Positions 1 through 64,000 of a DNA stretch of 64,000 bases are shown here, piece by piece. The translations under genes were made by a program, and so were the position numbers. Positions within the stretch are counted from its first letter, which is position 1. Every line of letters starts with the position of its first letter. The stretch spans positions 62,001-126,000 of the forward strand of contig BPKM01000003.1 of the NCBI GenBank assembly GCA_026005135.1, given 5' to 3'. The stretch is from Leptospiraceae bacterium. GTDB taxonomy: Bacteria; Spirochaetota; Leptospiria; Leptospirales; Leptonemataceae. Below the pieces are notes generated by a model, which was not told the origin of the DNA, did not search any database, and saw only the letters and a program-made list of their open reading frames with translations.

Positions 1-493
1 CTTCTACAAGTTCCCTCGCCCTATAAAATCGATGCTCTATCCTGATTTCTGTAATACTTGTTACAAATTCACGGCCAATTTCTCTTAATGGGACCCTCAA
101 TAGATATACCTTATCATCAAATCTTCTATAACATTCCCATTCTATTAGTAATCTTATAATATGACTTACACTATAACCCGTCATCTCGGATATATCCTTT
201 AATAATTGATGAATATTCTGACTTACTCTTATAGAATAATGTTCATAATCATTACATACTATCTGATAAATTTTTTTACTGGTTTTCTTTTGATTTGCTA
301 ATTTTTTTAGTCTTTCAATGTATTTAGAAATTAAAAACAAAAACATATCCGAATAGCTGGAATACTGATTTCTTAGATCCTGCAAATCATCTTTATAGGG
401 TAAAAAAATCATAAAATGTAAAATTACAGTATTACTTGATCCTTCTAACTCTTCGTTAGGACTTTGGATATTTTTTCTTGTATATGTAGCCAT
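1..493 (-). CDS. DUF1564-like protein, partial (C-terminus off the window edge)
   Basis: An open reading frame of at least 164 codons runs on the minus strand from ATG at 493 to the window edge without a stop. The visible protein has an N-terminal segment that reads like a short alpha/beta unit (VILHFMIFLPYKDDL), a basic region (KKLANQKKTSKK), then a helical motif TGYSVSHIIRLLIEWE resembling a ribbon-helix-helix or similar small DNA-binding fold. The same layout recurs in the broken gene at 12686-13274 (TGYSISYIVRIFLEWE), so the two are paralogues. The arrangement resembles the Leptospira DUF1564 family, which is of unknown function. The family call is from memory and moderate; a DNA-binding role is inference. 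Confidence 0.6.
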   Translation of the reverse strand, partial: MATYTRKNIQSPNEELEGSSNTVILHFMIFLPYKDDLQDLRNQYSSYSDMFLFLISKYIERLKKLANQKKTSKKIYQIVCNDYEHYSIRVSQNIHQLLKDISEMTGYSVSHIIRLLIEWECYRRFDDKVYLLRVPLREIGREFVTSITEIRIEHRFYRARELVE

Positions 494-644
494 CAATATA
501 AATAGTCTATTTTTTATTAAAAATCTTACCAAAAAAATACGAGATGAAAATCATATTTTTTAATAATAAAATCACAATTTAGAATAGAATTAATAGCAAC
601 GCAACTACAAATTATACGGCATTCATTGAACGCTTACTAAAAAT

Positions 645-1001
645 TTAGTCCATATTGGTTTCTTTTAAAAAAGAGGGTGGGGAAAAGGAATTTTCTACTG
701 GATCAAAATAACGTTCTTTCGTTGAAGAAATATTCCTTGATACAGGTATGAATTTTTTTGATAAATCTCCACTTTCTCTAATTAATAAACGTTCGATTGT
801 TAAAAAAATACCAAGAAATTTATTTTGTTTATATAATTCTTTAGCATATTGAGAACATGTTGGATATAAAGGACAGCGATCCCCATTCATTTGGGTTTCT
901 TCTTTTTGATATTGATTGATATAATCAATAAAGGGATCGCTTTTACATGCTAAGAGCAAGAAAAAGCTAATTAGTATTAGATTTTTGTAATTCTTCTTCA
1001 C
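645..1001 (-). CDS. YidD-domain lipoprotein
   Basis: The 118-residue product begins with a basic n-region and hydrophobic stretch ending in a lipobox-like LLLACKS, so it should be a lipoprotein with acylated Cys19. Residues about 43-75 contain CPLYPTCSQYAKELYKQN, the hallmark of the YidD (membrane protein insertion efficiency factor) family, which is CR(F/Y)xPxCSxYA. Canonical YidD is a short cytosolic, membrane-associated protein next to rnpA-yidC. This one carries an export and lipidation signal and sits away from such genes, so a different role in the envelope is likely. The start lies 35 nt inside the upstream ferritin-like gene, suggesting translational coupling. Domain call good; function unknown. 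Confidence 0.72.
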   Translation of the reverse strand: MKKNYKNLILISFFLLLACKSDPFIDYINQYQKEETQMNGDRCPLYPTCSQYAKELYKQNKFLGIFLTIERLLIRESGDLSKKFIPVSRNISSTKERYFDPVENSFSPPSFLKETNMD

Positions 1002-1539
1002 TTAAATCCCAATATGCTTCTGGATTCCTTTGAGGAGAACCTTGCGAGATATATGCCGAAAATGATTCCATCAATAAACGAGATTCTTCTTTAAAATTAG
1101 CTAATTGTTTAAAAAGATATCGTATATTAGGATCTTCGAATTTTTCAGACATTTTATTATAAAATTCTGCTGCATCTTCTAATTGTTTTGTTGCTAATGC
1201 TAAGGCTTCCATTTCTTCGCCTTTTGCATCTTTATGAATAACTTTATCCAATCTTTGCATTAAATTTTGTAAAGAAGTGCTATTAAATTTTTCTACCTGA
1301 GAAGCCATTTTTAAATTTGGTAATGCTTCTCCACCTTTAATTTCAGAGTATAAATCCGAAATCATTTTAATTTGTTCATCTTGATCTTCTGCCAAGCGAT
1401 AAAATAAGTTTTTTATAGGACCTTCTGGTAATTGTTCTGCATTTCGAACATAAAAATCAAAAACATCTTTTTCGTGTTGAATACAAGCAGCAACTGCTTC
1501 TAAAAATGTTGATTTTTTTACTGGTTTGAATTTTGCCAT
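967..1539 (-). CDS. Ferritin-like four-helix protein, metal ligands degenerate
   Basis: The 190-residue soluble protein has two internally similar helical halves: FLEAVAACIQHEKDVFDFYVRNAE with LAEDQDEQIKMI, then ALATKQLEDAAEFYNKMSE with LANFKEESRLLMES. This is the rubrerythrin/ferritin-like fold. In di-iron members each half carries an ExxH motif; here the histidine positions appear as Gln (first half) and Leu (second half), so a normal di-iron centre is doubtful. There is no rubredoxin-like Cys4 tail. It overlaps the YidD-type lipoprotein gene by 35 nt and is probably its operon partner. It could be a stress-related or structural relative rather than an oxidoreductase. Fold call fairly sure; activity unknown. 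Confidence 0.6.
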   Translation of the reverse strand: MAKFKPVKKSTFLEAVAACIQHEKDVFDFYVRNAEQLPEGPIKNLFYRLAEDQDEQIKMISDLYSEIKGGEALPNLKMASQVEKFNSTSLQNLMQRLDKVIHKDAKGEEMEALALATKQLEDAAEFYNKMSEKFEDPNIRYLFKQLANFKEESRLLMESFSAYISQGSPQRNPEAYWDLSEEELQKSNTN

Positions 1540-1559
1540 AATAATATATTATATTTTTT

Positions 1560-2480
1560 ATGCAAATTTCAATCAAGCAAATTTTGTTTTTTATTGGTTT
1601 TATAATGAGTAAAAATAAAAAAAATGGTAATTTTATGGGAGATGCAAAAAATGTTTTTTTACGCGATGGAATCTTACATATAATAAATGAATCTTATTCA
1701 GATAATTATATAAAAGAAAATTTAAAAGTATTAAAAGCTTTTCGAAAAGGACCTTATAAAATTAATAATATATATATTCCTTCTCAGTGGAATAGTTCTA
1801 TAAAATGGGAATATTTTTTACCAATATGGGAAAATTATATTAAAAACAAATTATTACAAAAAAATAACATTAATATACTGGATATAGGTGCGAATAATGG
1901 TTATTATTCATATTTACTTTATTATGAATTAAAAAAATATAATAAAAATATACAATTTTATCTAATTGATCCTGTTAAAGATTTTTATAATCAATTTATT
2001 TTTTTAAAGCAATTTTTTCCAGAAGAAGATCAAAAAAATTGGCATTATGAGGAAATTGGTTGGCAGGAGATAAAAAAATATAAATCTTTTGATTTGATAT
2101 TATGTATGGGAATTTTATATCACCATACAGATCCTTATTATTTATTAAAAACTATTCATAATTTATTAGTTACGTCTGGTATATTAGTTCTCGAAACCAT
2201 CACAATAGATTTAAATGATTACCCTTTATGTCTTATACCAGAAAAAAAATATGCAGGTTCTTCAGGAATATGGTTTATTCCTAATAAGCAAGCAGTTTTC
2301 AATTTTTTAAAACGATCTAATTATAGAGAAATCATTTTTCATAATACTCGATTTTTAATTGAAGAGATGGTTCAGAATGATTATTTACCAGGTTTAAAGG
2401 AATGTTTATCCGAAGATAAAAAAACTACCATAGAAGGATATCCTATACCTTATCGTTCTTTTTTTACAGCAATAAGATAA
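1560..2480 (+). CDS. cmoB: tRNA 5-carboxymethoxyuridine (U34) methyltransferase CmoB
   Basis: CmoB transfers a carboxymethyl group from carboxy-SAM to 5-hydroxyuridine at tRNA position 34, giving cmo5U. The sequence shows the family order: FRKGPYKI and SQWNSSIKWEYF near residues 61-86, the SAM-fold motif LDIGANNGYYSYLL at about 107-120, IDPVKDFYNQF at 136-146, CMGILYHHTDP, LVLETI, GIWFIPN, and the C-terminal EGYPIPYR. The first ATG (1560) gives a hydrophobic leader absent from the family; ATGs at 1605 and 1635 are plausible true starts. No cmoA (carboxy-SAM synthase) is in this window. The tRNA hydroxylase gene trhO, which makes the CmoB substrate, lies at 60369-61169. Confidence 0.88.
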   Translation: MQISIKQILFFIGFIMSKNKKNGNFMGDAKNVFLRDGILHIINESYSDNYIKENLKVLKAFRKGPYKINNIYIPSQWNSSIKWEYFLPIWENYIKNKLLQKNNINILDIGANNGYYSYLLYYELKKYNKNIQFYLIDPVKDFYNQFIFLKQFFPEEDQKNWHYEEIGWQEIKKYKSFDLILCMGILYHHTDPYYLLKTIHNLLVTSGILVLETITIDLNDYPLCLIPEKKYAGSSGIWFIPNKQAVFNFLKRSNYREIIFHNTRFLIEEMVQNDYLPGLKECLSEDKKTTIEGYPIPYRSFFTAIR

Positions 2481-2554
2481 AAATATATAAATGATTTATA
2501 GAACATTTAAAATTTTTTATTTACATTTGTTTATGATTGATTTTCTTGTTTTCT

Positions 2555-3247
2555 ATGCCTATTAATACAGAATACAGAAAATCTAAAATCAAAAAATTCA
2601 TTACATTTTTAAAAGAAAATAAAGATGATATTGCTATACAAGAATTAGATGAAATTTTAGAAGTAATTATTGAAGAACAAAAAGAGCTTACTCCTAAATC
2701 CGAATTAAGAGAACTCATTATAGAAATGAGAGAAGGTTTTAAATCCATGGATAGGCGATTTCAAGATATTTTGCATTATATGGATAAACGATTTAATGCA
2801 ATTGATAAAAGATTTGATGAACAATTACATTATATGAATAAACGATTTGAATCAATAGATAAGAGATTTGAAGAACAACTACTATATATGAATAAACAAT
2901 TAGAATCAGTTGATAAGAGATTTGAAGAACAACTGCATTATATGGATAAACGATTTGATGCAATTGATAAAAGATTTGAGGAACAATTACATTATATGAA
3001 TAAACGATTTGAATCAATAGATAAGAAATTCGAAGAACAACTGCACTATATGGATAAACGATTTGAAGAGTTACATAAAAAAATTAATTTTTATCACTGG
3101 TTCTTAACTTCTTTTATTGCTGTAATATTTGGCTTGATTTCTTTTTTTCAGTATAATAATCTACAAAACAATCAAAATAATTTAAAAACTACACAGGAAA
3201 TGATACAAATACTTAAATCCATTGAATCCAAATTAGATAAAAAATAA
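2555..3247 (+). CDS. Tandem-repeat coiled-coil protein with C-terminal membrane anchor (DUF1640/Bdr-like layout)
   Basis: After an acidic N-terminal helical part, the protein carries about five and a half tandem 18-residue units of the form LHYMNKRFESIDKRFEEQ. These are followed by a hydrophobic segment (FLTSFIAVIFGLISFF) and a short C-terminal helix. The layout of a soluble head, long charged coiled coil and one membrane helix matches bacterial DUF1640-type proteins and is reminiscent of Borrelia Bdr proteins. Function is not known. I take ATG 2555 as start; an in-frame TTG at 2537 adds six hydrophobic residues. Repeat-number change by recombination would shorten or lengthen the stalk without breaking the frame. 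Confidence 0.7.
   Translation: MPINTEYRKSKIKKFITFLKENKDDIAIQELDEILEVIIEEQKELTPKSELRELIIEMREGFKSMDRRFQDILHYMDKRFNAIDKRFDEQLHYMNKRFESIDKRFEEQLLYMNKQLESVDKRFEEQLHYMDKRFDAIDKRFEEQLHYMNKRFESIDKKFEEQLHYMDKRFEELHKKINFYHWFLTSFIAVIFGLISFFQYNNLQNNQNNLKTTQEMIQILKSIESKLDKK
2771..3070 (+). repeat. In-frame 54-bp tandem repeats (five full copies plus a partial)
   Basis: Units start at 2771, 2825, 2879, 2933, 2987 and 3041 (partial). Each full unit encodes 18 residues. Copies 1 and 4 resemble each other, as do 2 and 5, which implies a 162-bp higher-order duplication of a three-unit block. The array lies wholly inside the coiled-coil gene. Confidence 0.9.
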
Positions 3248-3550
3248 AATTATATAGACAACGAAAGATTATATAATATAAGATTAATTTGGCTCTGTTG
3301 CATATAAATGGAATATTAAGTAAAAAATGTTTAAAAAAAGTAATAATTTGTAATATTTATTATTAATAATGATGGAAAAAGTAATAAAAAATCTTTATAT
3401 ACTTATAATTTTTTTTAAAATAAATGTAAAAAAAAGAACATTATTAAATGGAAATAAGTCAAAGTATATAGAAAAAATGTAATATGGAGGAAGAAAAGTG
3501 AAAGTAAAACAAAACAATACAATACAATACAATACAAAATAATTAAATTT
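3248..3550. other. 303-bp AT-rich intergenic stretch with a solo IS-type end and a lipoprotein leader
   Basis: Between the coiled-coil gene and the lipoprotein reading frame. A sequence GGCTCTGTTGCATA at 3291-3304 matches the left end of the MITE at 9685-9861 but has no partner end nearby, so it is a relic or a chance match. A strong ribosome-binding site GGAGG lies at 3486-3490, seven bases before GTG 3498. A (ACAAT)n tract follows at 3514-3537. No other gene is visible. Confidence 0.6.
3514..3537 (+). repeat. Pentanucleotide simple repeat (ACAAT)x4 plus partial unit, within signal-peptide codons
   Basis: Four perfect ACAAT units plus ACAA lie between a well-placed Shine-Dalgarno/GTG (3486-3490, 3498) and the hydrophobic core and lipobox of the downstream lipoprotein. 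A five-base unit changes the reading frame with each copy gained or lost. With the present copy number the GTG frame stops after 14 codons at TAA 3540-3542. One unit fewer, or two more, joins GTG to the downstream frame. Confidence 0.8.
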
Positions 3551-4321
3551 TTGTCTATTATCGGGTTAATTGGGTTAGTGGGATTTTGTGATTTTTTTAA
3601 CAAAAACAAGGATAAAAATAAAGAAAATCAAACTTTATTAGGAGCATGGTTGATCTTACAAAGCCAGAAAGAGGAAGTGGGATATTGTGATCAAGTTAGT
3701 AAATCTGATCCTGATAATGATGGACAGAATACTTATATGGTATTTTTATCTCCTTCTACTAAAAGCCAATGTGAAAATGAAAATCAACAAGATTGGAATA
3801 CGCTCAAACAGGCATTAATAGCAAAAATTGATGAAGAATTTGCTAATGATTGTACTGCAACAAAAAATTATATACAAAGTCAAAATACATTTCCAAACCA
3901 AATTAATGCTACATCAAAAAGTTTTTTTAGAACTGGAAGTTTTATCGAAGAATCTAAAAATTGGATTAAATCTTTATATAATGTAGATGATACTTTAGTA
4001 TCTTCTCTAAAAGAAGCTTCTTTAGAACAATCTTATGATGCTGGTTTATATTTATTCGTATATAACTATTCACTGCCAAATTATGCTAATGATTCAAATT
4101 GTAAAACTGCTGTAGAAACAAAATATAAATCTAAATATCCACCATCTCAATATTTGGATTTAGCAAACTGTAGATCTTCAACCTTTTATGATAACTGTAA
4201 CAATAATACATTAAATAATGGACATATTATTTTTCAAACTGGATGTGTTTATGGAGATTTACAAGTTGGAAGTAATGATTATAGTTCCCTAAAATGTTCC
4301 ACTCTAAACGAACAATTTTAA
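3551..4321 (+). CDS. Putative lipoprotein, probably phase-variable and OFF in this sequence
   Basis: The open frame encodes a hydrophobic leader (IIGLIGLVGFC) with a spirochaete-like lipobox Cys, then about 240 polar residues rich in Asn, Asp, Ser and Cys. I recognise no domain. The frame-compatible start seen here is TTG 3551, with no Shine-Dalgarno and no basic n-region. The upstream frame stays open but lacks a normal start. A GTG at 3498 with GGAGG seven bases away is out of frame through a (ACAAT)n tract. Losing one repeat gives a signal peptide beginning MKVKQNNTIQYKIIKFLS that runs straight into the lipobox. I infer a surface lipoprotein switched by slipped-strand mispairing. A rho-independent terminator follows. 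Confidence 0.65.
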   Translation: MSIIGLIGLVGFCDFFNKNKDKNKENQTLLGAWLILQSQKEEVGYCDQVSKSDPDNDGQNTYMVFLSPSTKSQCENENQQDWNTLKQALIAKIDEEFANDCTATKNYIQSQNTFPNQINATSKSFFRTGSFIEESKNWIKSLYNVDDTLVSSLKEASLEQSYDAGLYLFVYNYSLPNYANDSNCKTAVETKYKSKYPPSQYLDLANCRSSTFYDNCNNNTLNNGHIIFQTGCVYGDLQVGSNDYSSLKCSTLNEQF

Positions 4322-4332
4322 TATTCTTAATG

Positions 4333-4355
4333 CCCGCTTTAGGCGGGTTTTTTTT
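4333..4355 (+). terminator. Rho-independent terminator
   Basis: Stem CCCGC (4333-4337) and GCGGG (4343-4347) with loop TTTAG, followed by eight T residues. It ends transcription of the lipoprotein gene just before the convergent RluA-family gene. Confidence 0.88.
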
Positions 4356-4356
4356 A

Positions 4357-5025
4357 TTAAACTATTTCAAAGGGCCAATTTTGGGGAGGTTCACTTTTAA
4401 ATATCATTTCTTTTCGCAGTGTTGGATGGGTAAATTTTATTTCGTAAGCCCATAGAGCTGGAAAAGGTGTAATCTGATTATTCCCATATTTTCTATCGCC
4501 AATTAAAGGTGCTTTATAATAAGCAAATTGGAATCGTATCTGATGAAATCTTCCTGTTAAGGGATGTACTAGAAACTTATAATAGATTTTATTTTTTAAA
4601 TGTATGGTTTCGATAAGTTCATATTCTAATTCTGCTAATTTTGCTTTGGGATGATGAGGTGTTGCAGGTAATGCAATGCGTTTTTTTTCGTTTTTGATTA
4701 GATAATTTATCATTTTTCCTTTTTTTCCAATTTCGGGAATATTTTCTGTTATAGCGATATATTTTTTTTGAACAATACGATTTTTAAATTGTTCCGAAAG
4801 TCTTCTTGCAGATTTAGATGTTTTAGCAAATACCATAATACCACCTGTATTTCTATCTAATCGATGTAAAATTGCTAAATAGACATTATTTTTTTTAGTT
4901 TTTTCTTTAAGATAATCTTTTAAATAATCATATAAACTATATTGTTTTTTAATATCAGACTGAGATAGCATTCCAGCAGGCTTAGAAATAACAATAATAT
5001 GATTATCTTCGTAAATAGGATTCAT
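4357..5025 (-). CDS. RluA-family RNA pseudouridine synthase
   Basis: The 222-residue enzyme should isomerise uridine to pseudouridine in rRNA or tRNA. It begins directly with the catalytic domain (IYEDNHIIVISKPAGML) and has no N-terminal S4 domain. The catalytic Asp lies in HRLDRNTGGIMVFAKT at about residues 52-67, followed by KKYIAI and the late motif HPLTGRFHQIRFQFAY, typical of the RluA/RluC/RluD/TruC group. The specific target cannot be read from sequence. It sits three bases downstream of the hypothetical exported protein gene (5029-5721) on the same strand and is probably cotranscribed with it. Confidence 0.88.
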   Translation of the reverse strand: MNPIYEDNHIIVISKPAGMLSQSDIKKQYSLYDYLKDYLKEKTKKNNVYLAILHRLDRNTGGIMVFAKTSKSARRLSEQFKNRIVQKKYIAITENIPEIGKKGKMINYLIKNEKKRIALPATPHHPKAKLAELEYELIETIHLKNKIYYKFLVHPLTGRFHQIRFQFAYYKAPLIGDRKYGNNQITPFPALWAYEIKFTHPTLRKEMIFKSEPPQNWPFEIV

Positions 5026-5028
5026 TTA

Positions 5029-5721
5029 TTAATATAAGTCCAGTGGGAAGGTATAACCAAGATTTACATATCGATTATGACCTCGAATTAAATTTGCATT
5101 TTGAATACCAGAAATTGTACGAACCAATAACATCGCTCCTATGATATTGCCAGAATATTTTCCCGGATCCCATTTACTTTTAAACCAATTTCTACCTCCC
5201 GCCCATATTAAAAAAGAATCAATAACGAAATACCAGATACTTCTGGACCACATCTGAGATTTTGTTAAAGAAGGAGATTGATATCCTGCATAAAGTATTC
5301 CAAAAACTGGGTGAACTAAATTTAATGATTGTCCTAAAAAATGATTTTTTTCTGTTAATTTATAAAATTTTAAATCAGAGAGATCTTCTTTATTTAATTT
5401 TTCATGATAAAAAATAGTTCTTAATGATAAAGCATCTCCACCATTTCCTTCTACACGAATTATTACAATATCTGGATTTTTTTCTAATTCTGTTAAATAA
5501 ATGGTATAATCATACGGAGAAAGCCATCGAGAAATCCAGCCATATTGAAAGCCAAGTGTTTCATCTATCATTTTAAAATTATCTTTATCGATTTTATTAA
5601 GAATTTCTTCTATACGAATTTTTGTATTTTCTAAGGTTTCTTTGGATTCAAAACTATAAAAATCATCAGAAAACAGTGGAAATACAACTAATAATAAAAT
5701 AATGGAAATTATCTTTTTCAT
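5029..5721 (-). CDS. Conserved-looking exported protein of unknown function
   Basis: The 230-residue protein starts with a clear signal peptide (MKKIISIILLLVVFPLFSDD). The N-terminal third is helical and charged. The C-terminal half carries Gly- and aromatic-rich segments (PVFGILYAGYQSP, SRSIWYFVIDSFLIWAGGRNWF) that look like membrane-embedded hairpins, and it ends in RYVNLGYTFPLDLY, an amphipathic aromatic-ended tail reminiscent of outer membrane proteins. I recognise no family. It lies immediately upstream of the pseudouridine synthase gene, with its own promoter region toward 5722-5821, shared divergently with the M23 peptidase gene. Confidence 0.6.
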   Translation of the reverse strand: MKKIISIILLLVVFPLFSDDFYSFESKETLENTKIRIEEILNKIDKDNFKMIDETLGFQYGWISRWLSPYDYTIYLTELEKNPDIVIIRVEGNGGDALSLRTIFYHEKLNKEDLSDLKFYKLTEKNHFLGQSLNLVHPVFGILYAGYQSPSLTKSQMWSRSIWYFVIDSFLIWAGGRNWFKSKWDPGKYSGNIIGAMLLVRTISGIQNANLIRGHNRYVNLGYTFPLDLY

Positions 5722-5821
5722 ATTATACCTTGAAATCTATTTTTAAAAACCATCTCTTTTCTACTCTATCTTTAATCAATAATTTCTTTAAAGAAATAAA
5801 AGATCTTCCGACATTTAAATT

Positions 5822-6727
5822 GTGAAGTATACACCCCTTGTTTTGCTATTTCTTTTTAGTTCTTTGTATTCAAATCAAATAGAAAATCCAACAATTGAAA
5901 TTCAAAAATTAGAAATAATTAAAGATTTAGATTCCGATCAATCATTACAAAAGTTAAGAGAAGAAATTAAAAAAAATTTAAAATTATTCCATAATGTAAA
6001 AAATATTAATATTTATGAATATACCCTTAAACAAAATGAAGATTTTTATTATCTAATGGCAAAAACCTATCAAGATCATACTTCTTTATTATCTTTAAAT
6101 CAAATTTTAAACCATCTTTCTGTTGAGGATTATAAAAAAAATACAAAAGTTTATATACCAGATTGTAGAGGTTTTTTTTCAGAAAAACCAATAAAAAATA
6201 ATAATAAATATATCGTAATTTATTTTAAATCAATGGATAAAACATTATATTTTTATCCCAATCAAAAAGAATTTTATTTATTTCATCGTAGCTTTCAAAA
6301 TAAATCAGATTATCTTTCTAATTCAGATAAAGAATATCTTTTTCCTTTACCTTATGATAAAAATAGAATCACATCTCATTTTGGTTGGAGAATAAATCCT
6401 TTTACAGGTAAAAAAGAATTTCATAAAGGAATAGATATTAAAGCAAAATTTAAAACACCAGTCCATGCGCCAGTTAGCGGAATTATAGTTTTTGCAGGTT
6501 ATAAAAAAGGTTATGGTAAAACTATTATATTAAGAAATAAAGACGAAAAGTTTTTATTTGCTCATCTACATGTATTAAATGTTAAAATAAAAGATAGAGT
6601 AAAACAAGGAGATATAATTGCTTATACGGGTAGAACTGGAAAAGCAACTGGTCCACATTTACATTTAGAATTTATAAAAGGGGCTAAATATAAAAATCCC
6701 ATTTTGATTTTTCAGAAATATTTTTAG
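5822..6727 (+). CDS. Exported M23-family metallopeptidase (LytM-like)
   Basis: Start is GTG 5822, giving signal peptide MKYTPLVLLFLFSSLYS. Residues about 60-110 (FYYLMAKTYQDHTSLLSLNQILN through TKVYIPDC) look like a degenerate LysM-type peptidoglycan-binding segment. The C-terminal M23 domain shows the zinc site: HKGIDI (His and Asp), then HLHV and GPHLHLEF. All four expected ligand or catalytic residues are present, so it should be an active peptidoglycan endopeptidase, or possibly an activator of an amidase. The 3' end overlaps the convergent histidine kinase gene by 44 bp. Family assignment is secure; substrate is inferred. Confidence 0.9.
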   Translation: MKYTPLVLLFLFSSLYSNQIENPTIEIQKLEIIKDLDSDQSLQKLREEIKKNLKLFHNVKNINIYEYTLKQNEDFYYLMAKTYQDHTSLLSLNQILNHLSVEDYKKNTKVYIPDCRGFFSEKPIKNNNKYIVIYFKSMDKTLYFYPNQKEFYLFHRSFQNKSDYLSNSDKEYLFPLPYDKNRITSHFGWRINPFTGKKEFHKGIDIKAKFKTPVHAPVSGIIVFAGYKKGYGKTIILRNKDEKFLFAHLHVLNVKIKDRVKQGDIIAYTGRTGKATGPHLHLEFIKGAKYKNPILIFQKYF

Positions 6728-9455
6728 GCATATAATCTATAATTTTTTTATAAAGATCATCTGGTTTAAATGGTTTTATAATTACATCATTTAGTCCATA
6801 TTGTTTAATTTTTTCAGCTACATTTTCAATAGTAGATGCTGTAATTGCAATAATAGGAATCTCTTGATTAAATTCTCTAATTTTTTGAGTTGCTGTATAT
6901 CCATCCATTCCTGGCATATGTAAATCCATTAAAATCATATCATATTGATTTTGTTTTACTTTATGTATAGCTTCTTCTCCATTTGTAGCAAAATCACATT
7001 GAATTTTCCATATTTCTAAAAATTTTTTTGTAATTAAAAGATTGGGATAATAATCTTCTACAATTAATACCTTTATATTTCCGAGATTTTTTTCTTTTTG
7101 TTTATTCTGTTTATTTTGTTCCATGTGTTTTTTTACTTTGAAGGGTATTTCTATTATTACTTTTGTTCCTTCCAATGGTTTACTATGTATCTTTATAGAA
7201 CCATTAAAAAGATCAATTAATTTTTTTGTAATTGCTAAACCCAAGCCTGTACCAGAATATTTTCGATTCGGTTTTGCATCAAGTTGTTTAAATGGCTCGA
7301 AGATATTTGATAATTGTTCTTCCGAAATACCAATACCTGTATCTGAAATTTCGAATTGTATAATAATATTATCATCTTGAATATTTTTTAAAATAGATTT
7401 AAAATATATCTTACCTTTATCTGTAAATTTTACAGCATTTGATAGAATATTATATAAAATTTGATTTAATCGAGTTTTATCTCCAATAACTTTATCTGGT
7501 AATTTATTATCTATAAAATATTCAAATATCAATCCCTTTTCTTCGATTTGAGATTTAAACATATCAACAATTTGTTGTATGATATTTTTTAAATTGAAAT
7601 CATTTTCCTGTAATTCTAATTTTCCCACTTCTATTTTATTATAATCTAAAATGTCATTAACAAGACTTAAAAGATGTTCAGAAGAACTTTTTAATAATTT
7701 CATATCATCTAATTGATCTTCTCTTGGATTATTATGTAATAGTAATTGAATAATACCTATAATAACATTTAAAGGTGTGCGAATTTCATGACTCATTATA
7801 GATAAGAATTCAGATTTAATTTGTGCATTTTTTTCTGCTAATTCTTTCGCCTGAATTAATTGTTTTTCATATTCCATTTCTTTCGTAATATCTTGAAAAA
7901 TACAATAATAGGCAATTATATCGTTTTGTTCATTTTTTAAACTTTCAAAGATAAAATTAAAGTATTTTTTTTCGTTATTTATATATAATTCTAATTCATT
8001 TTTAAATGTCTCTCTTAATAACATTTTCTTTATAAAAGATTCTTTATTTTTGTTTTGTACTGGAAGGTTTTTAAAAAATTCTATAAAATTTTGATTTTTC
8101 TTTAACATAGGGAAAAGGCTACTTAGTTTTTCATTAAACCATTGAATTTGGTTATTTTCGTCAATAATGATAATAAAATCATTCATTTTCCGAGATATTT
8201 GAGAAAGTAAAAAATTTTCTTTTTCGATTTGGTTTTTTTCTATAATTAATGAACAAAGAAAAGATGCTTGATATAAATATTCAATTTCTATTTCTGCAAT
8301 ATTTTGTTCTTTATTGTAATAGTTAACAATGATACCATAACATTCGCCTGATTTATTTATAAAAGGTATATACCAATAAGAAATGATGGATTGGTCGATA
8401 AATTTTTGTAATAAATCTTGATGAGGTATTTCCTGTAAGATATTTCTATAAAAACCTGGTTTTTGGGATAATAAACTTTTTCGAATGGGGGAATTATCAT
8501 ATTTTAAAATTTCGTTAATATACTTTATATGTAAATCTTCTTTGTTTTGACTAACTACATGATATTTTTTAGATTCTATTAATAAATCAATATTAGATTC
8601 TTTGATTGCTTCTTCGAACCAGATACACATCAAATTGGATTTTAATATAATCTGAAAAGTCGATATTAATTCTTCTAAGATAACATTAATATTTTTTTCT
8701 TGAATGATCTTTTGTAATAAAAAGATCGATTTTTCGGAAAAATTTCTTTTATGAACATGATTGGAAATATCCTGAAAAATTACAAGAACAGCAGGTTGAT
8801 GATTCCATAATATTTTTTTAGCTCTTACTTCTGCATAAAATGGTTTTTTATCAATTGTTAATAGAATTTCTTCTATAGGTGCTGCTTCTTCGTCTTTATT
8901 GTAAATATCTTGTATCCTTTTATTTACAATTTTTTGATAATCCTGTTTAACAAATTCTGTTACAGTTTTACCTAAGATTTCGTTTTCTTCTTCTATGTTT
9001 AATAATTTTAAAGCTGTTTTATTTGCATATACGATTTTTAAATTTTGATGAATAACAATTCCTACTGGTAAATATTCTGTCAAAATAGTAAAATTTGTTT
9101 TAATAGTATCATCAGTAGGATAAAAATAACAATATATTTTATTAGCTTTATAAAAAAAATGAATTTCATAATGATAACTAATTTTATTTTGCAAATTTTC
9201 TGATTGAAATTGAATTTTTATTACAGATTTAATTTGTTTTTCCTGTACTACTCTTTTTAATGTATTTAAAAAATTTTCATTGTCTTTTAGAAAATGATTT
9301 AAATTATAATTAGCAGGCATGATTTTTTTAAAGGCTGGATTAATATATAAAATTTCGTAATTTTTAGATGAAAAAATCATTAATGGAATTTCTAAAAAAT
9401 TTGGTAAATTATTATCAAAATCAGAGTTATTCGTAGAAAAAATTTTATGAAACAT
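6684..9455 (-). CDS. Hybrid sensor histidine kinase (PAS-PAS-GAF-PAS-HisKA-HATPase-REC)
   Basis: The 923-residue protein has no obvious membrane segment and should sense a cytoplasmic signal. Domains in order: an N-terminal PAS-like part (to about 110), a PAS around 125-235 (LPVGIVIHQNLKIVYANKTA), a GAF-like region about 245-405, another PAS about 420-535 (IIIIDENNQIQWFNE), then HisKA with the H-box FLSIMSHEIRTPLN. The ATPase part has the N-box NILSNAVKF and the G-boxes DTGIGIS and GTGLGLAI. The receiver domain near the C-terminus has the phosphoacceptor in MDLHMPGMDGYTA and the conserved Lys in IIKPFKP. No partner regulator or HPt protein is adjacent. The gene tail overlaps the M23 peptidase gene by 44 bp. 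Confidence 0.92.
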   Translation of the reverse strand: MFHKIFSTNNSDFDNNLPNFLEIPLMIFSSKNYEILYINPAFKKIMPANYNLNHFLKDNENFLNTLKRVVQEKQIKSVIKIQFQSENLQNKISYHYEIHFFYKANKIYCYFYPTDDTIKTNFTILTEYLPVGIVIHQNLKIVYANKTALKLLNIEEENEILGKTVTEFVKQDYQKIVNKRIQDIYNKDEEAAPIEEILLTIDKKPFYAEVRAKKILWNHQPAVLVIFQDISNHVHKRNFSEKSIFLLQKIIQEKNINVILEELISTFQIILKSNLMCIWFEEAIKESNIDLLIESKKYHVVSQNKEDLHIKYINEILKYDNSPIRKSLLSQKPGFYRNILQEIPHQDLLQKFIDQSIISYWYIPFINKSGECYGIIVNYYNKEQNIAEIEIEYLYQASFLCSLIIEKNQIEKENFLLSQISRKMNDFIIIIDENNQIQWFNEKLSSLFPMLKKNQNFIEFFKNLPVQNKNKESFIKKMLLRETFKNELELYINNEKKYFNFIFESLKNEQNDIIAYYCIFQDITKEMEYEKQLIQAKELAEKNAQIKSEFLSIMSHEIRTPLNVIIGIIQLLLHNNPREDQLDDMKLLKSSSEHLLSLVNDILDYNKIEVGKLELQENDFNLKNIIQQIVDMFKSQIEEKGLIFEYFIDNKLPDKVIGDKTRLNQILYNILSNAVKFTDKGKIYFKSILKNIQDDNIIIQFEISDTGIGISEEQLSNIFEPFKQLDAKPNRKYSGTGLGLAITKKLIDLFNGSIKIHSKPLEGTKVIIEIPFKVKKHMEQNKQNKQKEKNLGNIKVLIVEDYYPNLLITKKFLEIWKIQCDFATNGEEAIHKVKQNQYDMILMDLHMPGMDGYTATQKIREFNQEIPIIAITASTIENVAEKIKQYGLNDVIIKPFKPDDLYKKIIDYMPKNISEKSKWDFYI

Positions 9456-10012
9456 TTGTATTAAAACATATAAAAAGATTTTTTTCTACTGTCTATTAAA
9501 ATAATTCTAGAACTATAAAGTTTTGCAATTGTTTAAAATCTATTATAGATAAAAATAATTAGTTTTTTATCTTACTTATAAAGTAATATTAACTATTTCG
9601 ATTTTTATAAAATCAATTCAATTTTTAAACTATTTTAGAAGCAAATAATTATTTTTTAATGATATTGATTTTATTCCTTAAATTGGCTCTATTGCATAAA
9701 AGTTAATTATTTGCTATTTATAAATATTAATCAACATTCCTAGACAATTTTTCGTGATATGAAAAAAGTATTAAATTTTTTAACATATGTAAGTATTATT
9801 TGAAAAAAATTTCGCTTTTATATTAAATTTTGCTTTAAAATGGGAGTTATGCAACAAAGCCCCTTAAATTTATATAAAAAATAAAAAAATACTTAATATA
9901 TGTATGGTTAATAAAAATTTAGATGTATTATTTTTTAGAAATTTTAAAAAAATGACAAAAAATGTTCAAAAAAATGAAAAAAACTTGAAAAAAAATCTTT
10001 TATTTTGAAATT
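9456..10012. other. 557-bp intergenic region holding a MITE
   Basis: The region lies between the divergent histidine kinase and diguanylate cyclase genes. Apart from the inverted-repeat element at 9685-9861 and its flanking 9-bp repeats, it is AT-rich sequence with no open frame of note. Promoters of both neighbours must lie here but no clear -35/-10 pair stands out. Confidence 0.6.
9685..9861. mobile_element. MITE-like element, IS5/IS903-type ends, 9-bp target duplication
   Basis: The left end GGCTCTATTGCATAA (9685-9699) and right end TTATGCAACAAAGCC (9847-9861) are inverted repeats matching at 13 of 15 positions. They are flanked by a perfect 9-bp direct repeat CCTTAAATT (9676-9684 and 9862-9870). 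The 177-bp interior has no coding capacity. IS903-group IS5 elements have ends close to GGCTTTGTTG and make 9-bp duplications, so this is probably a non-autonomous derivative mobilised by such an element. No transposase of that type is in the window. Confidence 0.82.
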
Positions 10013-10018
10013 GTGTTT

Positions 10019-11035
10019 ATGCAAACAAATATAGATTATTTGCAAAAAGAAATAGATAGATTAAATAAAATTATTGAGGCTTATGATAAGTTTCGCGAAT
10101 TATCGCATAAAGAACTAAAAGAAGCAAAAAAAACAATTGAAGCATACGAAGAAGTCCAGGAATTAAGCAGGATAGAACAATTATCATTATATGATAAATT
10201 ACACTTCCAAAAGAAAACACATACATTAGAAGATAAAATAAAAAAACTTTTAGATCAATGTCCTACCAATGAGGAAAAAGTAATTGAGCTTTTAAAAAAA
10301 GAAGAGCCAGAAAATTATAAAATATATTCAACTTTATTTTATATATTAACCCATCATGAATTTTCAGAAGAAGAAGCTATTCGTATATGGAGAGAAATTA
10401 AAGAAAGACAAATTGAAATGCAAAATGCATTAAAAAGAAATATAAGTTTTCGTGTTGCTATGCTTGATTATTTTATTTCTACTAATAAGGTATTTAAAAA
10501 TCCAATGACAGTAGAAATTCAATTATTTGAACAATTGCAGTATCAAGCAATTTTTGATGAATTAACCAAAGTTTATAATAGAAGATTTATTTTGCATATT
10601 TTTCAAAAAGAGTTAGAAAGAGCAAAAAGACATAAACATGAGCTATGCATCATTTTATTTGATATTGATAATTTTAAACGTATTAATGATGTAATGGGAC
10701 ATCTAACAGGAGATAAAGTATTAAAGTTATTTTCTAAGGTTGTTAAAGATAATATTCGAACAGAAGATTCTTTTGGTCGAATTGGTGGAGAAGAATTTCT
10801 ATTAATATTACCAGAAACACCAATATATAAAACAATATATTTATTAGAAAGAATTCGAGATATTTTATCTGAAATTTCTGGAGAAAAAATGTTTTTTACT
10901 TTTAGTACAGGAATTGCAGGTTATCCACAGCATGCCGATGATCAAACCACTTTATTGCATTTAGCCGATAAAGCGTTATTAAGATCTAAATTAGATGGGA
11001 AAAATAGAGATTATATTTATTATAACGGACATTAA
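10019..11035 (+). CDS. Diguanylate cyclase (GGDEF domain)
   Basis: The enzyme should make c-di-GMP from two GTP. I choose ATG 10019; GTG 10013 is an in-frame alternative. Residues 1-80 are a charged coiled coil (EIDRLNKIIEAYDKF and on), 80-165 a helical domain of unknown type, and the C-terminal GGDEF domain starts with DELTKVYNRRF. The active site is GGEEF near residue 257, preceded at the expected five-residue spacing by RTED, the inhibitory I-site RxxD. FDIDNFKRINDVMGH carries metal and substrate residues. The enzyme is soluble and product-inhibited by inference. It stands alone, downstream of the MITE. Confidence 0.92.
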   Translation: MQTNIDYLQKEIDRLNKIIEAYDKFRELSHKELKEAKKTIEAYEEVQELSRIEQLSLYDKLHFQKKTHTLEDKIKKLLDQCPTNEEKVIELLKKEEPENYKIYSTLFYILTHHEFSEEEAIRIWREIKERQIEMQNALKRNISFRVAMLDYFISTNKVFKNPMTVEIQLFEQLQYQAIFDELTKVYNRRFILHIFQKELERAKRHKHELCIILFDIDNFKRINDVMGHLTGDKVLKLFSKVVKDNIRTEDSFGRIGGEEFLLILPETPIYKTIYLLERIRDILSEISGEKMFFTFSTGIAGYPQHADDQTTLLHLADKALLRSKLDGKNRDYIYYNGH

Positions 11036-11072
11036 AGAATTTTCATAAAAATTTATAAATTTTGGTTGTTTT

Positions 11073-11098
11073 AGGATAAATTTAATTTTTTTTATCCT
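11073..11098 (+). promoter_or_regulatory. Stem-loop directly before the cobT start codon
   Basis: AGGATAAA (11073-11080) can pair with TTTATCCT (11091-11098), an eight-pair stem with a T-rich loop ending four bases before ATG 11103. It occupies the place of the ribosome-binding site. It could act as a terminator for the upstream GGDEF gene (T-rich loop, no T-run after the stem, so poor) or limit cobT translation. It does not look like a cobalamin riboswitch. Confidence 0.35.
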
Positions 11099-11102
11099 GA
11101 AT

Positions 11103-12110
11103 ATGAAAGTATTAACTGATGAAGAAATCAAATTTAAAATAGATAATAAGACAAAACCACCAGGGTCCTTAGGAAAATTAGAAGAATATGCTTTTAAAAT
11201 TTGTAAAATTCAAAATACACTTAGTCCAAAACTAGATCCTATTGCTTTCATTTTTGCTGGAGATCATGGTATTGCTGAAGAAGGTGTAAGTGCTTATCCA
11301 CAGGAAGTCACTTATCAAATGGTTTTGAATTTTCTACGGGGTGGAGCAGCAATGAATGTTTTTTGTAATCAACATGTAATACCTCTTTATGTAGTTGATG
11401 CTGGGGTTAAAGGAATATTTGATAATCACCCACGTTTATTACATTATAAGATAAACGAAGGAACAAAAAATTTCTATAAAGAGCCTGCTATGTCGGAAGA
11501 AGAATTAAATAAAATATTTGATTATGCGACAAATATAATCAATGAATATACAAAAGATAAAAATCTTTTAATATGTGGAGAAATGGGGATTGGGAATACA
11601 ACACCAGCATCAGCAATAATGTATGCTTTAACAGATTACTCAATTGAAGATTGTGTAGGTCGTGGTTCTGGAATAAATGAAGAAGCATTAAAAAGAAAAA
11701 AACAAATTATTCAAACAAGCATTGAAAAATATCAATTAAAAAATTCTGATCCATTAAAAGTATTACAATATGTTGGTGGATTTGAAATAGCGATGATGAC
11801 AGCTACTTATTTAGAAGCTTATAAAAGAAATATGATTTTATTGATAGATGGATTTATATCTTCTGCAGCATTTCTTGTAGCATATAAACTTGAACCAGAT
11901 ATTATTAAAAATACATTTTTTAGTCATCAATCCCATGAAAATGGTCACAGGAATTTATTAAAAATTTTTAATGCAGATCCTATTTTAAATTTAAATCTAC
12001 GTTTAGGAGAAGGTACTGGTTCTGCTATTGCTTATCCTATTTTGGTTTCTGCGGTAAAATTTATCAATGAAATGGCAGATTTTGATAGTGCAGGTGTAAG
12101 TAAAGGGTGA
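11103..12110 (+). CDS. cobT: Nicotinate-nucleotide--dimethylbenzimidazole phosphoribosyltransferase
   Basis: CobT activates the lower ligand of cobalamin by transferring phosphoribose from nicotinate mononucleotide to dimethylbenzimidazole or another base. The 335-residue length is normal. Family motifs are KPPGSLGKLEEYA near the N-terminus, FAGDHGIAEEGVSAYP, EMGIGNTTPASA, VGRGSGI, DGFISSAAF and the C-terminal RLGEGTGSAIA, with the catalytic Glu expected in the final part. It overlaps cobC by 4 nt (GTGA), so the pair is translationally coupled. No corrin-ring genes are nearby, which fits remodelling or salvage of imported cobamides, although the rest of the genome is not visible. Confidence 0.95.
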   Translation: MKVLTDEEIKFKIDNKTKPPGSLGKLEEYAFKICKIQNTLSPKLDPIAFIFAGDHGIAEEGVSAYPQEVTYQMVLNFLRGGAAMNVFCNQHVIPLYVVDAGVKGIFDNHPRLLHYKINEGTKNFYKEPAMSEEELNKIFDYATNIINEYTKDKNLLICGEMGIGNTTPASAIMYALTDYSIEDCVGRGSGINEEALKRKKQIIQTSIEKYQLKNSDPLKVLQYVGGFEIAMMTATYLEAYKRNMILLIDGFISSAAFLVAYKLEPDIIKNTFFSHQSHENGHRNLLKIFNADPILNLNLRLGEGTGSAIAYPILVSAVKFINEMADFDSAGVSKG

Positions 12111-12643
12111 GTCTTTTATTAATTAGACATACAAAACCAATTGTAGAAAAAAATATTTGTTATGGACAATTGGATATTCCTTTAGACATAAATCATTATT
12201 TAATAAAACGTAAAAAAATTTATAAAACAATTAAACAGTTAAATTTATACTGGGATTGGATTTATTCCAGTCCCAGTATAAGATGTAAATTTCTTGCCTT
12301 ATATTTAGTTAAAAAACTAAGTATACCTATTTTTTATCATGATTTTTTAAAAGAATTTCATTATGGAAAATGGGAAGGTTTATCTTATAATAAAATTGAA
12401 AATGAATTTAATAAATGGGCAAATGATTATATTTATCAATCAACACCAGAAGGAGAATCACTAAATAGTTTTTTAGAAAGAATTAGAAATATTTATATTT
12501 TTTTAATAAAACAAAATAAAAATATTATTATTATTACTCATATAGGTGTTATTAGAGGATTTTATTTATTTTATCATAATCTTTCTATAGAAAATTATTT
12601 TGATTTTAACTTAGATTATGGAGAAATGCTTTTATTAAATTAA
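12107..12643 (+). CDS. cobC: Alpha-ribazole-5'-phosphate phosphatase, histidine phosphatase family
   Basis: The 178-residue protein starts at GTG overlapping the cobT stop codon. It opens with LLIRHTKP, the RHG-type phosphohistidine motif of the phosphoglycerate mutase superfamily, then FHYGKWEGLSYN with a catalytic acid, and ITHIGVIRGF with the second His. Coupling to cobT supports dephosphorylation of alpha-ribazole phosphate, the step after CobT. The superfamily is certain from motifs; the specific substrate comes from the gene pair. Confidence 0.85.
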   Translation: MSLLLIRHTKPIVEKNICYGQLDIPLDINHYLIKRKKIYKTIKQLNLYWDWIYSSPSIRCKFLALYLVKKLSIPIFYHDFLKEFHYGKWEGLSYNKIENEFNKWANDYIYQSTPEGESLNSFLERIRNIYIFLIKQNKNIIIITHIGVIRGFYLFYHNLSIENYFDFNLDYGEMLLLN

Positions 12644-12685
12644 TTTTTTTGTAAGATTTTTCTTATTTTGTATATATAGAACTAT

Positions 12686-13274
12686 ATGGAAACATTAATT
12701 CTTAAAGAACAAACACCAGAATATCATAATCAAAATAAAGGATATAAAGCAAGAAATATTGATACAACCTATTACCGTTTTAGGAAAAAATATAAAACAG
12801 GATTATATATTTTACCAGAATATTATAAAATTCTATATGAATTATCCGAAGGAAAAATTAGGAGAATATTTAAAATATTTATATTATAAATATCACAAAC
12901 AAATATTTAAGTTAAAAGTATCTCGAAGAAAAAAGACAGCAACAGCAGATTATCAGCCCAAAACAAAAAGATATATTCAAATAGCCTTAGATGATATCCG
13001 TATATAATGGGAGAAATACTGGGATTTAAGAAGAATTACAGGGTATTCAATAAGTTATATAGTAAGGATATTTTTGGAATGGGAGTTAGAGGAAATGTCC
13101 AGAAATAGGGAGATTGAGAGAGGAAGACCATTGATAAGAAAGCATCCAGGGGTAGAGGTATTGTCTGCTACGTATCCTATAACCGCAACTCAGAATAGTT
13201 ACGTTAGTTTAAAGTTTGGAAGTAGTATTAGAAACGACATATTTATATTTTACAAGGATATTTTTTATGAATAA
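12686..13274 (+). pseudogene. Broken DUF1564-like gene
   Basis: Reading starts at ATG 12686 (METLILKEQTPEYHNQNKG), shifts frame near 12850-12860 and continues to an in-frame TAA at 13005-13007. After that stop the same frame is open again and encodes TGYSISYIVRIFLEWELEEM up to 13274. Stitched together, the product resembles the edge gene at 1-493: a LYILPEYYKILYEL segment corresponds to LHFMIFLPYKDDL there, and the TGYS(I/V)S..I.R...EWE motif is shared. One frameshift and one nonsense change make it a pseudogene unless they are sequencing errors. The 3' part (13010-13220) is visibly richer in G than its surroundings. Confidence 0.65.
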
Positions 13275-13462
13275 TTATGCTATTATTGCATTTTTTCTTA
13301 ATATTACGATAATAAAAACAATAACATAATTAAAATATAATATACAAATTTACTTTAGTAGCAAAAAAATTTTAAAACAGAATTTTAGTTTTGTTATTAT
13401 TAATACGATCATAATTTATGATTGATATGGATAAACTTAAATGAAAAAAAGGAGAATCATCA

Positions 13463-13861
13463 ATGGCAGTAAAAAAAAATACAAAAAAATCCAATGACAG
13501 TTCCAAAAATAAAACTTCTAAAAAGTATAATGTAATTGATGATTTACATGAACAGATATTAAAAATTGCAACTGTAAATTCTAAAGGGGAAGTAGTAATA
13601 AAAAAAGCAGATTTAAAAAAAGCCTTAGAAGAAGTTTTTACAAATGCAAGTAAAGAAGCAGCAAAAGGTAATCGTGTAAGATTCCCTGTTATAGGAATTT
13701 TAACAATGAAAGATGTACCAGCAAGAAAAGCTGGAAAACAAAAAAATCCCTTTACAGGAGAAATGGTAGATGTTCCAGCAAGACCTGCAAGTAGAAAACC
13801 ACGCTGGTCATTCCCAAAATCTTTAAAAGAATTTTTTGCAGATAAAAAGAACTGGAAATAA
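13463..13861 (+). CDS. HU/IHF-family DNA-binding protein with Lys-rich N-terminal tail
   Basis: A strong ribosome-binding site (GGAGA) precedes ATG 13463. The first 22 residues form a Lys/Ser/Asn-rich tail. Residues about 24-132 follow the HU fold: DLHEQILKIATVNSKGEVVIKKADLKKALEEVF, then the beta-arm region with KNPFTGEMVDVPARPASRKPRWSFPK and a final helix SLKEFF. The PFTGE motif corresponds to the RNPxTGE of HU. The length (132 residues) is longer than the usual 90. It should bind and bend DNA as a nucleoid protein. Similar Lys-tailed HU proteins are known from Leptospira-type spirochaetes (memory). Confidence 0.85.
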   Translation: MAVKKNTKKSNDSSKNKTSKKYNVIDDLHEQILKIATVNSKGEVVIKKADLKKALEEVFTNASKEAAKGNRVRFPVIGILTMKDVPARKAGKQKNPFTGEMVDVPARPASRKPRWSFPKSLKEFFADKKNWK

Positions 13862-13898
13862 CTTGACGAATTTAATTATTTATTTTTATTTGTAATTA

Positions 13899-15296
13899 AT
13901 GAAATTCTATGGGGGATTTATATTATCTATTTTAATTTTTATTATAAATTGTCTTGGAGAATTAAAAAATCCCTATCCGGATTTATTTTTTCTTTATTAT
14001 AATTATTTTAATACATATAATAATTTTCAAAATACAAATTCTGCAAAAAATAATCAGTTAAAAGGCATTATCGATACATCATTTGGAATTAATGGAACAA
14101 CTATAATTGATTTTGGTGGTGTTGATTATGCAAGAGGATTTTTAATTCATAATAATAAAATTATTATTGTAGGGGATAATTCTTCGGATTTTGCCATAGT
14201 TAAATTACTCTCTAATGGAGATTTCGATACTTCTTTTGGTACATCAGGTTCTGGAAAAATCACTCATGATTTGGTTATTGGAATTACAAGTTATAACGAT
14301 TATGCAATAGATATTACAAAAGCAATAGATGGAAATTATATTATTTCTGGAACAAATAGTAACAGTACAAGAAATGTATTAGTTGTTAAAATCAATGCAT
14401 CTACTGGAAATCTGGATACTTCTTTTGGACCAGGTGGAGGTTCGTAAATGGTTGTAATTCACAGGAAACTATCCTTAATACTATTAAACAAAATAGTATT
14501 AAAGTTTTATCTAATGGGAAAATTATTGTTGGAGAAACTCGTTCCTTAGGAGAAAGAGATTTTTATTTATTACGTTATTTATCTAATGGTACAAATTTAG
14601 ATGATAGTGGTACTGCTTATTGTGGTTATGATTACGATCTTACAAATACACAAAATGATGAATTAACTAAAATTTTACTGGATTCTTCGGAAAATATTAT
14701 TGCTGGTGGATTTGTTACGGATTCTTCAACATCAAAAACTGATATTGGAATTATTAAAGTGGGTAATAGTTTTAATACATCTAAGTTGTTTATTATCTGG
14801 TATATTTGGTTCTTCTGGCTGGGCGACTTTTGGTGATTCTTCAAAAGACGAAGAAATGATTGATATGCTTATAGATAATAGCGATAATATTTATGTATTA
14901 GGCCATCAGGATTTAAATAATATTTTAATTTTAAAATTTAATTCTTCGGGTAATTTAGATAGTAGTTTTGGTAGTAGTGGTGTTATTAATCTTCCCATGT
15001 CCACTTTATTTGCAGGTGGAGTGCCTACTTCTTTTATTTTACATCCTAATGGCAAATTTTATTTAGCAGGTGATAATGGCTCCAGTAAAGCGCGAATTGT
15101 TGCACTTAATTCCGATGGAACCTTAGATACAAATTTTGGTTCTTCTGGTATTTTAGATTTTCTTCCAGATGGTTGTTCTTCTTCTGCTTCTATTAATAAA
15201 ATTGATATACAATCATCTGGTAATTTAATTGTTATGGGCAATTGTCAGGGTTCAAGCTCAGGAAATTCTGATTTTTTTGTTAGTAGAATAAAATAA
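13899..15296 (+). pseudogene. Delta-60 repeat (beta-propeller-like) lipoprotein, two frameshifts
   Basis: ATG 13899 gives a lipoprotein-type leader (SILIFIINCLGE) and then repeats of the form LSNGDFDTSFG...G, the delta-60 (DUF5122) signature found in large propeller-like secreted proteins. Reading stops at TAA 14445-14447, but the +1 frame continues the theme (VLSNGKIIVGETRS, SENIIAGGFV) to about 14770. The original frame then resumes with SGIFGSSGWATFGD, NSSGNLDSSFGSSG and NSDGTLDTNFGSSG to 15296. Two compensating frameshifts thus split one gene of about 465 codons. I call it a pseudogene; sequencing indels are the alternative. A ribosomal restart at 14700 seems unlikely. Confidence 0.72.
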
Positions 15297-15318
15297 ATAT
15301 TTTTTTATAATTAAATCA

Positions 15319-15717
15319 ATGAATTATGATATAACTCATCAAAAAACTATCACCAAAGAACAACTTTTTGAGCTTTTTAAAAATTCGGGAATTCGAAGAC
15401 CTTATAATGATTTAAATCGAATCCAAAAAATGATTGATCATGCAAATCTTATCATTACTGTATGGGATAATGAAAAATTAGTTGGTATTGCACGTTGTTT
15501 AACAGATTTCGTTTATTGTTGCTATTTATCGGATCTTGCTGTAGATAAAAAATATCAAAAAAAAGGGATAGGAAAATCAATATTAGATTATTTAAAAACT
15601 TTATTAACAGAAGAAGTTTCTATTATATTAATTTCGGCACCAGAAGCAATGGAATTTTATCCTAAGATGGGATTTACAAAAACAGATCGAGCCTTCCTGA
15701 TTCAAAGAAAAAAATAA
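15319..15717 (+). CDS. GNAT-family N-acetyltransferase
   Basis: The 132-residue protein has the GNAT fold elements: a short N-terminal strand-helix part, LVGIARCLTDFVYCCYLSDLAVDKKYQKKGIGKSIL with the acetyl-CoA loop QKKGIG, and the closing strand-helix EAMEFYPKMGFTKTDRAFLI. Acetyl-CoA is the expected donor; the acceptor (amine of a metabolite or protein) is unknown. It follows the broken delta-60 gene by 22 bp but belongs to a different function. Confidence 0.88.
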   Translation: MNYDITHQKTITKEQLFELFKNSGIRRPYNDLNRIQKMIDHANLIITVWDNEKLVGIARCLTDFVYCCYLSDLAVDKKYQKKGIGKSILDYLKTLLTEEVSIILISAPEAMEFYPKMGFTKTDRAFLIQRKK

Positions 15718-15793
15718 AAAATTATGTGTGGTTTGAATTAATTCATTTAATTTAATTGAAGTTAATCATAAATATTAGGAATAGGAGAGAGAG

Positions 15794-16374
15794 ATGAGTA
15801 AAAAATTATTATTGATTAATGGGCATCCAGATAAAGAAAGTTTTAATTTTGCATTATTTAATGCATATAAAAAAGGTGCCTATAGAACCAATATTGATTT
15901 ACAGGAAATCAAAATTCGAGAATTGGAATTTAATCCCAATTTACAATATGGTTATTGAAAAAGAACAGAACTTGAACCAGACTTACTAATATCACAGCAA
16001 AAAATTTTATGGGCTGATCATATAGTATGGTTTTATCCAGTTTGGTGGGGTTCTGTCCCAGAAATTATGAAAGGTTTTATTGATCGTGTTTTTTTACTAG
16101 GTTTTGCTTTTAAGAAAAAAGAAAATTCTTTATGGTGGGATAAATATTTAACTGGAAAATCCGCTCATTTAATCTGTACGATGGATCAACCTTCTTGGTA
16201 TTATCACTTTCGATATGGTACATAAGTCATAATGCAATGAAAAAACTAACCCTACAATATGTTGGTATTAAAAAAGTTAGAATTACTTCAATTGGATCAA
16301 TTCGATTATCTTCAGAAAAATTCCGTCAAAAATGGCTAAAATTAATAGAAAAGATGGGAAGTAAATTATTATAA
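15794..16374 (+). pseudogene. NAD(P)H dehydrogenase (quinone)-like flavodoxin-fold gene, broken
   Basis: A good start (GGAGAG then ATG 15794) leads into LLLINGHPDKESFNFAL, followed by LEFNPNLQYGY and an in-frame TGA at 15956-15958. Family members usually continue with a basic residue and KRTELEPDL here, so CGA to TGA is the likely change. The frame goes on with KRTELEPDLL, WADHIVWFYPVWWGSVPEIMKGFIDRVFLLGFAF and DQPSWYYHFRYGT, then shifts near 16220 to NAMKKLTLQYVGIKKVRITSIGSIR and ends at 16374. One nonsense plus one frameshift indicates a dead gene of the NQO/MdaB/KefF type, which uses FMN or FAD to reduce quinones. Confidence 0.85.
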
Positions 16375-16443
16375 AAATTATGACTTTTTAATTGACTAAA
16401 CAATGAAATGTTTTTAATTAAATATAAATTTATACCACATCAC

Positions 16444-18326
<1,883 letters not shown>

Positions 18327-18330
18327 ATTA

Positions 18331-19077
18331 TTACAATATCCCATAAATAAAATATATAGGGAAGGTGATGATTTTAAACTCATCATCTTTCCAATATTTA
18401 TCTATTCTTTGTTTAAATTCATCTAAGGGATTAGAATGGTTTTTTTCTATAAATTTTTGGACACTTGACCAGGAACTTAAATATCCTAAAAAATATTCCT
18501 TATTCCACTTCAACGAAATATCAAATTGTTCTCGTCTTATATCAAAAGGAAAATTGATATTTTGATAACCATTTTCAACCAGTTTACGTTCCATCTCCCA
18601 ATAATTGCCTAATTTATTTTCGTATAAATCAAAAAATAATTCAAATATTTCTTTTTCTACATTTAATAATCCATAACACCATATTGCAATGATTGCAGGT
18701 TTTTTTGATACGCGAATTATTTCTTTAAAAAATATTTCATGATTAAACCAATGAAATGCTTGTGCAACAGTAATTAAATTGATGGATTTGTCTTTTAAAC
18801 TATTTTCTTCAACGGATTCTATCTTATAAATTATATTTTTCTTTTTTGGTGCATTTAAAATTTGATTTTTACTTATATCTGTTGCAAATACCAATTTAAA
18901 ACGTTTTGCAAGTTCTATTGCAACCTGTCCATTTCCTGTTGCACAATCCCAGGCTATATCATAAGGAATTTTATGTTCCTCCATTAAATTATATATTTTA
19001 TGATATAATTCTTCTGGATAATAAGGACGATATTTTGCATATAATTTAGATTGTTTGGAAAATAAATCTTTATACAT
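18331..19077 (-). CDS. Class I SAM-dependent methyltransferase (small-molecule type)
   Basis: The 248-residue protein starts with YAKYRPYYPEELYHKI, a motif of the trans-aconitate/CRG1-like and phthiotriol-like methyltransferase group. The SAM-binding motif is WDCATGNGQVAIELA at about 43-57, followed by ATDISKNQI (acidic loop) and LITVAQAFHWFNHEIFFKEIIRV, the AFHWF sequence being characteristic of this subgroup. The substrate is unknown; a carboxylic or lipid-like acceptor would be typical. It is a single-gene unit convergent with thiC. Confidence 0.82.
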   Translation of the reverse strand: MYKDLFSKQSKLYAKYRPYYPEELYHKIYNLMEEHKIPYDIAWDCATGNGQVAIELAKRFKLVFATDISKNQILNAPKKKNIIYKIESVEENSLKDKSINLITVAQAFHWFNHEIFFKEIIRVSKKPAIIAIWCYGLLNVEKEIFELFFDLYENKLGNYWEMERKLVENGYQNINFPFDIRREQFDISLKWNKEYFLGYLSSWSSVQKFIEKNHSNPLDEFKQRIDKYWKDDEFKIITFPIYFIYGIL

Positions 19078-19307
19078 AATAACCCAAATTAAATTTTTTT
19101 AATGATAGGAAAATAAAAAAACATAAATATTAGAAGATTATAATTTTTTATTATGCTTATTCCTTATTAATAAAAATATTATTTTTCAGCATTATTATTT
19201 TTAATAGAATTATTATATTTAACAATTATATATTTTTTAAGTTTTCATTTTTTAGAATATTGGACTTATAATATTTTTAATTTATATTTTGATGGATTTC
19301 TAATTAA

Positions 19308-19334
19308 TATAAAAAGAACCAGCAAAAGCTGGTT
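19308..19334 (-). terminator. Rho-independent terminator
   Basis: AACCAGC (19317-19323) pairs with GCTGGTT (19328-19334) across an AAAA loop; on the minus strand a T-rich run follows. It begins right at the stop codon of the 19335-20177 gene. The 19078-19307 stretch beyond it is AT-rich with nothing I can identify. Confidence 0.8.
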
Positions 19335-20177
19335 TTAATCTTTTATAAAAAAGAGTTTCGCATAATGATATATTAAACGATTCTTTTTAAATAATAAAAG
19401 ATAGGCAAGAAACCAGAAGGAAATTATTCCTATACTATAAGCTAAAATTAAATGATTAAAAATTTCATATAAATAAAATACCCATAAACCATTAAGTATA
19501 GCTAAAAATAATGTTATTCCAAATGTTCCACCTATACATGCAATAAATAATGTTATTGTAGAAGGTATTTCTTCCTTTTTGATTACAGGATCATATTTAT
19601 ATTGTTCTTTAATCCATTTAACAAAAGGAATAATGTATGCAGGACCAATAGGTATTGCCATTGCTACTAATGTTAAAAATACATTAGATAGGAAAAATTT
19701 AAAACCCATATGCATTCCTGGTTTCCAGGGAATCATATTATTTTTTGTGGGATCATATAAAAATCTTTGCCATCCAGTAGTATCCCAACCCATAACTAAA
19801 AAGGACCAGAATAATGTCCAGGCAACAATCCAGTTTACATGTGCGTAATAATATTTATTATTTTTTATAAATAAATATGTAATGTAATATCCTAATACCC
19901 CCTGTGTAATATTTGTAAAAGAAAATAATGTAACGAGCCATGCTGGTAAATCAGAATGTTGCCAAGCTACCTGCATTGTTTCCCAATGTGGAAATTGCCA
20001 TAATAAATATATCCCACTTGGATTAAATAATAGTGATAAAAAAAGTAAAAGATAAACAAAATATTTATTTATAAAGGGATTTCCCTTTTCTTCGCTTTCT
20101 TTTTTAATTTGTTTTGAAGCAGCTGATGCTAAAGTTGCACCAAATGCATAACTCCAAATTACATCTACTTGAACCAT
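19335..20177 (-). CDS. Multi-pass membrane protein of unknown function
   Basis: The 280-residue protein has about seven hydrophobic segments (for example YFVYLLLFLSLLF, LVTLFSFTNITQGVLGYYITYLF, WIVAWTLFWSFLVMGW, FLSNVFLTLVAMAIPIGPAYII, ITLFIACIGGTFGITLFLAIL, ILAYSIGIISFWFLAYLLLF). Its N-terminus (VDVIWSYAFGATLASAASKQI) and Trp-rich loops (WQFPHWETMQVAWQH, GWDTTGWQRFLYDP) look conserved, but I recognise no family. An AGGAG ribosome-binding site precedes ATG 20177 and a terminator follows the stop, so it is a monocistronic unit. Confidence 0.7.
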   Translation of the reverse strand: MVQVDVIWSYAFGATLASAASKQIKKESEEKGNPFINKYFVYLLLFLSLLFNPSGIYLLWQFPHWETMQVAWQHSDLPAWLVTLFSFTNITQGVLGYYITYLFIKNNKYYYAHVNWIVAWTLFWSFLVMGWDTTGWQRFLYDPTKNNMIPWKPGMHMGFKFFLSNVFLTLVAMAIPIGPAYIIPFVKWIKEQYKYDPVIKKEEIPSTITLFIACIGGTFGITLFLAILNGLWVFYLYEIFNHLILAYSIGIISFWFLAYLLLFKKNRLIYHYAKLFFIKD

Positions 20178-20278
20178 AGTTAACTCCTTTTTCGTTTTTT
20201 ATATATTATACCAGATTTGATTTTAATATCCCGTTAAATATAGATATAGATCTAAAAATGTCTATATTGTCGTTATAA

Positions 20279-21895
20279 TTATTTAAATGATTTTTTATAT
20301 TCTTTTGGAGTTTTACCAGTAATTTCTTTAAATACTCTATTAAATGTTCTAAGGTTTTCAAAACCACTTTCTAAGGAAATTTCTAATATATTTTTATTGG
20401 TATTTTGCATTAAATTTATTGCATGTTTTATTCGTAGTTCGTTGATATATTGATTTAGTTTTTTCCCTGTATAATGTTTAAATGCTTTACTGAAAAAATC
20501 TGGATGCAAATCAAATTTAGCTGCTAATCCTTCACGAGAAATTTCATATAAATAATTTTCGTTTAGATATAAGATGGCATCTTTTATCTTTTCTTTTGTT
20601 TTATCAGAAAAATAAACTTTATTTTTTGTATTATTATTTTTTATTTGATTATGAAATAAATGTATTTCTATTGTTTGTGATAATTTTTCAAAATTTACTT
20701 TTAGTTCTAAAGTTTTTTGTTTTAATTCTTTTTCTAAAAATTGATTTATTGTATTTAATTGTACATTCATTTCGAATACATGATAAAATAATAAAAAACC
20801 AGCTCCTAAAAAAATTGAAAGTGAAGTATAAGGAAAAATAGGAAATTCAAAAATATAATGAATGAAACGATAAATTTTAAACTGAAAAATAGAAATATAA
20901 AAAATACCATCATGACAGGCAGAAAGATTTAAAATTAACCCAAAAGGAATAAAATAATATGCAATTGGATTTTTTTTTCTAATTTCGTTGATGTGTAAAA
21001 AAAGATTATAGAATGCAAGAGATATTAAAATAAGGGCAATGGTTATTCCTATAGTAAATAGTTCAGAAAATTGATTTGTAAATAATATTAAAAATATACA
21101 AAAGGAATGAATTAATAATAATATAATTTCTATAATATTGTTTTTAATTTTATAGATAGAATGTAAAAATAATAAATGAAAAAAAACAAGAAGTGTCCAC
21201 GAAATACCGAGCAATTTAAATTGAAGAATAATATTATTTTCAAATAAAATTCCAGAATCAATAGGTAAGTTAATCCATACAACTATAAAACCTGGGATTA
21301 ATTGTAAAATAAAAAAAATAGCTTCTTTTCGAAAGATATTTTTTATTATAAATAATATATATAATAAAAATAAAACTATACCAGAACCAAATAATAAACC
21401 TGTATAAATAAAATTAAATTTCAGAAATAAGGAATTTTCTGGCTTTATTGTTGAAATATAAGGTATATGATTTATTCTACAATATAGATAACATTGAATT
21501 TCTATTAAAATTTCATTTTCTCCTTCGATAATTAGGTTTTGTGGTATAGTTATTATACTATTTTCTATTATAGAAATCTTTTTTATTTTTTTTGTATAAA
21601 TTAGATTTTTATTCCAGTATAATTTAAATTCATCAGATAAACGATTTAAGTATAGATATAAATTCTGTTTTTTCTTGGTATTGAGATAGATATTTTTTCT
21701 AAGGTATATAGTAGTAGAAAGAGTTTGATTTGCATTTTGTTTTATATCAAGTAATGGTAAAACTTTGGGAACAAAAGAATCTGGTAATGTGATATTCTGA
21801 AAATATTTAAAATTCTTATATAAGGAAAAATCCCAATTTTGTAGATAGATAAGATTCTCTTGATATATCAAAATATAAAATAATATAATTAGCAT
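20279..21895 (-). CDS. Membrane-anchored AraC-family transcription regulator (7TM-type sensor plus HTH)
   Basis: Residues about 20-160 form an extracytoplasmic beta-rich region (DFSLYKNFKYFQNITLPDSF through ENEILIEIQCYL), resembling the 7TMR-DISM extracellular domain. Seven or eight hydrophobic segments follow to about 370, then a coiled coil (LNTINQFLEKELKQKTLELK). The C-terminus is an AraC/XylS HTH pair: YEISREGLAAKFDLHPDFFSKAFKHYTGKKLNQYINELRIKHA and ILEISLESGFENLRTFNRVFKEITGKTPKEYKK. It should sense an envelope signal and bind DNA from the membrane. It lies 30 bp downstream of the START-domain gene on the same strand, so the two form an operon. Confidence 0.85.
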   Translation of the reverse strand: MLIILFYILIYQENLIYLQNWDFSLYKNFKYFQNITLPDSFVPKVLPLLDIKQNANQTLSTTIYLRKNIYLNTKKKQNLYLYLNRLSDEFKLYWNKNLIYTKKIKKISIIENSIITIPQNLIIEGENEILIEIQCYLYCRINHIPYISTIKPENSLFLKFNFIYTGLLFGSGIVLFLLYILFIIKNIFRKEAIFFILQLIPGFIVVWINLPIDSGILFENNIILQFKLLGISWTLLVFFHLLFLHSIYKIKNNIIEIILLLIHSFCIFLILFTNQFSELFTIGITIALILISLAFYNLFLHINEIRKKNPIAYYFIPFGLILNLSACHDGIFYISIFQFKIYRFIHYIFEFPIFPYTSLSIFLGAGFLLFYHVFEMNVQLNTINQFLEKELKQKTLELKVNFEKLSQTIEIHLFHNQIKNNNTKNKVYFSDKTKEKIKDAILYLNENYLYEISREGLAAKFDLHPDFFSKAFKHYTGKKLNQYINELRIKHAINLMQNTNKNILEISLESGFENLRTFNRVFKEITGKTPKEYKKSFK

Positions 21896-21925
21896 TTTAA
21901 TTATAATTTTATTGAGACAATTATA

Positions 21926-22537
21926 TTATAAATCTTTTTTTTCCATATATTTTTTTAAATTTTTTATTGTATTGTATGTTAAATAATAATTATAGGGATT
22001 TACTATCGTTTCTGGAATATTAGAACCTGGATTAATTTCGTAAATAAATTCAATATATGTTTGATTATAATTGATTTCTTTTAAATTTAGAGTTATTTTA
22101 CCTTCTTGAACTCGATAAAAATTTTTATTTAAAGCTTCACCTTTTAAGACATTCATAATGATAGATATAAATACCTGATTATTTTGAATTCCTATATTAA
22201 ATTTTGTATCTGATAAAATTTCTCTATTTTGAACAGGCCAAGGTGTATCAATTTGATAATAAATATAAAAATGATTTGTAGAAAATGTTTTTGGCTTAGT
22301 AGATTTAAGGCAATTATAAACCCATTGACAGTGATTATTTATTTTTAATAAAAAAAGAGATAAATCTAAAATATTTTTATTAATAATGCTAGTAGCTTTA
22401 TAAGCTTTTAGATTATTTATTAGAGGTTTAGAATAAATTTTGATGTTACTATCATCTTTTTCTAATGTCCAATTAATAAGAAAAAATAATAAGAAAATTA
22501 ACATAATTATTTTAAAAGTGATTGTTTTTAAAACCAT
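21926..22537 (-). CDS. Exported START-domain-like lipid-binding protein
   Basis: The 203-residue protein begins with a hydrophobic leader (FKIIMLIFLLFFLINWTL). The rest matches the START (StAR-related lipid transfer) pattern: CQWVYNCLKSTKP, a beta-rich core with YYQIDTPWPVQNREIL (PWPxxxRE is a good START marker) and a long C-terminal helix after IPETIVNPYNYYLTYNTIKNL. START proteins bind hydrophobic ligands in a helix-grip cavity. With its export signal and a membrane AraC regulator downstream in the same operon, it may supply or sense an envelope lipid. That link is inference. Confidence 0.72.
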   Translation of the reverse strand: MVLKTITFKIIMLIFLLFFLINWTLEKDDSNIKIYSKPLINNLKAYKATSIINKNILDLSLFLLKINNHCQWVYNCLKSTKPKTFSTNHFYIYYQIDTPWPVQNREILSDTKFNIGIQNNQVFISIIMNVLKGEALNKNFYRVQEGKITLNLKEINYNQTYIEFIYEINPGSNIPETIVNPYNYYLTYNTIKNLKKYMEKKDL

Positions 22538-22600
22538 TTTTTAGCTCCTTTAATTTTTTATAAATTTTATATTAAAATAAACTAATTGTCTTGCTAAAAA

Positions 22601-22612
22601 TAGAACGTTCTA
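22601..22612. promoter_or_regulatory. 12-bp perfect palindrome in a divergent promoter region
   Basis: TAGAACGTTCTA lies in the 141-bp gap between the START/AraC operon (minus) and the adenylate cyclase gene (plus). In this AT-rich context it is a candidate operator. A TTGACT sequence downstream at 22641-22646 could be a -35 element for the cyclase gene. No regulator is identified. Confidence 0.35.
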
Positions 22613-22678
22613 AAATTGACTAATAGTAAAATTAAATCGATTGACTCTCATAAAACATAAAAAAACTTTATTATTGTT

Positions 22679-24100
22679 ATGAAAAAAAATATTACAAATC
22701 AAGAATTATACCAGCAAGTACAACAGAAAATAAAATCCATATTAAGATTTACAGAAGAATTACAAAATAAAATAGAAGAACGATATAAAGTTTCAGAGAA
22801 TTTAGTTCTTTCTGAAATTCAAATATATATGTTAAAAAGCGAAAGATTTAGAGTAATTATTATAATGGCTCTTCTTGCTATTGCTATATTTCATTTTTTA
22901 ATTTTGAAGTTTTTTACTCCAGAAAAGATTATAGATTTTTTAGGAGGAGAAAAGCTCATTTATACCTATTTAGGAATATTAATTTTTTATTTTTTTTATG
23001 AAGGAATAATATTAATTCGTATTAATTCATTAATAAAAAAACGAATTAGAATACCAAATTTATTACGATATATAAATGCCTTTGTAGAAATATCTGCACC
23101 AACATTGTTTTTATATATTCTTGCTATGAACTTAAATTCTCCAGAAGGATTGATCTTTCCTCCTTATTTATTTTATTTTTTAGTTATTATATTAACCATT
23201 TTACGCTTAGATATATATTTAAGTATATTTACTGGTACAGTTGCATTTATTGAATATTTATTATTATCTATTTATTTTATTAATTTATTCGAAATAAAGT
23301 CTTCTATACCGGTTTATTTTTTTTCTATAGAGTTTTATATAACTCATGGAGGAGTGTTTTTTATAAGTGGTATATTGTGTGGATTAATTAGTAAAAGTTT
23401 AAAAGATAATATTAGACGTGCTGCTCAAATTATGGAAGATAGAAATGAAGTATTAGAAATTTTTGGTCAATATGTATCACCAGAAGTTATGAATAAATTA
23501 CTAAATCAGAAATTTTTAGATTTATCAGAAAAGAAAAAGGTTACTGTTATGTTTTTAGATATTCGAAATTTTACTAAATTTAGCGAATCTCGTGATCCAG
23601 TGGAAGTAATTCATTTTTTAAATTTACTTTTTGAATATATGATTGATATTATTAATAAATACAATGGTATTGTTAATAAATTTCTTGGTGATGGTTTTAT
23701 GGCAATTTTTGGTGCTCCAATAGAAACAGAAGATGATGCTTTAAATGCATATAAAGCTTCTATAGAAATTATTCAGACCTTAGAAGAGTTAAAAAAACAG
23801 CATAAAATTAAAGAAGTACAGGATTGGGAATTAAAAATTGGTATAGGAATTCATACTGGAGAGGCAATAACAGGTAATGTAGGTTCAAAAATAAGAAAAG
23901 AATATACAGTAATTGGAGATACAGTAAATACAGCATCAAGAATAGAACAGTTAAATAAAAAATTTGATAGCCAATTACTTCTTTCTAAAGAGACATTTGA
24001 TGAAGTACTAAAATATGAATCTACTATAGACTATAAAGATATAAAAAAAGTAATAGTTAAAGGTAAATCTAAACCTATTACAATCTATAGAATTGTATAA
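22679..24100 (+). CDS. Membrane-bound class III adenylate cyclase
   Basis: The 473-residue protein has an N-terminal coiled coil (to about 55), five or six membrane segments between 58 and 240, a short linker (EVLEIFGQYVSPEVMNKLL, the usual region before the catalytic domain) and a class III cyclase domain. The metal-binding Asp residues sit in FLDIRNFTKFSE and FLGDGFMAIFG; the substrate-specifying Lys is in NKFLGD; the transition-state residues are in YTVIGDTVNTASRIE (Asn and Arg). The Lys/Thr pair fits ATP rather than GTP in bacterial enzymes. Product cAMP is therefore expected. The gene is divergent from the START/AraC operon. Confidence 0.9.
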   Translation: MKKNITNQELYQQVQQKIKSILRFTEELQNKIEERYKVSENLVLSEIQIYMLKSERFRVIIIMALLAIAIFHFLILKFFTPEKIIDFLGGEKLIYTYLGILIFYFFYEGIILIRINSLIKKRIRIPNLLRYINAFVEISAPTLFLYILAMNLNSPEGLIFPPYLFYFLVIILTILRLDIYLSIFTGTVAFIEYLLLSIYFINLFEIKSSIPVYFFSIEFYITHGGVFFISGILCGLISKSLKDNIRRAAQIMEDRNEVLEIFGQYVSPEVMNKLLNQKFLDLSEKKKVTVMFLDIRNFTKFSESRDPVEVIHFLNLLFEYMIDIINKYNGIVNKFLGDGFMAIFGAPIETEDDALNAYKASIEIIQTLEELKKQHKIKEVQDWELKIGIGIHTGEAITGNVGSKIRKEYTVIGDTVNTASRIEQLNKKFDSQLLLSKETFDEVLKYESTIDYKDIKKVIVKGKSKPITIYRIV

Positions 24101-24150
24101 AAAAATTAAAAATCGCTTGAAATAAAAATTCTATTTTAAAAAACAGAACT

Positions 24151-25365
24151 ATGGAAATAAAAAATTTTGGTATTATTACATCTGGTGGTGATTGTGGTGG
24201 TTTAAATGCAGTTATTAAAGGAGTTGCGTTAACAGCGTTAAAACATAATATAAAAACATATGTTATTCCAAATGGTTATGCAGGTTTATATAATTTAATA
24301 GATTTTGATAAACTTGTAGAACTGAATTATGATAGATTAGAACAAATTGATGTATTTCTTGCTGGTAGCGAAGCTGGTAATTCCAGAGTAAAAATAGCTA
24401 AAATTAAAGATGAAAATAAATACGAAAGAATAAAAGAAGGTTTAAAAAAGTTTAATATTGATGTATTATTAATTGCTGGTGGAGATGATACGGGAAGTGT
24501 TGTAGCAGATTTATCAGAAAAAGGAATACCATGTATTCATATTCCTAAAACAATGGATTTAGATTTAATGACATATAGTGTAGGTGGGGATAGTACCATT
24601 AATCGCATCGCGGAATTTGCAAGAGATTTAAGAACAACAGGAAGAACTCATAATAGAATTATTGTAATGGAAGTTTTTGGAAGATATGCTGGACATACTG
24701 CATTTCGCGGTGGTGTTGCCTGTGGAGCTGATGCTATTTTAATTCCAGAAATACCTGTTGATTTTGATTATTTATATGAATTTGTAAAAAAGAGATTTAT
24801 AGAAAGAATTGAAAAATCCGATGTAAAAGCTGGTACTGTAATGATAATTGTTGCAGAAGGATTAAAAGATGCTTCTGGTAAAGAATTAGTTGATGAAAGT
24901 GCTCCACCAGATGCATTTGGACATAAAAAATTAATGGGAGCTGGAAAATATGTTGTAAAACAAATCGAAGATAGAATTAAAAATGATCCAGAAATAAAAG
25001 AATTTATGAAAAGAACGGGACAATATGTAGAAGGAGTCTATGAAATTCCAGAAGTAAGAGAAGTAAGACCTGGACATTTAGTACGATGTGGATTTACTAC
25101 TCCCATTGATGCTAATTTTGGATTAGAAGTTGGATCATCTGCTGTATATTTAGCATTAAATAATATTTTTGGAGTTACAGTTGCATGGTATATTGATGGA
25201 AAAATCCAATATATGGATATAAAAGAAGCAATTCAACAAAGATTAGTCTCAGAAGAATCAGTATTAATCTATGAGCATATGGGAATTTGTTTTGGTAGGA
25301 AACCAAAAGATAAATTAGAAGTATCATTCGAAAAAATAACAGGAAAACCAGTACGTCATTACTAA
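24151..25365 (+). CDS. 6-phosphofructokinase, probably pyrophosphate-dependent
   Basis: The enzyme phosphorylates fructose 6-phosphate at C1. The N-terminal GIITSGGDCGGLNAVIKG is the family start. GGDDTG at about residue 110 has Asp where ATP-specific enzymes have Gly, and PKTMDLDL has Lys where ATP-specific enzymes have Gly; both residues mark PPi-dependent PFK. The catalytic Asp in TMDLD is kept. MEVFGRYAGHTA binds the sugar phosphate. The 404-residue length fits the clade of PPi- or mixed-type PFKs. A PPi enzyme would make glycolysis reversible at this step. It has its own terminator-like hairpin downstream. Confidence 0.87.
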   Translation: MEIKNFGIITSGGDCGGLNAVIKGVALTALKHNIKTYVIPNGYAGLYNLIDFDKLVELNYDRLEQIDVFLAGSEAGNSRVKIAKIKDENKYERIKEGLKKFNIDVLLIAGGDDTGSVVADLSEKGIPCIHIPKTMDLDLMTYSVGGDSTINRIAEFARDLRTTGRTHNRIIVMEVFGRYAGHTAFRGGVACGADAILIPEIPVDFDYLYEFVKKRFIERIEKSDVKAGTVMIIVAEGLKDASGKELVDESAPPDAFGHKKLMGAGKYVVKQIEDRIKNDPEIKEFMKRTGQYVEGVYEIPEVREVRPGHLVRCGFTTPIDANFGLEVGSSAVYLALNNIFGVTVAWYIDGKIQYMDIKEAIQQRLVSEESVLIYEHMGICFGRKPKDKLEVSFEKITGKPVRHY

Positions 25366-25367
25366 TT

Positions 25368-25391
25368 CCAAAAGGGGTTATCCCTTTTTGG
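25368..25391 (+). terminator. Terminator-like hairpin after phosphofructokinase
   Basis: CCAAAAGGGG (25368-25377) pairs with the CCCTTTTTGG (25382-25391) arm, allowing one mismatch, and is followed by the T-rich CTTCTATTT. The rest of the gap to guaB (to 25557) is AT-rich with no other feature. Confidence 0.6.
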
Positions 25392-25557
25392 CTTCTATTT
25401 ATTATTCTATAAAAAATAGGTTGTTTCTTTACTATTTTTCATTTTCTTTATATTAATGATAAAAAAATTGGACATCAATACAACTTTAATAAAATTCAAA
25501 AAAAATATTGCAATTATAAGAATTTTTAATTTATAATTTTTTCAGGAGGTTCCCAAT

Positions 25558-27132
25558 ATGACAATACAATTACAGGAAAATCAAGATATAAATATCAATA
25601 CTAATATAGAAGCAGAAGAAGAAATTTTAGATGGTTATTCTGCTGAAGAATTATTTTCCACCTATGAAGGTTTAACTTATAAAGATTTTTTAGTATTACC
25701 AGGATATATAGATTTTAGTCCTAATGATGTTAATTTAGAAACATATTTAACAAGAAATATTAAAATTCAAAGACCATTAATTTCATCACCAATGGATACT
25801 GTAACAGAAGATCAAATGGCAATAGCTTTAGCATTACTTGGTGGTATAGGTATAATTCATTATAATAATACACCAGAAGAACAGGCAGAAATGGTTAGAA
25901 AAGTAAAACGATTTAAAAATGGATTTATTGTTGATCCTATTGTATTATCTCCAGATCATACGATTGCTGATGTTTATGAAATAAAAGAGAAGTATGGTTT
26001 TTCTGGTATTCCCATAACAGAAGATGGTACAAGAAATGGAAAATTAATTGGTATCGTTACTAATAGAGATATTGATTTAGAAAAAGATCTTTCTATTAAG
26101 TTAAAAGATGTAATGACAACAGATTTAATTACTGCACCTGAAGGATTATCCTTAACAGAAGCAAATGAAATTTTAAAAAAATCAAAAAAAGGAAAATTGC
26201 CAATTGTTAATAGTAAAGGGCAACTTGTGGCATTAATCTGTCGAAGTGATATTAAAAAACATAGAGAATATCCTTATGCTTCCAAAGATGCAAATAAACG
26301 TTTGATGGTTGGAGCGGCAATTTCTACCAGACCAGAATCAAAGGATAGACTTGCTTTGCTTGTAGAAGCAGGTGTTGATGTTGTGGTTATAGATTCAGCT
26401 CAGGGAAATTCTATTTATCAAATTGAAATGATCAAATATATCAAAAAACATTATCCAGAAATTGATGTTATAGCTGGTAATGTAGTTACACAAGAGCAAT
26501 GTTATAATTTAATTAAAGCAGGTGCTGATGCATTAAGAATAGGAATGGGACCAGGTTCTATTTGTATTACACAAGATACAATGGCAGTTGGTAGAGCACA
26601 GGCAACAGCTGTATATAAAACAGCAAAATTTGCAAGAAAATACGGAATACCCGTAATAGCAGATGGAGGTATATCCAATATAGGAGATATTGCTATTGCT
26701 TTAGCAATTGGGGCATCAACTACAATGATGGGATCTTTATTTGCTGGTACACACGAAGCACCAGGAGAATATTTTTACGAAAATGGTGTACGATTAAAGC
26801 GATATAGAGGTATGGCTTCTTTAGAAGCTATGAAGGCCGGTGGAGCAAAACGATATTTCTCTGATGATCAAGAAATTAAAGTTGCTCAGGGGGTATCTGG
26901 AGCAGTTGTTGATAAAGGTTCTATGTTTCAATTTGTTCCTTATCTTATTCAGGGATTAAAACAAAGTTTTCAAGATATGGGTGTAAGATCTATACCAGAA
27001 TTACATGAAAAAATGTATTCTGGTAAACTACGTTTTGAGCGTAGAACATTAAGTGCACAGGCACAGGGAACAGTACATGGATTATATAGTTTTACTTATC
27101 CAGTATTTGGTGCTTCTGATCCAAAAAAATAA
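25558..27132 (+). CDS. guaB: Inosine-5'-monophosphate dehydrogenase
   Basis: GuaB oxidises IMP to XMP with NAD+, the committing step to guanine nucleotides. An excellent AGGAGGT site precedes ATG 25558. The 524-residue protein carries the barrel start [18 protein letters not shown], two CBS domains in about residues 125-245 (including [13 protein letters not shown] and [21 protein letters not shown]), VIDSAQGNS, and the catalytic loop [11 protein letters not shown] with active-site Cys near 336. [16 protein letters not shown] and the mobile flap follow. It is full length and appears functional. The IscU/pentapeptide fusion gene follows 23 bp downstream and may be cotranscribed. Confidence 0.97.
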
Positions 27133-27155
27133 TTTTAATATCTAAGGATAGAAAA

Positions 27156-27935
27156 ATGGATTTTGAAAAATTTAAAAAAATCAATGATGAACGTCCTAAT
27201 TATGGAGAAATAGAAGATGCAGATGTTGTTTCTTTTTATAGAAATAGTGGTTGTGGAGATGGCTATCGCATTTTTTTAAAAATTAAAGAAGAAAATAACA
27301 GTAAAATTATAGAAAATGCAACTTTTACAACAACAGGTTGTGGATTTAGTATTACTGCACTTGCAATGGGAATAGAATGGATAAAAGGTAAATCCCTTGA
27401 AGAAGCAGAAAATATCACAGTAGCAGATATAGAATCTTTATTTTTATTCCCAGAAAGGAGAAAAAACTATCCTCAGTCTGCTATAGCTGCTATAAAAAAA
27501 GCCATAAATGATTATAAAAAAGGTATAAAATGTGACTATTTAACAAAAAAAAGAGTATTAGAAAAATTAAAAATAAATGGTCATTTAAGGAATGAAAACT
27601 TACAACAGGTTATGTTAGATAATGAAGATTTGTCTAATGTAGATTTTAGTGGTGCTAATTTACAGAATGCATTCTTACAAAGTGCAAATTTAGAAAATGC
27701 TAATTTTGAAGGTGCTAATTTAAGAGGTGCCTATTTAAATATGGCAAATTTAAAGAATGCTAATTTTCGAAATGCAGATTTACGATTTGCTAAATTAATA
27801 GGAGCAAACATAGAAGGAGCTATTTTTGAGAATGCTATATATGATATCGGTACAAGATTAGATCCCAAACAGATTCATATCTTTAAAGTTATGAAAAAAG
27901 CAGATAAAGGATTTATAGAATTAAAAACTGTTTAA
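27156..27935 (+). CDS. IscU/NifU-N-like domain fused to pentapeptide repeats
   Basis: Residues 1-130 follow the IscU scaffold: NSGCGDGYRIFLKI (first Cys), FTTTGCGFSITALAMGIEWIKGKSLEEA (second Cys) and SAIAAIKKAINDYKKG. The third cluster ligand, normally in an HC motif before the last helix, is absent here (RKNYPQSAI), so cluster assembly may be altered. Residues about 150-240 are right-handed pentapeptide repeats (A(N/D)LxxAxF: SGANLQNAFLQSANLENANF and on). The fusion of an iron-sulfur scaffold with a repeat helix is unusual to me. The repeat part may dimerise or mimic a nucleic acid surface. Function unknown; operon position after guaB is suggestive only. Confidence 0.75.
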   Translation: MDFEKFKKINDERPNYGEIEDADVVSFYRNSGCGDGYRIFLKIKEENNSKIIENATFTTTGCGFSITALAMGIEWIKGKSLEEAENITVADIESLFLFPERRKNYPQSAIAAIKKAINDYKKGIKCDYLTKKRVLEKLKINGHLRNENLQQVMLDNEDLSNVDFSGANLQNAFLQSANLENANFEGANLRGAYLNMANLKNANFRNADLRFAKLIGANIEGAIFENAIYDIGTRLDPKQIHIFKVMKKADKGFIELKTV

Positions 27936-28003
27936 AAAATATATATTTTAAAAATTTCAAAAAAATAATTGATAAAAAAAATCAATTTATTAAAACGATA
28001 TTT

Positions 28004-28204
28004 ATGAAGCATAAAAAAGGTGAACAAAAAATTCTACGTAAACCTACCTTTTTATATAAAGGAGTATTTGTTTTTCAGAATTCACCTGTTATTGTAAAAG
28101 ATATTATTCAAACAAAAAATGAAGTTTATTATATTGTTGAATATATTGATAAAGAAGGAAATAAAATGCTTATAGAAAACATTAAAGAAGAAGAATTAGA
28201 ATAA
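28004..28204 (+). CDS. Small basic protein of unknown function
   Basis: A 66-residue protein with no signal peptide. It has a basic N-terminus (MKHKKGEQKILRKP) and a beta-rich remainder (FLYKGVFVFQNSPVIVKDI, EVYYIVEYIDKEGNKMLIENI), which could be a small SH3-like or KOW-like barrel. Its stop is one base before the start of the STAS gene, so the two are cotranscribed and probably coupled. I recognise no family. Confidence 0.55.
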   Translation: MKHKKGEQKILRKPTFLYKGVFVFQNSPVIVKDIIQTKNEVYYIVEYIDKEGNKMLIENIKEEELE

Positions 28205-28205
28205 T

Positions 28206-28571
28206 ATGTTAAAAGAAGTTTTAACAACAAATCATATTATTTATTTTCTTATAGAAGAAAATATAAAAATGGAAAATGCCCCGATTTTTTATGATGAATT
28301 TATAAAAAGTAATGATTATTTAGGGAAAAAAGTTTTTTTTGATTTTTCTAAAATCAATTTTATAGATAGTTCTGGTATTGGTATTTTAATTCGTTGTGCT
28401 GATTATTTAAGAGAACGTTCTTCAGAATTAATATTTGTTAGTGTAAATAAGTCTATGAATACAGTATTTCGTCTTGCTGGTTTAAATCAATTTTTTTATA
28501 TTATAGAAAAAGAAGAATTAAATCAATATTTAAAAAAAGAGGAGTTAGAAAAGGTTGCATCTAACCGATAA
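28206..28571 (+). CDS. STAS-domain protein (anti-sigma factor antagonist type)
   Basis: The 121-residue protein is essentially a single STAS domain. VFFDFSKINFIDSSGIGILIRCADYLRERSSELIFVSVN holds the DSSG motif with the Ser that is phosphorylated in SpoIIAA/RsbV proteins, and NTVFRLAGLNQFFYI completes the fold. It should bind an anti-sigma kinase when unphosphorylated. No kinase partner is adjacent; the SpoIIE-type phosphatase at 37864-39957 is a possible opponent elsewhere in the window. The latter link is inference. Confidence 0.88.
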   Translation: MLKEVLTTNHIIYFLIEENIKMENAPIFYDEFIKSNDYLGKKVFFDFSKINFIDSSGIGILIRCADYLRERSSELIFVSVNKSMNTVFRLAGLNQFFYIIEKEELNQYLKKEELEKVASNR

Positions 28572-28578
28572 TAAATAT

Positions 28579-29371
28579 ATGAAACATTTATATATTTCCT
28601 TTTTAATTTTATTTATTTTAAGTTGTTCTTCTGGTTTTTATAAAAAAGAAAGAATTTATCTTTCTGATAATATAGCACTATATCTAATAGATGAAAATGA
28701 TTATCCAGAAGAAGAAATTAAACAATATTTAAATCCAGTACAAAAATTTCCAGATAATGCAATAGAAAATATAAGTCTTGTATTAGCTAATTTAGAAGTA
28801 GAAAAAGAAGGCATTTTTAGTAAGGATATCTTATCCTCTTGTTTATCCTTTACAATTAGAACAAATTCAAAATATTTTAAAAGAAATTATTCCTAAGGTA
28901 CCTGCTGGAAAACGCATATTAATAGTTCAGAAATTTGATCCTTTTAGAACAGTACTAAGTAAAGAAAAACGTTCTACAATGTTAATCTGGTATGATGCTG
29001 ATGGTTATAATATTGTTTTTGGAGAAATTCATGAAGATTTATTACCAGATAATTTTGCAACAGAAACGGATTGGTTAGATATTTTTCCTGTTTCTTTAAA
29101 ACAGGGTAATCCAGATCAAAAAATCATAAAAACAGAATTTATAGAATATAAAAAAATAGGAGATTTTGTTCATTACAGTTGGATTGTATTTCAAGATAAA
29201 AATATTGAGACTTTAAAAAATGAATTAACTAGTAAAGAAAATTCTTCACAAAGCGAAAAATCTTCATCTATAGAGGAACGTTTAAAAAAATTACAGGATT
29301 TATATAATAAAAAACTTATAACCAAAGAAGAATACGAACAAAGAAAAAAAGCTATTTTAGAGGAATTATAA
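28579..29371 (+). pseudogene. SHOCT-domain lipoprotein gene with one frameshift
   Basis: ATG 28579 opens a lipoprotein leader (LILFILSCSSGFYKKE) and runs to residue about 83 (EKEGIFSKD). A frameshift near 28827 then moves coding to the next frame, which continues ISYPLVYPLQLEQIQNILKEIIPKVPAGKRILIVQKFDPF, IWYDADGYNIVFGEIHEDLL, and ends in the SHOCT motif EERLKKLQDLYNKKLITKEEYEQRKKAILEEL. The two halves give a coherent protein of about 264 residues. The unframed first piece ends at 28896 and the second opens at 28979 with an internal ATG. Either a pseudogene or a sequencing error. Eight bases separate it from the STAS gene. Confidence 0.72.
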
Positions 29372-29374
29372 AAT

Positions 29375-29391
29375 ACCGCGCAAGTAGCGCG
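29375..29391. terminator. GC-rich hairpin between convergent genes
   Basis: CCGCGC (29375-29380), loop AAGTA, GCGCGG (29386-29391). On the minus strand it is followed by TATTTTATAATT, and it separates the SHOCT lipoprotein gene from the convergent metal-binding protein gene. Probably a bidirectional terminator. Confidence 0.65.
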
Positions 29392-29402
29392 GCAAGTTAA
29401 AT

Positions 29403-29870
29403 TTAGAGTTGGAATTCTACTGTTTTATCGATCTTTTTATTATCAATTGTAATTATTAAATTTAATTTATATTTAGTAGATTGTTTTAGTTTTAAATGAC
29501 TTCCATAATGATGCATATTTTCATGATGCATATCATGAATTTTTAATGTTTGTTTTTTATTATTAGCATCAATCAAGAACACTTGAATTTTTGCTTTTTC
29601 TATCATTTTTCCAGAATCTTTATCTATTAAAGTAATCATAATATGATGATTTTGATTATGTTTCATATGTTGCATAGGCATCTTCATTGCTTCCATCATT
29701 TTTTCATGAGCTTTATGATCCATAATATCAACCACGATTTTTATTTTATCTTCTTCTATTATTTTTGTTATATGTTTACCATGCATATGCTCATGATGTT
29801 GAGCATATACCCCTAAAAACCCAGTGCTTAAAAGCACTATGATCATTAATAAAATAGTTTTTATTTTCAT
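29403..29870 (-). CDS. Exported His/Met-rich protein, likely metal-binding
   Basis: The 155-residue product has a signal peptide (ILLMIIVLLSTGFLGVYAQ) and then clusters of His and Met: QHHEHMHGKH, DHKAHEKMMEAMKMPMQHMKHNQNHH and HDMHHENMHHYGSH. Such clusters bind Cu(I), Cu(II) or Ag(I) in periplasmic copper proteins. The remaining beta-strand pattern resembles small periplasmic YtkA-like or cupredoxin-like modules, which I cannot confirm. It lies next to the efflux operon but beyond that operon's terminator, so it has its own promoter in 29871-29970. I infer a periplasmic copper buffer or chaperone. Confidence 0.7.
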   Translation of the reverse strand: MKIKTILLMIIVLLSTGFLGVYAQHHEHMHGKHITKIIEEDKIKIVVDIMDHKAHEKMMEAMKMPMQHMKHNQNHHIMITLIDKDSGKMIEKAKIQVFLIDANNKKQTLKIHDMHHENMHHYGSHLKLKQSTKYKLNLIITIDNKKIDKTVEFQL

Positions 29871-29970
29871 AAATCATCTCCTGAAAATTAGTACATAAGG
29901 TTTTATTCTATAGTAGTTAAGGATTTTTAAAGAATTATAGATTAGTATTAAAAAGTAAGACAAATTAGAA

Positions 29971-29997
29971 AAAAAAGCCAGCCCGAAGGCTAGCTTA
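29971..29997 (-). terminator. Rho-independent terminator of the efflux operon
   Basis: On the minus strand AAGCTAGCC, loop TTCG and GGCTGGCTT form a stem (one mismatch) followed by a T-run (A-run at 29971-29977 in plus orientation). It closes the cusA transcript and separates the next gene. Confidence 0.85.
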
Positions 29998-30073
29998 TAG
30001 GTAAATAGGAGAGAGAGGTTCACTCTTTCTATTTATAATATACGAAAAAAAATTGATTTTGTTCATATTTTTT

Positions 30074-33000
30074 TTAATTTTTTTCATGTAATGGTCCAAA
30101 TTTTCTTTTTTTATATAAATAAATCTGGATTAATTCATATATGATTGGTATAATAATCAAAGTAAGTATGGTAGAGGTTATTAATCCCCCAATCATAGGA
30201 ACAGCTAAACGTTTCATTATACGTGAACCAGCTTCTGTGGACCACATAATAGGTAATAATCCAATAAGAGTTGTAGAAACTGTCATCATTTTTGGACGTA
30301 CTCTCATTACTGCTCCTTCTATAATAGCATCTCTAATATCTTCTATTGTTATTGAAGTTTTGTTTTTGAGTAAATGTTTTATTGCTCCATCTAAATATAC
30401 TAACATAACAATTCCAGTCTCTGCTGCAAGACCCCCAAGAGCAATAAAACCCACATCAGTTGCAACAGAGCGATTATATCCTAACAAATACATTAACCAT
30501 ATTCCACCTGTTAAAGAAAAAACAACAGAAATTAAAATAATAAAAGTTTCTGTCCAGTTTCTAAAATGGAAATAAAGTAAAAATATAATACCAATAATGG
30601 TTAAAAAAGCTGCAAATGAGAGTTGATCTTTTACTTTTTCAATTTGTTCATATTGGCCACTCCATACAATTGACATACCAGAATAAAAAGGAATTTCTTT
30701 TTTTTCTATTGCTTCTAAGATCATATTTTTAGCAGATTCTACATAACTTTTTACATCATATCCCTGTTTTAAATCAACATAAATCCAGGCAGTTTTCCTT
30801 GCATTTTCTGTTTTAATAGCAGGTGGACCTTCTTTAATTTCTATATCTGCTACCTGACTTAAAGGTATATAATTGACGGTTTTAAATTTTGTATTCATCT
30901 TATTGGAATTTGGTAAATCAATCCATAAGTTTTTAATTTTTTCTGGGGTATCTCGAAGTTCTCTTGGATATCGAATTACAATAGGATACCGTTCTGTACC
31001 TTCTACAGTTATTGTGACTGGCATACCTGCTAATAAAGCTCTTAAATGATTTTGTATATCTTCAACAGTTAAGCCATATTGTAAGGCTTTATCCCGTTTT
31101 ATATAAATATTTAAATATTTTCCTCCCATAACTCTTTCTGCTATAACAGAAGATGTTCCGGGAAAATTTTGCAACTTTGCTTCTATAAAAGAGGCAACTT
31201 CCATTAATTGATTTAAATCATTTCCCATTAATTTGATTCCAACAGGAGTTTTAATACCAGTAGATAACATATCAATACGTGTTCTAATAGGAAATGTCCA
31301 TGCATTGGTAAGACCGGGAATTTTAACCTTTTGATTTAATTCTTCTATAATTTTTTCTATCGTCATACCTGGTCGCCATTCGGATTCTGGTTTTAATTGA
31401 ATGGTTGTTTCTATCATAGTAAGTGGAGCTGGATCAGTTGCTGTTTCTGCACGCCCGATTTTTCCTAAAACTGTATCGACTTCTGGAATTTCTTTAATAA
31501 GTTGATCTGTTTTTTGTAAAATTTCTTTCGCTTTAGTTATAGAAATACCTGGAAGAGTTGTGGGCATATATAATAAATCCCCTTCATTTAAAGGAGGCAT
31601 AAATTCTCCTCCAATAGGTTTTAATATATATCCACCTCCTGGTTTGGGGATACCTAAAAATGGAATAAAAGAAATGATAGTAAATGTAATTGCAAAAAGT
31701 AAAAATTTTGATTTTCGTTCCAGTGCAAATAATAAAATAGGTTTATAAATTTTAATTAAAAATTTAGAAATAGGATTTTCCGATTCAGAACGAATTTTAC
31801 CTTTTACAAAGCGAAACATAAGAACTGGAATTACTGTTATTGCTAATATAGAAGCATAAGCCATAGCAAACGTTTTTGTAATAGCAAGTGGTTTAAATAA
31901 ACGACCAGATTCTCCTTTTAATAACAAAACGGGTAAAAAAGAAATCGTTACAATCAATAATGAATAAAATAAAGATGGACCAACTTCAATAGATGATTCT
32001 TTAACAAGATTAAAAAAATTATCAGGATGATAGGGATCCTTACTTTTTTCTATATGTTTATGAAGATTCTCTACAAGAACAACCGAAGCATCTACCATTA
32101 CACCAATAGCAATAGCAATACCTCCAAGACTCATAATATTAGCATTGATATCCATAAAATACATAGTGATTAACGATGCCAGTACACCTAAGGGGAGAGT
32201 AAAAATTGCAACAAAAGAAGATCGAAAATGTAATAAGAAAACAGTTATAACAATAGAAACAACTATCATTTCTTCGATTAATTTCCATGATACATTTTTA
32301 ACTGCTCTTTTAATTAATTTTGAACGATCATAAGCTGGGATAATTTTTACTCCTTCTGGTAATAAAGGTTCAATTTCTTTTAATCGTTTTTTAACTCTAT
32401 CAATAACTTCTAAGGTATTTTCGCCATAACGAGCAATTACAATACCAGCAACAGCTTCTCCTTCTCCATTCCATTCAATTATTCCACGTCTTGTAGAAGG
32501 ACCTACATAAACATTTGCAACATCGTCAATTGTAACAGGATTTCCTTCTTTAAGATCAACTTTTAAAGGAATATTTTTAATATCATCAATAGATTTAATA
32601 TATCCAAGACCTCTAACCATATATTCTGTTTCGCCCATTTCAATTACACCACCACCAACATCTATATTCCCTTTACTTAATGCCATCTGTATATCTTTTA
32701 ACGTTATATTATTTAATAACATTTTTTCTGGATAAGGTTCTACATAATATTGTTTTACAAATCCACCAGCAGAAGCAACTTCCGATACACCTTCTAATGC
32801 GATAAGTTCATATCTTAAATACCAGTCCTGTAAGCTTCGCAACTGTTGGAGATCATATTTACCAGTAGTATCTATCAATGCATACATATAGACCCAACCG
32901 ACACCTGTTGCATCTGGACCAATTTGGGGAGTGACACCCTTAGGTAAATATTGCGAAGCATAATTTAAATATTCTAAAACTCTACTACGTGCATAATATA

Positions 33001-33307
33001 AATCTGTTCCATCTTCGAATATTACATAAACCAAAGAAAAACCAAAAAACGAATATCCGCGTACTACTTTTGCAAAAGGAACAGCAAGCATTGCAGAAGA
33101 AAGAGGATAGGTTACCTGATCTTCTACTACCTGTGGTGCCTGTCCAGGATATTGAGTATAAATAATTACCTGAACATCAGACAAATCTGGTATAGCATCT
33201 ATAGGGATTTTTTTTATAGTATAAAATCCCAATATAAATATTAATCCTGCTGCAATAAATATGAATATCTGGTTTTTTAAGGAAAATTCAATTATTTTTC
33301 TTATCAT
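30074..33307 (-). CDS. cusA: CusA-type heavy-metal RND efflux transporter
   Basis: The 1077-residue inner-membrane antiporter has the RND layout: an N-terminal helix, a large periplasmic loop (to about 335), a first helix bundle with GGIAIAIGVMVDASVVLVENLHKH, a second periplasmic loop and a C-terminal bundle. The signature DASVVLVEN..KH and RIDMLSTGIKTPVGIKL in the second loop match the monovalent-cation (Cu+/Ag+) CusA group rather than CzcA, including the Met in RIDML that corresponds to the copper-binding region. It should take metal from the periplasm or cytoplasm using the proton gradient and pass it through CusB and CusC. AGGAG precedes its ATG, downstream of a GC-rich repeat. Confidence 0.93.
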   Translation of the reverse strand: MIRKIIEFSLKNQIFIFIAAGLIFILGFYTIKKIPIDAIPDLSDVQVIIYTQYPGQAPQVVEDQVTYPLSSAMLAVPFAKVVRGYSFFGFSLVYVIFEDGTDLYYARSRVLEYLNYASQYLPKGVTPQIGPDATGVGWVYMYALIDTTGKYDLQQLRSLQDWYLRYELIALEGVSEVASAGGFVKQYYVEPYPEKMLLNNITLKDIQMALSKGNIDVGGGVIEMGETEYMVRGLGYIKSIDDIKNIPLKVDLKEGNPVTIDDVANVYVGPSTRRGIIEWNGEGEAVAGIVIARYGENTLEVIDRVKKRLKEIEPLLPEGVKIIPAYDRSKLIKRAVKNVSWKLIEEMIVVSIVITVFLLHFRSSFVAIFTLPLGVLASLITMYFMDINANIMSLGGIAIAIGVMVDASVVLVENLHKHIEKSKDPYHPDNFFNLVKESSIEVGPSLFYSLLIVTISFLPVLLLKGESGRLFKPLAITKTFAMAYASILAITVIPVLMFRFVKGKIRSESENPISKFLIKIYKPILLFALERKSKFLLFAITFTIISFIPFLGIPKPGGGYILKPIGGEFMPPLNEGDLLYMPTTLPGISITKAKEILQKTDQLIKEIPEVDTVLGKIGRAETATDPAPLTMIETTIQLKPESEWRPGMTIEKIIEELNQKVKIPGLTNAWTFPIRTRIDMLSTGIKTPVGIKLMGNDLNQLMEVASFIEAKLQNFPGTSSVIAERVMGGKYLNIYIKRDKALQYGLTVEDIQNHLRALLAGMPVTITVEGTERYPIVIRYPRELRDTPEKIKNLWIDLPNSNKMNTKFKTVNYIPLSQVADIEIKEGPPAIKTENARKTAWIYVDLKQGYDVKSYVESAKNMILEAIEKKEIPFYSGMSIVWSGQYEQIEKVKDQLSFAAFLTIIGIIFLLYFHFRNWTETFIILISVVFSLTGGIWLMYLLGYNRSVATDVGFIALGGLAAETGIVMLVYLDGAIKHLLKNKTSITIEDIRDAIIEGAVMRVRPKMMTVSTTLIGLLPIMWSTEAGSRIMKRLAVPMIGGLITSTILTLIIIPIIYELIQIYLYKKRKFGPLHEKN

Positions 33308-33334
33308 AAAAAACTCCTTTTTTTATTATTTTTT

Positions 33335-33454
33335 GGGCGTTCCCCTCGCTTTGCTCGGGTCGGGCTGCTTCGGGCTTCGCTTTCGCTTCGGCAATCCTTT
33401 CGCTTTGCGAAAGGCAGTGCTATGCCTTCGGCATACCCTACGCATCCCTAACGC
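33335..33454. repeat. GC-rich interspersed palindromic repeat between cusB and cusA
   Basis: About 120 bp far richer in G+C than the surroundings. It begins GGGCGTTCCCCTCGC and ends CCCTAACGCA, sharing GCGTT as imperfect terminal inverted repeats. It contains two perfect hairpins, CCTTTCGC-TTT-GCGAAAGG and TATGCC-TTC-GGCATA. The repeat stops two bases before the cusB stop codon and lies 27 bp upstream of the cusA start. No coding frame. It looks like a REP/MITE-like element inserted into the operon. Confidence 0.75.
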
Positions 33455-33455
33455 A

Positions 33456-34814
33456 TTAATGTTGATGCATCATCATTCCACCTTTTAATTTTTGTACTGC
33501 TTCCTGAATTCGAGTTTCTGAATCTAATAAAAATTGTGCAGAGCTAACAACAGCTTCGTTTTCCGAAATACCTTCTTTAATTTCGATCCAGTTTTCTCCA
33601 TCAGTTATACCCGTTGTAACAATTCTTGGTTCAAGAATGCCATTTCCTTTATGTATAAAAGCAATATTTCTTTTGCCAGTTTGAATAACAGCAGAATAAG
33701 GAACGATTAAAATAGGTTCTGGAACTTTATAAAATAATTCTATATTTGCATACATACCCGGTTTTAATTCAAATTTAGGATTGGGAATTTCAATTCGGAC
33801 ATTTAAATCTCTTGTACTACTTTCAATATAAGGATAAATATAAGTAATTTTGCCCGTAAATGTTTTACCTGGAATTTGAGTAATTTCTACTTTCGCTTTT
33901 TGTCCTAAATAAACAAAGGGAATATCTTTTTCTGGAATATGTGCCATAACCCATACATTAGAAAGATTAGCAATTTTAAATAAATCCATTCCTTCTTTTA
34001 TACGTTGCCCTTCAAATACATGTTTTTCGATAATAAATCCATTATAAGGGCTACTTAAATAAAGTAATCGTTGTGCCTTTAGTTGTTTTTCTATTTGTTT
34101 GATTTGGTATTCGCTTATATTCCATAATTTTAATCGTTCACGCGCAGAAAGTAATGTTTTATAGAGTTCTTTTACTGTACTATCAGAAGAACCTAAGGTT
34201 TTTTTAGCAATAATATATTGTTTATATAAATTTAAATATTCTTCCTGTGTAGATACAAGTTCTGGACTATAGATAGCTAGTAGAGGTTCTCCTTTTTTTA
34301 CATATTTTCCTTCATATTTTGCATATAACTTTTCTACCCAGCCATTAATTCTGCTATTAATGATATAAATATTTCTTTCATCATAATCAATATGTCCAAC
34401 TAAAGAAATTTTTCTTTCTACCTGTTTTTTTATAACTGGTTGCGTTCTAAGTCCAATTTTTTGGATAATAGCAGGTTCAATTTTAATTTGTATATCGGAA
34501 ATAGAAGTTTCGCTTTTATTATTGTTTTTATGGTTTAAATGTTCTTTATGATTTTTTAGATCTTTATTATTATTCTCCTGGTCCTTAGATTGAACTTTTA
34601 AGGGAACTAACTCCATATGGCAGATAGGACAATTACCCGGTTTATCCTGAACAATTTGAGGATGCATTGGACAGGTCCATAATTGCACACCTGTTTTTTC
34701 TGTTATAATATTATCTTTATGCCCTAAATAATGATAAATATAAATACTTAAATAACCTAATCCTGTTAGGATCAAAATAATTAAAATGTATTTTATAATT
34801 TTATTCGTTTTCAT
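33456..34814 (-). CDS. cusB: CusB-type periplasmic adaptor with N-terminal heavy-metal-binding domain
   Basis: The 452-residue membrane-fusion protein has one N-terminal membrane segment (IIKYILIILILTGLGYLSIYIYHYLGH), then a heavy-metal-binding module WTCPMHPQIVQDKPGNCPICHMELVPL with CxMHP and CPxC ligands (residues about 47-74), a His/Lys-rich linker, lipoyl and coiled-coil regions (YDERNIYIINSRINGWVEKLYAKYEGKYVKKGEPLLAIYSPEL) and beta-barrel parts. It ends GGMMMHQH, a Met/His tail. It should bridge CusA and the outer membrane factor and deliver Cu(I). Overlaps the upstream gene by 14 nt, so the pair is coupled. Confidence 0.92.
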   Translation of the reverse strand: MKTNKIIKYILIILILTGLGYLSIYIYHYLGHKDNIITEKTGVQLWTCPMHPQIVQDKPGNCPICHMELVPLKVQSKDQENNNKDLKNHKEHLNHKNNNKSETSISDIQIKIEPAIIQKIGLRTQPVIKKQVERKISLVGHIDYDERNIYIINSRINGWVEKLYAKYEGKYVKKGEPLLAIYSPELVSTQEEYLNLYKQYIIAKKTLGSSDSTVKELYKTLLSARERLKLWNISEYQIKQIEKQLKAQRLLYLSSPYNGFIIEKHVFEGQRIKEGMDLFKIANLSNVWVMAHIPEKDIPFVYLGQKAKVEITQIPGKTFTGKITYIYPYIESSTRDLNVRIEIPNPKFELKPGMYANIELFYKVPEPILIVPYSAVIQTGKRNIAFIHKGNGILEPRIVTTGITDGENWIEIKEGISENEAVVSSAQFLLDSETRIQEAVQKLKGGMMMHQH

Positions 34815-36156
34815 AATGATTCTCCTTTTGGGATTTTGTTTTGATAATTTCTGGCAAAATATGGTTGGATAATTCTAAATACTGGATCAATTTATTATAA
34901 TATTCTTTTTTTAAAAGATAATATTCTTTTTCTAATTTTAGTAAATCGAGTAAAATTAAAGATAAACCGTCAAAATCAATTTTTCCAACGGTATAATTTT
35001 GTAATCCAGAATTATAAGATAGCTCTGCTTGTGGAATTAATATATTTTTATAGTGATAGATTCTATCCTGTAAAGTCTTAATATCAATCTGTAATTCTGA
35101 TAGCTTTGTGTTTAGATTTAACTCTATATTTTTAAGATTATATTGAGATTTCTGTAAATTATATTCTTTAGATTTTATAGCAGCTGGATTCGAAAAAGAA
35201 CTCCATAATGGAATACGAAAAGAAATTCCAGCAGACATAAAATCTTCTCCAGAAACAGGATCATTAGGAACTTTTTCTCTAACCCGATAAGATAAAAATA
35301 ATTCAAAATCTGGATAATATTCATATTCCTGTAGATCCATTTTTTGTTTTTCTAAATCTGGTAATAATTTTGCAAAATTATAATAAGTAGTATTATATAT
35401 TAGATTTTCTTTTTTTACTTTATTGAGTGAATTAAATAAATGTTCTATATATTTTAGAATAAATTCGTTATAAGAATCATTATTGTAATTAAAATTATTT
35501 ATAACTGAATAGAAATAATTTAAATTTTCTTTCTGATTATCCATAAGCCCTTTATAATTGATTAATTCTTCTTGTATTTTTTTTTCTAATAAAATTGCTT
35601 TCGAATAATCTGTAAGTGTTCCTTTACCTGTTGTATATTTTGCTTTACTGGATACTGTAATGATTTTAAATTTATTATAATAATTTTTTGTTAAATTATA
35701 AATGTTTTTCCAAGTATAATAGGAAATTAATGTATTTAAAATTTCTTGAGATATTTTATTATAAGATTCTGCTAATTTAATTCGCTCCAGTTCTATTTCT
35801 TTTTCTGTAATTTTAGATTCTAATGTTAATTTACCTGGAAAAGGTATAGGTTGTCTTAAAGAATACTCAATACCAGACATAGGTGTTTTATCATACTGAA
35901 ATTTCAGATGTTTATTGTATGGAACATTACTCCAGGTAATTCCAAATCTTGGATCTGGATAAAATGTTTTTTTATAATTATATTGTTCCATTTTAGAAGA
36001 GAGATTTAAAATCTGAACTTTTATTTTAGGATGATTTTCTAAAATGGACTTTAAATCTTGCCAGAATGGATTTTGATATAAATCATCTTTTTCTTTACTG
36101 TATAAATAAATATGAGTTATTAAAATAACTAACAATATTTTGATATAAAATTTCAT
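34801..36156 (-). CDS. cusC: CusC/TolC-family outer membrane efflux protein
   Basis: The 451-residue protein has a signal peptide (IKILLVILITHIYLYS) and repeated long amphipathic helices with alternating heptads, as in TolC channels. Family clues are PDPRFGITWSNVPY, GIEYSLRQPIPFPGKLTLES (the conserved QxxPFPGKL segment of metal-efflux TolC proteins) and SYNSGLQNYTVGKIDFDGLSLILLDLL. It forms the trimeric outer membrane exit for the CusA-CusB pump. First gene of the cusCBA unit; its promoter region holds a perfect palindrome at 36191-36214. Confidence 0.88.
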   Translation of the reverse strand: MKFYIKILLVILITHIYLYSKEKDDLYQNPFWQDLKSILENHPKIKVQILNLSSKMEQYNYKKTFYPDPRFGITWSNVPYNKHLKFQYDKTPMSGIEYSLRQPIPFPGKLTLESKITEKEIELERIKLAESYNKISQEILNTLISYYTWKNIYNLTKNYYNKFKIITVSSKAKYTTGKGTLTDYSKAILLEKKIQEELINYKGLMDNQKENLNYFYSVINNFNYNNDSYNEFILKYIEHLFNSLNKVKKENLIYNTTYYNFAKLLPDLEKQKMDLQEYEYYPDFELFLSYRVREKVPNDPVSGEDFMSAGISFRIPLWSSFSNPAAIKSKEYNLQKSQYNLKNIELNLNTKLSELQIDIKTLQDRIYHYKNILIPQAELSYNSGLQNYTVGKIDFDGLSLILLDLLKLEKEYYLLKKEYYNKLIQYLELSNHILPEIIKTKSQKENHYENE

Positions 36157-36190
36157 AAAAAACCTCCTTAAAAATTCAATGCCTATTTGA

Positions 36191-36214
36191 TATACAATAC
36201 TATTGTATTGTATA
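36191..36214. promoter_or_regulatory. Perfect inverted repeat upstream of cusC, candidate metal-responsive operator
   Basis: TATACAATAC (36191-36200) and GTATTGTATA (36205-36214) are perfect complements across a 4-base spacer. The site lies 35-58 bp upstream of the cusC start codon on the minus strand. There is no T-run after it, so it is not a good terminator for the preceding small gene. It contains the TACA...TGTA half-sites favoured by BlaI/CopY-type repressors; the regulator itself is not in the window. Confidence 0.55.
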
Positions 36215-36240
36215 AAGAATAATTTTAATAGGAGGTTATT

Positions 36241-36627
36241 CTATTTTAGTTGAATACAATAAAGTATAAATTTGGGAATATTTTTGATAAAAGATATATG
36301 TATAAATGAGAAATAAAAAGAAAACTCTTTTAATATTATTTCTTTTTTAAAATAAGGATAAACAAATAAAATAATAAATGTTTTTAAATAATTATCTGCA
36401 TTATAATGTAAATAATCGCAATAATGGTTTTTATTATTTTTTAAATATTCTTTAAATTTATGGCTTGTTGATTCATTACTATGACAATGATATGATTTTT
36501 TACTAATAGATTGATGTGCAAAATTACAGGAAATATTACATAAAGGAGTATTAATTAAAGAGAGAATAAATACGAAAGAAAAAGTTATAAATAAAAACTT
36601 CTTTAATTTCTTTTTTCCAAACATCAT
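36241..36627 (-). CDS. Small Cys/His-containing membrane-associated protein beside cusCBA
   Basis: The 128-residue protein has a signal-anchor (FLFITFSFVFILSLINTPLCNISC), a short region with potential metal ligands (CNFAHQSISKKSYHCHSN, then HYCDYLHYNADNYL) and a hydrophobic C-terminal half (TFIILFVYPYFKK and FSFIHISFIKNIPKFILYCIQL). I recognise no family. It precedes cusC on the same strand, so it may be the first gene of a larger metal-efflux transcript; the palindrome between them suggests cusC also has its own promoter. Metal binding is inferred from the Cys and His spacing. Confidence 0.55.
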   Translation of the reverse strand: MMFGKKKLKKFLFITFSFVFILSLINTPLCNISCNFAHQSISKKSYHCHSNESTSHKFKEYLKNNKNHYCDYLHYNADNYLKTFIILFVYPYFKKEIILKEFSFYFSFIHISFIKNIPKFILYCIQLK

Positions 36628-36998
36628 ATTTTAACTAAAATATCGTAAATATTATAAGTAAAGTTACAAAAAATTTTTAAACTTCTATTTTTTAACCAAC
36701 TAACAAAAAAAATCCATATTATCCCATATACTTCGTTATTTTTCTATACCCAACCACGGAGTTGGGCACAGAGGTGTACGGAATATTTAAAAACGAACAT
36801 AATATAAAAACATAAGAACTCTCCGTGAATTTCCATGTCTTTTGTGGTTTTATATTTCACAACAACGGAGATAGCCATGGAGAAGAACAGAAAATAGAGT
36901 AAATAAAGATAATATAAAAAACCTAAAATAAAACCCTACTGTATCGTTTCAGTGTTCTTTGCATATTATTTTTCAGAGAAGTAAAGTAATTACAATAA
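36628..36998. other. 371-bp intergenic region with degenerate ACGGAG-type inverted motifs
   Basis: No gene visible. At 36749-36898 the motifs AACCACGGAG (with CCCAAC/GTTGGG hairpin at 36749-36766), CACAGAGGTGTACGGAA, CTCTCCGTGAATTTCCATGTCTTTTGTGGTT and AACGGAGATAGCCATGGAGAAG alternate in both orientations. Similar accumulations of CACGGAG / CTCCGTG units occur as intergenic repeats in many bacteria. The remainder is AT-rich. Confidence 0.55.
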
Positions 36999-37877
36999 TT
37001 ATTTATTTTTAAAAGCATATAAAACAAAAGAACTTGTTAAAGCAAAGTTTTTATAAGCAACTTTACTTAAAAAATGATACAAAGAAGCGCGAATATATTT
37101 ATAATAATATTTTGGACTATCAATAAAACCTTTCATTTTTTTTAACTTAGGTATTAATCCAAAATCAACACCATGGAAGTAAATCAATTGCTTAAAACCA
37201 TATTCTTTTAAGTGTTTAGTAAGATTACTTTTGGAATAATAGAATAAATGACCTGGTAAATAATAATGGTAGTTTTCTTTTTGTAGTTTTGCCTGTAAGC
37301 CATCAAAATTTGCTGTTTGGATAATTAATAATCCCTCTTCATTTAATAAATCATATAGTTTTTTAAATACCTTTTGTGGTTCTGGTAAGTGTTCTAATAC
37401 TTCAATTAATGTAATAATATCATATTTTTTTGTAGGATTAAAATCTAAAATATGATTTTGAAATACTCTATTTTTTAATACTGGATCTTTTTTGCATTCT
37501 TGAATAGCATAAGATGATATATCTATACCTTCTGCATCATATCCATATTTGATGGCAGATTTAATAAAACCACCAAAACTACATCCAATATCAAGAAATC
37601 GTGCTGGTGGTAGTTTATATTTTTTGATTGTCTTTAATCGTGCATTCCATACATATTCACAATATTTATAATATTTACGTTCATCGAAATAATTATAATT
37701 TGCAGTTCCATCAAAATATTCTTTTGTATAATATTTATAAGGATCAGATGTATTTTGCATTTGTAGTTTGCATATAGGACACTGGAATATCTCTAATGGT
37801 TCTTCAAATCGATTGATTGTATATAAATACTGGCACTTTAGTTTACAAAAAGGACAAATCATATTATATTGTTTCAA
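36999..37877 (-). CDS. SAM-dependent methyltransferase with N-terminal zinc ribbon
   Basis: The N-terminal 45 residues hold CPFCKLKCQYL and CPICKLQM, a probable four-Cys zinc ribbon. A class I SAM fold follows, with LDIGCSFGGFIKSAIKYGYDAEGIDISSYAI (motif I and acidic loop), YDIITLIEVLEHLPEPQKVFKKLYDLLNEEGLLIIQTANF and a C-terminal extension with PGHLFYYSKSNLTKHLKEYGF. This matches Methyltransf_12/23-type sugar or lipid modifiers often found in surface-polysaccharide clusters, but the substrate is unknown. It overlaps the upstream signalling gene by 14 nt. Confidence 0.83.
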   Translation of the reverse strand: MKQYNMICPFCKLKCQYLYTINRFEEPLEIFQCPICKLQMQNTSDPYKYYTKEYFDGTANYNYFDERKYYKYCEYVWNARLKTIKKYKLPPARFLDIGCSFGGFIKSAIKYGYDAEGIDISSYAIQECKKDPVLKNRVFQNHILDFNPTKKYDIITLIEVLEHLPEPQKVFKKLYDLLNEEGLLIIQTANFDGLQAKLQKENYHYYLPGHLFYYSKSNLTKHLKEYGFKQLIYFHGVDFGLIPKLKKMKGFIDSPKYYYKYIRASLYHFLSKVAYKNFALTSSFVLYAFKNK

Positions 37878-39957
37878 TTTCCTCTTCTAAAGTTTTATAA
37901 TTATTTCCGTCTTTAGGATCCTCATAAATTAATCCTTGTTTTTTTCCTAATAAAATTGTCTGTCTTTGGATAATTCTATTTACTCTATCTAAATATATTT
38001 TAATTTTATTGGTTTCTTTTAATTTTAGAGAATCTTCCCAGTATTTTTTAGCATTCTGATAATTCTTTAAATTGTAATAAGCTATACCAATTAACTTTAA
38101 TAAAGTGGGATCTTTTGAATTTATTTTATATGCTCTTAATAAATATTTTAAAGCTTTTAAATTACGATTTAGATTAATAAAGCATAATCCTCGGTAGAAT
38201 AAAATATCAAAGGGTTGAATTTCTGAAGGTCCTTCCATTAATTCCAGGGCTTTTTCATAGTTTTTTTGTTTTATATAACTTTTTATTTTTAAACGATAGA
38301 TTTCATGATTCGTTATAAGCTGTTTTTTAAGATTATAATTTTTTTCTTTAAAAGAAATTCTCATGATAGAAATATCATCGGTTTGTTCACCAATTGTAAA
38401 AATGTCATTAATTATTTCTTTAAGATTTCCGTTATTTCTTTCAATAATTTTTAAGAATAATGTATAATCATCATTAAATTTTTTTTCTTCTGAGTTAAAT
38501 AATAATAAATCATCTTTACCGTCACTACCTATAAAAATTACATCATTTTCTTGAAATATAAATTTTTGAATTTTTAACGGAAATTCAGAAGGAAAGCCTA
38601 ATTTTCTTAATGTTAGCTCTTTTTCGATAAAATGTGACTTTTTATTTCTAAATAAAATTACAAAAGGATGTTCTGCATTGAAATAATACATTGTTTTTTC
38701 ATCAGTATCAATAACACCTAATACACCTGATATCATCATACTTCCATTAAAGGATAAAAAAATATTTTGAATTTCATTATATATTATATGTAAGAATTCT
38801 TCCGGATTTTTAATAAAATCAAAGTTTCGGAATGTAAGAGAATTTAAAATCGTACCCATTACTATACTACCACTGGCTCCCTGAATGGATTTACCCATAG
38901 CATCTCCATTAAAAAATAAAATATAATTTTTGTTGTTGATTGTAATATTATCAGAAAAACATATATCACCACCAATTTGATTATGTTTATTTTTAAATAA
39001 AAACGATTTTTTTTGAATACATACAAAATCTATATGAAAGTCTTTACTTTTTGCTTTATTTACAATTAAAGGCTGAATTAATAATGAAGTCAAAAAGTAA
39101 TCTCCATCTTGATGTCTTTTTAAGGTTTTGATTTCCTGTAAAGATGTTTCGAATTCCTTTTTAAAATGATTTAATTTTTGTATGGTTGTTGTTAAGTCTT
39201 CAGAATATTGTTTCTCTATGTATAATCCACATTCCATTTCTTTCATTTTGTCTATCAATGGTTTAATGAATTCTTTTTTTATTATAGAACCATGTTGTGG
39301 TGCAATAAGTTCAATGTCTAATTTTTCTATTTTTCTTAAAGCATAATTTAAGATATCTTTTGATGGCATATATGCCATATGAAAACCTTCAATGTGTTTA
39401 AAATAATTTTCATCGGCAAAAAACTCCCAGCTTTCTTCTAAACCACCGAATAAATCACCAGAAAAAAGAACTTTGGTTTGAATATCATAAGTAACAAATG
39501 CACCCGGTGAATGACAATAAGGAGTAGTATAAAATTTTAATAAATATCCATTAATATTTAATTCAAAATTTTCTACATCGATTTTATAATAAGATGATTT
39601 TGTTCCATAATGTTTTATCAAAAAAGTCATCCTGCTATGAGTAACAATAGTCAATTCTTCTCTGTCTATAATTTCTTCAAGATAAGGTACAGCTGCACAA
39701 AGATCTGGATCTTGATGATGTAAAATTATATATCGAATATTTTTTATGGAGCTAATTTGATTAACTTTATTTATAATTGTTTCTATTTCCATCATTGAAC
39801 CAGGATCTATAAGAATAGAATTTTTTCCCAAATCTATAAAATATGGATGGCACTGAAAAGGATCATTTTCTAGATAGGAACCAACCCAATACGTATTTTT
39901 AGCAATTTGAATAGCTTTTCGAAAATCAATATTTGTAGTTGAATTTGAATTTTGCAT
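37864..39957 (-). CDS. MBL-fold plus SpoIIE-type PP2C phosphatase plus TPR signalling protein
   Basis: Three domains are visible in 697 residues. Residues 1-245 are a metallo-beta-lactamase fold of the flavodiiron/ODP type: DLGKNSILIDPGS, HHQDPDLCAAVPYLE (HxxxD variant of HxHxDH), CHSPGAFVTYD, FSGDLFGG and APQHGSII. Residues about 300-515 are a SpoIIE/PP2C phosphatase: GGDICFSDNI, NGDAMGKSIQGASGS and SDGKDDLLLF with metal-binding Asp residues, and a final EQTDDISIMRI. Residues 550-690 are TPR-like (YEKALELM and ALKYLLRAYKINSKDPTLLKLIGIAYYNLKNYQNAKKYWEDSL). It may sense oxygen or NO through a di-iron site and dephosphorylate a STAS-type antagonist; that is inference. Confidence 0.83.
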   Translation of the reverse strand: MQNSNSTTNIDFRKAIQIAKNTYWVGSYLENDPFQCHPYFIDLGKNSILIDPGSMMEIETIINKVNQISSIKNIRYIILHHQDPDLCAAVPYLEEIIDREELTIVTHSRMTFLIKHYGTKSSYYKIDVENFELNINGYLLKFYTTPYCHSPGAFVTYDIQTKVLFSGDLFGGLEESWEFFADENYFKHIEGFHMAYMPSKDILNYALRKIEKLDIELIAPQHGSIIKKEFIKPLIDKMKEMECGLYIEKQYSEDLTTTIQKLNHFKKEFETSLQEIKTLKRHQDGDYFLTSLLIQPLIVNKAKSKDFHIDFVCIQKKSFLFKNKHNQIGGDICFSDNITINNKNYILFFNGDAMGKSIQGASGSIVMGTILNSLTFRNFDFIKNPEEFLHIIYNEIQNIFLSFNGSMMISGVLGVIDTDEKTMYYFNAEHPFVILFRNKKSHFIEKELTLRKLGFPSEFPLKIQKFIFQENDVIFIGSDGKDDLLLFNSEEKKFNDDYTLFLKIIERNNGNLKEIINDIFTIGEQTDDISIMRISFKEKNYNLKKQLITNHEIYRLKIKSYIKQKNYEKALELMEGPSEIQPFDILFYRGLCFINLNRNLKALKYLLRAYKINSKDPTLLKLIGIAYYNLKNYQNAKKYWEDSLKLKETNKIKIYLDRVNRIIQRQTILLGKKQGLIYEDPKDGNNYKTLEEEIETI

Positions 39958-40010
39958 AATAAAATTATATTGAATACTATTAAAATTTCAAGAAAAATAT
40001 AATTAATACT

Positions 40011-40637
40011 TTAAAGTATTAGATTTTTTTTACAACTAAAAAAATAATGGGCAATTTTTTGTTTTAGATTACCAATTGGTGTTCGTTCCATATAACCTAA
40101 TTGAATATTTTTAAAATATTTATTCAGTTCTTTATAAATATCATTTTCATCAAAGAAATAAATTTCGGAATCTTTAATTTCAGAATTTTTAAAATGGGTA
40201 TCTTGTTTTGCGCGATATGTTCCAATAAAAAATCCATCAGGTTTTAGTATTCGATAAAATTCTTTTAATAAAAAATTTCGAATATCTTCAGAATTATAAT
40301 GTAAGACACCCCAACAAATTATAGCATCAAAGTAATTATCTTTAAAGGGAAGTGGTGTATTAATTTCGTAAAATAAAAATTGAATTTCTGGATATCTTTT
40401 TTGGTTATTTTTTATAACCTCATAAGAAAAATCAATTCCATAGAGTTCTGGTATTTTTTTTTCTTTTAAGTATAGTAGATGTCTGCCAGTTCCACAACCA
40501 AAATCAAGAGTTCTTTTCCATTCATTTACATTTAGTTTTTCTATAATACGTACTAAATTTTCGTCTGGATATTTTAATACTTTATTTTTTGATTTATAAT
40601 AATTATCCCATACGTTCTGATTATGAAAAACAGCCAT
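40011..40637 (-). CDS. SAM-dependent methyltransferase
   Basis: The 208-residue protein begins NVWDNYYKSKNKVLKYPDENLVRIIEKL and contains TLDFGCGTGRHLLYLKEKKIPELYGIDFSYEVI (motif I and ribose-binding acid), FDAIICWGVLHYNSEDIRNFLLKEFYRILKPDGFFIGTYRA (motifs II-III). This is a standard Methyltransf_11-type small-molecule or polar-lipid methyltransferase; the acceptor is unknown. It lies between the signalling gene and pstB on the same strand, 16 bp downstream of pstB, and may be read through from the pst operon. Confidence 0.82.
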   Translation of the reverse strand: MAVFHNQNVWDNYYKSKNKVLKYPDENLVRIIEKLNVNEWKRTLDFGCGTGRHLLYLKEKKIPELYGIDFSYEVIKNNQKRYPEIQFLFYEINTPLPFKDNYFDAIICWGVLHYNSEDIRNFLLKEFYRILKPDGFFIGTYRAKQDTHFKNSEIKDSEIYFFDENDIYKELNKYFKNIQLGYMERTPIGNLKQKIAHYFFSCKKNLIL

Positions 40638-40653
40638 TAGAGTAATCTAAAAT

Positions 40654-41454
40654 TTAACCAAATCGTCCTGTTATATAATCTTCTGTTATTTTTTGTGATG
40701 GATTTGTAAATATTTTAAAGGTTGAATCATATTCAATTAATTTACCTTGATAGAATAATGCTGTAAAATCACCAATTCTTGCTGCCTGTTGCATATTATG
40801 TGTTACTATTATGATTGTATAATATTCTTTTAATTCTAAAATTAATTCTTCTATTTTATTTGTAGATATTGGATCTAAACTTGCTGTTGGTTCGTCCATT
40901 AATAAGACTTCTGGTTGCATTGCTATAGCACGCGCTATACATAAACGTTGTTGTTGTCCTCCAGATAAGGAATATGCACTTTCCTGTAATTTATCTTTTA
41001 CTTCGTCCCATAGGTATGCTTTTGATAAAGCTTCGTATACTAATTCATCTAAATCTCCTATATATCCATTAATTTTAGGTCCAAGTGCAATATTATCATA
41101 AATAGATTTTGGGAAAGGATTGGGTTGTTGAAAAACCATACCAACGCGTAAACGTATCTCTACGGGATCAATCTTCGGATCATAAATATCCTGACCATCT
41201 AATAAAACCTTTCCTTCGATACGAAATTCTTCGATAAAGTCATTCATTCGATTAAGTGTTCTTAAAAAAGTACTTTTACCACAACCAGATGGACCAATTA
41301 AGGCAGTAATTCTATTTTGATAAATATCCATTGTAAGATCAGATATTGCTTTAAAATCACCATAAAATAAATTTACATTTCTTATTTCGAATTTTGCTTT
41401 TAAGTCTTCTTGATTTTGATCCGTTTGATTGGTTTGAATTTTAATTTCTTTCAT
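40654..41454 (-). CDS. pstB: Phosphate ABC transporter ATP-binding protein
   Basis: The 266-residue ATPase drives phosphate import through PstC-PstA. Walker A is [21 protein letters not shown], the Q-loop [18 protein letters not shown], the ABC signature [16 protein letters not shown], Walker [12 protein letters not shown] and the switch His in [20 protein letters not shown] and the NRMND segment are diagnostic of PstB. A short N-terminal extension ([10 protein letters not shown]) precedes the core. Last of the four pst genes. Confidence 0.97.
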
Positions 41455-41466
41455 AAGTATTCCTTT

Positions 41467-42351
41467 TTATTCGACTTTTTTCAACTTTCTCTGAAAGTAA
41501 ATACGAAGATAAATTGCAAAAGAGTTCATAAGTAGTAATGCAACTAATAATACAATAATACCTGCTGCTGCTAAATTATGGAATCCTTCCTGAGGAAGGG
41601 ATGTCCAATTAAAAATCTGAATTGGAATAACAGTAAAACTATCCATTATACTGGAAGGAACAGTTGCAACATAAGTTAATGCACCAATCATAATTAAAGG
41701 AGCAGTTTCTCCAATAGCACGAGATAAAGCTAAGATAATACCTGTTAGAATACCTGGCATAGCAATAGGTAAAATTTGATAACGTACAACCTGCCAACGC
41801 GTCATACCTATACCATATCCAGCATAACGAAAAGAGTCTGGTACTGCACGTAACGCTTCCTGTGTTGCAATTGTTATAGTAGGCAATATTAAAAGAGACA
41901 TTGTTAAAGCACCTGCTAATAAACTTCTTCCTAATTCTAATCCTCTAACAAATAATGTTAATCCTAAGATTCCATAAATAATTGAAGGAACACCAGCTAA
42001 ATTTTGAATATTCAATTTTATTAAATGAATGATTTTACTACTTTTACTACTATATTCTTCTAAATAAATGGCAGCAAACACACCCATTATAATAGAAAAA
42101 AAGGCTGTTAATATCATCAACCAGAATGTTCCAGCTATAGCAGGAAAAATTCCAGACTTTTCGGGAAATCGAGAAGGAGGGTTTAATAAAAAATCTTTAC
42201 TTAGATAAGGCAAACCTTTTATAGTTAGAGAAAAAAGTAAATAAAATAATAAAAAAATTACAAGAATATTGGCTACAAGACACAAAATCTGAAAAATTGT
42301 TCCATAAATATAATATTTTTTGTATAATTGAAAATCTGGTCGAAATGTCAT
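41467..42351 (-). CDS. pstA: Phosphate ABC transporter permease PstA
   Basis: The 294-residue permease has six membrane segments and the EAA-loop-containing binding-protein-dependent transport domain. Visible family features are FPEKSGIFPAIAGTFWLMILTA, YLEEYSSKS, NLAGVPSIIYGILGL, ALTMSLLILPTITIATQEALRAVPDSFRYAGYGIGMTRWQVVRYQILPIAMPGILTG and AIGETAPLIMIG. Its start overlaps the pstC stop by 4 nt, so translation is coupled. Confidence 0.95.
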   Translation of the reverse strand: MTFRPDFQLYKKYYIYGTIFQILCLVANILVIFLLFYLLFSLTIKGLPYLSKDFLLNPPSRFPEKSGIFPAIAGTFWLMILTAFFSIIMGVFAAIYLEEYSSKSSKIIHLIKLNIQNLAGVPSIIYGILGLTLFVRGLELGRSLLAGALTMSLLILPTITIATQEALRAVPDSFRYAGYGIGMTRWQVVRYQILPIAMPGILTGIILALSRAIGETAPLIMIGALTYVATVPSSIMDSFTVIPIQIFNWTSLPQEGFHNLAAAGIIVLLVALLLMNSFAIYLRIYFQRKLKKVE

Positions 42352-43319
42352 TTGTATTCCTCTCTAAATTTTCTAACGATTTGTAATGCAATCCAGTTAA
42401 AAGAAAAAGTAATTATAAACAAGGTTAAACCAATAGCATAAATTGTATAATATTCAATACTTCCTGCTGGAGTATCACCAAGAGAAACTTGTACTATAAA
42501 AGCTGTCATTGTTTGAATGGATTCTAAATAATTAAATCCCATTTTTGGAGAAGCACCAGCTGCTAATGTTACTGCCATGGTTTCTCCAATTGCTCTTGCA
42601 AAAGCTAATATTATAGAAGCAATAATACCAGATAAAGCAGCAGGAATAGTGATTCTTGTAATTACATGAAATTTTGTTAATCCTAAAGCATAGGCACCAT
42701 TTTGTATTTTTTTAGGAACAACACGAATTGCTTCAGATGATAAAGAAGTGATCATAGGAATTAAAGAAATACCAACTACAATAGAAGCAGATAGAGCATT
42801 AAAAATTTCAATCTCTGGAAAAATCTTTTTTAAGATGGGTGTAACAATATCAAGAGCAAAATAGCCATATACTACCGTAGGTATACCTCCCAAGATTTCT
42901 ATAAGTGGTGTTAGGATTTCTCTAATTTGTCTTGTTGCAAATTGTGTTAAGAATATAGCTGTACCAATTCCAAGGGGAATACTGATTACAATTGCTCCTA
43001 AGGCGACCATTAATGTTCCATTAACAAGAGGTAATACCCCTAATTTTTTAGGTTCTCCAAAAGGAGCCCATTCTGTTCCTGTAAAAAATTCTATAATAGA
43101 TGCTTTCTGAAAAAATATTATACCATCTTTTAATAGAACATAAGCAATTCCAATTGTTACAAAAACTGTTAACCAGCCAAAGAACGTTAATATATATTGA
43201 ATGAATATTTCTGAAAATGCTTTAGAAGGTGCCTTCCCATATCGGGAGAACACCTTATCTCTACCTTCGTTAATTGCTTGTGTTAAAATTTTTTTCTGTT
43301 CAGAAGGTAAAACTTCCAT
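42348..43319 (-). CDS. pstC: Phosphate ABC transporter permease PstC
   Basis: The 323-residue permease shows the PstC pattern: FTGTEWAPFGEPKKLGVLPLVNGTLMVALGAIVISIPLGIGTAIFLTQFA, LIEILGGIPTVVYGYFAL, SLIPMITSLSSEAIRVVPKKIQNGAYALGLTKFHVITRITIPAALSGI and FARAIGETMAVTLAAG. An N-terminal tail of about 30 residues before the first helix is longer than in many PstC proteins. Forms the membrane channel with PstA. Confidence 0.95.
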   Translation of the reverse strand: MEVLPSEQKKILTQAINEGRDKVFSRYGKAPSKAFSEIFIQYILTFFGWLTVFVTIGIAYVLLKDGIIFFQKASIIEFFTGTEWAPFGEPKKLGVLPLVNGTLMVALGAIVISIPLGIGTAIFLTQFATRQIREILTPLIEILGGIPTVVYGYFALDIVTPILKKIFPEIEIFNALSASIVVGISLIPMITSLSSEAIRVVPKKIQNGAYALGLTKFHVITRITIPAALSGIIASIILAFARAIGETMAVTLAAGASPKMGFNYLESIQTMTAFIVQVSLGDTPAGSIEYYTIYAIGLTLFIITFSFNWIALQIVRKFREEYK

Positions 43320-43345
43320 AAAAATTATTTCCTCTCAAACTTGAA

Positions 43346-44329
43346 TTATTCTACTGTATATAAATCTTTGATAGAAAAAAACTCACCAGCATGTTTTTCG
43401 TTTTTGGGAGAACCAGTTTTTTCTGCTTGAAAATATTTTTTTAAGATTTCATAATCACTTTTTGGAAAAGGAATATAACCAACTTGTTTTGCTAAGTCGT
43501 AAGCATTATCTAAATAGAAATTAACAAATTCTTTTATACCTGGTTTTTGTAAAGAGGCTTTATTTATATAAATAAATAAAGGTCTTGATAAGGGTATATA
43601 GGTTTGATTCATCACAGTTTCTAAAGTTGGTTCAACAGCTTTTTTTGTATTAGGATTTATGATTGGTATTGCTTTTACAATATTTTTATTTTCTTCAAAG
43701 TATGCTAAACCAAAGAAAGCGATAGCATAAGGATCTTCACTTACTCCTTTTACTAAAACGTTATCATCTTCACTAAAACTTGCATCTGGACGGACACGTT
43801 CATCTTTTCCCAGTATTACCTCTACGAAATAATCATAAGTTCCAGAATCCTGACCAGGAGAAAATACCTTGATTTCTTTATCGGGCCAATTAGGTCGAAC
43901 TTCATTCCATTTTTTTGCTGGATTTTTCTGGTTAAATATTTTATATAATTCTTCTATACTTAATACATCTACAAAATTATTGTTATTACTTACAACAACA
44001 CTTAATCCATCATAAGCAACAGGTAATTCAATAAATTCAATCTTATTTTCTTTACATTTTTGTATTTCTGTTGGTTTGATTTCTCTTGAAGCATCAGAAA
44101 TATCTGTTTCGCCTGCACAGAATTTTTTAAAACCACCTCCTGTACCAGAAATACCAACAGTGACATTATAATCCGAATGAGTTTTCATAAACTCTTCTGC
44201 TACTGCCTGACTAATGGGATAGACAGTACTGGAACCATCAATTACTATATTTTGTCGTTTTTTACCACAATATAGGATTAAACTTGATGTTACTATGGTT
44301 AAAACTAAAAATGTTTTAAATTGTTTCAT
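43346..44329 (-). CDS. pstS: Phosphate-binding lipoprotein PstS
   Basis: The 327-residue periplasmic binding protein has a lipoprotein leader ([18 protein letters not shown], Cys after LY). It has the family phosphate-binding segments [46 protein letters not shown], and [17 protein letters not shown]. These contain the Ser, Asp, Arg and Gly residues that hold phosphate. It is the first gene of the pst operon. A Pho-box-like array lies 58-85 bp upstream. Confidence 0.96.
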
Positions 44330-44386
44330 ACTCTTATACCTCTTTTTTGTTATGATTTTGTATGCAAGTAAAATATAAATATTAAT

Positions 44387-44414
44387 ATTACAAAATTATT
44401 ACAATATCGTTACA
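44387..44414. promoter_or_regulatory. Pho-box-like direct repeats between pstS and phoU
   Basis: ATTACA (44387-44392), ATTACA (44398-44403) and GTTACA (44409-44414) are spaced exactly 11 bp apart. On the pstS strand this reads TGTAAC-N5-TGTAAT-N5-TGTAAT. Tandem six-base units at 11-bp pitch are the hallmark of PhoB and PhoP operators. The position between the divergent pstS and phoU genes supports phosphate-starvation control of both. Confidence 0.72.
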
Positions 44415-44497
44415 TGATAATACATTTTACCTATTCATGATTGTATTAGATAAAAAAAATAATGGATTCATTTTGTTAAATAAATAATTTTGTCCTT

Positions 44498-45112
44498 ATG
44501 ATTCGTAAAGAAATAGATAAATTAAAAGAAATGATTCATATTATGTGTAGAAAAACGGAAGGTATATTTAATGCATCTATTGAAGTTTTAAAGAAAAAAG
44601 ATTCCCGTTTATTAAACGAAGTTTTAAATATGGATATGGATCTCAATAAAATGGAAGTAGAAGTGGATAATACCTGTTTAAATATTCTTGCTCTTAAAGA
44701 TCCTTATGCAGTAGATTTTCGTTATATTGTATGTGTAATGAAATCAACACGTGACTTAGAACGTATTGGTGATGAATCTAAAACAATTGCAAAATGGAGT
44801 ATAAAATCGGATCTGGAATATGATAAAAATGAAGAATTACAACAATTAATCCAATATACAACAGAATCATTGCAAAATGCAATCCACGCACTTTTATATG
44901 AGAGCAAAGAACATGCAAAAAATTGTTTAAAATTAGAACTAAATATTGACGAATACGAAGAAAAGATTTTAGAAAGGGATCCCATTTTAGCAAGTGGATT
45001 AATTATTCGAGCCTTAGAACGAATTGGGGATCTCAGCACAAATATAGCAGAAAATGTAATTTATTATTTAGAAGCGAAAGATATTCGTCATCAGGAATAT
45101 GAAAATTCCTGA
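44498..45112 (+). CDS. phoU: Phosphate signalling protein PhoU
   Basis: The 204-residue protein is two three-helix bundles, as in PhoU: EIDKLKEMIHIMCRKTEGIFNASIEVL, then DPYAVDFRYIVCVMKSTRDLERIGDESKTIAKWS with the conserved (R/K)DLERIGD metal-binding motif, and RALERIGDLSTNIAENVIYYLEAKDIRH with the second ERIGD. PhoU links Pst transport to the phosphate sensor kinase and represses the Pho regulon when phosphate is plentiful. It is divergent from pstSCAB and overlaps the convergent trpF gene by 22 bp. Confidence 0.95.
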   Translation: MIRKEIDKLKEMIHIMCRKTEGIFNASIEVLKKKDSRLLNEVLNMDMDLNKMEVEVDNTCLNILALKDPYAVDFRYIVCVMKSTRDLERIGDESKTIAKWSIKSDLEYDKNEELQQLIQYTTESLQNAIHALLYESKEHAKNCLKLELNIDEYEEKILERDPILASGLIIRALERIGDLSTNIAENVIYYLEAKDIRHQEYENS

Positions 45113-45852
45113 ATCTTTGTAAATAGTTTTTTGATTTTTTCTTCGTTTTTTATACCTGGGGAGTCTTCTAAACCAGAGCTGATATCAACTCCCCTTGCTC
45201 CTGTTAGTTTTAAATATTCTTGAACATTATCAGGATTAATACCACCAGCAATTAAAAATGGTTTTCGTACTTTTCTTTTAAAATAATTCTCTGGAATTGT
45301 TTTTCCAGTACCACCTTTTAAATTCGGATCAAATCGATCTAATATCCAGAATAAAGAAGGATCAGTAGGAAAAAATAAATCTTCAGAAATGGGACCTTGA
45401 GGTCGAATTACAGGAATTACGGGAACAAAAATATGTTCTTGTTGTAAAACCGAACGTAGTCTCCAGATAAAACCACTACCTTCCAATACCTGAATAAAAT
45501 CTAATCCATAAGCTTTTTCATTTAAAATTTTAATTATATTTACGATTTCGTAAATAGGATTACCAGAAAAAACTCCAACATGAAAAATTTCTGGGTATTC
45601 TCTTTGAATGTTTTTTATGATTTTGGGGGCTTTTTCTATGGAAATACGTCTTGGACTAAAGGGACTAAAAATCCATCCCATCATATCTGGTTTATAAGAA
45701 GCAACCTTAAATGCTTCTGAAGTAATTTTATTACCACAAATTTTTACAATTGGTTTATTTTTATTTAGTAGTTTATGTAAATCAGAAATTTCCTTCCATA
45801 TAGGTTTATGAAATCGATTAATAAATCTTGATGAAATTGTAATTATTTCCAT
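45091..45852 (-). CDS. trpF: Phosphoribosylanthranilate isomerase
   Basis: TrpF converts phosphoribosylanthranilate to CdRP in tryptophan synthesis. The barrel starts at KPIVKICGNKITSEAF (catalytic Cys in KICG) after a 33-residue N-terminal extension that may be an over-long start. Further motifs are MGWIFSPFSPRRIS, VGVFSG, GGTGKT, FLIAGGINPDNVQEYL and GVDISSGLEDSPGIKNEEKI. The catalytic Asp is expected in the ILDRFDPNLKGGTGK segment. No other trp gene is nearby, so it is a lone biosynthetic gene. Confidence 0.92.
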   Translation of the reverse strand: MEIITISSRFINRFHKPIWKEISDLHKLLNKNKPIVKICGNKITSEAFKVASYKPDMMGWIFSPFSPRRISIEKAPKIIKNIQREYPEIFHVGVFSGNPIYEIVNIIKILNEKAYGLDFIQVLEGSGFIWRLRSVLQQEHIFVPVIPVIRPQGPISEDLFFPTDPSLFWILDRFDPNLKGGTGKTIPENYFKRKVRKPFLIAGGINPDNVQEYLKLTGARGVDISSGLEDSPGIKNEEKIKKLFTKIQEFSYS

Positions 45853-45970
45853 AGGATTCCTTTTTTCTATCTTTTAGAACATTATATTAGTAGGTGTATA
45901 GTAATCAAGAAAATTAAAATATACTTGATTTCTATTGTTTAAATTAGAATATTGAAAGTAATTGTATTAT

Positions 45971-46585
45971 ATGGATAATGAAATAGAATTGATTGAATGG
46001 GAAATAGAAGAATTAATAAATAAATATTTAAGTCCAGAGAATGAAAAATATTGGGATAGCCATCTTTTAAAATTAAAAAATAAAAAAAATATATATATAT
46101 TACGACCTAAATATTTTATGAATAAATCTCCTTTTTTATTTACTAATGAACAATTTGCCCATTATTATTCTTTATTAGATTTGCCAGATATTTCTTTTAT
46201 AGAAAAAATTATTTTTTTACCTAAATTTATAGAAATTGATCATTATTTTTTAACAAATCTCTATATTATAGAAAATCATACTTTAATTTTTTATTTATCT
46301 CCATTACGATTATATTTTTCTTCTCTACCAGTAAGTGAAATTTACAAAGAAATCCAATTTGCAAAAGAAATTGCAAAAGAAAGGATTGTTCTGGAAGAAA
46401 AGTTTTTTACAAAATTTCAAAATTTATTTTATATGTTAGAGTTAATTAATCAAAAAAATTTACAACAAAATACAAAATTTTATAAATTTATAGAAGATAA
46501 AGAAAATGTATCTTATTTGGAATTAGAAGAGATGCGAAAAATAAATGATTTTTTTCTTTTACGGCATCCTTTAAGTAAAATTTAG
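45971..46585 (+). CDS. Conserved hypothetical protein
   Basis: The 204-residue cytoplasmic protein (ATG 45971 chosen; TTG 45962 in frame) begins with an acidic helix (MDNEIELIEWEIEELINKYL) and has an alpha/beta centre rich in Phe, Tyr and Leu (NKSPFLFTNEQFAHYYSLLDLPD, FLTNLYIIENHTLIFYLSPLRLYFS) and a helical C-terminus. I recognise no domain and no catalytic motif. It ends 9 bp before pgeF and probably shares a transcript with it and with the sspB-like gene. Confidence 0.55.
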   Translation: MDNEIELIEWEIEELINKYLSPENEKYWDSHLLKLKNKKNIYILRPKYFMNKSPFLFTNEQFAHYYSLLDLPDISFIEKIIFLPKFIEIDHYFLTNLYIIENHTLIFYLSPLRLYFSSLPVSEIYKEIQFAKEIAKERIVLEEKFFTKFQNLFYMLELINQKNLQQNTKFYKFIEDKENVSYLELEEMRKINDFFLLRHPLSKI

Positions 46586-46594
46586 ACCATTAAG

Positions 46595-47395
46595 ATGACA
46601 CCAGAATTAAAATATGTAAATAATGATATAGAAGCTTGTATTTTTGGAAAATCCTTAGAGCGATATATTACAGAAAAAGATTCAGAAAAACAAATTATTC
46701 AGCAAAAAGAATTTTTATCCGAATATTTTAAAATACCAAAAGAAAGAATTTTTTTTCTTGAACAGGTACATGGTTTTGATTGTATACAAATTACAGAATA
46801 TGATATTTTATTAAATAAAAAAACATTCTATCATAAGGCAGATGGATTAATTACAAATTTACGTAATGTCATATTATGTATAAGAACAGCAGATTGCTTA
46901 CCATTATTTATGCATACAGATCCACATAAAGAAAATAAAATTATAGGTATTTTACATTCAGGATGGAGAGGTATCTATCGTGGGATTATAACTCATGGAA
47001 TTCAGATTATACAACATCATCTTGAAAAAATAAAATTTCATTATAAAGTCGAAAAAAAAGATCCAGATTATGAACAAAAAGTAGGGTATCCTATCACAAT
47101 TTTTCCGGGTGTATATATTCCTGGTAATTTATACGAAGTAGATTATGATGTTGCACAATTATTTCCCGTAGTACAAGCAAAAAAGGATATATATAATCAT
47201 TCTAATGGTAAATATTTATTAGATTTATGGAAAAATATAGAATTTATTTTACAGTCCATGAAGGATAAAGCTAAATTTCATATTGAAGATCCTTTTCATT
47301 ATTTAAATGGTGATCAAAATGAAATTTTTTCTCGTTTTTATTCTCATCGTAGAGGAGATAAATTTAGAAATTTAAATATAATTTATATAAAATGA
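46595..47395 (+). CDS. pgeF: PgeF/YfiH-family purine nucleoside phosphorylase-like enzyme (laccase-domain)
   Basis: The 266-residue protein carries the three zinc-ligand motifs of the family: LEQVHGFDC (His), RTADCLPLF (Cys) and LHSGWRGIYRGI (His). Family members (YfiH, LACC1) act as adenosine or inosine phosphorylases or deaminases, and E. coli PgeF also removes misincorporated amino acids from peptidoglycan precursors. The C-terminal FSRFYSHRRGDK region is also typical. It lies between two hypothetical genes on one strand. Confidence 0.88.
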   Translation: MTPELKYVNNDIEACIFGKSLERYITEKDSEKQIIQQKEFLSEYFKIPKERIFFLEQVHGFDCIQITEYDILLNKKTFYHKADGLITNLRNVILCIRTADCLPLFMHTDPHKENKIIGILHSGWRGIYRGIITHGIQIIQHHLEKIKFHYKVEKKDPDYEQKVGYPITIFPGVYIPGNLYEVDYDVAQLFPVVQAKKDIYNHSNGKYLLDLWKNIEFILQSMKDKAKFHIEDPFHYLNGDQNEIFSRFYSHRRGDKFRNLNIIYIK

Positions 47396-47401
47396 GGAAA
47401 T

Positions 47402-47887
47402 ATGAATCAGAATTTTACTTATGAGGATTTAAAATATAATAGAAGCGTAAAAAAAGCGTTTTTTGAAGTATTATTGGAACAAACAGAAACATTTTATATA
47501 CATTGTTTAAATCATACAAAATTGCTTATTGGAACAAGAGGATTGTTGGATAGAGAAAAAAAAGATGGTATTATTTTGGTTTTTGGACCTTATAGTTATA
47601 GAAAGTTAGATTGGAATGAGGAAGGCATTTTTTGCGAAATGAATTTTGGTAAATGGGAAAGTGTCTATATTCCTTATGAATGTATATTTCGTGTCTTTGA
47701 TAAGGCTGGACATTTTATGATGCAATTTATCACTATGGAATTATTAGAAGAAGAAAAAAAAGAAGAAAAGGCAAATCAAGAAGAATTATCATTTGATATA
47801 CCAGATAAAGAAAAAAAACGAAAAGACGCAGAAAATAATGTTATAAAAATTGATTTTAGTAAAAAACAGAAAAAAAAGAAAGAATAA
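47402..47887 (+). CDS. SspB-like ClpXP adaptor candidate
   Basis: The 161-residue protein has a folded N-terminal part: KKAFFEVLLEQTETFYIHCLNHTKLLIGTRGLLD, EEGIFCEMNFGKWESVYIPYECIFRVFDKAGHFMMQF. This has the shape of the SspB adaptor fold, where a strand of the form ISFNARFGG..I.IP...I.AIY.. pairs with hydrophobic residues. It then has a long acidic and basic disordered tail ending NVIKIDFSKKQKKKKE, similar to the ClpX-docking tails of SspB proteins. An SspB role (delivering ssrA-tagged proteins to ClpXP) is plausible but unproven. Confidence 0.5.
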   Translation: MNQNFTYEDLKYNRSVKKAFFEVLLEQTETFYIHCLNHTKLLIGTRGLLDREKKDGIILVFGPYSYRKLDWNEEGIFCEMNFGKWESVYIPYECIFRVFDKAGHFMMQFITMELLEEEKKEEKANQEELSFDIPDKEKKRKDAENNVIKIDFSKKQKKKKE

Positions 47888-47977
47888 TACAATGATTTTG
47901 TATTATTTATATTCATAAAAAATTTATTTTATTTTATATGGTTGACATAATAAACCTATTTGGTGCAATGCATAATC

Positions 47978-48481
47978 ATGCGTATTATAAAACGATATAG
48001 TAACAGAAGATTATATGATGCAAAAAGTAGTCAGGTAATTCATTTAGAAGATATTGCAGAATATATAAAACAAGGTGAAGAAATTAAAGTTATAGATAAT
48101 GCTACTGGTGAAGATATTACCTCTAAGGTATTAGCACAAACATTTTTAAAATTAGTAACAAGAAATAAAAGTGAAGATTTTAAAGTTTTTTTATTTTCAT
48201 CTTTAATTCGGGAGATAAAAGAGAATTTATCGAATTTTTTAGTTCGATTAATACAGGGGGGAATAGGTACAGAATTATTAAGTCCAGAGCGATTAACAAA
48301 AATTGTAGAAGAATTTATTGGAAAAGGAGATTTAGAAATTCACGAAAAAGAAAAATATTTAAAAGAAATTATTATCAAAATGAACTTACAACAAGAGAAA
48401 ATTTTAGAATTATTATCAAAAAAATTACTCAATGAAAATAAAGAAATAATCTGGGATATAGAAATAGACTTCACTTTCTAA
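47978..48481 (+). CDS. PHA synthesis regulator PhaR-type DNA-binding protein
   Basis: ATG 47978 is chosen over upstream TTG 47960. Residues 1-62 (MRIIKRYSNRRLYDAKSSQVIHLEDIAEYI, VIDNATGEDITSKVLAQTFL) match the polyhydroxyalkanoate accumulation regulator N-terminal DNA-binding domain. The rest (LSNFLVRLIQGGIGTELLSPERLTKIVEEF, then KMNLQQEKILELLSKKL) is helical and not recognised. In other bacteria PhaR represses phasin and PHA genes. No PHA synthase lies in this window, so the role here is uncertain. Confidence 0.78.
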   Translation: MRIIKRYSNRRLYDAKSSQVIHLEDIAEYIKQGEEIKVIDNATGEDITSKVLAQTFLKLVTRNKSEDFKVFLFSSLIREIKENLSNFLVRLIQGGIGTELLSPERLTKIVEEFIGKGDLEIHEKEKYLKEIIIKMNLQQEKILELLSKKLLNENKEIIWDIEIDFTF

Positions 48482-48626
48482 TATAAAAAACACAGAACAA
48501 GACGAATAAATAAACTAAATTGCTATCCACATAAAATGACAAAAAGAGAGACTCATAAATAAAAAATTATTTACAAAAATTAATATTGGTATTATAATAT
48601 TCGATAATAGAAATAAGGGGAACTAT

Positions 48627-49745
48627 ATGAAAAGATTTATAATTATTTTAAGTATATTTTTAATGTTGCCTTCTTTTTTATTTTCTGGTGCAGAAGATAC
48701 AACAAAGCAATTTTATGAGAAGTTATATAAAGAATTAGAAAGAGATTTAGAAAATGGTACAGCATTAGAGAAAATTAATGCCATTCATTATATGGCTTCT
48801 TTAAGAAAATATCGATTTGTAAGACCCTTATCAAGAGAATTATTACGTGGCTTAGATGATCCTCTCTATAGAAAAATGGCTGCCTTTGATCCTTATGTAA
48901 AATCTGCTATAGCACATGCTCTTGGAGAAATTGGAAGAAAAGAAGCTCTAGAATCATTAACCAAGGCTTTAGAAATTGTAGGTAAAATCATAGAAGAAGA
49001 ACGAACAAAAATCGAGCAACAAAAAGCAAAAGCGCAACAAACAAAATCCCCAGAATTATTTTTCGAGAGAAATGAAATTGGACCAGCACTACTTTCTGAT
49101 GAATATACTTATCCTACTTCTGCGGATACCGCCTGGTCCATTGCTGATGATTTTAAAAAATTTATAGCTATTGATCCTAAAGATGAATGGATGCAAGTAA
49201 GAATGAAAGGCTATAATTACGTTAATGTCGCTTTTTTTATTATCCAAGCTATTGGAAATATTAGAGCTCAAGAAGGTGTTGATGCAATAATTCCTTATTT
49301 AAGTCATCCTTATAAAGATCTAAGATTATCTACTGCTTTAGCTTTGGCAAAAATTGGATCATTAAAAGCATTGGAAGCATTAGAAAAACGTTATCAAGAA
49401 GAGAAAGATGATCAGGTAAAAGCCAGGATTGCTTTTGCGATTTTATTTAATGATAATACAAGAGGGCAATATTATAGGGCATTATTACAATATTTAAGAC
49501 ATCCAGATCATAGGGTTAGATATGATGTAGCTTCTGCATTTAGAGAATTAGCTTTTGGAGAGGCATATTACGATTTATCTGATGCTTTTTTGATTGAAGA
49601 TAATCCACAGGTAAAAAAAGTGCTCCAGCAGGCAATTTACAATGCGTACATGGATAATATGTTTCCACCAAATCCTTTACTTGATACGGGACCACAAAGA
49701 ATCTGGATACACGGAGATCCGTACGCTCCAAAAGAAAAAAAATAA
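48627..49745 (+). CDS. Exported HEAT-repeat protein
   Basis: The 372-residue protein begins with a signal peptide (IIILSIFLMLPSFLFSGAE). It then carries HEAT-type helical pairs, for example KINAIHYMASLRKYRFVRPL, KSAIAHALGEIGRKEALESLTKAL, DLRLSTALALAKIGSLKALEALEKRYQ and HRVRYDVASAFRELAFGEAYYDL. Similar HEAT-repeat exported proteins are typical of Leptospira-type spirochaetes. The C-terminus (WIHGDPYAPKEKK) ends in an A8 tract at 49735-49742. A ribosome-binding site AGGGGA precedes ATG 48627. Function unknown; protein-protein scaffolding is likely. Confidence 0.8.
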   Translation: MKRFIIILSIFLMLPSFLFSGAEDTTKQFYEKLYKELERDLENGTALEKINAIHYMASLRKYRFVRPLSRELLRGLDDPLYRKMAAFDPYVKSAIAHALGEIGRKEALESLTKALEIVGKIIEEERTKIEQQKAKAQQTKSPELFFERNEIGPALLSDEYTYPTSADTAWSIADDFKKFIAIDPKDEWMQVRMKGYNYVNVAFFIIQAIGNIRAQEGVDAIIPYLSHPYKDLRLSTALALAKIGSLKALEALEKRYQEEKDDQVKARIAFAILFNDNTRGQYYRALLQYLRHPDHRVRYDVASAFRELAFGEAYYDLSDAFLIEDNPQVKKVLQQAIYNAYMDNMFPPNPLLDTGPQRIWIHGDPYAPKEKK

Positions 49746-50424
49746 TTCTAAAAAACTTTTATTTTTTATTCTACTGGGAAGTTTTACTTCCCTTTTATAT
49801 CCAGAGAATTATAAAATCAATGATAATCCATTAGTAAAAAATTTTAAATCCTATGATTTATATGTTTCTAAAAGAGTGGCGATTTTAAGAACTAATCCAA
49901 CCAGTTATTCGTTTGAAATTGCCTTATTAAAAAAAGGAGAAAAAGTTAAAGTGCTTTTTCATCCAGAACAAAAAACAAAAATTGGAGATACAGAAGATTA
50001 TTGGTATTATGTGCAATCCTCAAAAGGATATATTGGCTGGATTTATGGTTCTTTTTTAAGTAAGCAGTCGATTAGTACAGAAAAAGAAACTCTCGATAAA
50101 AATATTGTTAAAGAAAATATTAAAGGTATTTGGTGGGAAGTAAATGATAGAGGAGATACTGGATATAGAAGTATTGAATTTTCTTTTGATAGTGATAATT
50201 CCTTTAATGGAACATTTATTTATAAGTTTCAAAATTCTTATAAAATAGAAGGAGAATTTAATATAAACGAAGATGGTAGTATTGAATTAAATAAAGAGTT
50301 GTCTATTGGAAAAATATTATTATTACATAAAACAACAGAAGGATATCGTTTATTTGCTCAAAATAACGAAAAAACATATTATTTTAAAAAATCTTATTCT
50401 AATATAACAGAAGAACAAAAATAA
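49642..50424 (+). CDS. SH3-type envelope protein, start unclear
   Basis: The frame opens at ATG 49642 inside the HEAT gene, but the signal-peptide-like part is SKKLLFFILLGSFTSLLYPENY (49749 onward), so true translation probably starts near 49730 without a good ATG. Residues after 80 show an SH3-like bacterial domain (KRVAILRTNPTSYSFEIALLKKGEKVKVLFHPEQ, WYYVQSSKGYIGWIYGSFLSK), then a second beta-rich part (KGIWWEVNDRGDTGYRSIEFSF). SH3b domains bind peptidoglycan or proteins. The A8 tract at the junction with the HEAT stop codon (49735-49742) makes frame slippage or coupling possible. Confidence 0.65.
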   Translation: MRTWIICFHQILYLIRDHKESGYTEIRTLQKKKNNSKKLLFFILLGSFTSLLYPENYKINDNPLVKNFKSYDLYVSKRVAILRTNPTSYSFEIALLKKGEKVKVLFHPEQKTKIGDTEDYWYYVQSSKGYIGWIYGSFLSKQSISTEKETLDKNIVKENIKGIWWEVNDRGDTGYRSIEFSFDSDNSFNGTFIYKFQNSYKIEGEFNINEDGSIELNKELSIGKILLLHKTTEGYRLFAQNNEKTYYFKKSYSNITEEQK

Positions 50425-50427
50425 AAA

Positions 50428-51267
50428 ATGATAGATAAAAATCTTAAAAAAAAATTTGATTTATTTAAAGATACAAACCAAAAAGAACATTATATATTCA
50501 ATCAAAATCAAATTCGTATTAATCGATATTTAGCATTATGTGGGGTGGGTTCTCGAAGAGAAGTAGAAAAATTTATTTTAGAAGGTAAGGTATTGGTAAA
50601 TGGTATTCCAGTAAAAGATTTAACTTATAAAGTAAAAAAAGATGATCTTGTTATATTTAATGGTAAACGAATTACCCCTATAAAAAAACATATCTATATA
50701 GCGTTAAATAAGCCAGTTGGTTATGTAGTCTCTAAAAAGCAATTTAGAAATGAGCGTTCTATATATAGTTTAATACCAAAGGAATTAAGAAGAAAATATA
50801 ATTTAGGATATGCAGGAAGATTAGATAAAATGTCTCGAGGATTGGTAATATTATCTTCTGATGGTTTATTTTTACATCATCTTACACATCCCAAATATAA
50901 AGTATTAAAAAAATACTATGTTCAATTAGATTCGCCTTTAACAGGATATGATTTAAATTTATTAACAGGAAGAGGTATATTAGATGATGGAGAACGATTA
51001 AAAGCTTTATCTATAACAGTTAAAGATGCGACAAAAAATATTTACCAGGTTGTATTGGGAGAAGGGAAAAAAAGACATATAAGAAGAATGTTTCAGGCAT
51101 TATTGTATGATGTAATTGATCTATATAGGGTTGCTATAGGTAAATTAGATTTAGAAAAATTTCCTATACCAGAGGGAAGTTTTTTAGAGTTTGATCCTTC
51201 GTTAATTTGGGAAGATTCACCAGAACATCAATATTTAATTGAATTATATAAAAAATTAAAAAAATAA
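50428..51267 (+). CDS. RsuA/RluB-family pseudouridine synthase with S4 domain
   Basis: The 279-residue enzyme has an N-terminal S4 RNA-binding domain (IRINRYLALCGVGSRREVEKFILEGKVLVNG, VKKDDLVIFNGKRI) and the RsuA/RluB/RluE/RluF catalytic domain: YIALNKPVGYVVS, YAGRLDKMSRGLVILSSDG (catalytic Asp in GRLD), KKYYVQLD and GKKRHIRRMFQAL. The target is probably 23S or 16S rRNA; the short form suits RluB/RsuA but the exact site cannot be read. It begins 3 bp after the SH3 gene and ends 2 bp before the MBOAT gene, so the run is one operon. Confidence 0.87.
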   Translation: MIDKNLKKKFDLFKDTNQKEHYIFNQNQIRINRYLALCGVGSRREVEKFILEGKVLVNGIPVKDLTYKVKKDDLVIFNGKRITPIKKHIYIALNKPVGYVVSKKQFRNERSIYSLIPKELRRKYNLGYAGRLDKMSRGLVILSSDGLFLHHLTHPKYKVLKKYYVQLDSPLTGYDLNLLTGRGILDDGERLKALSITVKDATKNIYQVVLGEGKKRHIRRMFQALLYDVIDLYRVAIGKLDLEKFPIPEGSFLEFDPSLIWEDSPEHQYLIELYKKLKK

Positions 51268-51269
51268 TT

Positions 51270-52694
51270 ATGCTATTTGTAACAGAAGAATATTTAATAT
51301 TTTTTATAGTTGTTTTTTTGTTATTCTGGACTGTTTTACCGAAATATCGCTTTTTTATTTTATTACTAAGTAGTATATATTTTTATGGAACCTGGAGTAT
51401 CCCTTTTATTTTTCATTTGATTTTAATAGTTTCTATCAATTACTATGGAATGGAATTATGGAGAATTTATAAAAAGAAATTTATATTTATCTCAGTTTTA
51501 ATTATAGATATTTTAAATATAGCAATTTTTAAATATTATTATTTATTTTTTGATGCTATTGGAACTTTATTACAAATAAAATCTTGGCAAATGCCCTATT
51601 TAAAAGAACAGTTAAGTTTAGAAGGATTAAAAATCTTTTTACCCTTAGGTATTAGTTTTTATACATTTCAAATTATGTCTTATTCTTATGATATTTATTC
51701 TGGTAAATATGATAAAAAACATTCTTTTAAAGAAGTATTATTATATATTTTATTTTTTCCACAATTAATTGCTGGTCCAATTATGCGTTCTGAGGAACTT
51801 CTACCTCAGATAAAACATATAAATTCAATTCCTGTTCCTAAAAAAGAAGATTTATATTATGGTTTCTGGTTAATTATGATTGGAGTTTTTAAAAAATTAA
51901 TTATTGCAGATACATTAAGTTCTATTGTAAGTCCTCTTTTTTATAATAATTTAAATCAACTCACTTCTATTGAAATCTGGATTTATGTTTTTACCTGTTT
52001 AATGATGTTATATTGTGATTTTTCTGCATATACAGATATTGCAAGAGGTTGTGGAAAATTTTTGGGTTTCGAAATCCCTATCAATTTTAAAGCACCATTT
52101 TTTATGCATTCGATGTCAGATTTCTGGAGAAGATGGCATTTAACATTTTCAATGTGGATTCGTGATTATATTTATATACCCTTAGGAGGAAGTCGGGTAC
52201 CAGAAATTCGAAATTATATGAATTTAATTATTACGTTTTTTCTTGGAGGATTATGGCATGGTGCAAGTTATAATTTTATTATCTGGGGTATATTGGTAGG
52301 AATAATCTTATCAATTGAAGCATTTCTATTTCGTAGAGGAATTAAGGAATGGCCAGAAGATATAATAGGTAAAATAGTTAGAATTATAATAAGTTGGTAT
52401 TTTATGTTAACTTCTGCTTTATTCTTTTTTGTAAGAGATTACGAAAGAGCAAAAGCATTATTAAAAAAAATGGTATTTTTTGATTTTAAATTAGATGTAC
52501 CAGAAAATTTTACAATAATTTTTTATTCTTTTATTGGTGTTATGATTTTTAATTATATAGAAGAATATCCGAATAGATTGGAAAAATTCAAAAAATATCA
52601 GTTTCCTGTACAAATTGTATTTTTTATCCTATTATTATTAATGTTAATTGAATATTCTGCACCAGGAAAAGACTTTTTTTATTTTCAATTTTAG
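51270..52694 (+). CDS. AlgI-type MBOAT acyltransferase
   Basis: The 474-residue membrane protein has about ten hydrophobic helices. MBOAT features are FPQLIAGPIMRSEELLPQI, WLIMIGVFKKLIIAD, MMLYCDFSAYTDIARGCGKFLGFEIPINFKAPFF, SDFWRRWHLTFSMWIRDYIYIPLGGSR (active-region Arg/His) and FLGGLWHGASYNFIIWG (catalytic His). AlgI-like enzymes pass acyl groups across the membrane for O-acetylation of polysaccharide. The next gene encodes an SGNH-like DUF1574 protein 8 bp on, the usual partner. The substrate polymer is not known. Confidence 0.9.
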   Translation: MLFVTEEYLIFFIVVFLLFWTVLPKYRFFILLLSSIYFYGTWSIPFIFHLILIVSINYYGMELWRIYKKKFIFISVLIIDILNIAIFKYYYLFFDAIGTLLQIKSWQMPYLKEQLSLEGLKIFLPLGISFYTFQIMSYSYDIYSGKYDKKHSFKEVLLYILFFPQLIAGPIMRSEELLPQIKHINSIPVPKKEDLYYGFWLIMIGVFKKLIIADTLSSIVSPLFYNNLNQLTSIEIWIYVFTCLMMLYCDFSAYTDIARGCGKFLGFEIPINFKAPFFMHSMSDFWRRWHLTFSMWIRDYIYIPLGGSRVPEIRNYMNLIITFFLGGLWHGASYNFIIWGILVGIILSIEAFLFRRGIKEWPEDIIGKIVRIIISWYFMLTSALFFFVRDYERAKALLKKMVFFDFKLDVPENFTIIFYSFIGVMIFNYIEEYPNRLEKFKKYQFPVQIVFFILLLLMLIEYSAPGKDFFYFQF

Positions 52695-52702
52695 GAGAGT
52701 AT

Positions 52703-53845
52703 ATGTTCTTAATAAAAAAACCCCATCTATTATTTTTTCCTTTGTTGATAGCAGGTATTTTCTTAATCGATAAAATTTTTTTATTAGAAAATGTTAGAGA
52801 TCATTTTATTCAACCAGGTGGAATGTTATATTATCGCCAGAGAAAAGAACAATTAGGTATATTAAAAAAATATATACTACACAATGATAATAAAAAAAAC
52901 ACATTAATTATTGTTTTGGGAGATTCTCGAAGTCTTGGTTTAGGGCAGGAAATTGCTAATTACATTAAAAAAAATGAGCTTGATATATGGAATTTTGCAG
53001 GTCCACAAGCAGTACCAGCTTATTATTTTTATATTGCAAAAAAAATTTTTAAATTTACAAAACCAGATTATTTTTATATAGGTATTTCTCCTGATGCCTT
53101 TAATAGAAATGCTGGAATATTTGCAAGTCCAGTACTAAACTATGGTGTAGATAAAGAATTTATAGAAACATATAGAACCTTAATACCAGATAGAGATTAT
53201 ACTGTTTATAAAAAAACAAGACTATATGCATTAGCAGGTTTACAATTTTCTTTTCGTACTTTAATAAAAAGAATCAAAGGATCTCTTTTTCAGACAGATA
53301 TAGAAGAAATTTTAAAGAAATTTAATATAAACTATAATAAACTTACCTTAGAAGAAAAAAAAATATTACAAACGCTATATTCCTTTCGAGAAGAAAATCT
53401 GAGTTTTTATAATTATTATAAATCACCACAGCGTTTATTATTAAATATGACGAAAGGAGCTCAATATGCCTGGTTTGGTAAAATGAATGATAATGAATTA
53501 AAAAAAGAAACAGAAAAACTAAAAAATTTGTATTTAAATCAATTTATTATTTCTCAGGAACAATTGATTTTTTTAGAATTTTTATTAAGAGAAATTCAAA
53601 AGAATCAAAGTAAAGCAATTTTATTTTTTCCAAGAGTAAATCCTTATTTAAGAGAGATGTATAAAGAGGTGCCAGAAATTCAATTTATTAAAAGAGAAAT
53701 AACTAATAAGGCAAATCAATATAATTTTCCTATAATTGATTTTAATGATGATAAAATTATAAATTGCAATGATTATTACGATGCAAGCCATTTATCTGTT
53801 TCGTGTTTTCCCGATGTTTTAAGGGTATTATTAAAATATCATTAA
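52703..53845 (+). CDS. DUF1574-like SGNH-fold protein, partner of the MBOAT
   Basis: The 380-residue protein has one N-terminal membrane segment (LLFFPLLIAGIFLIDKIFLL) and an extracytoplasmic domain. Its SGNH-like motifs are VLGDSRSLGLG (nucleophile Ser), a helix-rich middle, and the C-terminal YDASHLSVSCFPDVL, where Asp and His could complete the triad, as in AlgX/AlgJ and DltD. This pattern matches the Leptospira DUF1574 family. Together with the adjacent MBOAT it should O-acylate a surface glycan. The 3' 176 bp of the gene are duplicated at 55142-55315. The stop TAA (53843-53845) is shared in the ancestral arrangement with the convergent cyclase stop. Confidence 0.82.
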   Translation: MFLIKKPHLLFFPLLIAGIFLIDKIFLLENVRDHFIQPGGMLYYRQRKEQLGILKKYILHNDNKKNTLIIVLGDSRSLGLGQEIANYIKKNELDIWNFAGPQAVPAYYFYIAKKIFKFTKPDYFYIGISPDAFNRNAGIFASPVLNYGVDKEFIETYRTLIPDRDYTVYKKTRLYALAGLQFSFRTLIKRIKGSLFQTDIEEILKKFNINYNKLTLEEKKILQTLYSFREENLSFYNYYKSPQRLLLNMTKGAQYAWFGKMNDNELKKETEKLKNLYLNQFIISQEQLIFLEFLLREIQKNQSKAILFFPRVNPYLREMYKEVPEIQFIKREITNKANQYNFPIIDFNDDKIINCNDYYDASHLSVSCFPDVLRVLLKYH

Positions 53846-53876
53846 AGAATTGGCTGGGTAGGGTTAAATTTTAATT
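53670..53876 (+). repeat. Segment A: 207-bp direct-repeat copy (3' end of DUF1574-like gene)
   Basis: Nearly identical to 55142-55347 (segment A'), in the same orientation, with a single-base length difference in the run before the stop codon and scattered substitutions. It includes the DUF1574 gene 3' end, its stop codon and the start of the sequence that, in the other copy, is the 3' end of the cyclase gene. Confidence 0.92.
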
Positions 53877-53912
53877 TTTGTAATAATTTATAATAATTTA
53901 TATTAAACTGAA

Positions 53913-53940
53913 AATACAGGGGAAAATAATCCCCTGTATT
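53913..53940. terminator. Strong hairpin with AATACAGGGG / CCCCTGTATT arms
   Basis: A perfect 10-bp stem (53913-53922 with 53931-53940) and 8-base loop. Downstream T-content is modest on both strands, so it may be a bidirectional terminator for the DUF1574 gene or a stem-loop carried by the rearranged segment. Confidence 0.6.
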
Positions 53941-53969
53941 ATTTGTTAAAAAACACAATTATTTTAACC

Positions 53970-54080
53970 TTACAATAGCAAAGTCTTTATTACTGCTTTA
54001 CAGTTTAGTAGTTCAAAGAAGTTTTTGGTTACGATTTTAAAGAATTCATCGTATTTTAGAGTAAATTTATGTTCTGGCAT
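53970..54080 (-). pseudogene. Truncated 5' fragment of PD-(D/E)XK nuclease gene
   Basis: On the minus strand a 36-codon frame reads MPEHKFTLKYDEFFKIVTKN and on to LLNC, almost identical to the start of the nuclease pseudogene (MPKHKFTLKYDEFFKI), then diverges and stops. With flanking bases the shared block is 54001-54112, matching 54999-55110 (112 bp each). Confidence 0.8.
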
Positions 54081-54207
54081 AGAGGAATATATTCTGTTTA
54101 TCGGAATTTATAGAATAAGTTAAGAAAAAAAGAATTAAATCAAAAAAAAATAAATTATTATAGAGTATATAGAGTTGATATAAACCTAAAAGTAAATGAG
54201 GAAAAAA

Positions 54208-55078
54208 TTATTTAATAATGCCATATTTTTTTAGCTCTTTTTTGGATAAACCTGTAGCTTCTATAATAATATTTATATCTATTCCTTTTTTAACTAACTT
54301 TTTTGCTGTTTCTATTTTTGCTTTTAGTTGTCCTTCCTGTAATCCTTCTAATTTTCCTTCAAGTTTTCCTTTTTGTATGCCTTCCTGTAAGCCTTTTTCG
54401 TAGTGTGGTTTTACTAAGTCAGTAATATCAGCTTCGTAAACTTTTGGCATTTTAATACCCTCTGGTAATTGTTTCTCGAAATTACTATATCTAACATAAT
54501 ACATTTCCTGTAATAATGCAATCATTTTTTTATCTTTAATGGGAATTAGTTTTATATTTTTTAGACCTTCTTTTAATTTATTTTGATTAGCGAAGATATA
54601 GAGATATTCTATTTCGTAGTTATGAATATCAAGTTGGTTAATTTCGATAAAATAGATATTTAATAAATCATTATGAAATTTATAAAGACCATCTTGTAAT
54701 AAAATGGCATGTTTATTTAATAGATTTTTGAATGATTTAGTAAAGTCTGGTGTTATAAGAGTAATGGTAGTATTATTAAGGTTAGCGGATTTTTCTCTAT
54801 TACAGAAGCCAGTGAGGTAGATAAATAGGTCGTTAAAATCTTTGATGGTAGGGTTTATCTTTTTCGGATTTAAAAGATATAATGTTGAATAATTTAAAAT
54901 ATTTAAATAATTCTAATTTTTTAGTATCTGGATTTTTAATGATAATGATATCTGCTTTTTTTGGTAGTTTAAGAATTTCGTATTCGGTGATGACGTTGCA
55001 GTTTAGTAGTTCAAAGAAGTTTTTGGTTACGATTTTAAAGAATTCATCGTATTTTAGAGTAAATTTATGTTTTGGCAT
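54208..55078 (-). pseudogene. PD-(D/E)XK (Rpn/transposase-like) nuclease gene, frameshifted
   Basis: From ATG 55078 the protein reads MPKHKFTLKYDEFFKI, LKLPKKADIIIIKN and LFNIISFKSEKDK, then hits a frameshift at about 54851-54866. In the next frame it continues NPTIKDFNDLFIYLTGFCNREKSANL through LPEGIKMPKVYEADITDLVKPHYEKG to a repeated coiled tail (GLQEGIQKGKLEGKLEGLQEGQLKAK) and ends ELKKYGIIK. LPKKADIIII and the FKS segment correspond to the PD-(D/E)XK core of the Rpn/DUF4351-type nucleases. One indel breaks it. It lies inside the duplicated region; see segments A and B. Confidence 0.8.
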
Positions 55079-55110
55079 AGAGGGATATATTTTGATTATC
55101 GGAATTTATA
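54999..55110. repeat. Segment B': second copy of a 112-bp block (nuclease 5' end)
   Basis: Matches 54001-54112 (segment B) in the same orientation with few substitutions. It spans the nuclease start codon and its upstream region. Confidence 0.9.
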
Positions 55111-55141
55111 ATGATATATATGAAAAAAAAAGATAATAAGT

Positions 55142-55347
55142 TGCCAGAAATTCAATTTATTAAAAGAGAAATAACTAATAAGGCAAATCAATATAATTTT
55201 CCTATAATTGATTTTTATAATGATAAAATTATAAATTGCAATGATTATTACGATACAAGCCATTTATCTGTTTCGTGTTTTCTTGATGTTTTAAAGATAT
55301 TATTAAATATCATTAAAGAATTGGCTGGGTAGGGTTAAATTTTAATT
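55142..55347 (+). repeat. Segment A': 206-bp direct-repeat copy
   Basis: Second copy of segment A (53670-53876). In this copy the DUF1574-like coding part is an open remnant without its gene start (about 55142-55332 on the plus strand). The last bases are the genuine 3' end of the five-GAF cyclase gene. Confidence 0.92.
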
Positions 55348-58300
55348 CATGCTTATAAACAAATTTAGCTCCTTTTTTTAATTTTTTATATAGTTCTAAA
55401 AATCTTTCATTGGGGACAAAGCCATCTTCGTCTTTACTTAACTTGGGATGAATTCGTTTTAAAAAGAACATATCAATTTTCCCACGGTTTTTTACATCAT
55501 ATTTACCTCTATATTCACATTTAAAAAAGTATTTTACTTTTTCATAAGTAGAACGAGAAATATTAATTTCGTAAGGTAAGCTTGATGATTCTAATCTTTG
55601 TGCAACATTAACAGCATCTCCCCATACATCATAAGCGAATCTTTCTTTTCCAATAATACCAGCAACAACTATTCCCGTATTTATTCCAATTCTAATATCT
55701 AAGGAGGGTATATTTTTCTCTTGTCTAAGCTTGTTTGTTTGTATTGTAAAATTTCTAAGTTCAAGTGCTGCAAGACAGGCATCAACTGCATGGGTATAAT
55801 TATCTTCTGGTATTCCACCTACTGCCATATAAGCATCACCAATTGTTTTTAATTTTGTTAAATTATTTCTTGTAATAATTTCATCGAATTGATGAAAATA
55901 TCCATCTAATACTTCGATTAAATCCTCAGGTGATATTTCGCTTGCGTATTTTGTAAAACCAACAAAATCTGTAAATAGAACTGTTGCATTTTTATATAAT
56001 CGAGGCTTTACATAACCTTTTTCTTTTAATTCATCAGCAACTTTCTTAGGTAATATATTTAATAATAAATTATCTGATTTTTGTTTTTCTTCTTCAATTT
56101 GTTTTCTTAAATAGGAATTATAAATAGCACCAACAATCTGAGAGCAAAATGCTTCTATTGAACGAATTGCATCAATATTTAGATAAACATTTTTTTCATA
56201 ATTTGTAAATGCTAAAATACCAATTACTTCATTTTTTAAAATTAAAGGAACATATAATACCCATTTTAATTTTGTTATTTTTATTAAATCTTCATCAATT
56301 TTTGCTCCTTTATATTCTGGATCTATTCTTTTTAGATATAAATGTTTTTTTCTTTGTATGGTTCTATAAATAGTTCCGAGATTTTCATCAATGGGATGTT
56401 TAAAATTAGATAAATATTCAAACATTTCTTTTGGTATTTCTATAACATTTTTAGAAAAAGAAGAAGTTTTAATAAGGTTTTCTTTTTTATCAATTAATAA
56501 AAGCCATCCAAATTGTAGTTCATATTGTTTTCTTAAATAATCAAAAATATTTTGAATAATTGTTTCAAAATCTTCTTCTTCTATAATCTGTCTTGTAAAT
56601 TCATTGAGTTTTTGAAGTTCTTTTTGTGCCATTTCGGTTTTTTGTTTTTCTTTTTGCAATTGTTCTAATAAATAAGAAGTATATAAAGCACCTGCGATTT
56701 GATCACAAAAATATTGAATAGATTTTAATTTATCTAATTTTAGATGAACGGTTTTTTCATAGTTAGTAAATGCTAATATTCCAATTACTTTATCCTGTAC
56801 AATTAATGGCATATGTAAAAGCCATTTTAATCTAAGCATTTCTATAATAGTATGATCCCAATAGGAACCTTGAAAACTATCAAAAATTTTTGGTGCATAG
56901 AAATATTTTTTCTTTTTATAGGTACGATATAATGTACCTGCCGTTTCGTTTAAGGGGGCATTAAAATTTTTTAAAAATTCCTGAATAAATGGTTCTAATT
57001 GATTGAAATTTTTAGAGAATGATAAACTTTTAAATGCTTTTTCTTTTTCATCAATAAAAATAAGCCAACCAAATTTCAAATCATATTTTTGATTAAAATA
57101 ATCAAAAATATCTTGAATGATTTCTTGAAAATCTGTAGAAGAATTAATTTTTTTGGTAAATTCATTTAATTTTTCTAATTCTTGTTTGGTGGCTTCTAAT
57201 TGTAATAAAGATTTTTCTAATTCAAATTGTTTTGTTTCTAACTCGTCTATTAAAAGTTTATTTTTTAAAATAGAAGCAAATTGATCTACAAATATTTTTA
57301 TTAATGTTAATTGAACTTTACTAATTTTTAATTCTTCTACGAAATGAGAAAAATCTAAGGTACCAAGTAATTCATTAGCAGCATACAAAGGAAATACCAT
57401 TAATGATTTCATTTTTAATAATTTTTGATTTTCATTTTCTATAGAAGAAGCAGAAGTCTTTAATTTTGGTAAATAAATAAATCGTCTTTTTATACAACAA
57501 GAAGCATGTATTCCTTCTGGAGGATCTAAGGGTATAATATTACTTTTAATTTTCTTAAGAGTTTCTGGTTCATATAGATGTGTAAAATTTGCATCAGTAA
57601 ATATTAATTGATTTTTTGTTTTATCGTATCGAAAAAATAAATAATAACGAATAGAAAAATGTTTTGTTAAAAATTCTATCATATAATTTAATATTTGTTT
57701 TATATCATAAGTTTGATTCATTAAAGAAATGGTTTCATTCATAGAAAGAATGATTTTATTTCTTTCGCTAATTTCTTTATTTTTAATTTCTAACTGATTT
57801 TTTTGATTCTGAATTTCTTCTATTAATAAAAGATTTTTTAAAATCGATGCAAATTGATCAATAAAAATTTTTATTAATGTTAATTCAACTTTATTGATAT
57901 GAATAGGTTCATGTATATGAGATATATCAAATGTACCAATTATTTCATTACCAACAATTAAAGGAAAAATTAATATAGATTTCATTTGCATAATTTGTTG
58001 ATTTTGATTTTCTACCTCACATTCCGTTTTACGATTCAGCATATTAGGTAAATAAATATATCGATTTTTTTTACAGGCAAGGCTATGAATACCATTTCCT
58101 TTTAAAATGGGTATTTTATTATTTTTAATAATATTCCATTTTTCTTTTTCTAATAGAGATTCACCATTTGTATAAGAATAAACTAACCAATCATTTTCTT
58201 TATCATAAAAATATAACATATAATATTTAAGATTAAAATGTTTATCTAAGAATTTTATAACATGATTAAGAATTTCACGAATATTCTGGCTTTGTAAAAT

Positions 58301-59635
58301 TAAAGATAAAACATCATTCATTTCTAAGATAAATTTATTTTTTTTAGAAATTTCTTTATTATATTCTTCTAACTGAATTTTTTGTTTTTGTATTTCCTGA
58401 ACAAATAGATAGTTTCTAAAAAGCTGAGCAAAATATTGTACAAAAATATTTAGATTTAAAAATTCTTCTCTGGATAGATTTAATGGTTCATCAGCATGAG
58501 TTATATCTAAAAAACCAAATACTTCATCCTGATAAATTAAAGGAAATACAATTAATGATTTTAAATTTAATTTTTTAACTAATTGATTTTCAAATTCGTA
58601 ATTGGATTTTTTAAAATTTTTTAAATAAATTGGTTTTTTATGATGAAAAACACCATAATGGATTCCTTTCTGCTTTAAATCAAAAACATCTACCCCTTTA
58701 GTCATAAATTCAAATTGTTCAGGTGTTAATTTTTTATTTAGATTACTATTAAAAAAATAAGCTTCCTGTTTTTCTTGATCAATTGTCATTAATACAAAAT
58801 ATTTAATACCAAAATTGATTTCTAAATGATGGGCAATTTCATCTAATATAAGATTAAAATCGGATATAGAAGAAATCTTTTTAGATAATTCTAAGAGGGA
58901 TTCATATAATAAGTTTAATTTCTGTAATTTTTCTTCTTGTTCTTTTGTTGTTTCGTATTGTTGCTCAATTTCTTCTTTTGCCTGGGTTAATTCTTCCTGT
59001 AAATTAAGAAGTTCATTTCTTTGTTCTCCCAATTCATAGTTCAAAAATAAGCTGTAAGATAAAGAAAAAAATACCATAACAATGGGTATAATAAAAGGAT
59101 CAGAGTTTAGATTTTCTACAACAAAAATATCGCCAGCAAAACCTAAGAATAAAATAAATATTCCTAAAAAGCGTATTTTAGCATATTTTTCTTTTAGAAA
59201 AAAATAAGAAAAAGTTATATATACTAAATATAAAGAAACAATCAACCCAGCTATATGATAAAAAATTCGATATTCGATATAATATTTTCCAGGTATAAAA
59301 AGTAAAATAATAAAAGGAATAGAATAATAAGTAATAAACTTAACAACAAAAGGATGAAATTTAGTTTTAAAAAATTCATAGCAAAAAATAATAAATAAAG
59401 GAAATCCTCCATAGTAGGTTAAATGATCAATGCGTAAAAGAAAATCATTTTGATTAATATCTCCAAAAAAATATTCAATTCTAAGTAAGCTTCTTATTGA
59501 TACATTAAATACTACAAGTGCAAGAAATAATACTGGTTTTTTATTCCTGATAATACCGGATATGATTAAAAAATACATCGAAAATAAAATAAGTATGATT
59601 GTTGAGGATAAATTAATTATGTTTATTAAATCCAT
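55313..59635 (-). CDS. Large adenylate cyclase with N-terminal membrane domain and five GAF-like modules
   Basis: The 1440-residue protein has an N-terminal membrane domain (about seven helices in residues 1-205), a coiled coil, then five consecutive GAF-like modules at about 235-410, 430-615, 630-810, 830-1015 and 1030-1200. These share motifs such as KSLMVFPLYAANELLGTLDFSH and KWLLHMPLIVQDKVIGILAFTNYEK. The class III catalytic domain follows: VLFTDFVGFTKYA (metal), NNLTKLKTIGDAYMAVGG (metal Asp and ATP-selecting Lys), GRIGINTG-like RIGINTGIVVAGIIG and VWGDAVNVAQRLES. Lys together with Asp in YDVWGD favours ATP. The product should be cAMP, under multi-ligand GAF control. Its C-terminal codons are duplicated with segment A. 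Confidence 0.9.
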   Translation of the reverse strand: MDLINIINLSSTIILILFSMYFLIISGIIRNKKPVLFLALVVFNVSIRSLLRIEYFFGDINQNDFLLRIDHLTYYGGFPLFIIFCYEFFKTKFHPFVVKFITYYSIPFIILLFIPGKYYIEYRIFYHIAGLIVSLYLVYITFSYFFLKEKYAKIRFLGIFILFLGFAGDIFVVENLNSDPFIIPIVMVFFSLSYSLFLNYELGEQRNELLNLQEELTQAKEEIEQQYETTKEQEEKLQKLNLLYESLLELSKKISSISDFNLILDEIAHHLEINFGIKYFVLMTIDQEKQEAYFFNSNLNKKLTPEQFEFMTKGVDVFDLKQKGIHYGVFHHKKPIYLKNFKKSNYEFENQLVKKLNLKSLIVFPLIYQDEVFGFLDITHADEPLNLSREEFLNLNIFVQYFAQLFRNYLFVQEIQKQKIQLEEYNKEISKKNKFILEMNDVLSLILQSQNIREILNHVIKFLDKHFNLKYYMLYFYDKENDWLVYSYTNGESLLEKEKWNIIKNNKIPILKGNGIHSLACKKNRYIYLPNMLNRKTECEVENQNQQIMQMKSILIFPLIVGNEIIGTFDISHIHEPIHINKVELTLIKIFIDQFASILKNLLLIEEIQNQKNQLEIKNKEISERNKIILSMNETISLMNQTYDIKQILNYMIEFLTKHFSIRYYLFFRYDKTKNQLIFTDANFTHLYEPETLKKIKSNIIPLDPPEGIHASCCIKRRFIYLPKLKTSASSIENENQKLLKMKSLMVFPLYAANELLGTLDFSHFVEELKISKVQLTLIKIFVDQFASILKNKLLIDELETKQFELEKSLLQLEATKQELEKLNEFTKKINSSTDFQEIIQDIFDYFNQKYDLKFGWLIFIDEKEKAFKSLSFSKNFNQLEPFIQEFLKNFNAPLNETAGTLYRTYKKKKYFYAPKIFDSFQGSYWDHTIIEMLRLKWLLHMPLIVQDKVIGILAFTNYEKTVHLKLDKLKSIQYFCDQIAGALYTSYLLEQLQKEKQKTEMAQKELQKLNEFTRQIIEEEDFETIIQNIFDYLRKQYELQFGWLLLIDKKENLIKTSSFSKNVIEIPKEMFEYLSNFKHPIDENLGTIYRTIQRKKHLYLKRIDPEYKGAKIDEDLIKITKLKWVLYVPLILKNEVIGILAFTNYEKNVYLNIDAIRSIEAFCSQIVGAIYNSYLRKQIEEEKQKSDNLLLNILPKKVADELKEKGYVKPRLYKNATVLFTDFVGFTKYASEISPEDLIEVLDGYFHQFDEIITRNNLTKLKTIGDAYMAVGGIPEDNYTHAVDACLAALELRNFTIQTNKLRQEKNIPSLDIRIGINTGIVVAGIIGKERFAYDVWGDAVNVAQRLESSSLPYEINISRSTYEKVKYFFKCEYRGKYDVKNRGKIDMFFLKRIHPKLSKDEDGFVPNERFLELYKKLKKGAKFVYKHELKFNPTQPIL

Positions 59636-59788
59636 GGTTTATTACTATATATAGTTATTATCTTAATTTATCAATAAAAATTTTACGTATATGTTTAATT
59701 TTTTAAAAATTGTATTTATAAAAAAATAAAAAAATATCAAAACATAAAAAGAATTGCATTTTAATAAAAATAAATTTTAAGGGGGGAT

Positions 59789-60325
59789 ATGACGTATGAA
59801 AAGAAATTTGTTATTGGAATAATTGGTCCAAATCAATCTTTATGTACAAAAGAAATTTATGATTTTGGTTTGATTCTTGGTAGACGTCTTATTGATGATG
59901 GTTATATGATTGTTTGTGGGGGAATGTTTGGTTTTATGGAAGCAGTATGTAGGGGAGCTAAAAATTCGCCTGTATATACTTATGGAAGTACTATAGGAAT
60001 TATACCATCAGTCGAAAAAAAATTTGCCAATCCCTATTGCGATATTGTAATTCCAACAGGAATGGGATTAGCGAGAAATGTTTTAGTTGTTAATACAGCA
60101 GATGTTATTGTTGCAGTAAGTGGCGGGGCAGGTACATTATCGGAAATCTCTTATGCTTGGCAAACAGGAAAAGAAATACTATGTTATACCGGGTTTGATG
60201 GTTGGGCAAAAGAAATGGCAAATAAATCCTTAGATAGTACACAGCAAAGAAAATTAATCGCAGTACATAGCTTAGAAGATATTTTATCTCAATTAAGAAA
60301 AATATTATACAAAGTTGGTATATAG
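59789..60325 (+). CDS. SLOG/LOG-like TIGR00725-family protein
   Basis: A strong GGGGGG ribosome-binding region precedes ATG 59789. The 178-residue Rossmann-like protein shows FVIGIIGPNQSLC, a nucleotide-binding loop, CGGMFGFMEAVCRGA (GG..GxM) and VAVSGGAGTLSEISYAW (the PGGxGTxxE-type motif of LOG and lysine-decarboxylase-like proteins). Members bind nucleotides or cytokinin-like ligands; TIGR00725 proteins have unproven function, some DprA-like. It is upstream of trhO with a 43-bp gap, same strand. Confidence 0.85.
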   Translation: MTYEKKFVIGIIGPNQSLCTKEIYDFGLILGRRLIDDGYMIVCGGMFGFMEAVCRGAKNSPVYTYGSTIGIIPSVEKKFANPYCDIVIPTGMGLARNVLVVNTADVIVAVSGGAGTLSEISYAWQTGKEILCYTGFDGWAKEMANKSLDSTQQRKLIAVHSLEDILSQLRKILYKVGI

Positions 60326-60368
60326 ATAATATTCTTGCAAATAGGCAAATTTTTATTTTTATGTCAAT

Positions 60369-61169
60369 ATGCATATTTTACAATATTATCAGTTTGGAAA
60401 TATACCAGAAAATCAATTAGATAATATAAAAGAGTGGTATTATAAGAAATGTTTAGAATATCAATTAAAGGGATTAATATTATTAGCACCAGAAGGTATT
60501 AATTTATCAGTAGCTGGAACCAAATTTTTATTAGATGATTTTTTAAAAGAATGTTATAAGGCACCTTTTCCTTTACTACCAGAAACAAGAGTACGTTTTA
60601 TGCCAACAGAAGTTCAACCTTATAAAAAGATTGTAATTAAAATAAAAAATCAAATTATACCTTTTCCTGTCAAGATAAATCATAAATTAAATCAAGGAAA
60701 ATTTATTAAACCAGAAGAATTTCATCAATTAATGAAGGAAAATAAAGTTATACCTGTTGATACAAGAAATTATTATGAATGGGAAATAGGTACTTTTAAA
60801 AATGCTTTAAAGTTTCCTATAAGAAAATTTAGAGAATTACCTTCTCAATTAGATTGGTTTAAAGAACAATACGAAAAAAATAAAGATAAAATTATAGTTA
60901 CTTTTTGTACCGGTGGAATTCGATGCGAAAAAGTAGTTCCTTTTTTAGTAGAAAAGGGTTTTATGAATGTTTATCAAATAGAAGGAGGAATTTTAGATTA
61001 TTTTGAAAAATTTCCCGATGGTTACTGGGAAGGTGAGTGCTTTGTATTTGATGAACGTTATTCTATTTTGCCAGATTTTAAAAGAGGGAATGTTCGTCCC
61101 TGTAATTTTTGTGGTCAACCAATAATCCATCAAAGATGTGTACGATGTGGTAATATTCAGATTGCATAA
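60369..61169 (+). CDS. trhO: tRNA uridine(34) hydroxylase TrhO (rhodanese-like)
   Basis: The 266-residue protein matches the UPF0176/YceA family: the N-terminal domain with LILLAPEGINLSVAGTKFLLDDFL, then the rhodanese core VIPVDTRNYYEWEIGTFKNALKFPIRKFREL and the catalytic loop TFCTGGIRCEKVVPFL (active Cys in CTGGIRC), IEGGILDYFEKFPDGYWEGECFVFDERYSI, and a C-terminal CNFCGQP/CVRCG pair that may bind zinc. TrhO adds the 5-hydroxyl of ho5U34, the substrate of CmoB (1560-2480). The two genes together encode most of the cmo5U34 pathway. Confidence 0.93.
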   Translation: MHILQYYQFGNIPENQLDNIKEWYYKKCLEYQLKGLILLAPEGINLSVAGTKFLLDDFLKECYKAPFPLLPETRVRFMPTEVQPYKKIVIKIKNQIIPFPVKINHKLNQGKFIKPEEFHQLMKENKVIPVDTRNYYEWEIGTFKNALKFPIRKFRELPSQLDWFKEQYEKNKDKIIVTFCTGGIRCEKVVPFLVEKGFMNVYQIEGGILDYFEKFPDGYWEGECFVFDERYSILPDFKRGNVRPCNFCGQPIIHQRCVRCGNIQIA

Positions 61170-61181
61170 GGGGTTTTATTT

Positions 61182-62264
61182 ATGACATTACTTTTACAAA
61201 AAAAAGACAATAAAACAACGGAAATTTTAGAAAAAGCTCTTAATGGCGAAAGGATAACACCGGAAGAAGCTTATCTTTTATATATGGAAGGTGATTTTAT
61301 AGAAATGCAATATGTTGCTAAGGAAATTCGTAATAGGTTTAATAAACCTGGTATAGCAAGCTATACAGCATTTCGGGTGGTAAATTATACAAATTATTGT
61401 AATGTGGAATGTAGTTTTTGTTCTTTTATGGATGAAATCAACTCCAATCGTGGTTATGTTTTAACAAAAGATCAAATTCTAAAAAAGATGGAAGAAGCAA
61501 TTGCTATTGGAGCTAATCAGATGTTTTTACAGGGGGGAGTTTATCCAGATATTCCTTTTGATTATTATTTAGATGTATTACGAAGTGTTAAAGAAACCTT
61601 TGGTCGAGATATCCATATAAGAGGATTTTCGCCAGTAGAATTAATCAATATGGAAAAAATTACTGGTTTATCCTTAGAAGAAGTTTTAAATCAATTGAAA
61701 GAAGCAGGCTTGGATTCTGTACCAGGCGCAGGAGCAGAAATCTTAACAGAAAGAATGCGATATATTTTATCTCCTAAGAAAGCAAAGCCGGAAGAATGGG
61801 TTCGGGTAATGGAAACCTGTCATCGTATGGGATTAAAAGGTAGTGCTAATATTGTATGGGGTTCAGAAGAAACAAGATGGGAAGTAATTGAACATTTAAA
61901 TTTAATACGAGATTTACAGGATAGAACACATGGATTTTTATCGTTTATTCCCTGGACATTTCAGAAACAAACAAAAAAATTTTATGTAAGAAATGTACCA
62001 GCACAGGAATATTTAAAAGTTCTTGCCTTATGTCGAATTTTTTTTGATAATATTCCTCATATAGAAACAAGTTTAATGGTACTAGGACAGGGTGTAGGTC
62101 AGATTGCCTTACAATCCGGTGCTGATGATATATCTTCCATCGTAATAGAAGAAAATGTTTTAAAAAGTTATGGAATAAAAACAGAAGATAGAGTAAAGCA
62201 ATTTTTAATAGAAAGTGGTTTCTTCCCCGTAAAAAGAGATTTTAATTATAATTATTTTATATAA
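61182..62264 (+). CDS. mqnC: Cyclic dehypoxanthine futalosine synthase MqnC (radical SAM)
   Basis: The 360-residue enzyme closes the ring of dehypoxanthine futalosine in the futalosine menaquinone route. The radical-SAM motif is [15 protein letters not shown] (CxxxCxxC at about residues 73-80). Family sequence follows: [112 protein letters not shown] favours MqnC over MqnE. No other mqn gene is adjacent. It follows trhO by 12 bp, so it may be cotranscribed with that unrelated gene. Confidence 0.88.
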
Positions 62265-62268
62265 AATC

Positions 62269-63360
62269 TTAGATAATTTTATAAATAAAAATACTTAATA
62301 TTGCAGATAAAGGCATGGTTATAAACCAGGAAAATAGAATTTCTTTTATTTTTTTCTTATTTGCTTGTTTCGTATAGAAACCTATACCGAATAAAGAGCC
62401 AATAGAAACATGAGTCGTTGATACGGGAAATCCGCCAATGCTTGCAAAAAATACAATTAATGATGTTGTTAAATTAGCAATCAATCCTTTCTGCGAATTT
62501 AATGGAGTGATATGTTTGCTGATTACAAATGCAACTTTTTTAGCATTCCATAATCCACCTAATGCCATTGCTATCCCAATAAATAGTAAATAATATTTTA
62601 CAGATAACATAGAAGATAATAGAATAAGACCAGCAATTTTAGGTGTATCATTTAATCCTCTGGAAAAACTAACAAAGCCAGCACTTAAAAAATGTAAAAA
62701 GGAAATAATATTATCTTTATGAATTTTGATGAAATAGTCTAAACTAGTTTTAGAAGAACAATTTATATAATGATCCATTCTAACAGTATAAATAGCATAA
62801 TTACAATTATTTGGATAGGTAGCTACTTGATATTTTTCTATACATATACATTGATTATTTAGAATAGGATTTAATTTTGTTTTAAGAAATTTAAAAAATA
62901 AATTTAAAAAATGTGTTACTGTTATAGCAATTAATGGACTTATAAGTAATGGTAATAAAAATTTATTTAATAAAAAAGATATCTTGATTTTCTTAAATAG
63001 TAATATTGATATCCCATAAATAGCTCCTATAATGCTATGTGTTGTAGAAACGGGAAAACCAGTAATTGTAGCAATTAATATGGTTAAACTTGAACCTGTT
63101 AGGATAGCATAAAATAAAGCTGAATTATTTAAAAAAGATTCTGGGAAGATTTTATATCCAGAAAAATTTTGTATTAATTCATTGGCTAAATAAATGGAAG
63201 ATAATGAACCAAAAAAAGTTGTAATTGTTGCCCACCATAAAGCATTAAAATAATTTGTCAAATTACTTCCATACAATGTAGCAACTCCTTTATAATTATC
63301 ATTTGCACCATTCCAATAAGCAAGAAAAAGAGTTAGAAAAAAAATCCCATAAAATTCCAT
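62269..63360 (-). CDS. PiT-family inorganic phosphate transporter
   Basis: The 363-residue permease has two homologous halves with signature motifs: NGANDNYKGVATLYGS and GFPVSTTHSIIGAIYGI in the first, GLNDTPKIAGLIL and GGFPVSTTHVSIGSLFGIG in the second. About ten membrane helices are visible. PiT carriers take up phosphate (often as a metal-phosphate complex) with protons or sodium. The second ND motif reads LNDTPK rather than ANDVAN, a common variation. It is unlinked to pst but complements it as the low-affinity system. Confidence 0.9.
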   Translation of the reverse strand: MEFYGIFFLTLFLAYWNGANDNYKGVATLYGSNLTNYFNALWWATITTFFGSLSSIYLANELIQNFSGYKIFPESFLNNSALFYAILTGSSLTILIATITGFPVSTTHSIIGAIYGISILLFKKIKISFLLNKFLLPLLISPLIAITVTHFLNLFFKFLKTKLNPILNNQCICIEKYQVATYPNNCNYAIYTVRMDHYINCSSKTSLDYFIKIHKDNIISFLHFLSAGFVSFSRGLNDTPKIAGLILLSSMLSVKYYLLFIGIAMALGGLWNAKKVAFVISKHITPLNSQKGLIANLTTSLIVFFASIGGFPVSTTHVSIGSLFGIGFYTKQANKKKIKEILFSWFITMPLSAILSIFIYKII

Positions 63361-63498
63361 AACAATGTTATCGTAAATTTTATAACGAAGTTACAAAAAT
63401 GATTTAATTATTTTGATATTATAAATCTAAAAAATATATCTCTTTTTGTTCATTGCTTTTTTTATTTACAAAGATTAAATATTTTAAATTTTGTTTCT

Positions 63499-64000
63499 AT
63501 GCAAATTCAATCTGTTAAGAAGCTTAATTTTCGTTCTTATGTTATAACAGAAGGTGATACAAGAGCTCCTAATCGTGCAATGCTTCGTGCAGTAGGTTTT
63601 CGAGATCAGGATTTTTCCAAACCAATTTGTGGTGTTGCAAGTGCATATAGTACAATTACGCCCTGTAATTCTGGTATCCGTATATTAGAAGAAGCTGCAA
63701 TTAATGGAATTTACGAAGCAGGTGGAATGCCTCAGGTATTTGGTACCATTACTATTTCTGATGGTATTTCCATGGGTACAGAAGGAATGAAATATTCCTT
63801 AGTAAGTAGAGAAGTAATTGCAGATGCCATCGAAACAGTCTGTAATGGACAAAGAATGGATGGAGTTTTAGCAATTGGTGGATGTGATAAAAATATGCCA
63901 GGTGCTCTTATTGCTATGGCTCGTTTGAATATCCCTTCTATTTTTGTTTATGGGGGAACAATTTTACCAGGTTATTATAATGGTAAAGAATTAAATATTG
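63499..64000 (+). CDS. ilvD: Dihydroxy-acid dehydratase IlvD, partial (3' end off the window)
   Basis: ATG 63499 begins [44 protein letters not shown] with an iron-sulfur ligand Cys follows, then [39 protein letters not shown] and [32 protein letters not shown]. These are hallmark motifs of the IlvD/Edd family, with the cluster Cys in GGCDKN. It makes branched-chain 2-keto acids for valine and isoleucine. About 167 codons are visible without a stop. Confidence 0.96.

Follow-up and report, generated by a model that had tools for sequence, protein, structure and literature searches.

The window analysed here (64,000 nucleotides of a contig from a Leptospiraceae bacterium) contains on its forward strand a lipoprotein-type gene whose probable start codon, GTG 3498, is put out of frame with the rest of the gene by a short tract of the pentamer ACAAT. 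We consider it a plausible candidate for a contingency locus. The best explanation, which we put forward tentatively, is that the gene is translated from GTG 3498 and undergoes low-frequency, reversible on/off switching by slipped-strand mispairing; the most far-reaching claim, that an uncultured Leptospiraceae-type bacterium switches a lipoprotein by means of a pentamer-repeat contingency locus, seems to us rather doubtful.

Reading frames and start site of the lipoprotein-type gene

A ribosome-binding site, GGAGG (3486-3490), lies within ATGGAGGAA upstream of GTG 3498, and the frame opened by this codon (3498-3542) ends after 14 codons at TAA 3540-3542, which makes it the product of the sequence as assembled. 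Sixteen bases, beginning with the GTG, precede the first unit of the tract, which is pure and consists of four ACAAT units (3514-3533) followed by ACAA (to 3537), 4.8 units in all; TRF calls it at 3509-3537 as 5.8 imperfect copies with a score of 51. The sequence-only reading had described the ribosome-binding site, the GTG, the stop, the four units and a leader in a different frame, and each of these was confirmed at its position. The leader (KIIKFLSIIGLIGLVGFC) shares one frame, not that of the GTG, with the ORF of 256 codons that extends from TTG 3551, its first listed start, to 4321. This frame is open over 258 codons (3542-4321), with no stop in it vs 15 and 40 stops in the other two frames, which we count in favour of a switch. 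By frame arithmetic, GTG 3498 joins the frame of the leader if the count of full ACAAT units is divisible by three; this sequence has four, and the earlier claim that one unit fewer gives a continuous frame into the leader agrees with this. If GTG 3498 is taken as the start, the lipoprotein-type gene is thus out of frame in this sequence, and in this sense the OFF state that had been proposed is supported for the gene as assembled.

As to the start codon itself, GTG 3498 is probably the true one. Among the three candidates (GTG 3498, ATT 3542 and TTG 3551) it alone has a Shine-Dalgarno match, a point for the switch, and we take it as the start because ATGGAGGAA, common to the window and to a distant homologue in the sister genome G003, is located there just upstream of an ATG (the start region reads ATGGAGGAAAAAGATG in the homologue vs ATGGAGGAAGAAAAGTG in the window). 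A candidate start could be scored in 204 of the 210 long ORFs; 64 of the 204 have a Shine-Dalgarno match of at least four bases and 34 one of at least five, and GTG was the best start in one of them, by a rough count in which ties favour ATG. Such rarity of GTG starts makes the case for GTG 3498 somewhat weaker. A promoter scan gave 14 matches vs 16.5 in shuffled sequences, and a terminator scan gave one vs a mean of 0.2, this one being a terminator-like hairpin (4332-4348) with a T run (4332-4355 in total), ten bases downstream of the stop codon.

The open ORF with a signal peptide, predicted from the sequence before any search was made, is supported, and homologues of it exist. Its coding score (0.12-0.14) is close to 0.126, the 25th percentile for 227 long ORFs, and the signal is present in both halves. 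The signal-peptide core and a lipobox-like LVGFC occupy 3542-3589, the Cys codon (3587-3589) being preceded by Phe and followed by Asp. The description of this signal peptide as a textbook one holds for the basic n-region, the hydrophobic core and the cysteine, which is conserved in all three aligned proteins, but not for the lipobox: the residue directly before the lipobox Cys is usually G, A or S, whereas it is Phe in the window and in G003 (LTGFC) and Asn in G002. Phe before Cys recurs in two other entries (L025 and L180) of our list of lipoprotein-like sequences; as the search pattern behind this list allowed Phe, the recurrence is no more than a lead. We infer that the protein is surface-exposed. 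No family in Pfam or NCBIfam matched it above the cut-off; Spiralin, the best match, reached only E 0.021 (15.8 bits vs a cut-off of 25) and was rejected, as were the best PDB profile match (E 0.3, taken as chance) and an AlphaFold2 model, which covered just the mature part and was too uncertain for use (mean pLDDT 38.7).

The ACAAT tract and the proposed switch

The repeat in the n-region is not a product of chance, as both a survey of the genome and simulations indicate; we count this, its being the longest pentamer tract of the sample, its position in the n-region and the logic of the frames in favour of the switch. In 821 kb (24% of the genome) nine pentamer tracts of at least three units were found, eight of them with three, and the ACAAT tract is the only one with at least four; in a smaller sample, 404 kb that comprise the window, it is the only period-5 tract longer than 17 bases. 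No four-unit pentamer tract arose in 12 Mb each of sequence simulated by Markov models of orders 3 and 5 trained on these 404 kb, while an earlier run (orders 1, 3 and 5, 2 Mb each) produced a single 20-base tract, under the model of order 5, and no 24-base one. Four exact ACAAT units in a row are present in one of 22 genomes of the family, namely that of the window. Given its rarity in the genome and in the simulations, slippage or duplication is the most likely origin of the tract.

The proposed mechanism is as follows. A small lipoprotein-type gene would be translated from GTG 3498, and slippage would have enlarged the ACAAT tract within the stretch that codes for the basic n-region of the signal peptide, where added residues should be tolerated. 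Every unit gained or lost would shift the downstream frame, so that the protein would be made only at unit numbers that are multiples of three, and the assembled state, with four units, would be OFF. Five, the length of the unit, is not divisible by three, and, if GTG 3498 is the start, (ACAAT)4 lies inside the coding region; other unit numbers restore, by frame arithmetic, an ORF that has no stops and carries a coding signal. We infer that the length of the tract changes in nature and is under selection; that a fraction of the population has the gene ON is a guess.

The length of the tract can be compared with a survey of Neisseria, in which mutability rises with repeat number and CTTCT is a predominant repeat (PMC5953494). 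For pentamers, its text and table both give a cut-off of five units; one phrase of the text, however, applies a cut-off of three to unit lengths from 5 to 9, where the table has 6 to 9 (PMC5953494). The four full units found here (4.8 in all) are under five, which on that reading we count against the switch, and by the one phrase they would pass; a cut-off of this sort is a convention for surveys and sets no biochemical limit. In the 821 kb, the tracts that reach the numbers of that paper are three poly-A/T tracts of 11-12 and three hexamers of three copies, G/C, tetramer and pentamer tracts that reach them being absent; dinucleotides of up to 6 copies (four tracts) and one trinucleotide of 6 pass the 6 of the table and fail the 8 of the text. 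We count against the switch that the sampled 24% of the genome contains no second four-unit pentamer tract, and also that the genome encodes a protein with a MutS_III domain.

The arrangement resembles two well-known systems, to neither of which it is homologous. In the opa genes of Neisseria pentamer repeats sit in the part coding for the signal peptide and, as would be the case here, determine from within the leader whether a surface protein is read in frame; the opa tracts, however, are longer and vary between strains, whereas here we have four full units in one gene. In contingency loci of the Haemophilus lic1 type, CAAT repeats follow shortly after the start and the frame decides on expression; the likeness lies in an A/C/T repeat soon after the start codon, and the difference in the repeat being a tetramer there, with many more units and with demonstrated switching, and a pentamer of four full units here. 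Among the matches listed in the literature on phase variation in Leptospira and spirochetes (titles and abstract openings), no such locus is named for this lineage. If the switch is real, repeat-driven switching of envelope proteins would extend to uncultured relatives of Leptospira, and the question would arise which selective force maintains it in them; besides immunity, phages or grazers come into consideration.

Homologues and other explanations of the out-of-frame state

With the window protein as query, a homologue was found on contig C6 of G003 (from 85644; E 5.1e-6). Another, on contig C7 of G002 (97485-98294; E 4.4e-8), was missed by the single-protein search and retrieved with a two-row profile. 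The window protein, that of G002 and part of that of G003 align at about 34% identity, with a signal peptide followed by shared motifs, and together with a weak match in G022 they represent the lipoprotein-type family of the lineage. The existence of an unbroken homologue of 270 residues in G002, with the C-terminal end KCTSLNEEF vs KCSTLNEQF in the window protein, counts in favour of the switch. In contrast to the window gene, both homologues have an ATG start (preceded by AGGAGG in G002), a short n-region and no tract. The absence of the tract from the starts of these two closest homologues counts against the switch. The G003 homologue is moreover frameshifted, away from any repeat and near the end of its contig, which may reflect decay or a sequence error.

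No homologue was detected in G001 by single-protein, profile or class-wide searches, and a pattern scan of genome contigs gave 32 matches, none of them confirmed. Among the first 100 genomes three have a match at E<=0.01; this genome is one of the three, and another is marginal (E 0.009). The class-wide search gave a match at E<=0.1 in 14 of 48 genomes; of 22 matches nine were inspected by eye, one of which was G002. The weak match in G022 (L150, contig C2, E 1.1e-5) seems to be distantly related, and another class-wide match (L149, E 8.5e-6) contains one stop. Five candidates (L152, L156, L158, L162 and L165) were rejected, as they seem to be other lipoproteins having the signal peptide in common with ours, and L154 looks different. 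L122 and L123, considered as truncated paralogues, are really small lipoprotein-type genes upstream of a different gene.

The first rival to switching, in our view somewhat unlikely, is a null allele made by slippage: growth of the tract would have thrown the gene out of frame in this lineage, and the gene would lately have been lost or be drifting, with no switch maintained. The shortness of the tract and its isolation in the sample agree with this, as do the frameshift in the G003 copy and the patchy distribution of the family, which within the genus has matches in this genome, G002 and G003 and none in G001. The surroundings of the gene point the same way. Gene order is kept in G003 from the rluA-like gene (4357-5025) to about 12.6 kb, and the YidD, 970-1548 and methyltransferase genes (together 645-2480) are on the same G003 contig; the distance from the methyltransferase gene to the rluA-like gene, however, is about 11 kb in G003 vs 1.9 kb in the window. 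In the window it is filled by a coiled-coil gene and the lipoprotein gene, while the large ORFs of the G003 interval (L014, 9.6-13.7 kb) look like restriction-modification genes, which places the lipoprotein gene in an interval variable between genomes. Against a null allele, the gene exhibits no decay beyond its frame: it has no stops, a coding signal in both halves and a terminator that has been kept.

An error of consensus or assembly, whereby the true genome would have another number of units and the gene would simply be in frame, is unlikely. The genome is a draft (18 contigs, 94% complete), and other genes in it are out of frame too. One of them (28549-29368) is split into two frames by one break near 28.8 kb, its G003 copy being a single open frame (L142, 12983-13798); the other, the gene behind the small lipoprotein-type gene of L122 (contig C1 of this genome, near 867478), has two breaks. 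G003 also has breaks, at L004 and at L123 (contig C13, near 43952), the latter with the same gene arrangement as L122 and with the breaks at other places. Stray frame changes thus occur in these assemblies or genomes; those of L122 and L123 may be decay or assembly indels, and that of 28549-29368 decay or a sequence error. No tract like that of ACAAT was found at the breaks in 28549-29368 or L122, and, since this genome has two further genes that have lost their frame in the absence of any repeat, the out-of-frame state alone is no sign of a switch. We count such repeat-free breaks, including the one in the G003 copy, against the switch, as decay or an error in the sequence explains them equally well, and they make both the null allele and a consensus error rivals to be taken seriously. 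On the other hand, a tract of 24-29 bases is short enough to be spanned by single reads, the usual error concerns a single base and not an entire unit of five, and of the 19 window genes that have a good homologue on the G003 contig 18 show no break (antisense matches and weak partial ones excluded, the two halves at 28.8 kb, which make the 19th, counted as one gene). The split gene, too, starts with a lipoprotein-like leader.

Least probable, and quite improbable in itself, is that the protein is made despite the tract, either by re-initiation at ATT 3542, which overlaps the stop 3540-3542 by one base, or at the nearby downstream TTG 3551, or through tRNA-Lys slipping back (-1) on A AAA TAA (3536-3542), where four A (3536-3539) would permit re-pairing of the Lys codon one base back, into the lipoprotein frame; but ATT starts are rare and weak, neither codon has a ribosome-site match, the leader from TTG is devoid of a basic residue, and the leader RNA (3470-3620) shows no folding beyond that of shuffled versions. 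If the preferred reading, reversible switching from GTG 3498, is wrong, the locus illustrates that, as long as only one genome is available, a single event of slippage or an error in the consensus may pass for a switch.

Two other proteins of the window deserve mention. The coiled-coil protein upstream (2579-3247), which has no Pfam or NCBIfam family above the cut-off, is encoded by a gene with a 54-base tandem repeat (5.4 copies, 84% matches) and has a hydrophobic segment at its C-terminal end, a layout that we take to be reminiscent of the Bdr proteins of Borrelia. As for the protein of 1,076 residues (30074-33304), its closest named record is from Leptospiraceae bacterium SKW199 (81%).

Follow-up and report, generated by a model that had tools for sequence, protein, structure and literature searches.

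The oxygen-binding diiron protein (ODP) has been described as an oxygen sensor in T. denticola chemotaxis (PMC7666581), and in the T. maritima ODP a glutamine of motif 5 takes the place of the third histidine of motif 2 (PMC7785958). The inputs named for known SpoIIE-type phosphatases are RsbT-binding, PAS, GAF, REC and HAMP domains; transmission to these phosphatases through coiled coils has been argued, as has the idea that PPM, GGDEF and kinase proteins can swap their input domains (PMC12143880). In the literature searched we found no diiron metallo-β-lactamase (MBL) input to a SpoIIE-type phosphatase, and in the open-licence papers searched no fusion of an ODP to a phosphatase. The parts of the protein described below are known; their combination, as read from sequence, appears new to the open-licence literature that we searched.

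We analysed a gene in a 64,000-nucleotide stretch of DNA (the window) from a Leptospiraceae bacterium, an environmental relative of Leptospira (assembly GCA_026005135.1, contig BPKM01000003.1, positions 62,001 to 126,000 of the forward strand); coordinates are those of the window unless a locus (L) or genome (G) is named. The gene is an intact open reading frame with an ATG start, encoding 697 amino acids, and it is real: its product matches Pfam domains, has full-length orthologues, and is modelled by AlphaFold2, with 73 sequences as input, at a mean pLDDT of 90.7. Judged from profile matches and the model, the domain order is an N-terminal ODP, a long helix, a SpoIIE/RsbU-type PP2C phosphatase and tetratricopeptide repeats (TPRs; Table 1). 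The original prediction had proposed a sensor-effector layout, which is supported by a diiron MBL domain joined to a phosphatase with complete metal ligands; the 43-residue helix between the two is a refinement that it lacked.

Table 1. Features of the fusion gene, its surroundings and the proposed STAS partner, in window coordinates
Feature	Position	Strand	Basis
STAS protein, DSSG serine present	28206..28571	+	PF01740 E 3e-12
SAM methyltransferase (Methyltransf_23), ATG at 37862, one base past phosphatase stop	36999..37862	-	sequence; Pfam
ODP-PP2C-TPR fusion protein	37864..39957	-	intact ORF; Pfam; orthologues in 10 further Leptospiraceae genomes
C-terminal TPR region, residues about 550-673	37939..38310	-	TPR_2 matches; helical pairs in model
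SpoIIE/RsbU-type PP2C domain, residues about 300-536	38350..39060	-	PF07228; Foldseek; invariant Asp
Long linker helix, residues 255-297, predicted coiled coil	39067..39195	-	AlphaFold2; heptad bias
ODP domain, residues 34-223	39289..39858	-	PF19583 E 5e-61; phmmer; Foldseek
Q221-H222 (PQHG), ODP-specific Gln and motif-5 His	39292..39297	-	column check
Predicted bridging ligand D168 (SGD)	39454..39456	-	conserved in all ODP-PP2C rows covering it
Predicted metal ligand H149 (CHSPG)	39511..39513	-	conserved in all ODP-PP2C rows covering it
Metal ligand motif H81-Q-D83-P-D85, then L86, not His	39703..39717	-	ODP-type in all ODP-PP2C proteins covering site
Upstream SAM methyltransferase (Methyltransf_11)	40011..40637	-	Pfam
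pstB, pstA, pstC and pstS-like genes, upstream, same strand	40654..44329	-	ORFs; named from sequence by inspection

The N-terminal domain is, by profile and by predicted fold, a member of the ODP family (PF19583). The Pfam match spans profile positions 1-194 of 194 and scores 206 bits (curated cut-off 27.2). By phmmer, the two solved proteins closest to it, 6qrq (E 3e-24) and 6qnm (E 2e-23), are ODPs, with flavodiiron proteins (FDPs) ranking behind them (E 1e-11 and weaker). Solved ODPs take ranks 1-7 in a Foldseek comparison of the fusion model with the PDB (target-normalised TM-score 0.78-0.83), zinc-loaded and peroxy-diiron ODP entries being among the top matches, and pLDDT is mostly above 90 across the domain. 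The motifs quoted in the original prediction are all present (HHQDPDL at 80, CHSPG at 148, SGDLFGG at 166, PQHG at 220). It had likened the MBL domain to flavodiiron or oxygen-sensing proteins; the signature and the match to solved ODPs uphold a diiron type, but the flavodiiron half of the comparison fell, the domain being an ODP.

We checked the ligand columns in about 65 aligned rows. Every ODP-PP2C row covering the sites conforms to the ODP signature, H-x-D-x-D-[LIV] followed by H, D and Gln-His, and the ligand set of the ODP-PP2C proteins is that of both solved ODPs. All 14 rows with the flavodiiron-type signature (H-x-E-x-D-H, H, D, Ser/Leu/Gly-His) carry HxExDH and none has the Gln, its position being Ser, Leu or Gly in FDPs. 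Three cysteines, Cys36, Cys148 and Cys243 (codons 39850-39852, 39514-39516 and 39229-39231), are conserved across the ODP-PP2C rows covering them, and Cys148, which adjoins the ligand H149, occurs only in the ODP-PP2C clade. In the tree, FDPs split from all ODPs (100/100) and the ODP-PP2C rows form a single clade (100/100). The characterised chemotaxis ODPs have a strongly supported clade of their own, which does not include these rows (branch length 2.0); the row nearest to the ODP-PP2C clade, an ODP-GGDEF protein, is placed there with weak support. The domain does not belong to the chemotaxis ODP subgroup: it is fused to a phosphatase, sits in a separate clade and has no MCP neighbour.

The linker has hydrophobic residues at a fraction of 0.55 of heptad a/d positions, against 0.23 elsewhere. 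The phosphatase assignment of the original prediction held up, with a PF07228 (SpoIIE) match at residues 344-536 (E 2e-22) and all four metal ligands, Asp 331, 352, 479 and 528, invariant in every aligned orthologue and paralogue. By Foldseek its fold best matches the P. aeruginosa RssB phosphatase (3f7a/3f79); phmmer with the phosphatase region alone found no match among PDB sequences, so the kinship is read from Pfam and fold. A C-terminal TPR, likewise anticipated, was recovered as a TPR_2 match at about residues 619-650 (E 6e-11). The SpoIIE-TPR paralogues annotated in this genome, which has about 30 SpoIIE-type matches, and in its relatives have HAMP or 7TMR-DISM inputs instead of an ODP, which makes the SpoIIE-TPR body a lineage-wide output onto which the ODP was placed as an input. 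Among near-full orthologues the ODP part is 67-77% identical, against 47-69% for the phosphatase part.

The ODP-PP2C-TPR architecture occurs in half of the Leptospiraceae genomes (11 of 22, from 5 of 13 genera), with 54-71% identity between this protein and full-length orthologues in other members of the family. In two of the 11 (G003, L001:7974-10068; G011, L040:5262-7389) the gene is in two frames, which may reflect recent decay or an assembly error. A PF19583 search of 393 Spirochaetota genomes, with examination of those long ODP proteins that were retrieved, found no ODP-PP2C fusion outside the family. Plasmid records searched beyond Spirochaetota did contain MBL/ODP-like matches; Fusobacteria ZRK30, a cold-seep isolate, carries ODP-like MBL genes on three plasmids (CP102406, CP102407 and CP102408), about 37% identical to the ODP domain studied here.

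The other long ODP proteins examined in those 393 genomes are fusions to GGDEF, GGDEF-REC or a class III cyclase, or are FDP-like. Stand-alone spirochaete ODPs adjoin MCP-like proteins, Hpt/HATPase kinases, CheX or a class III cyclase; those at L112 (G024), L113-L114 (G019, G009) and L117 (G073), for example, lie next to a class III cyclase, or to Hpt-HATPase kinases with CheX and receiver proteins. That a single type of input, ODP, is paired with several outputs argues circumstantially, and in our view strongly, for a sensor role, and suggests that ODP is a portable input module across Spirochaetota signalling outputs. Several metal ligands are lost in some ODP-GGDEF and ODP-cyclase fusions (L103, L104, L105 and L107, in G196, G321, G362 and G258). 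Metal is therefore not essential to every ODP-type input, and part of the ODP family, going by these sequences, may sense without a diiron site.

The pair of methyltransferase genes flanks the fusion gene in G002, G003 and G008 as well, and the resulting trio is held in two genera, g1 and that of G008; in the other genera the neighbours are unrelated. The pst genes keep the same order in G002 and G003 (genus g1) and are not beside the fusion gene in G008 or in other genera. We draw no functional link to the flanking methyltransferases, the downstream one being present, unlinked, in genomes that lack the fusion; the pst linkage is limited to genus g1. In one genome (G001, L159:2720-3478) the orthologue of the downstream methyltransferase adjoins a plain PP2C (PF00481) gene, not the fusion. 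No STAS or anti-sigma gene was found beside the fusion gene in any relative examined, nor, in these relatives, are a STAS substrate and an anti-sigma kinase encoded with the phosphatase; the components lie elsewhere in the genome.

We propose that the fusion is probably a soluble one-component sensor of O2 (or of Fe or redox state) that switches a phosphatase dephosphorylating a phospho-STAS protein. The N-terminal ODP would bind O2 at a non-heme diiron site, as in chemotaxis ODPs; the change would be relayed through the C-terminal helix of the ODP and the 43-residue coiled-coil helix, switching the activity of a dimeric SpoIIE/RsbU-type PP2C; and the phosphatase would then remove the phosphate from a phospho-STAS (anti-sigma-antagonist) protein, a partner that the TPR repeats would choose or hold in place as a scaffold. 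Oxygen or redox gating of the phosphatase is plausible by homology; iron loading, O2 binding, the direction of the switch, dimerisation, and the STAS substrate and its identity are what we infer for this fusion. The genome encodes a COX1-type oxidase, which makes O2 a physiologically relevant signal.

Three other readings of the MBL domain can be weighed against an oxygen sensor. It might be a flavodiiron oxidase, degraded or working, that reduces O2 or NO, with the phosphatase as a by-stander output, and there is weak similarity to flavorubredoxin models and FDP structures; but Pfam finds no flavodoxin domain in the 697-aa protein, all ODP-PP2C rows carry the ODP signature, and FDPs form their own fully supported clade. 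Ligands, missing flavodoxin and tree together led us to reject a flavodiiron identity, and we consider such an oxidase very improbable. Slightly less credible again is an MBL-superfamily zinc hydrolase with a small molecule as its substrate, the fusion coupling a metabolite to the phosphatase: the protein does match PF00753, but the hydrolase motif HxHxDH is missing, HxDxD-L being found instead, and the nearest solved relatives are ODPs. We take more seriously, though still as unlikely, the idea that the site of the ODP domain detects something other than O2, be it Fe(II) availability, NO, peroxide or the thiol redox state of Cys36, Cys148 and Cys243, with O2 secondary. The position of the ODP-PP2C clade outside the characterised chemotaxis ODPs means that the bound ligand could differ, the title of a reference listed in PMC10653840 calls the T. 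denticola ODP an Fe[II] and oxygen sensor, and the conservation of the three cysteines, with Cys148 confined to this clade, points the same way; however, the domain retains the same complete set of diiron ligands as O2-binding ODPs, and we noticed no CxxC or other thiol-switch pattern. An oxygen-sensing ODP remains our preferred reading.

The partner of the phosphatase is a separate matter. The original prediction had named the STAS protein at 28206-28571 as a possible substrate, and its dedication to the fusion phosphatase would fit its location on the same contig and its DSSG serine. A single-sequence model of the protein (pLDDT 69) contributed no further evidence, and neither did a search of viral folds. 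We nevertheless find it improbable as the specific partner, since the gene belongs to an order-wide locus, is unlinked to the fusion gene and is retained in genomes without it. The block at 25558-29371, comprising genes for IMPDH, an IscU-like/pentapeptide protein, a 66-aa protein, the STAS protein and a lipoprotein, is recognisable through Leptospiraceae and in two genomes of an outgroup family, genomes lacking the fusion included, and in other carriers the STAS orthologue lies 34 kb from the fusion gene (G002), about 510 kb from it (G008) or on a separate contig (G003). We found no case of the STAS gene lost with the fusion kept; the STAS gene is universal in the family, which makes its co-occurrence with the fusion uninformative. 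The genome moreover offers competitors on both sides, with the roughly 30 SpoIIE-type matches already mentioned and ten STAS matches besides this one (11 in all), one of them directly next to an RsbW-like kinase. A STAS gene and RsbW-like kinase of the same genome, with a TetR-type gene upstream (L146:1483-2259; G000:C2:227151-227870) form the most canonical partner-switching pair that we saw here. Directly after the STAS block of G001, a genome without the fusion, comes a phosphatase of this kind, HAMP-SpoIIE-TPR (L157:4100-5854), an arrangement seen only there among the genomes examined; the STAS orthologue may thus be a substrate of the SpoIIE-TPR phosphatase class.

ODP has so far been studied as an oxygen sensor of chemotaxis, and its fusions to a phosphatase, to diguanylate cyclases and to class III cyclases suggest a transferable oxygen-sensing part; relatives of Leptospira would have the same oxygen sensor steering several quite different outputs. 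These proteins provide a natural test for input swapping via helical linkers among phosphatase, GGDEF and kinase outputs. Leptospira-like bacteria have many orphan SpoIIE phosphatases, and the present protein gives a concrete candidate input for one of them. More tentatively, and as a proposal that we hold nearly as likely to be right as wrong, ODP may be a general, exchangeable cytoplasmic oxygen input in spirochaetes, attached through helical linkers to phosphatase, c-di-GMP and cyclic-nucleotide outputs; in this fusion a non-heme diiron O2 site would then directly control a serine phosphatase, the first such case known, and would link oxygen to partner switching without heme.

The closest known systems each share a part of this arrangement. 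T. denticola TDE2498 and the T. maritima ODP (6qnm, 6qrq, 6qwo, 6r9n) belong to the same Pfam family, have the same fold and ligand signature, Gln included, and work in signalling contexts; these characterised ODPs, however, are stand-alone proteins of about 250 aa that act on MCP/CheA arrays, whereas here an ODP from another branch of the family is fused to a phosphatase. Flavodiiron proteins (ROO, FprA, flavorubredoxin) have the diiron MBL fold in common with it, but their HxExDH motif, flavodoxin domain and enzymatic reduction of O2 or NO do not apply to the fusion. Phosphatases of the RsbU/SpoIIE/RsbP type, such as B. subtilis RsbU and P. aeruginosa RssB, share the SpoIIE domain, the metal-binding Asp residues, an N-terminal input and a helical linker; unlike them, the Leptospirales SpoIIE paralogues characteristically bear C-terminal TPRs. 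In the O2-sensing stressosome of Vibrio, oxygen likewise feeds a STAS-based pathway (PMC4976288, PMC9237108), but there it does so through RsbR, a heme globin within a multi-protein stressosome, whereas here a diiron domain is fused directly to the phosphatase.
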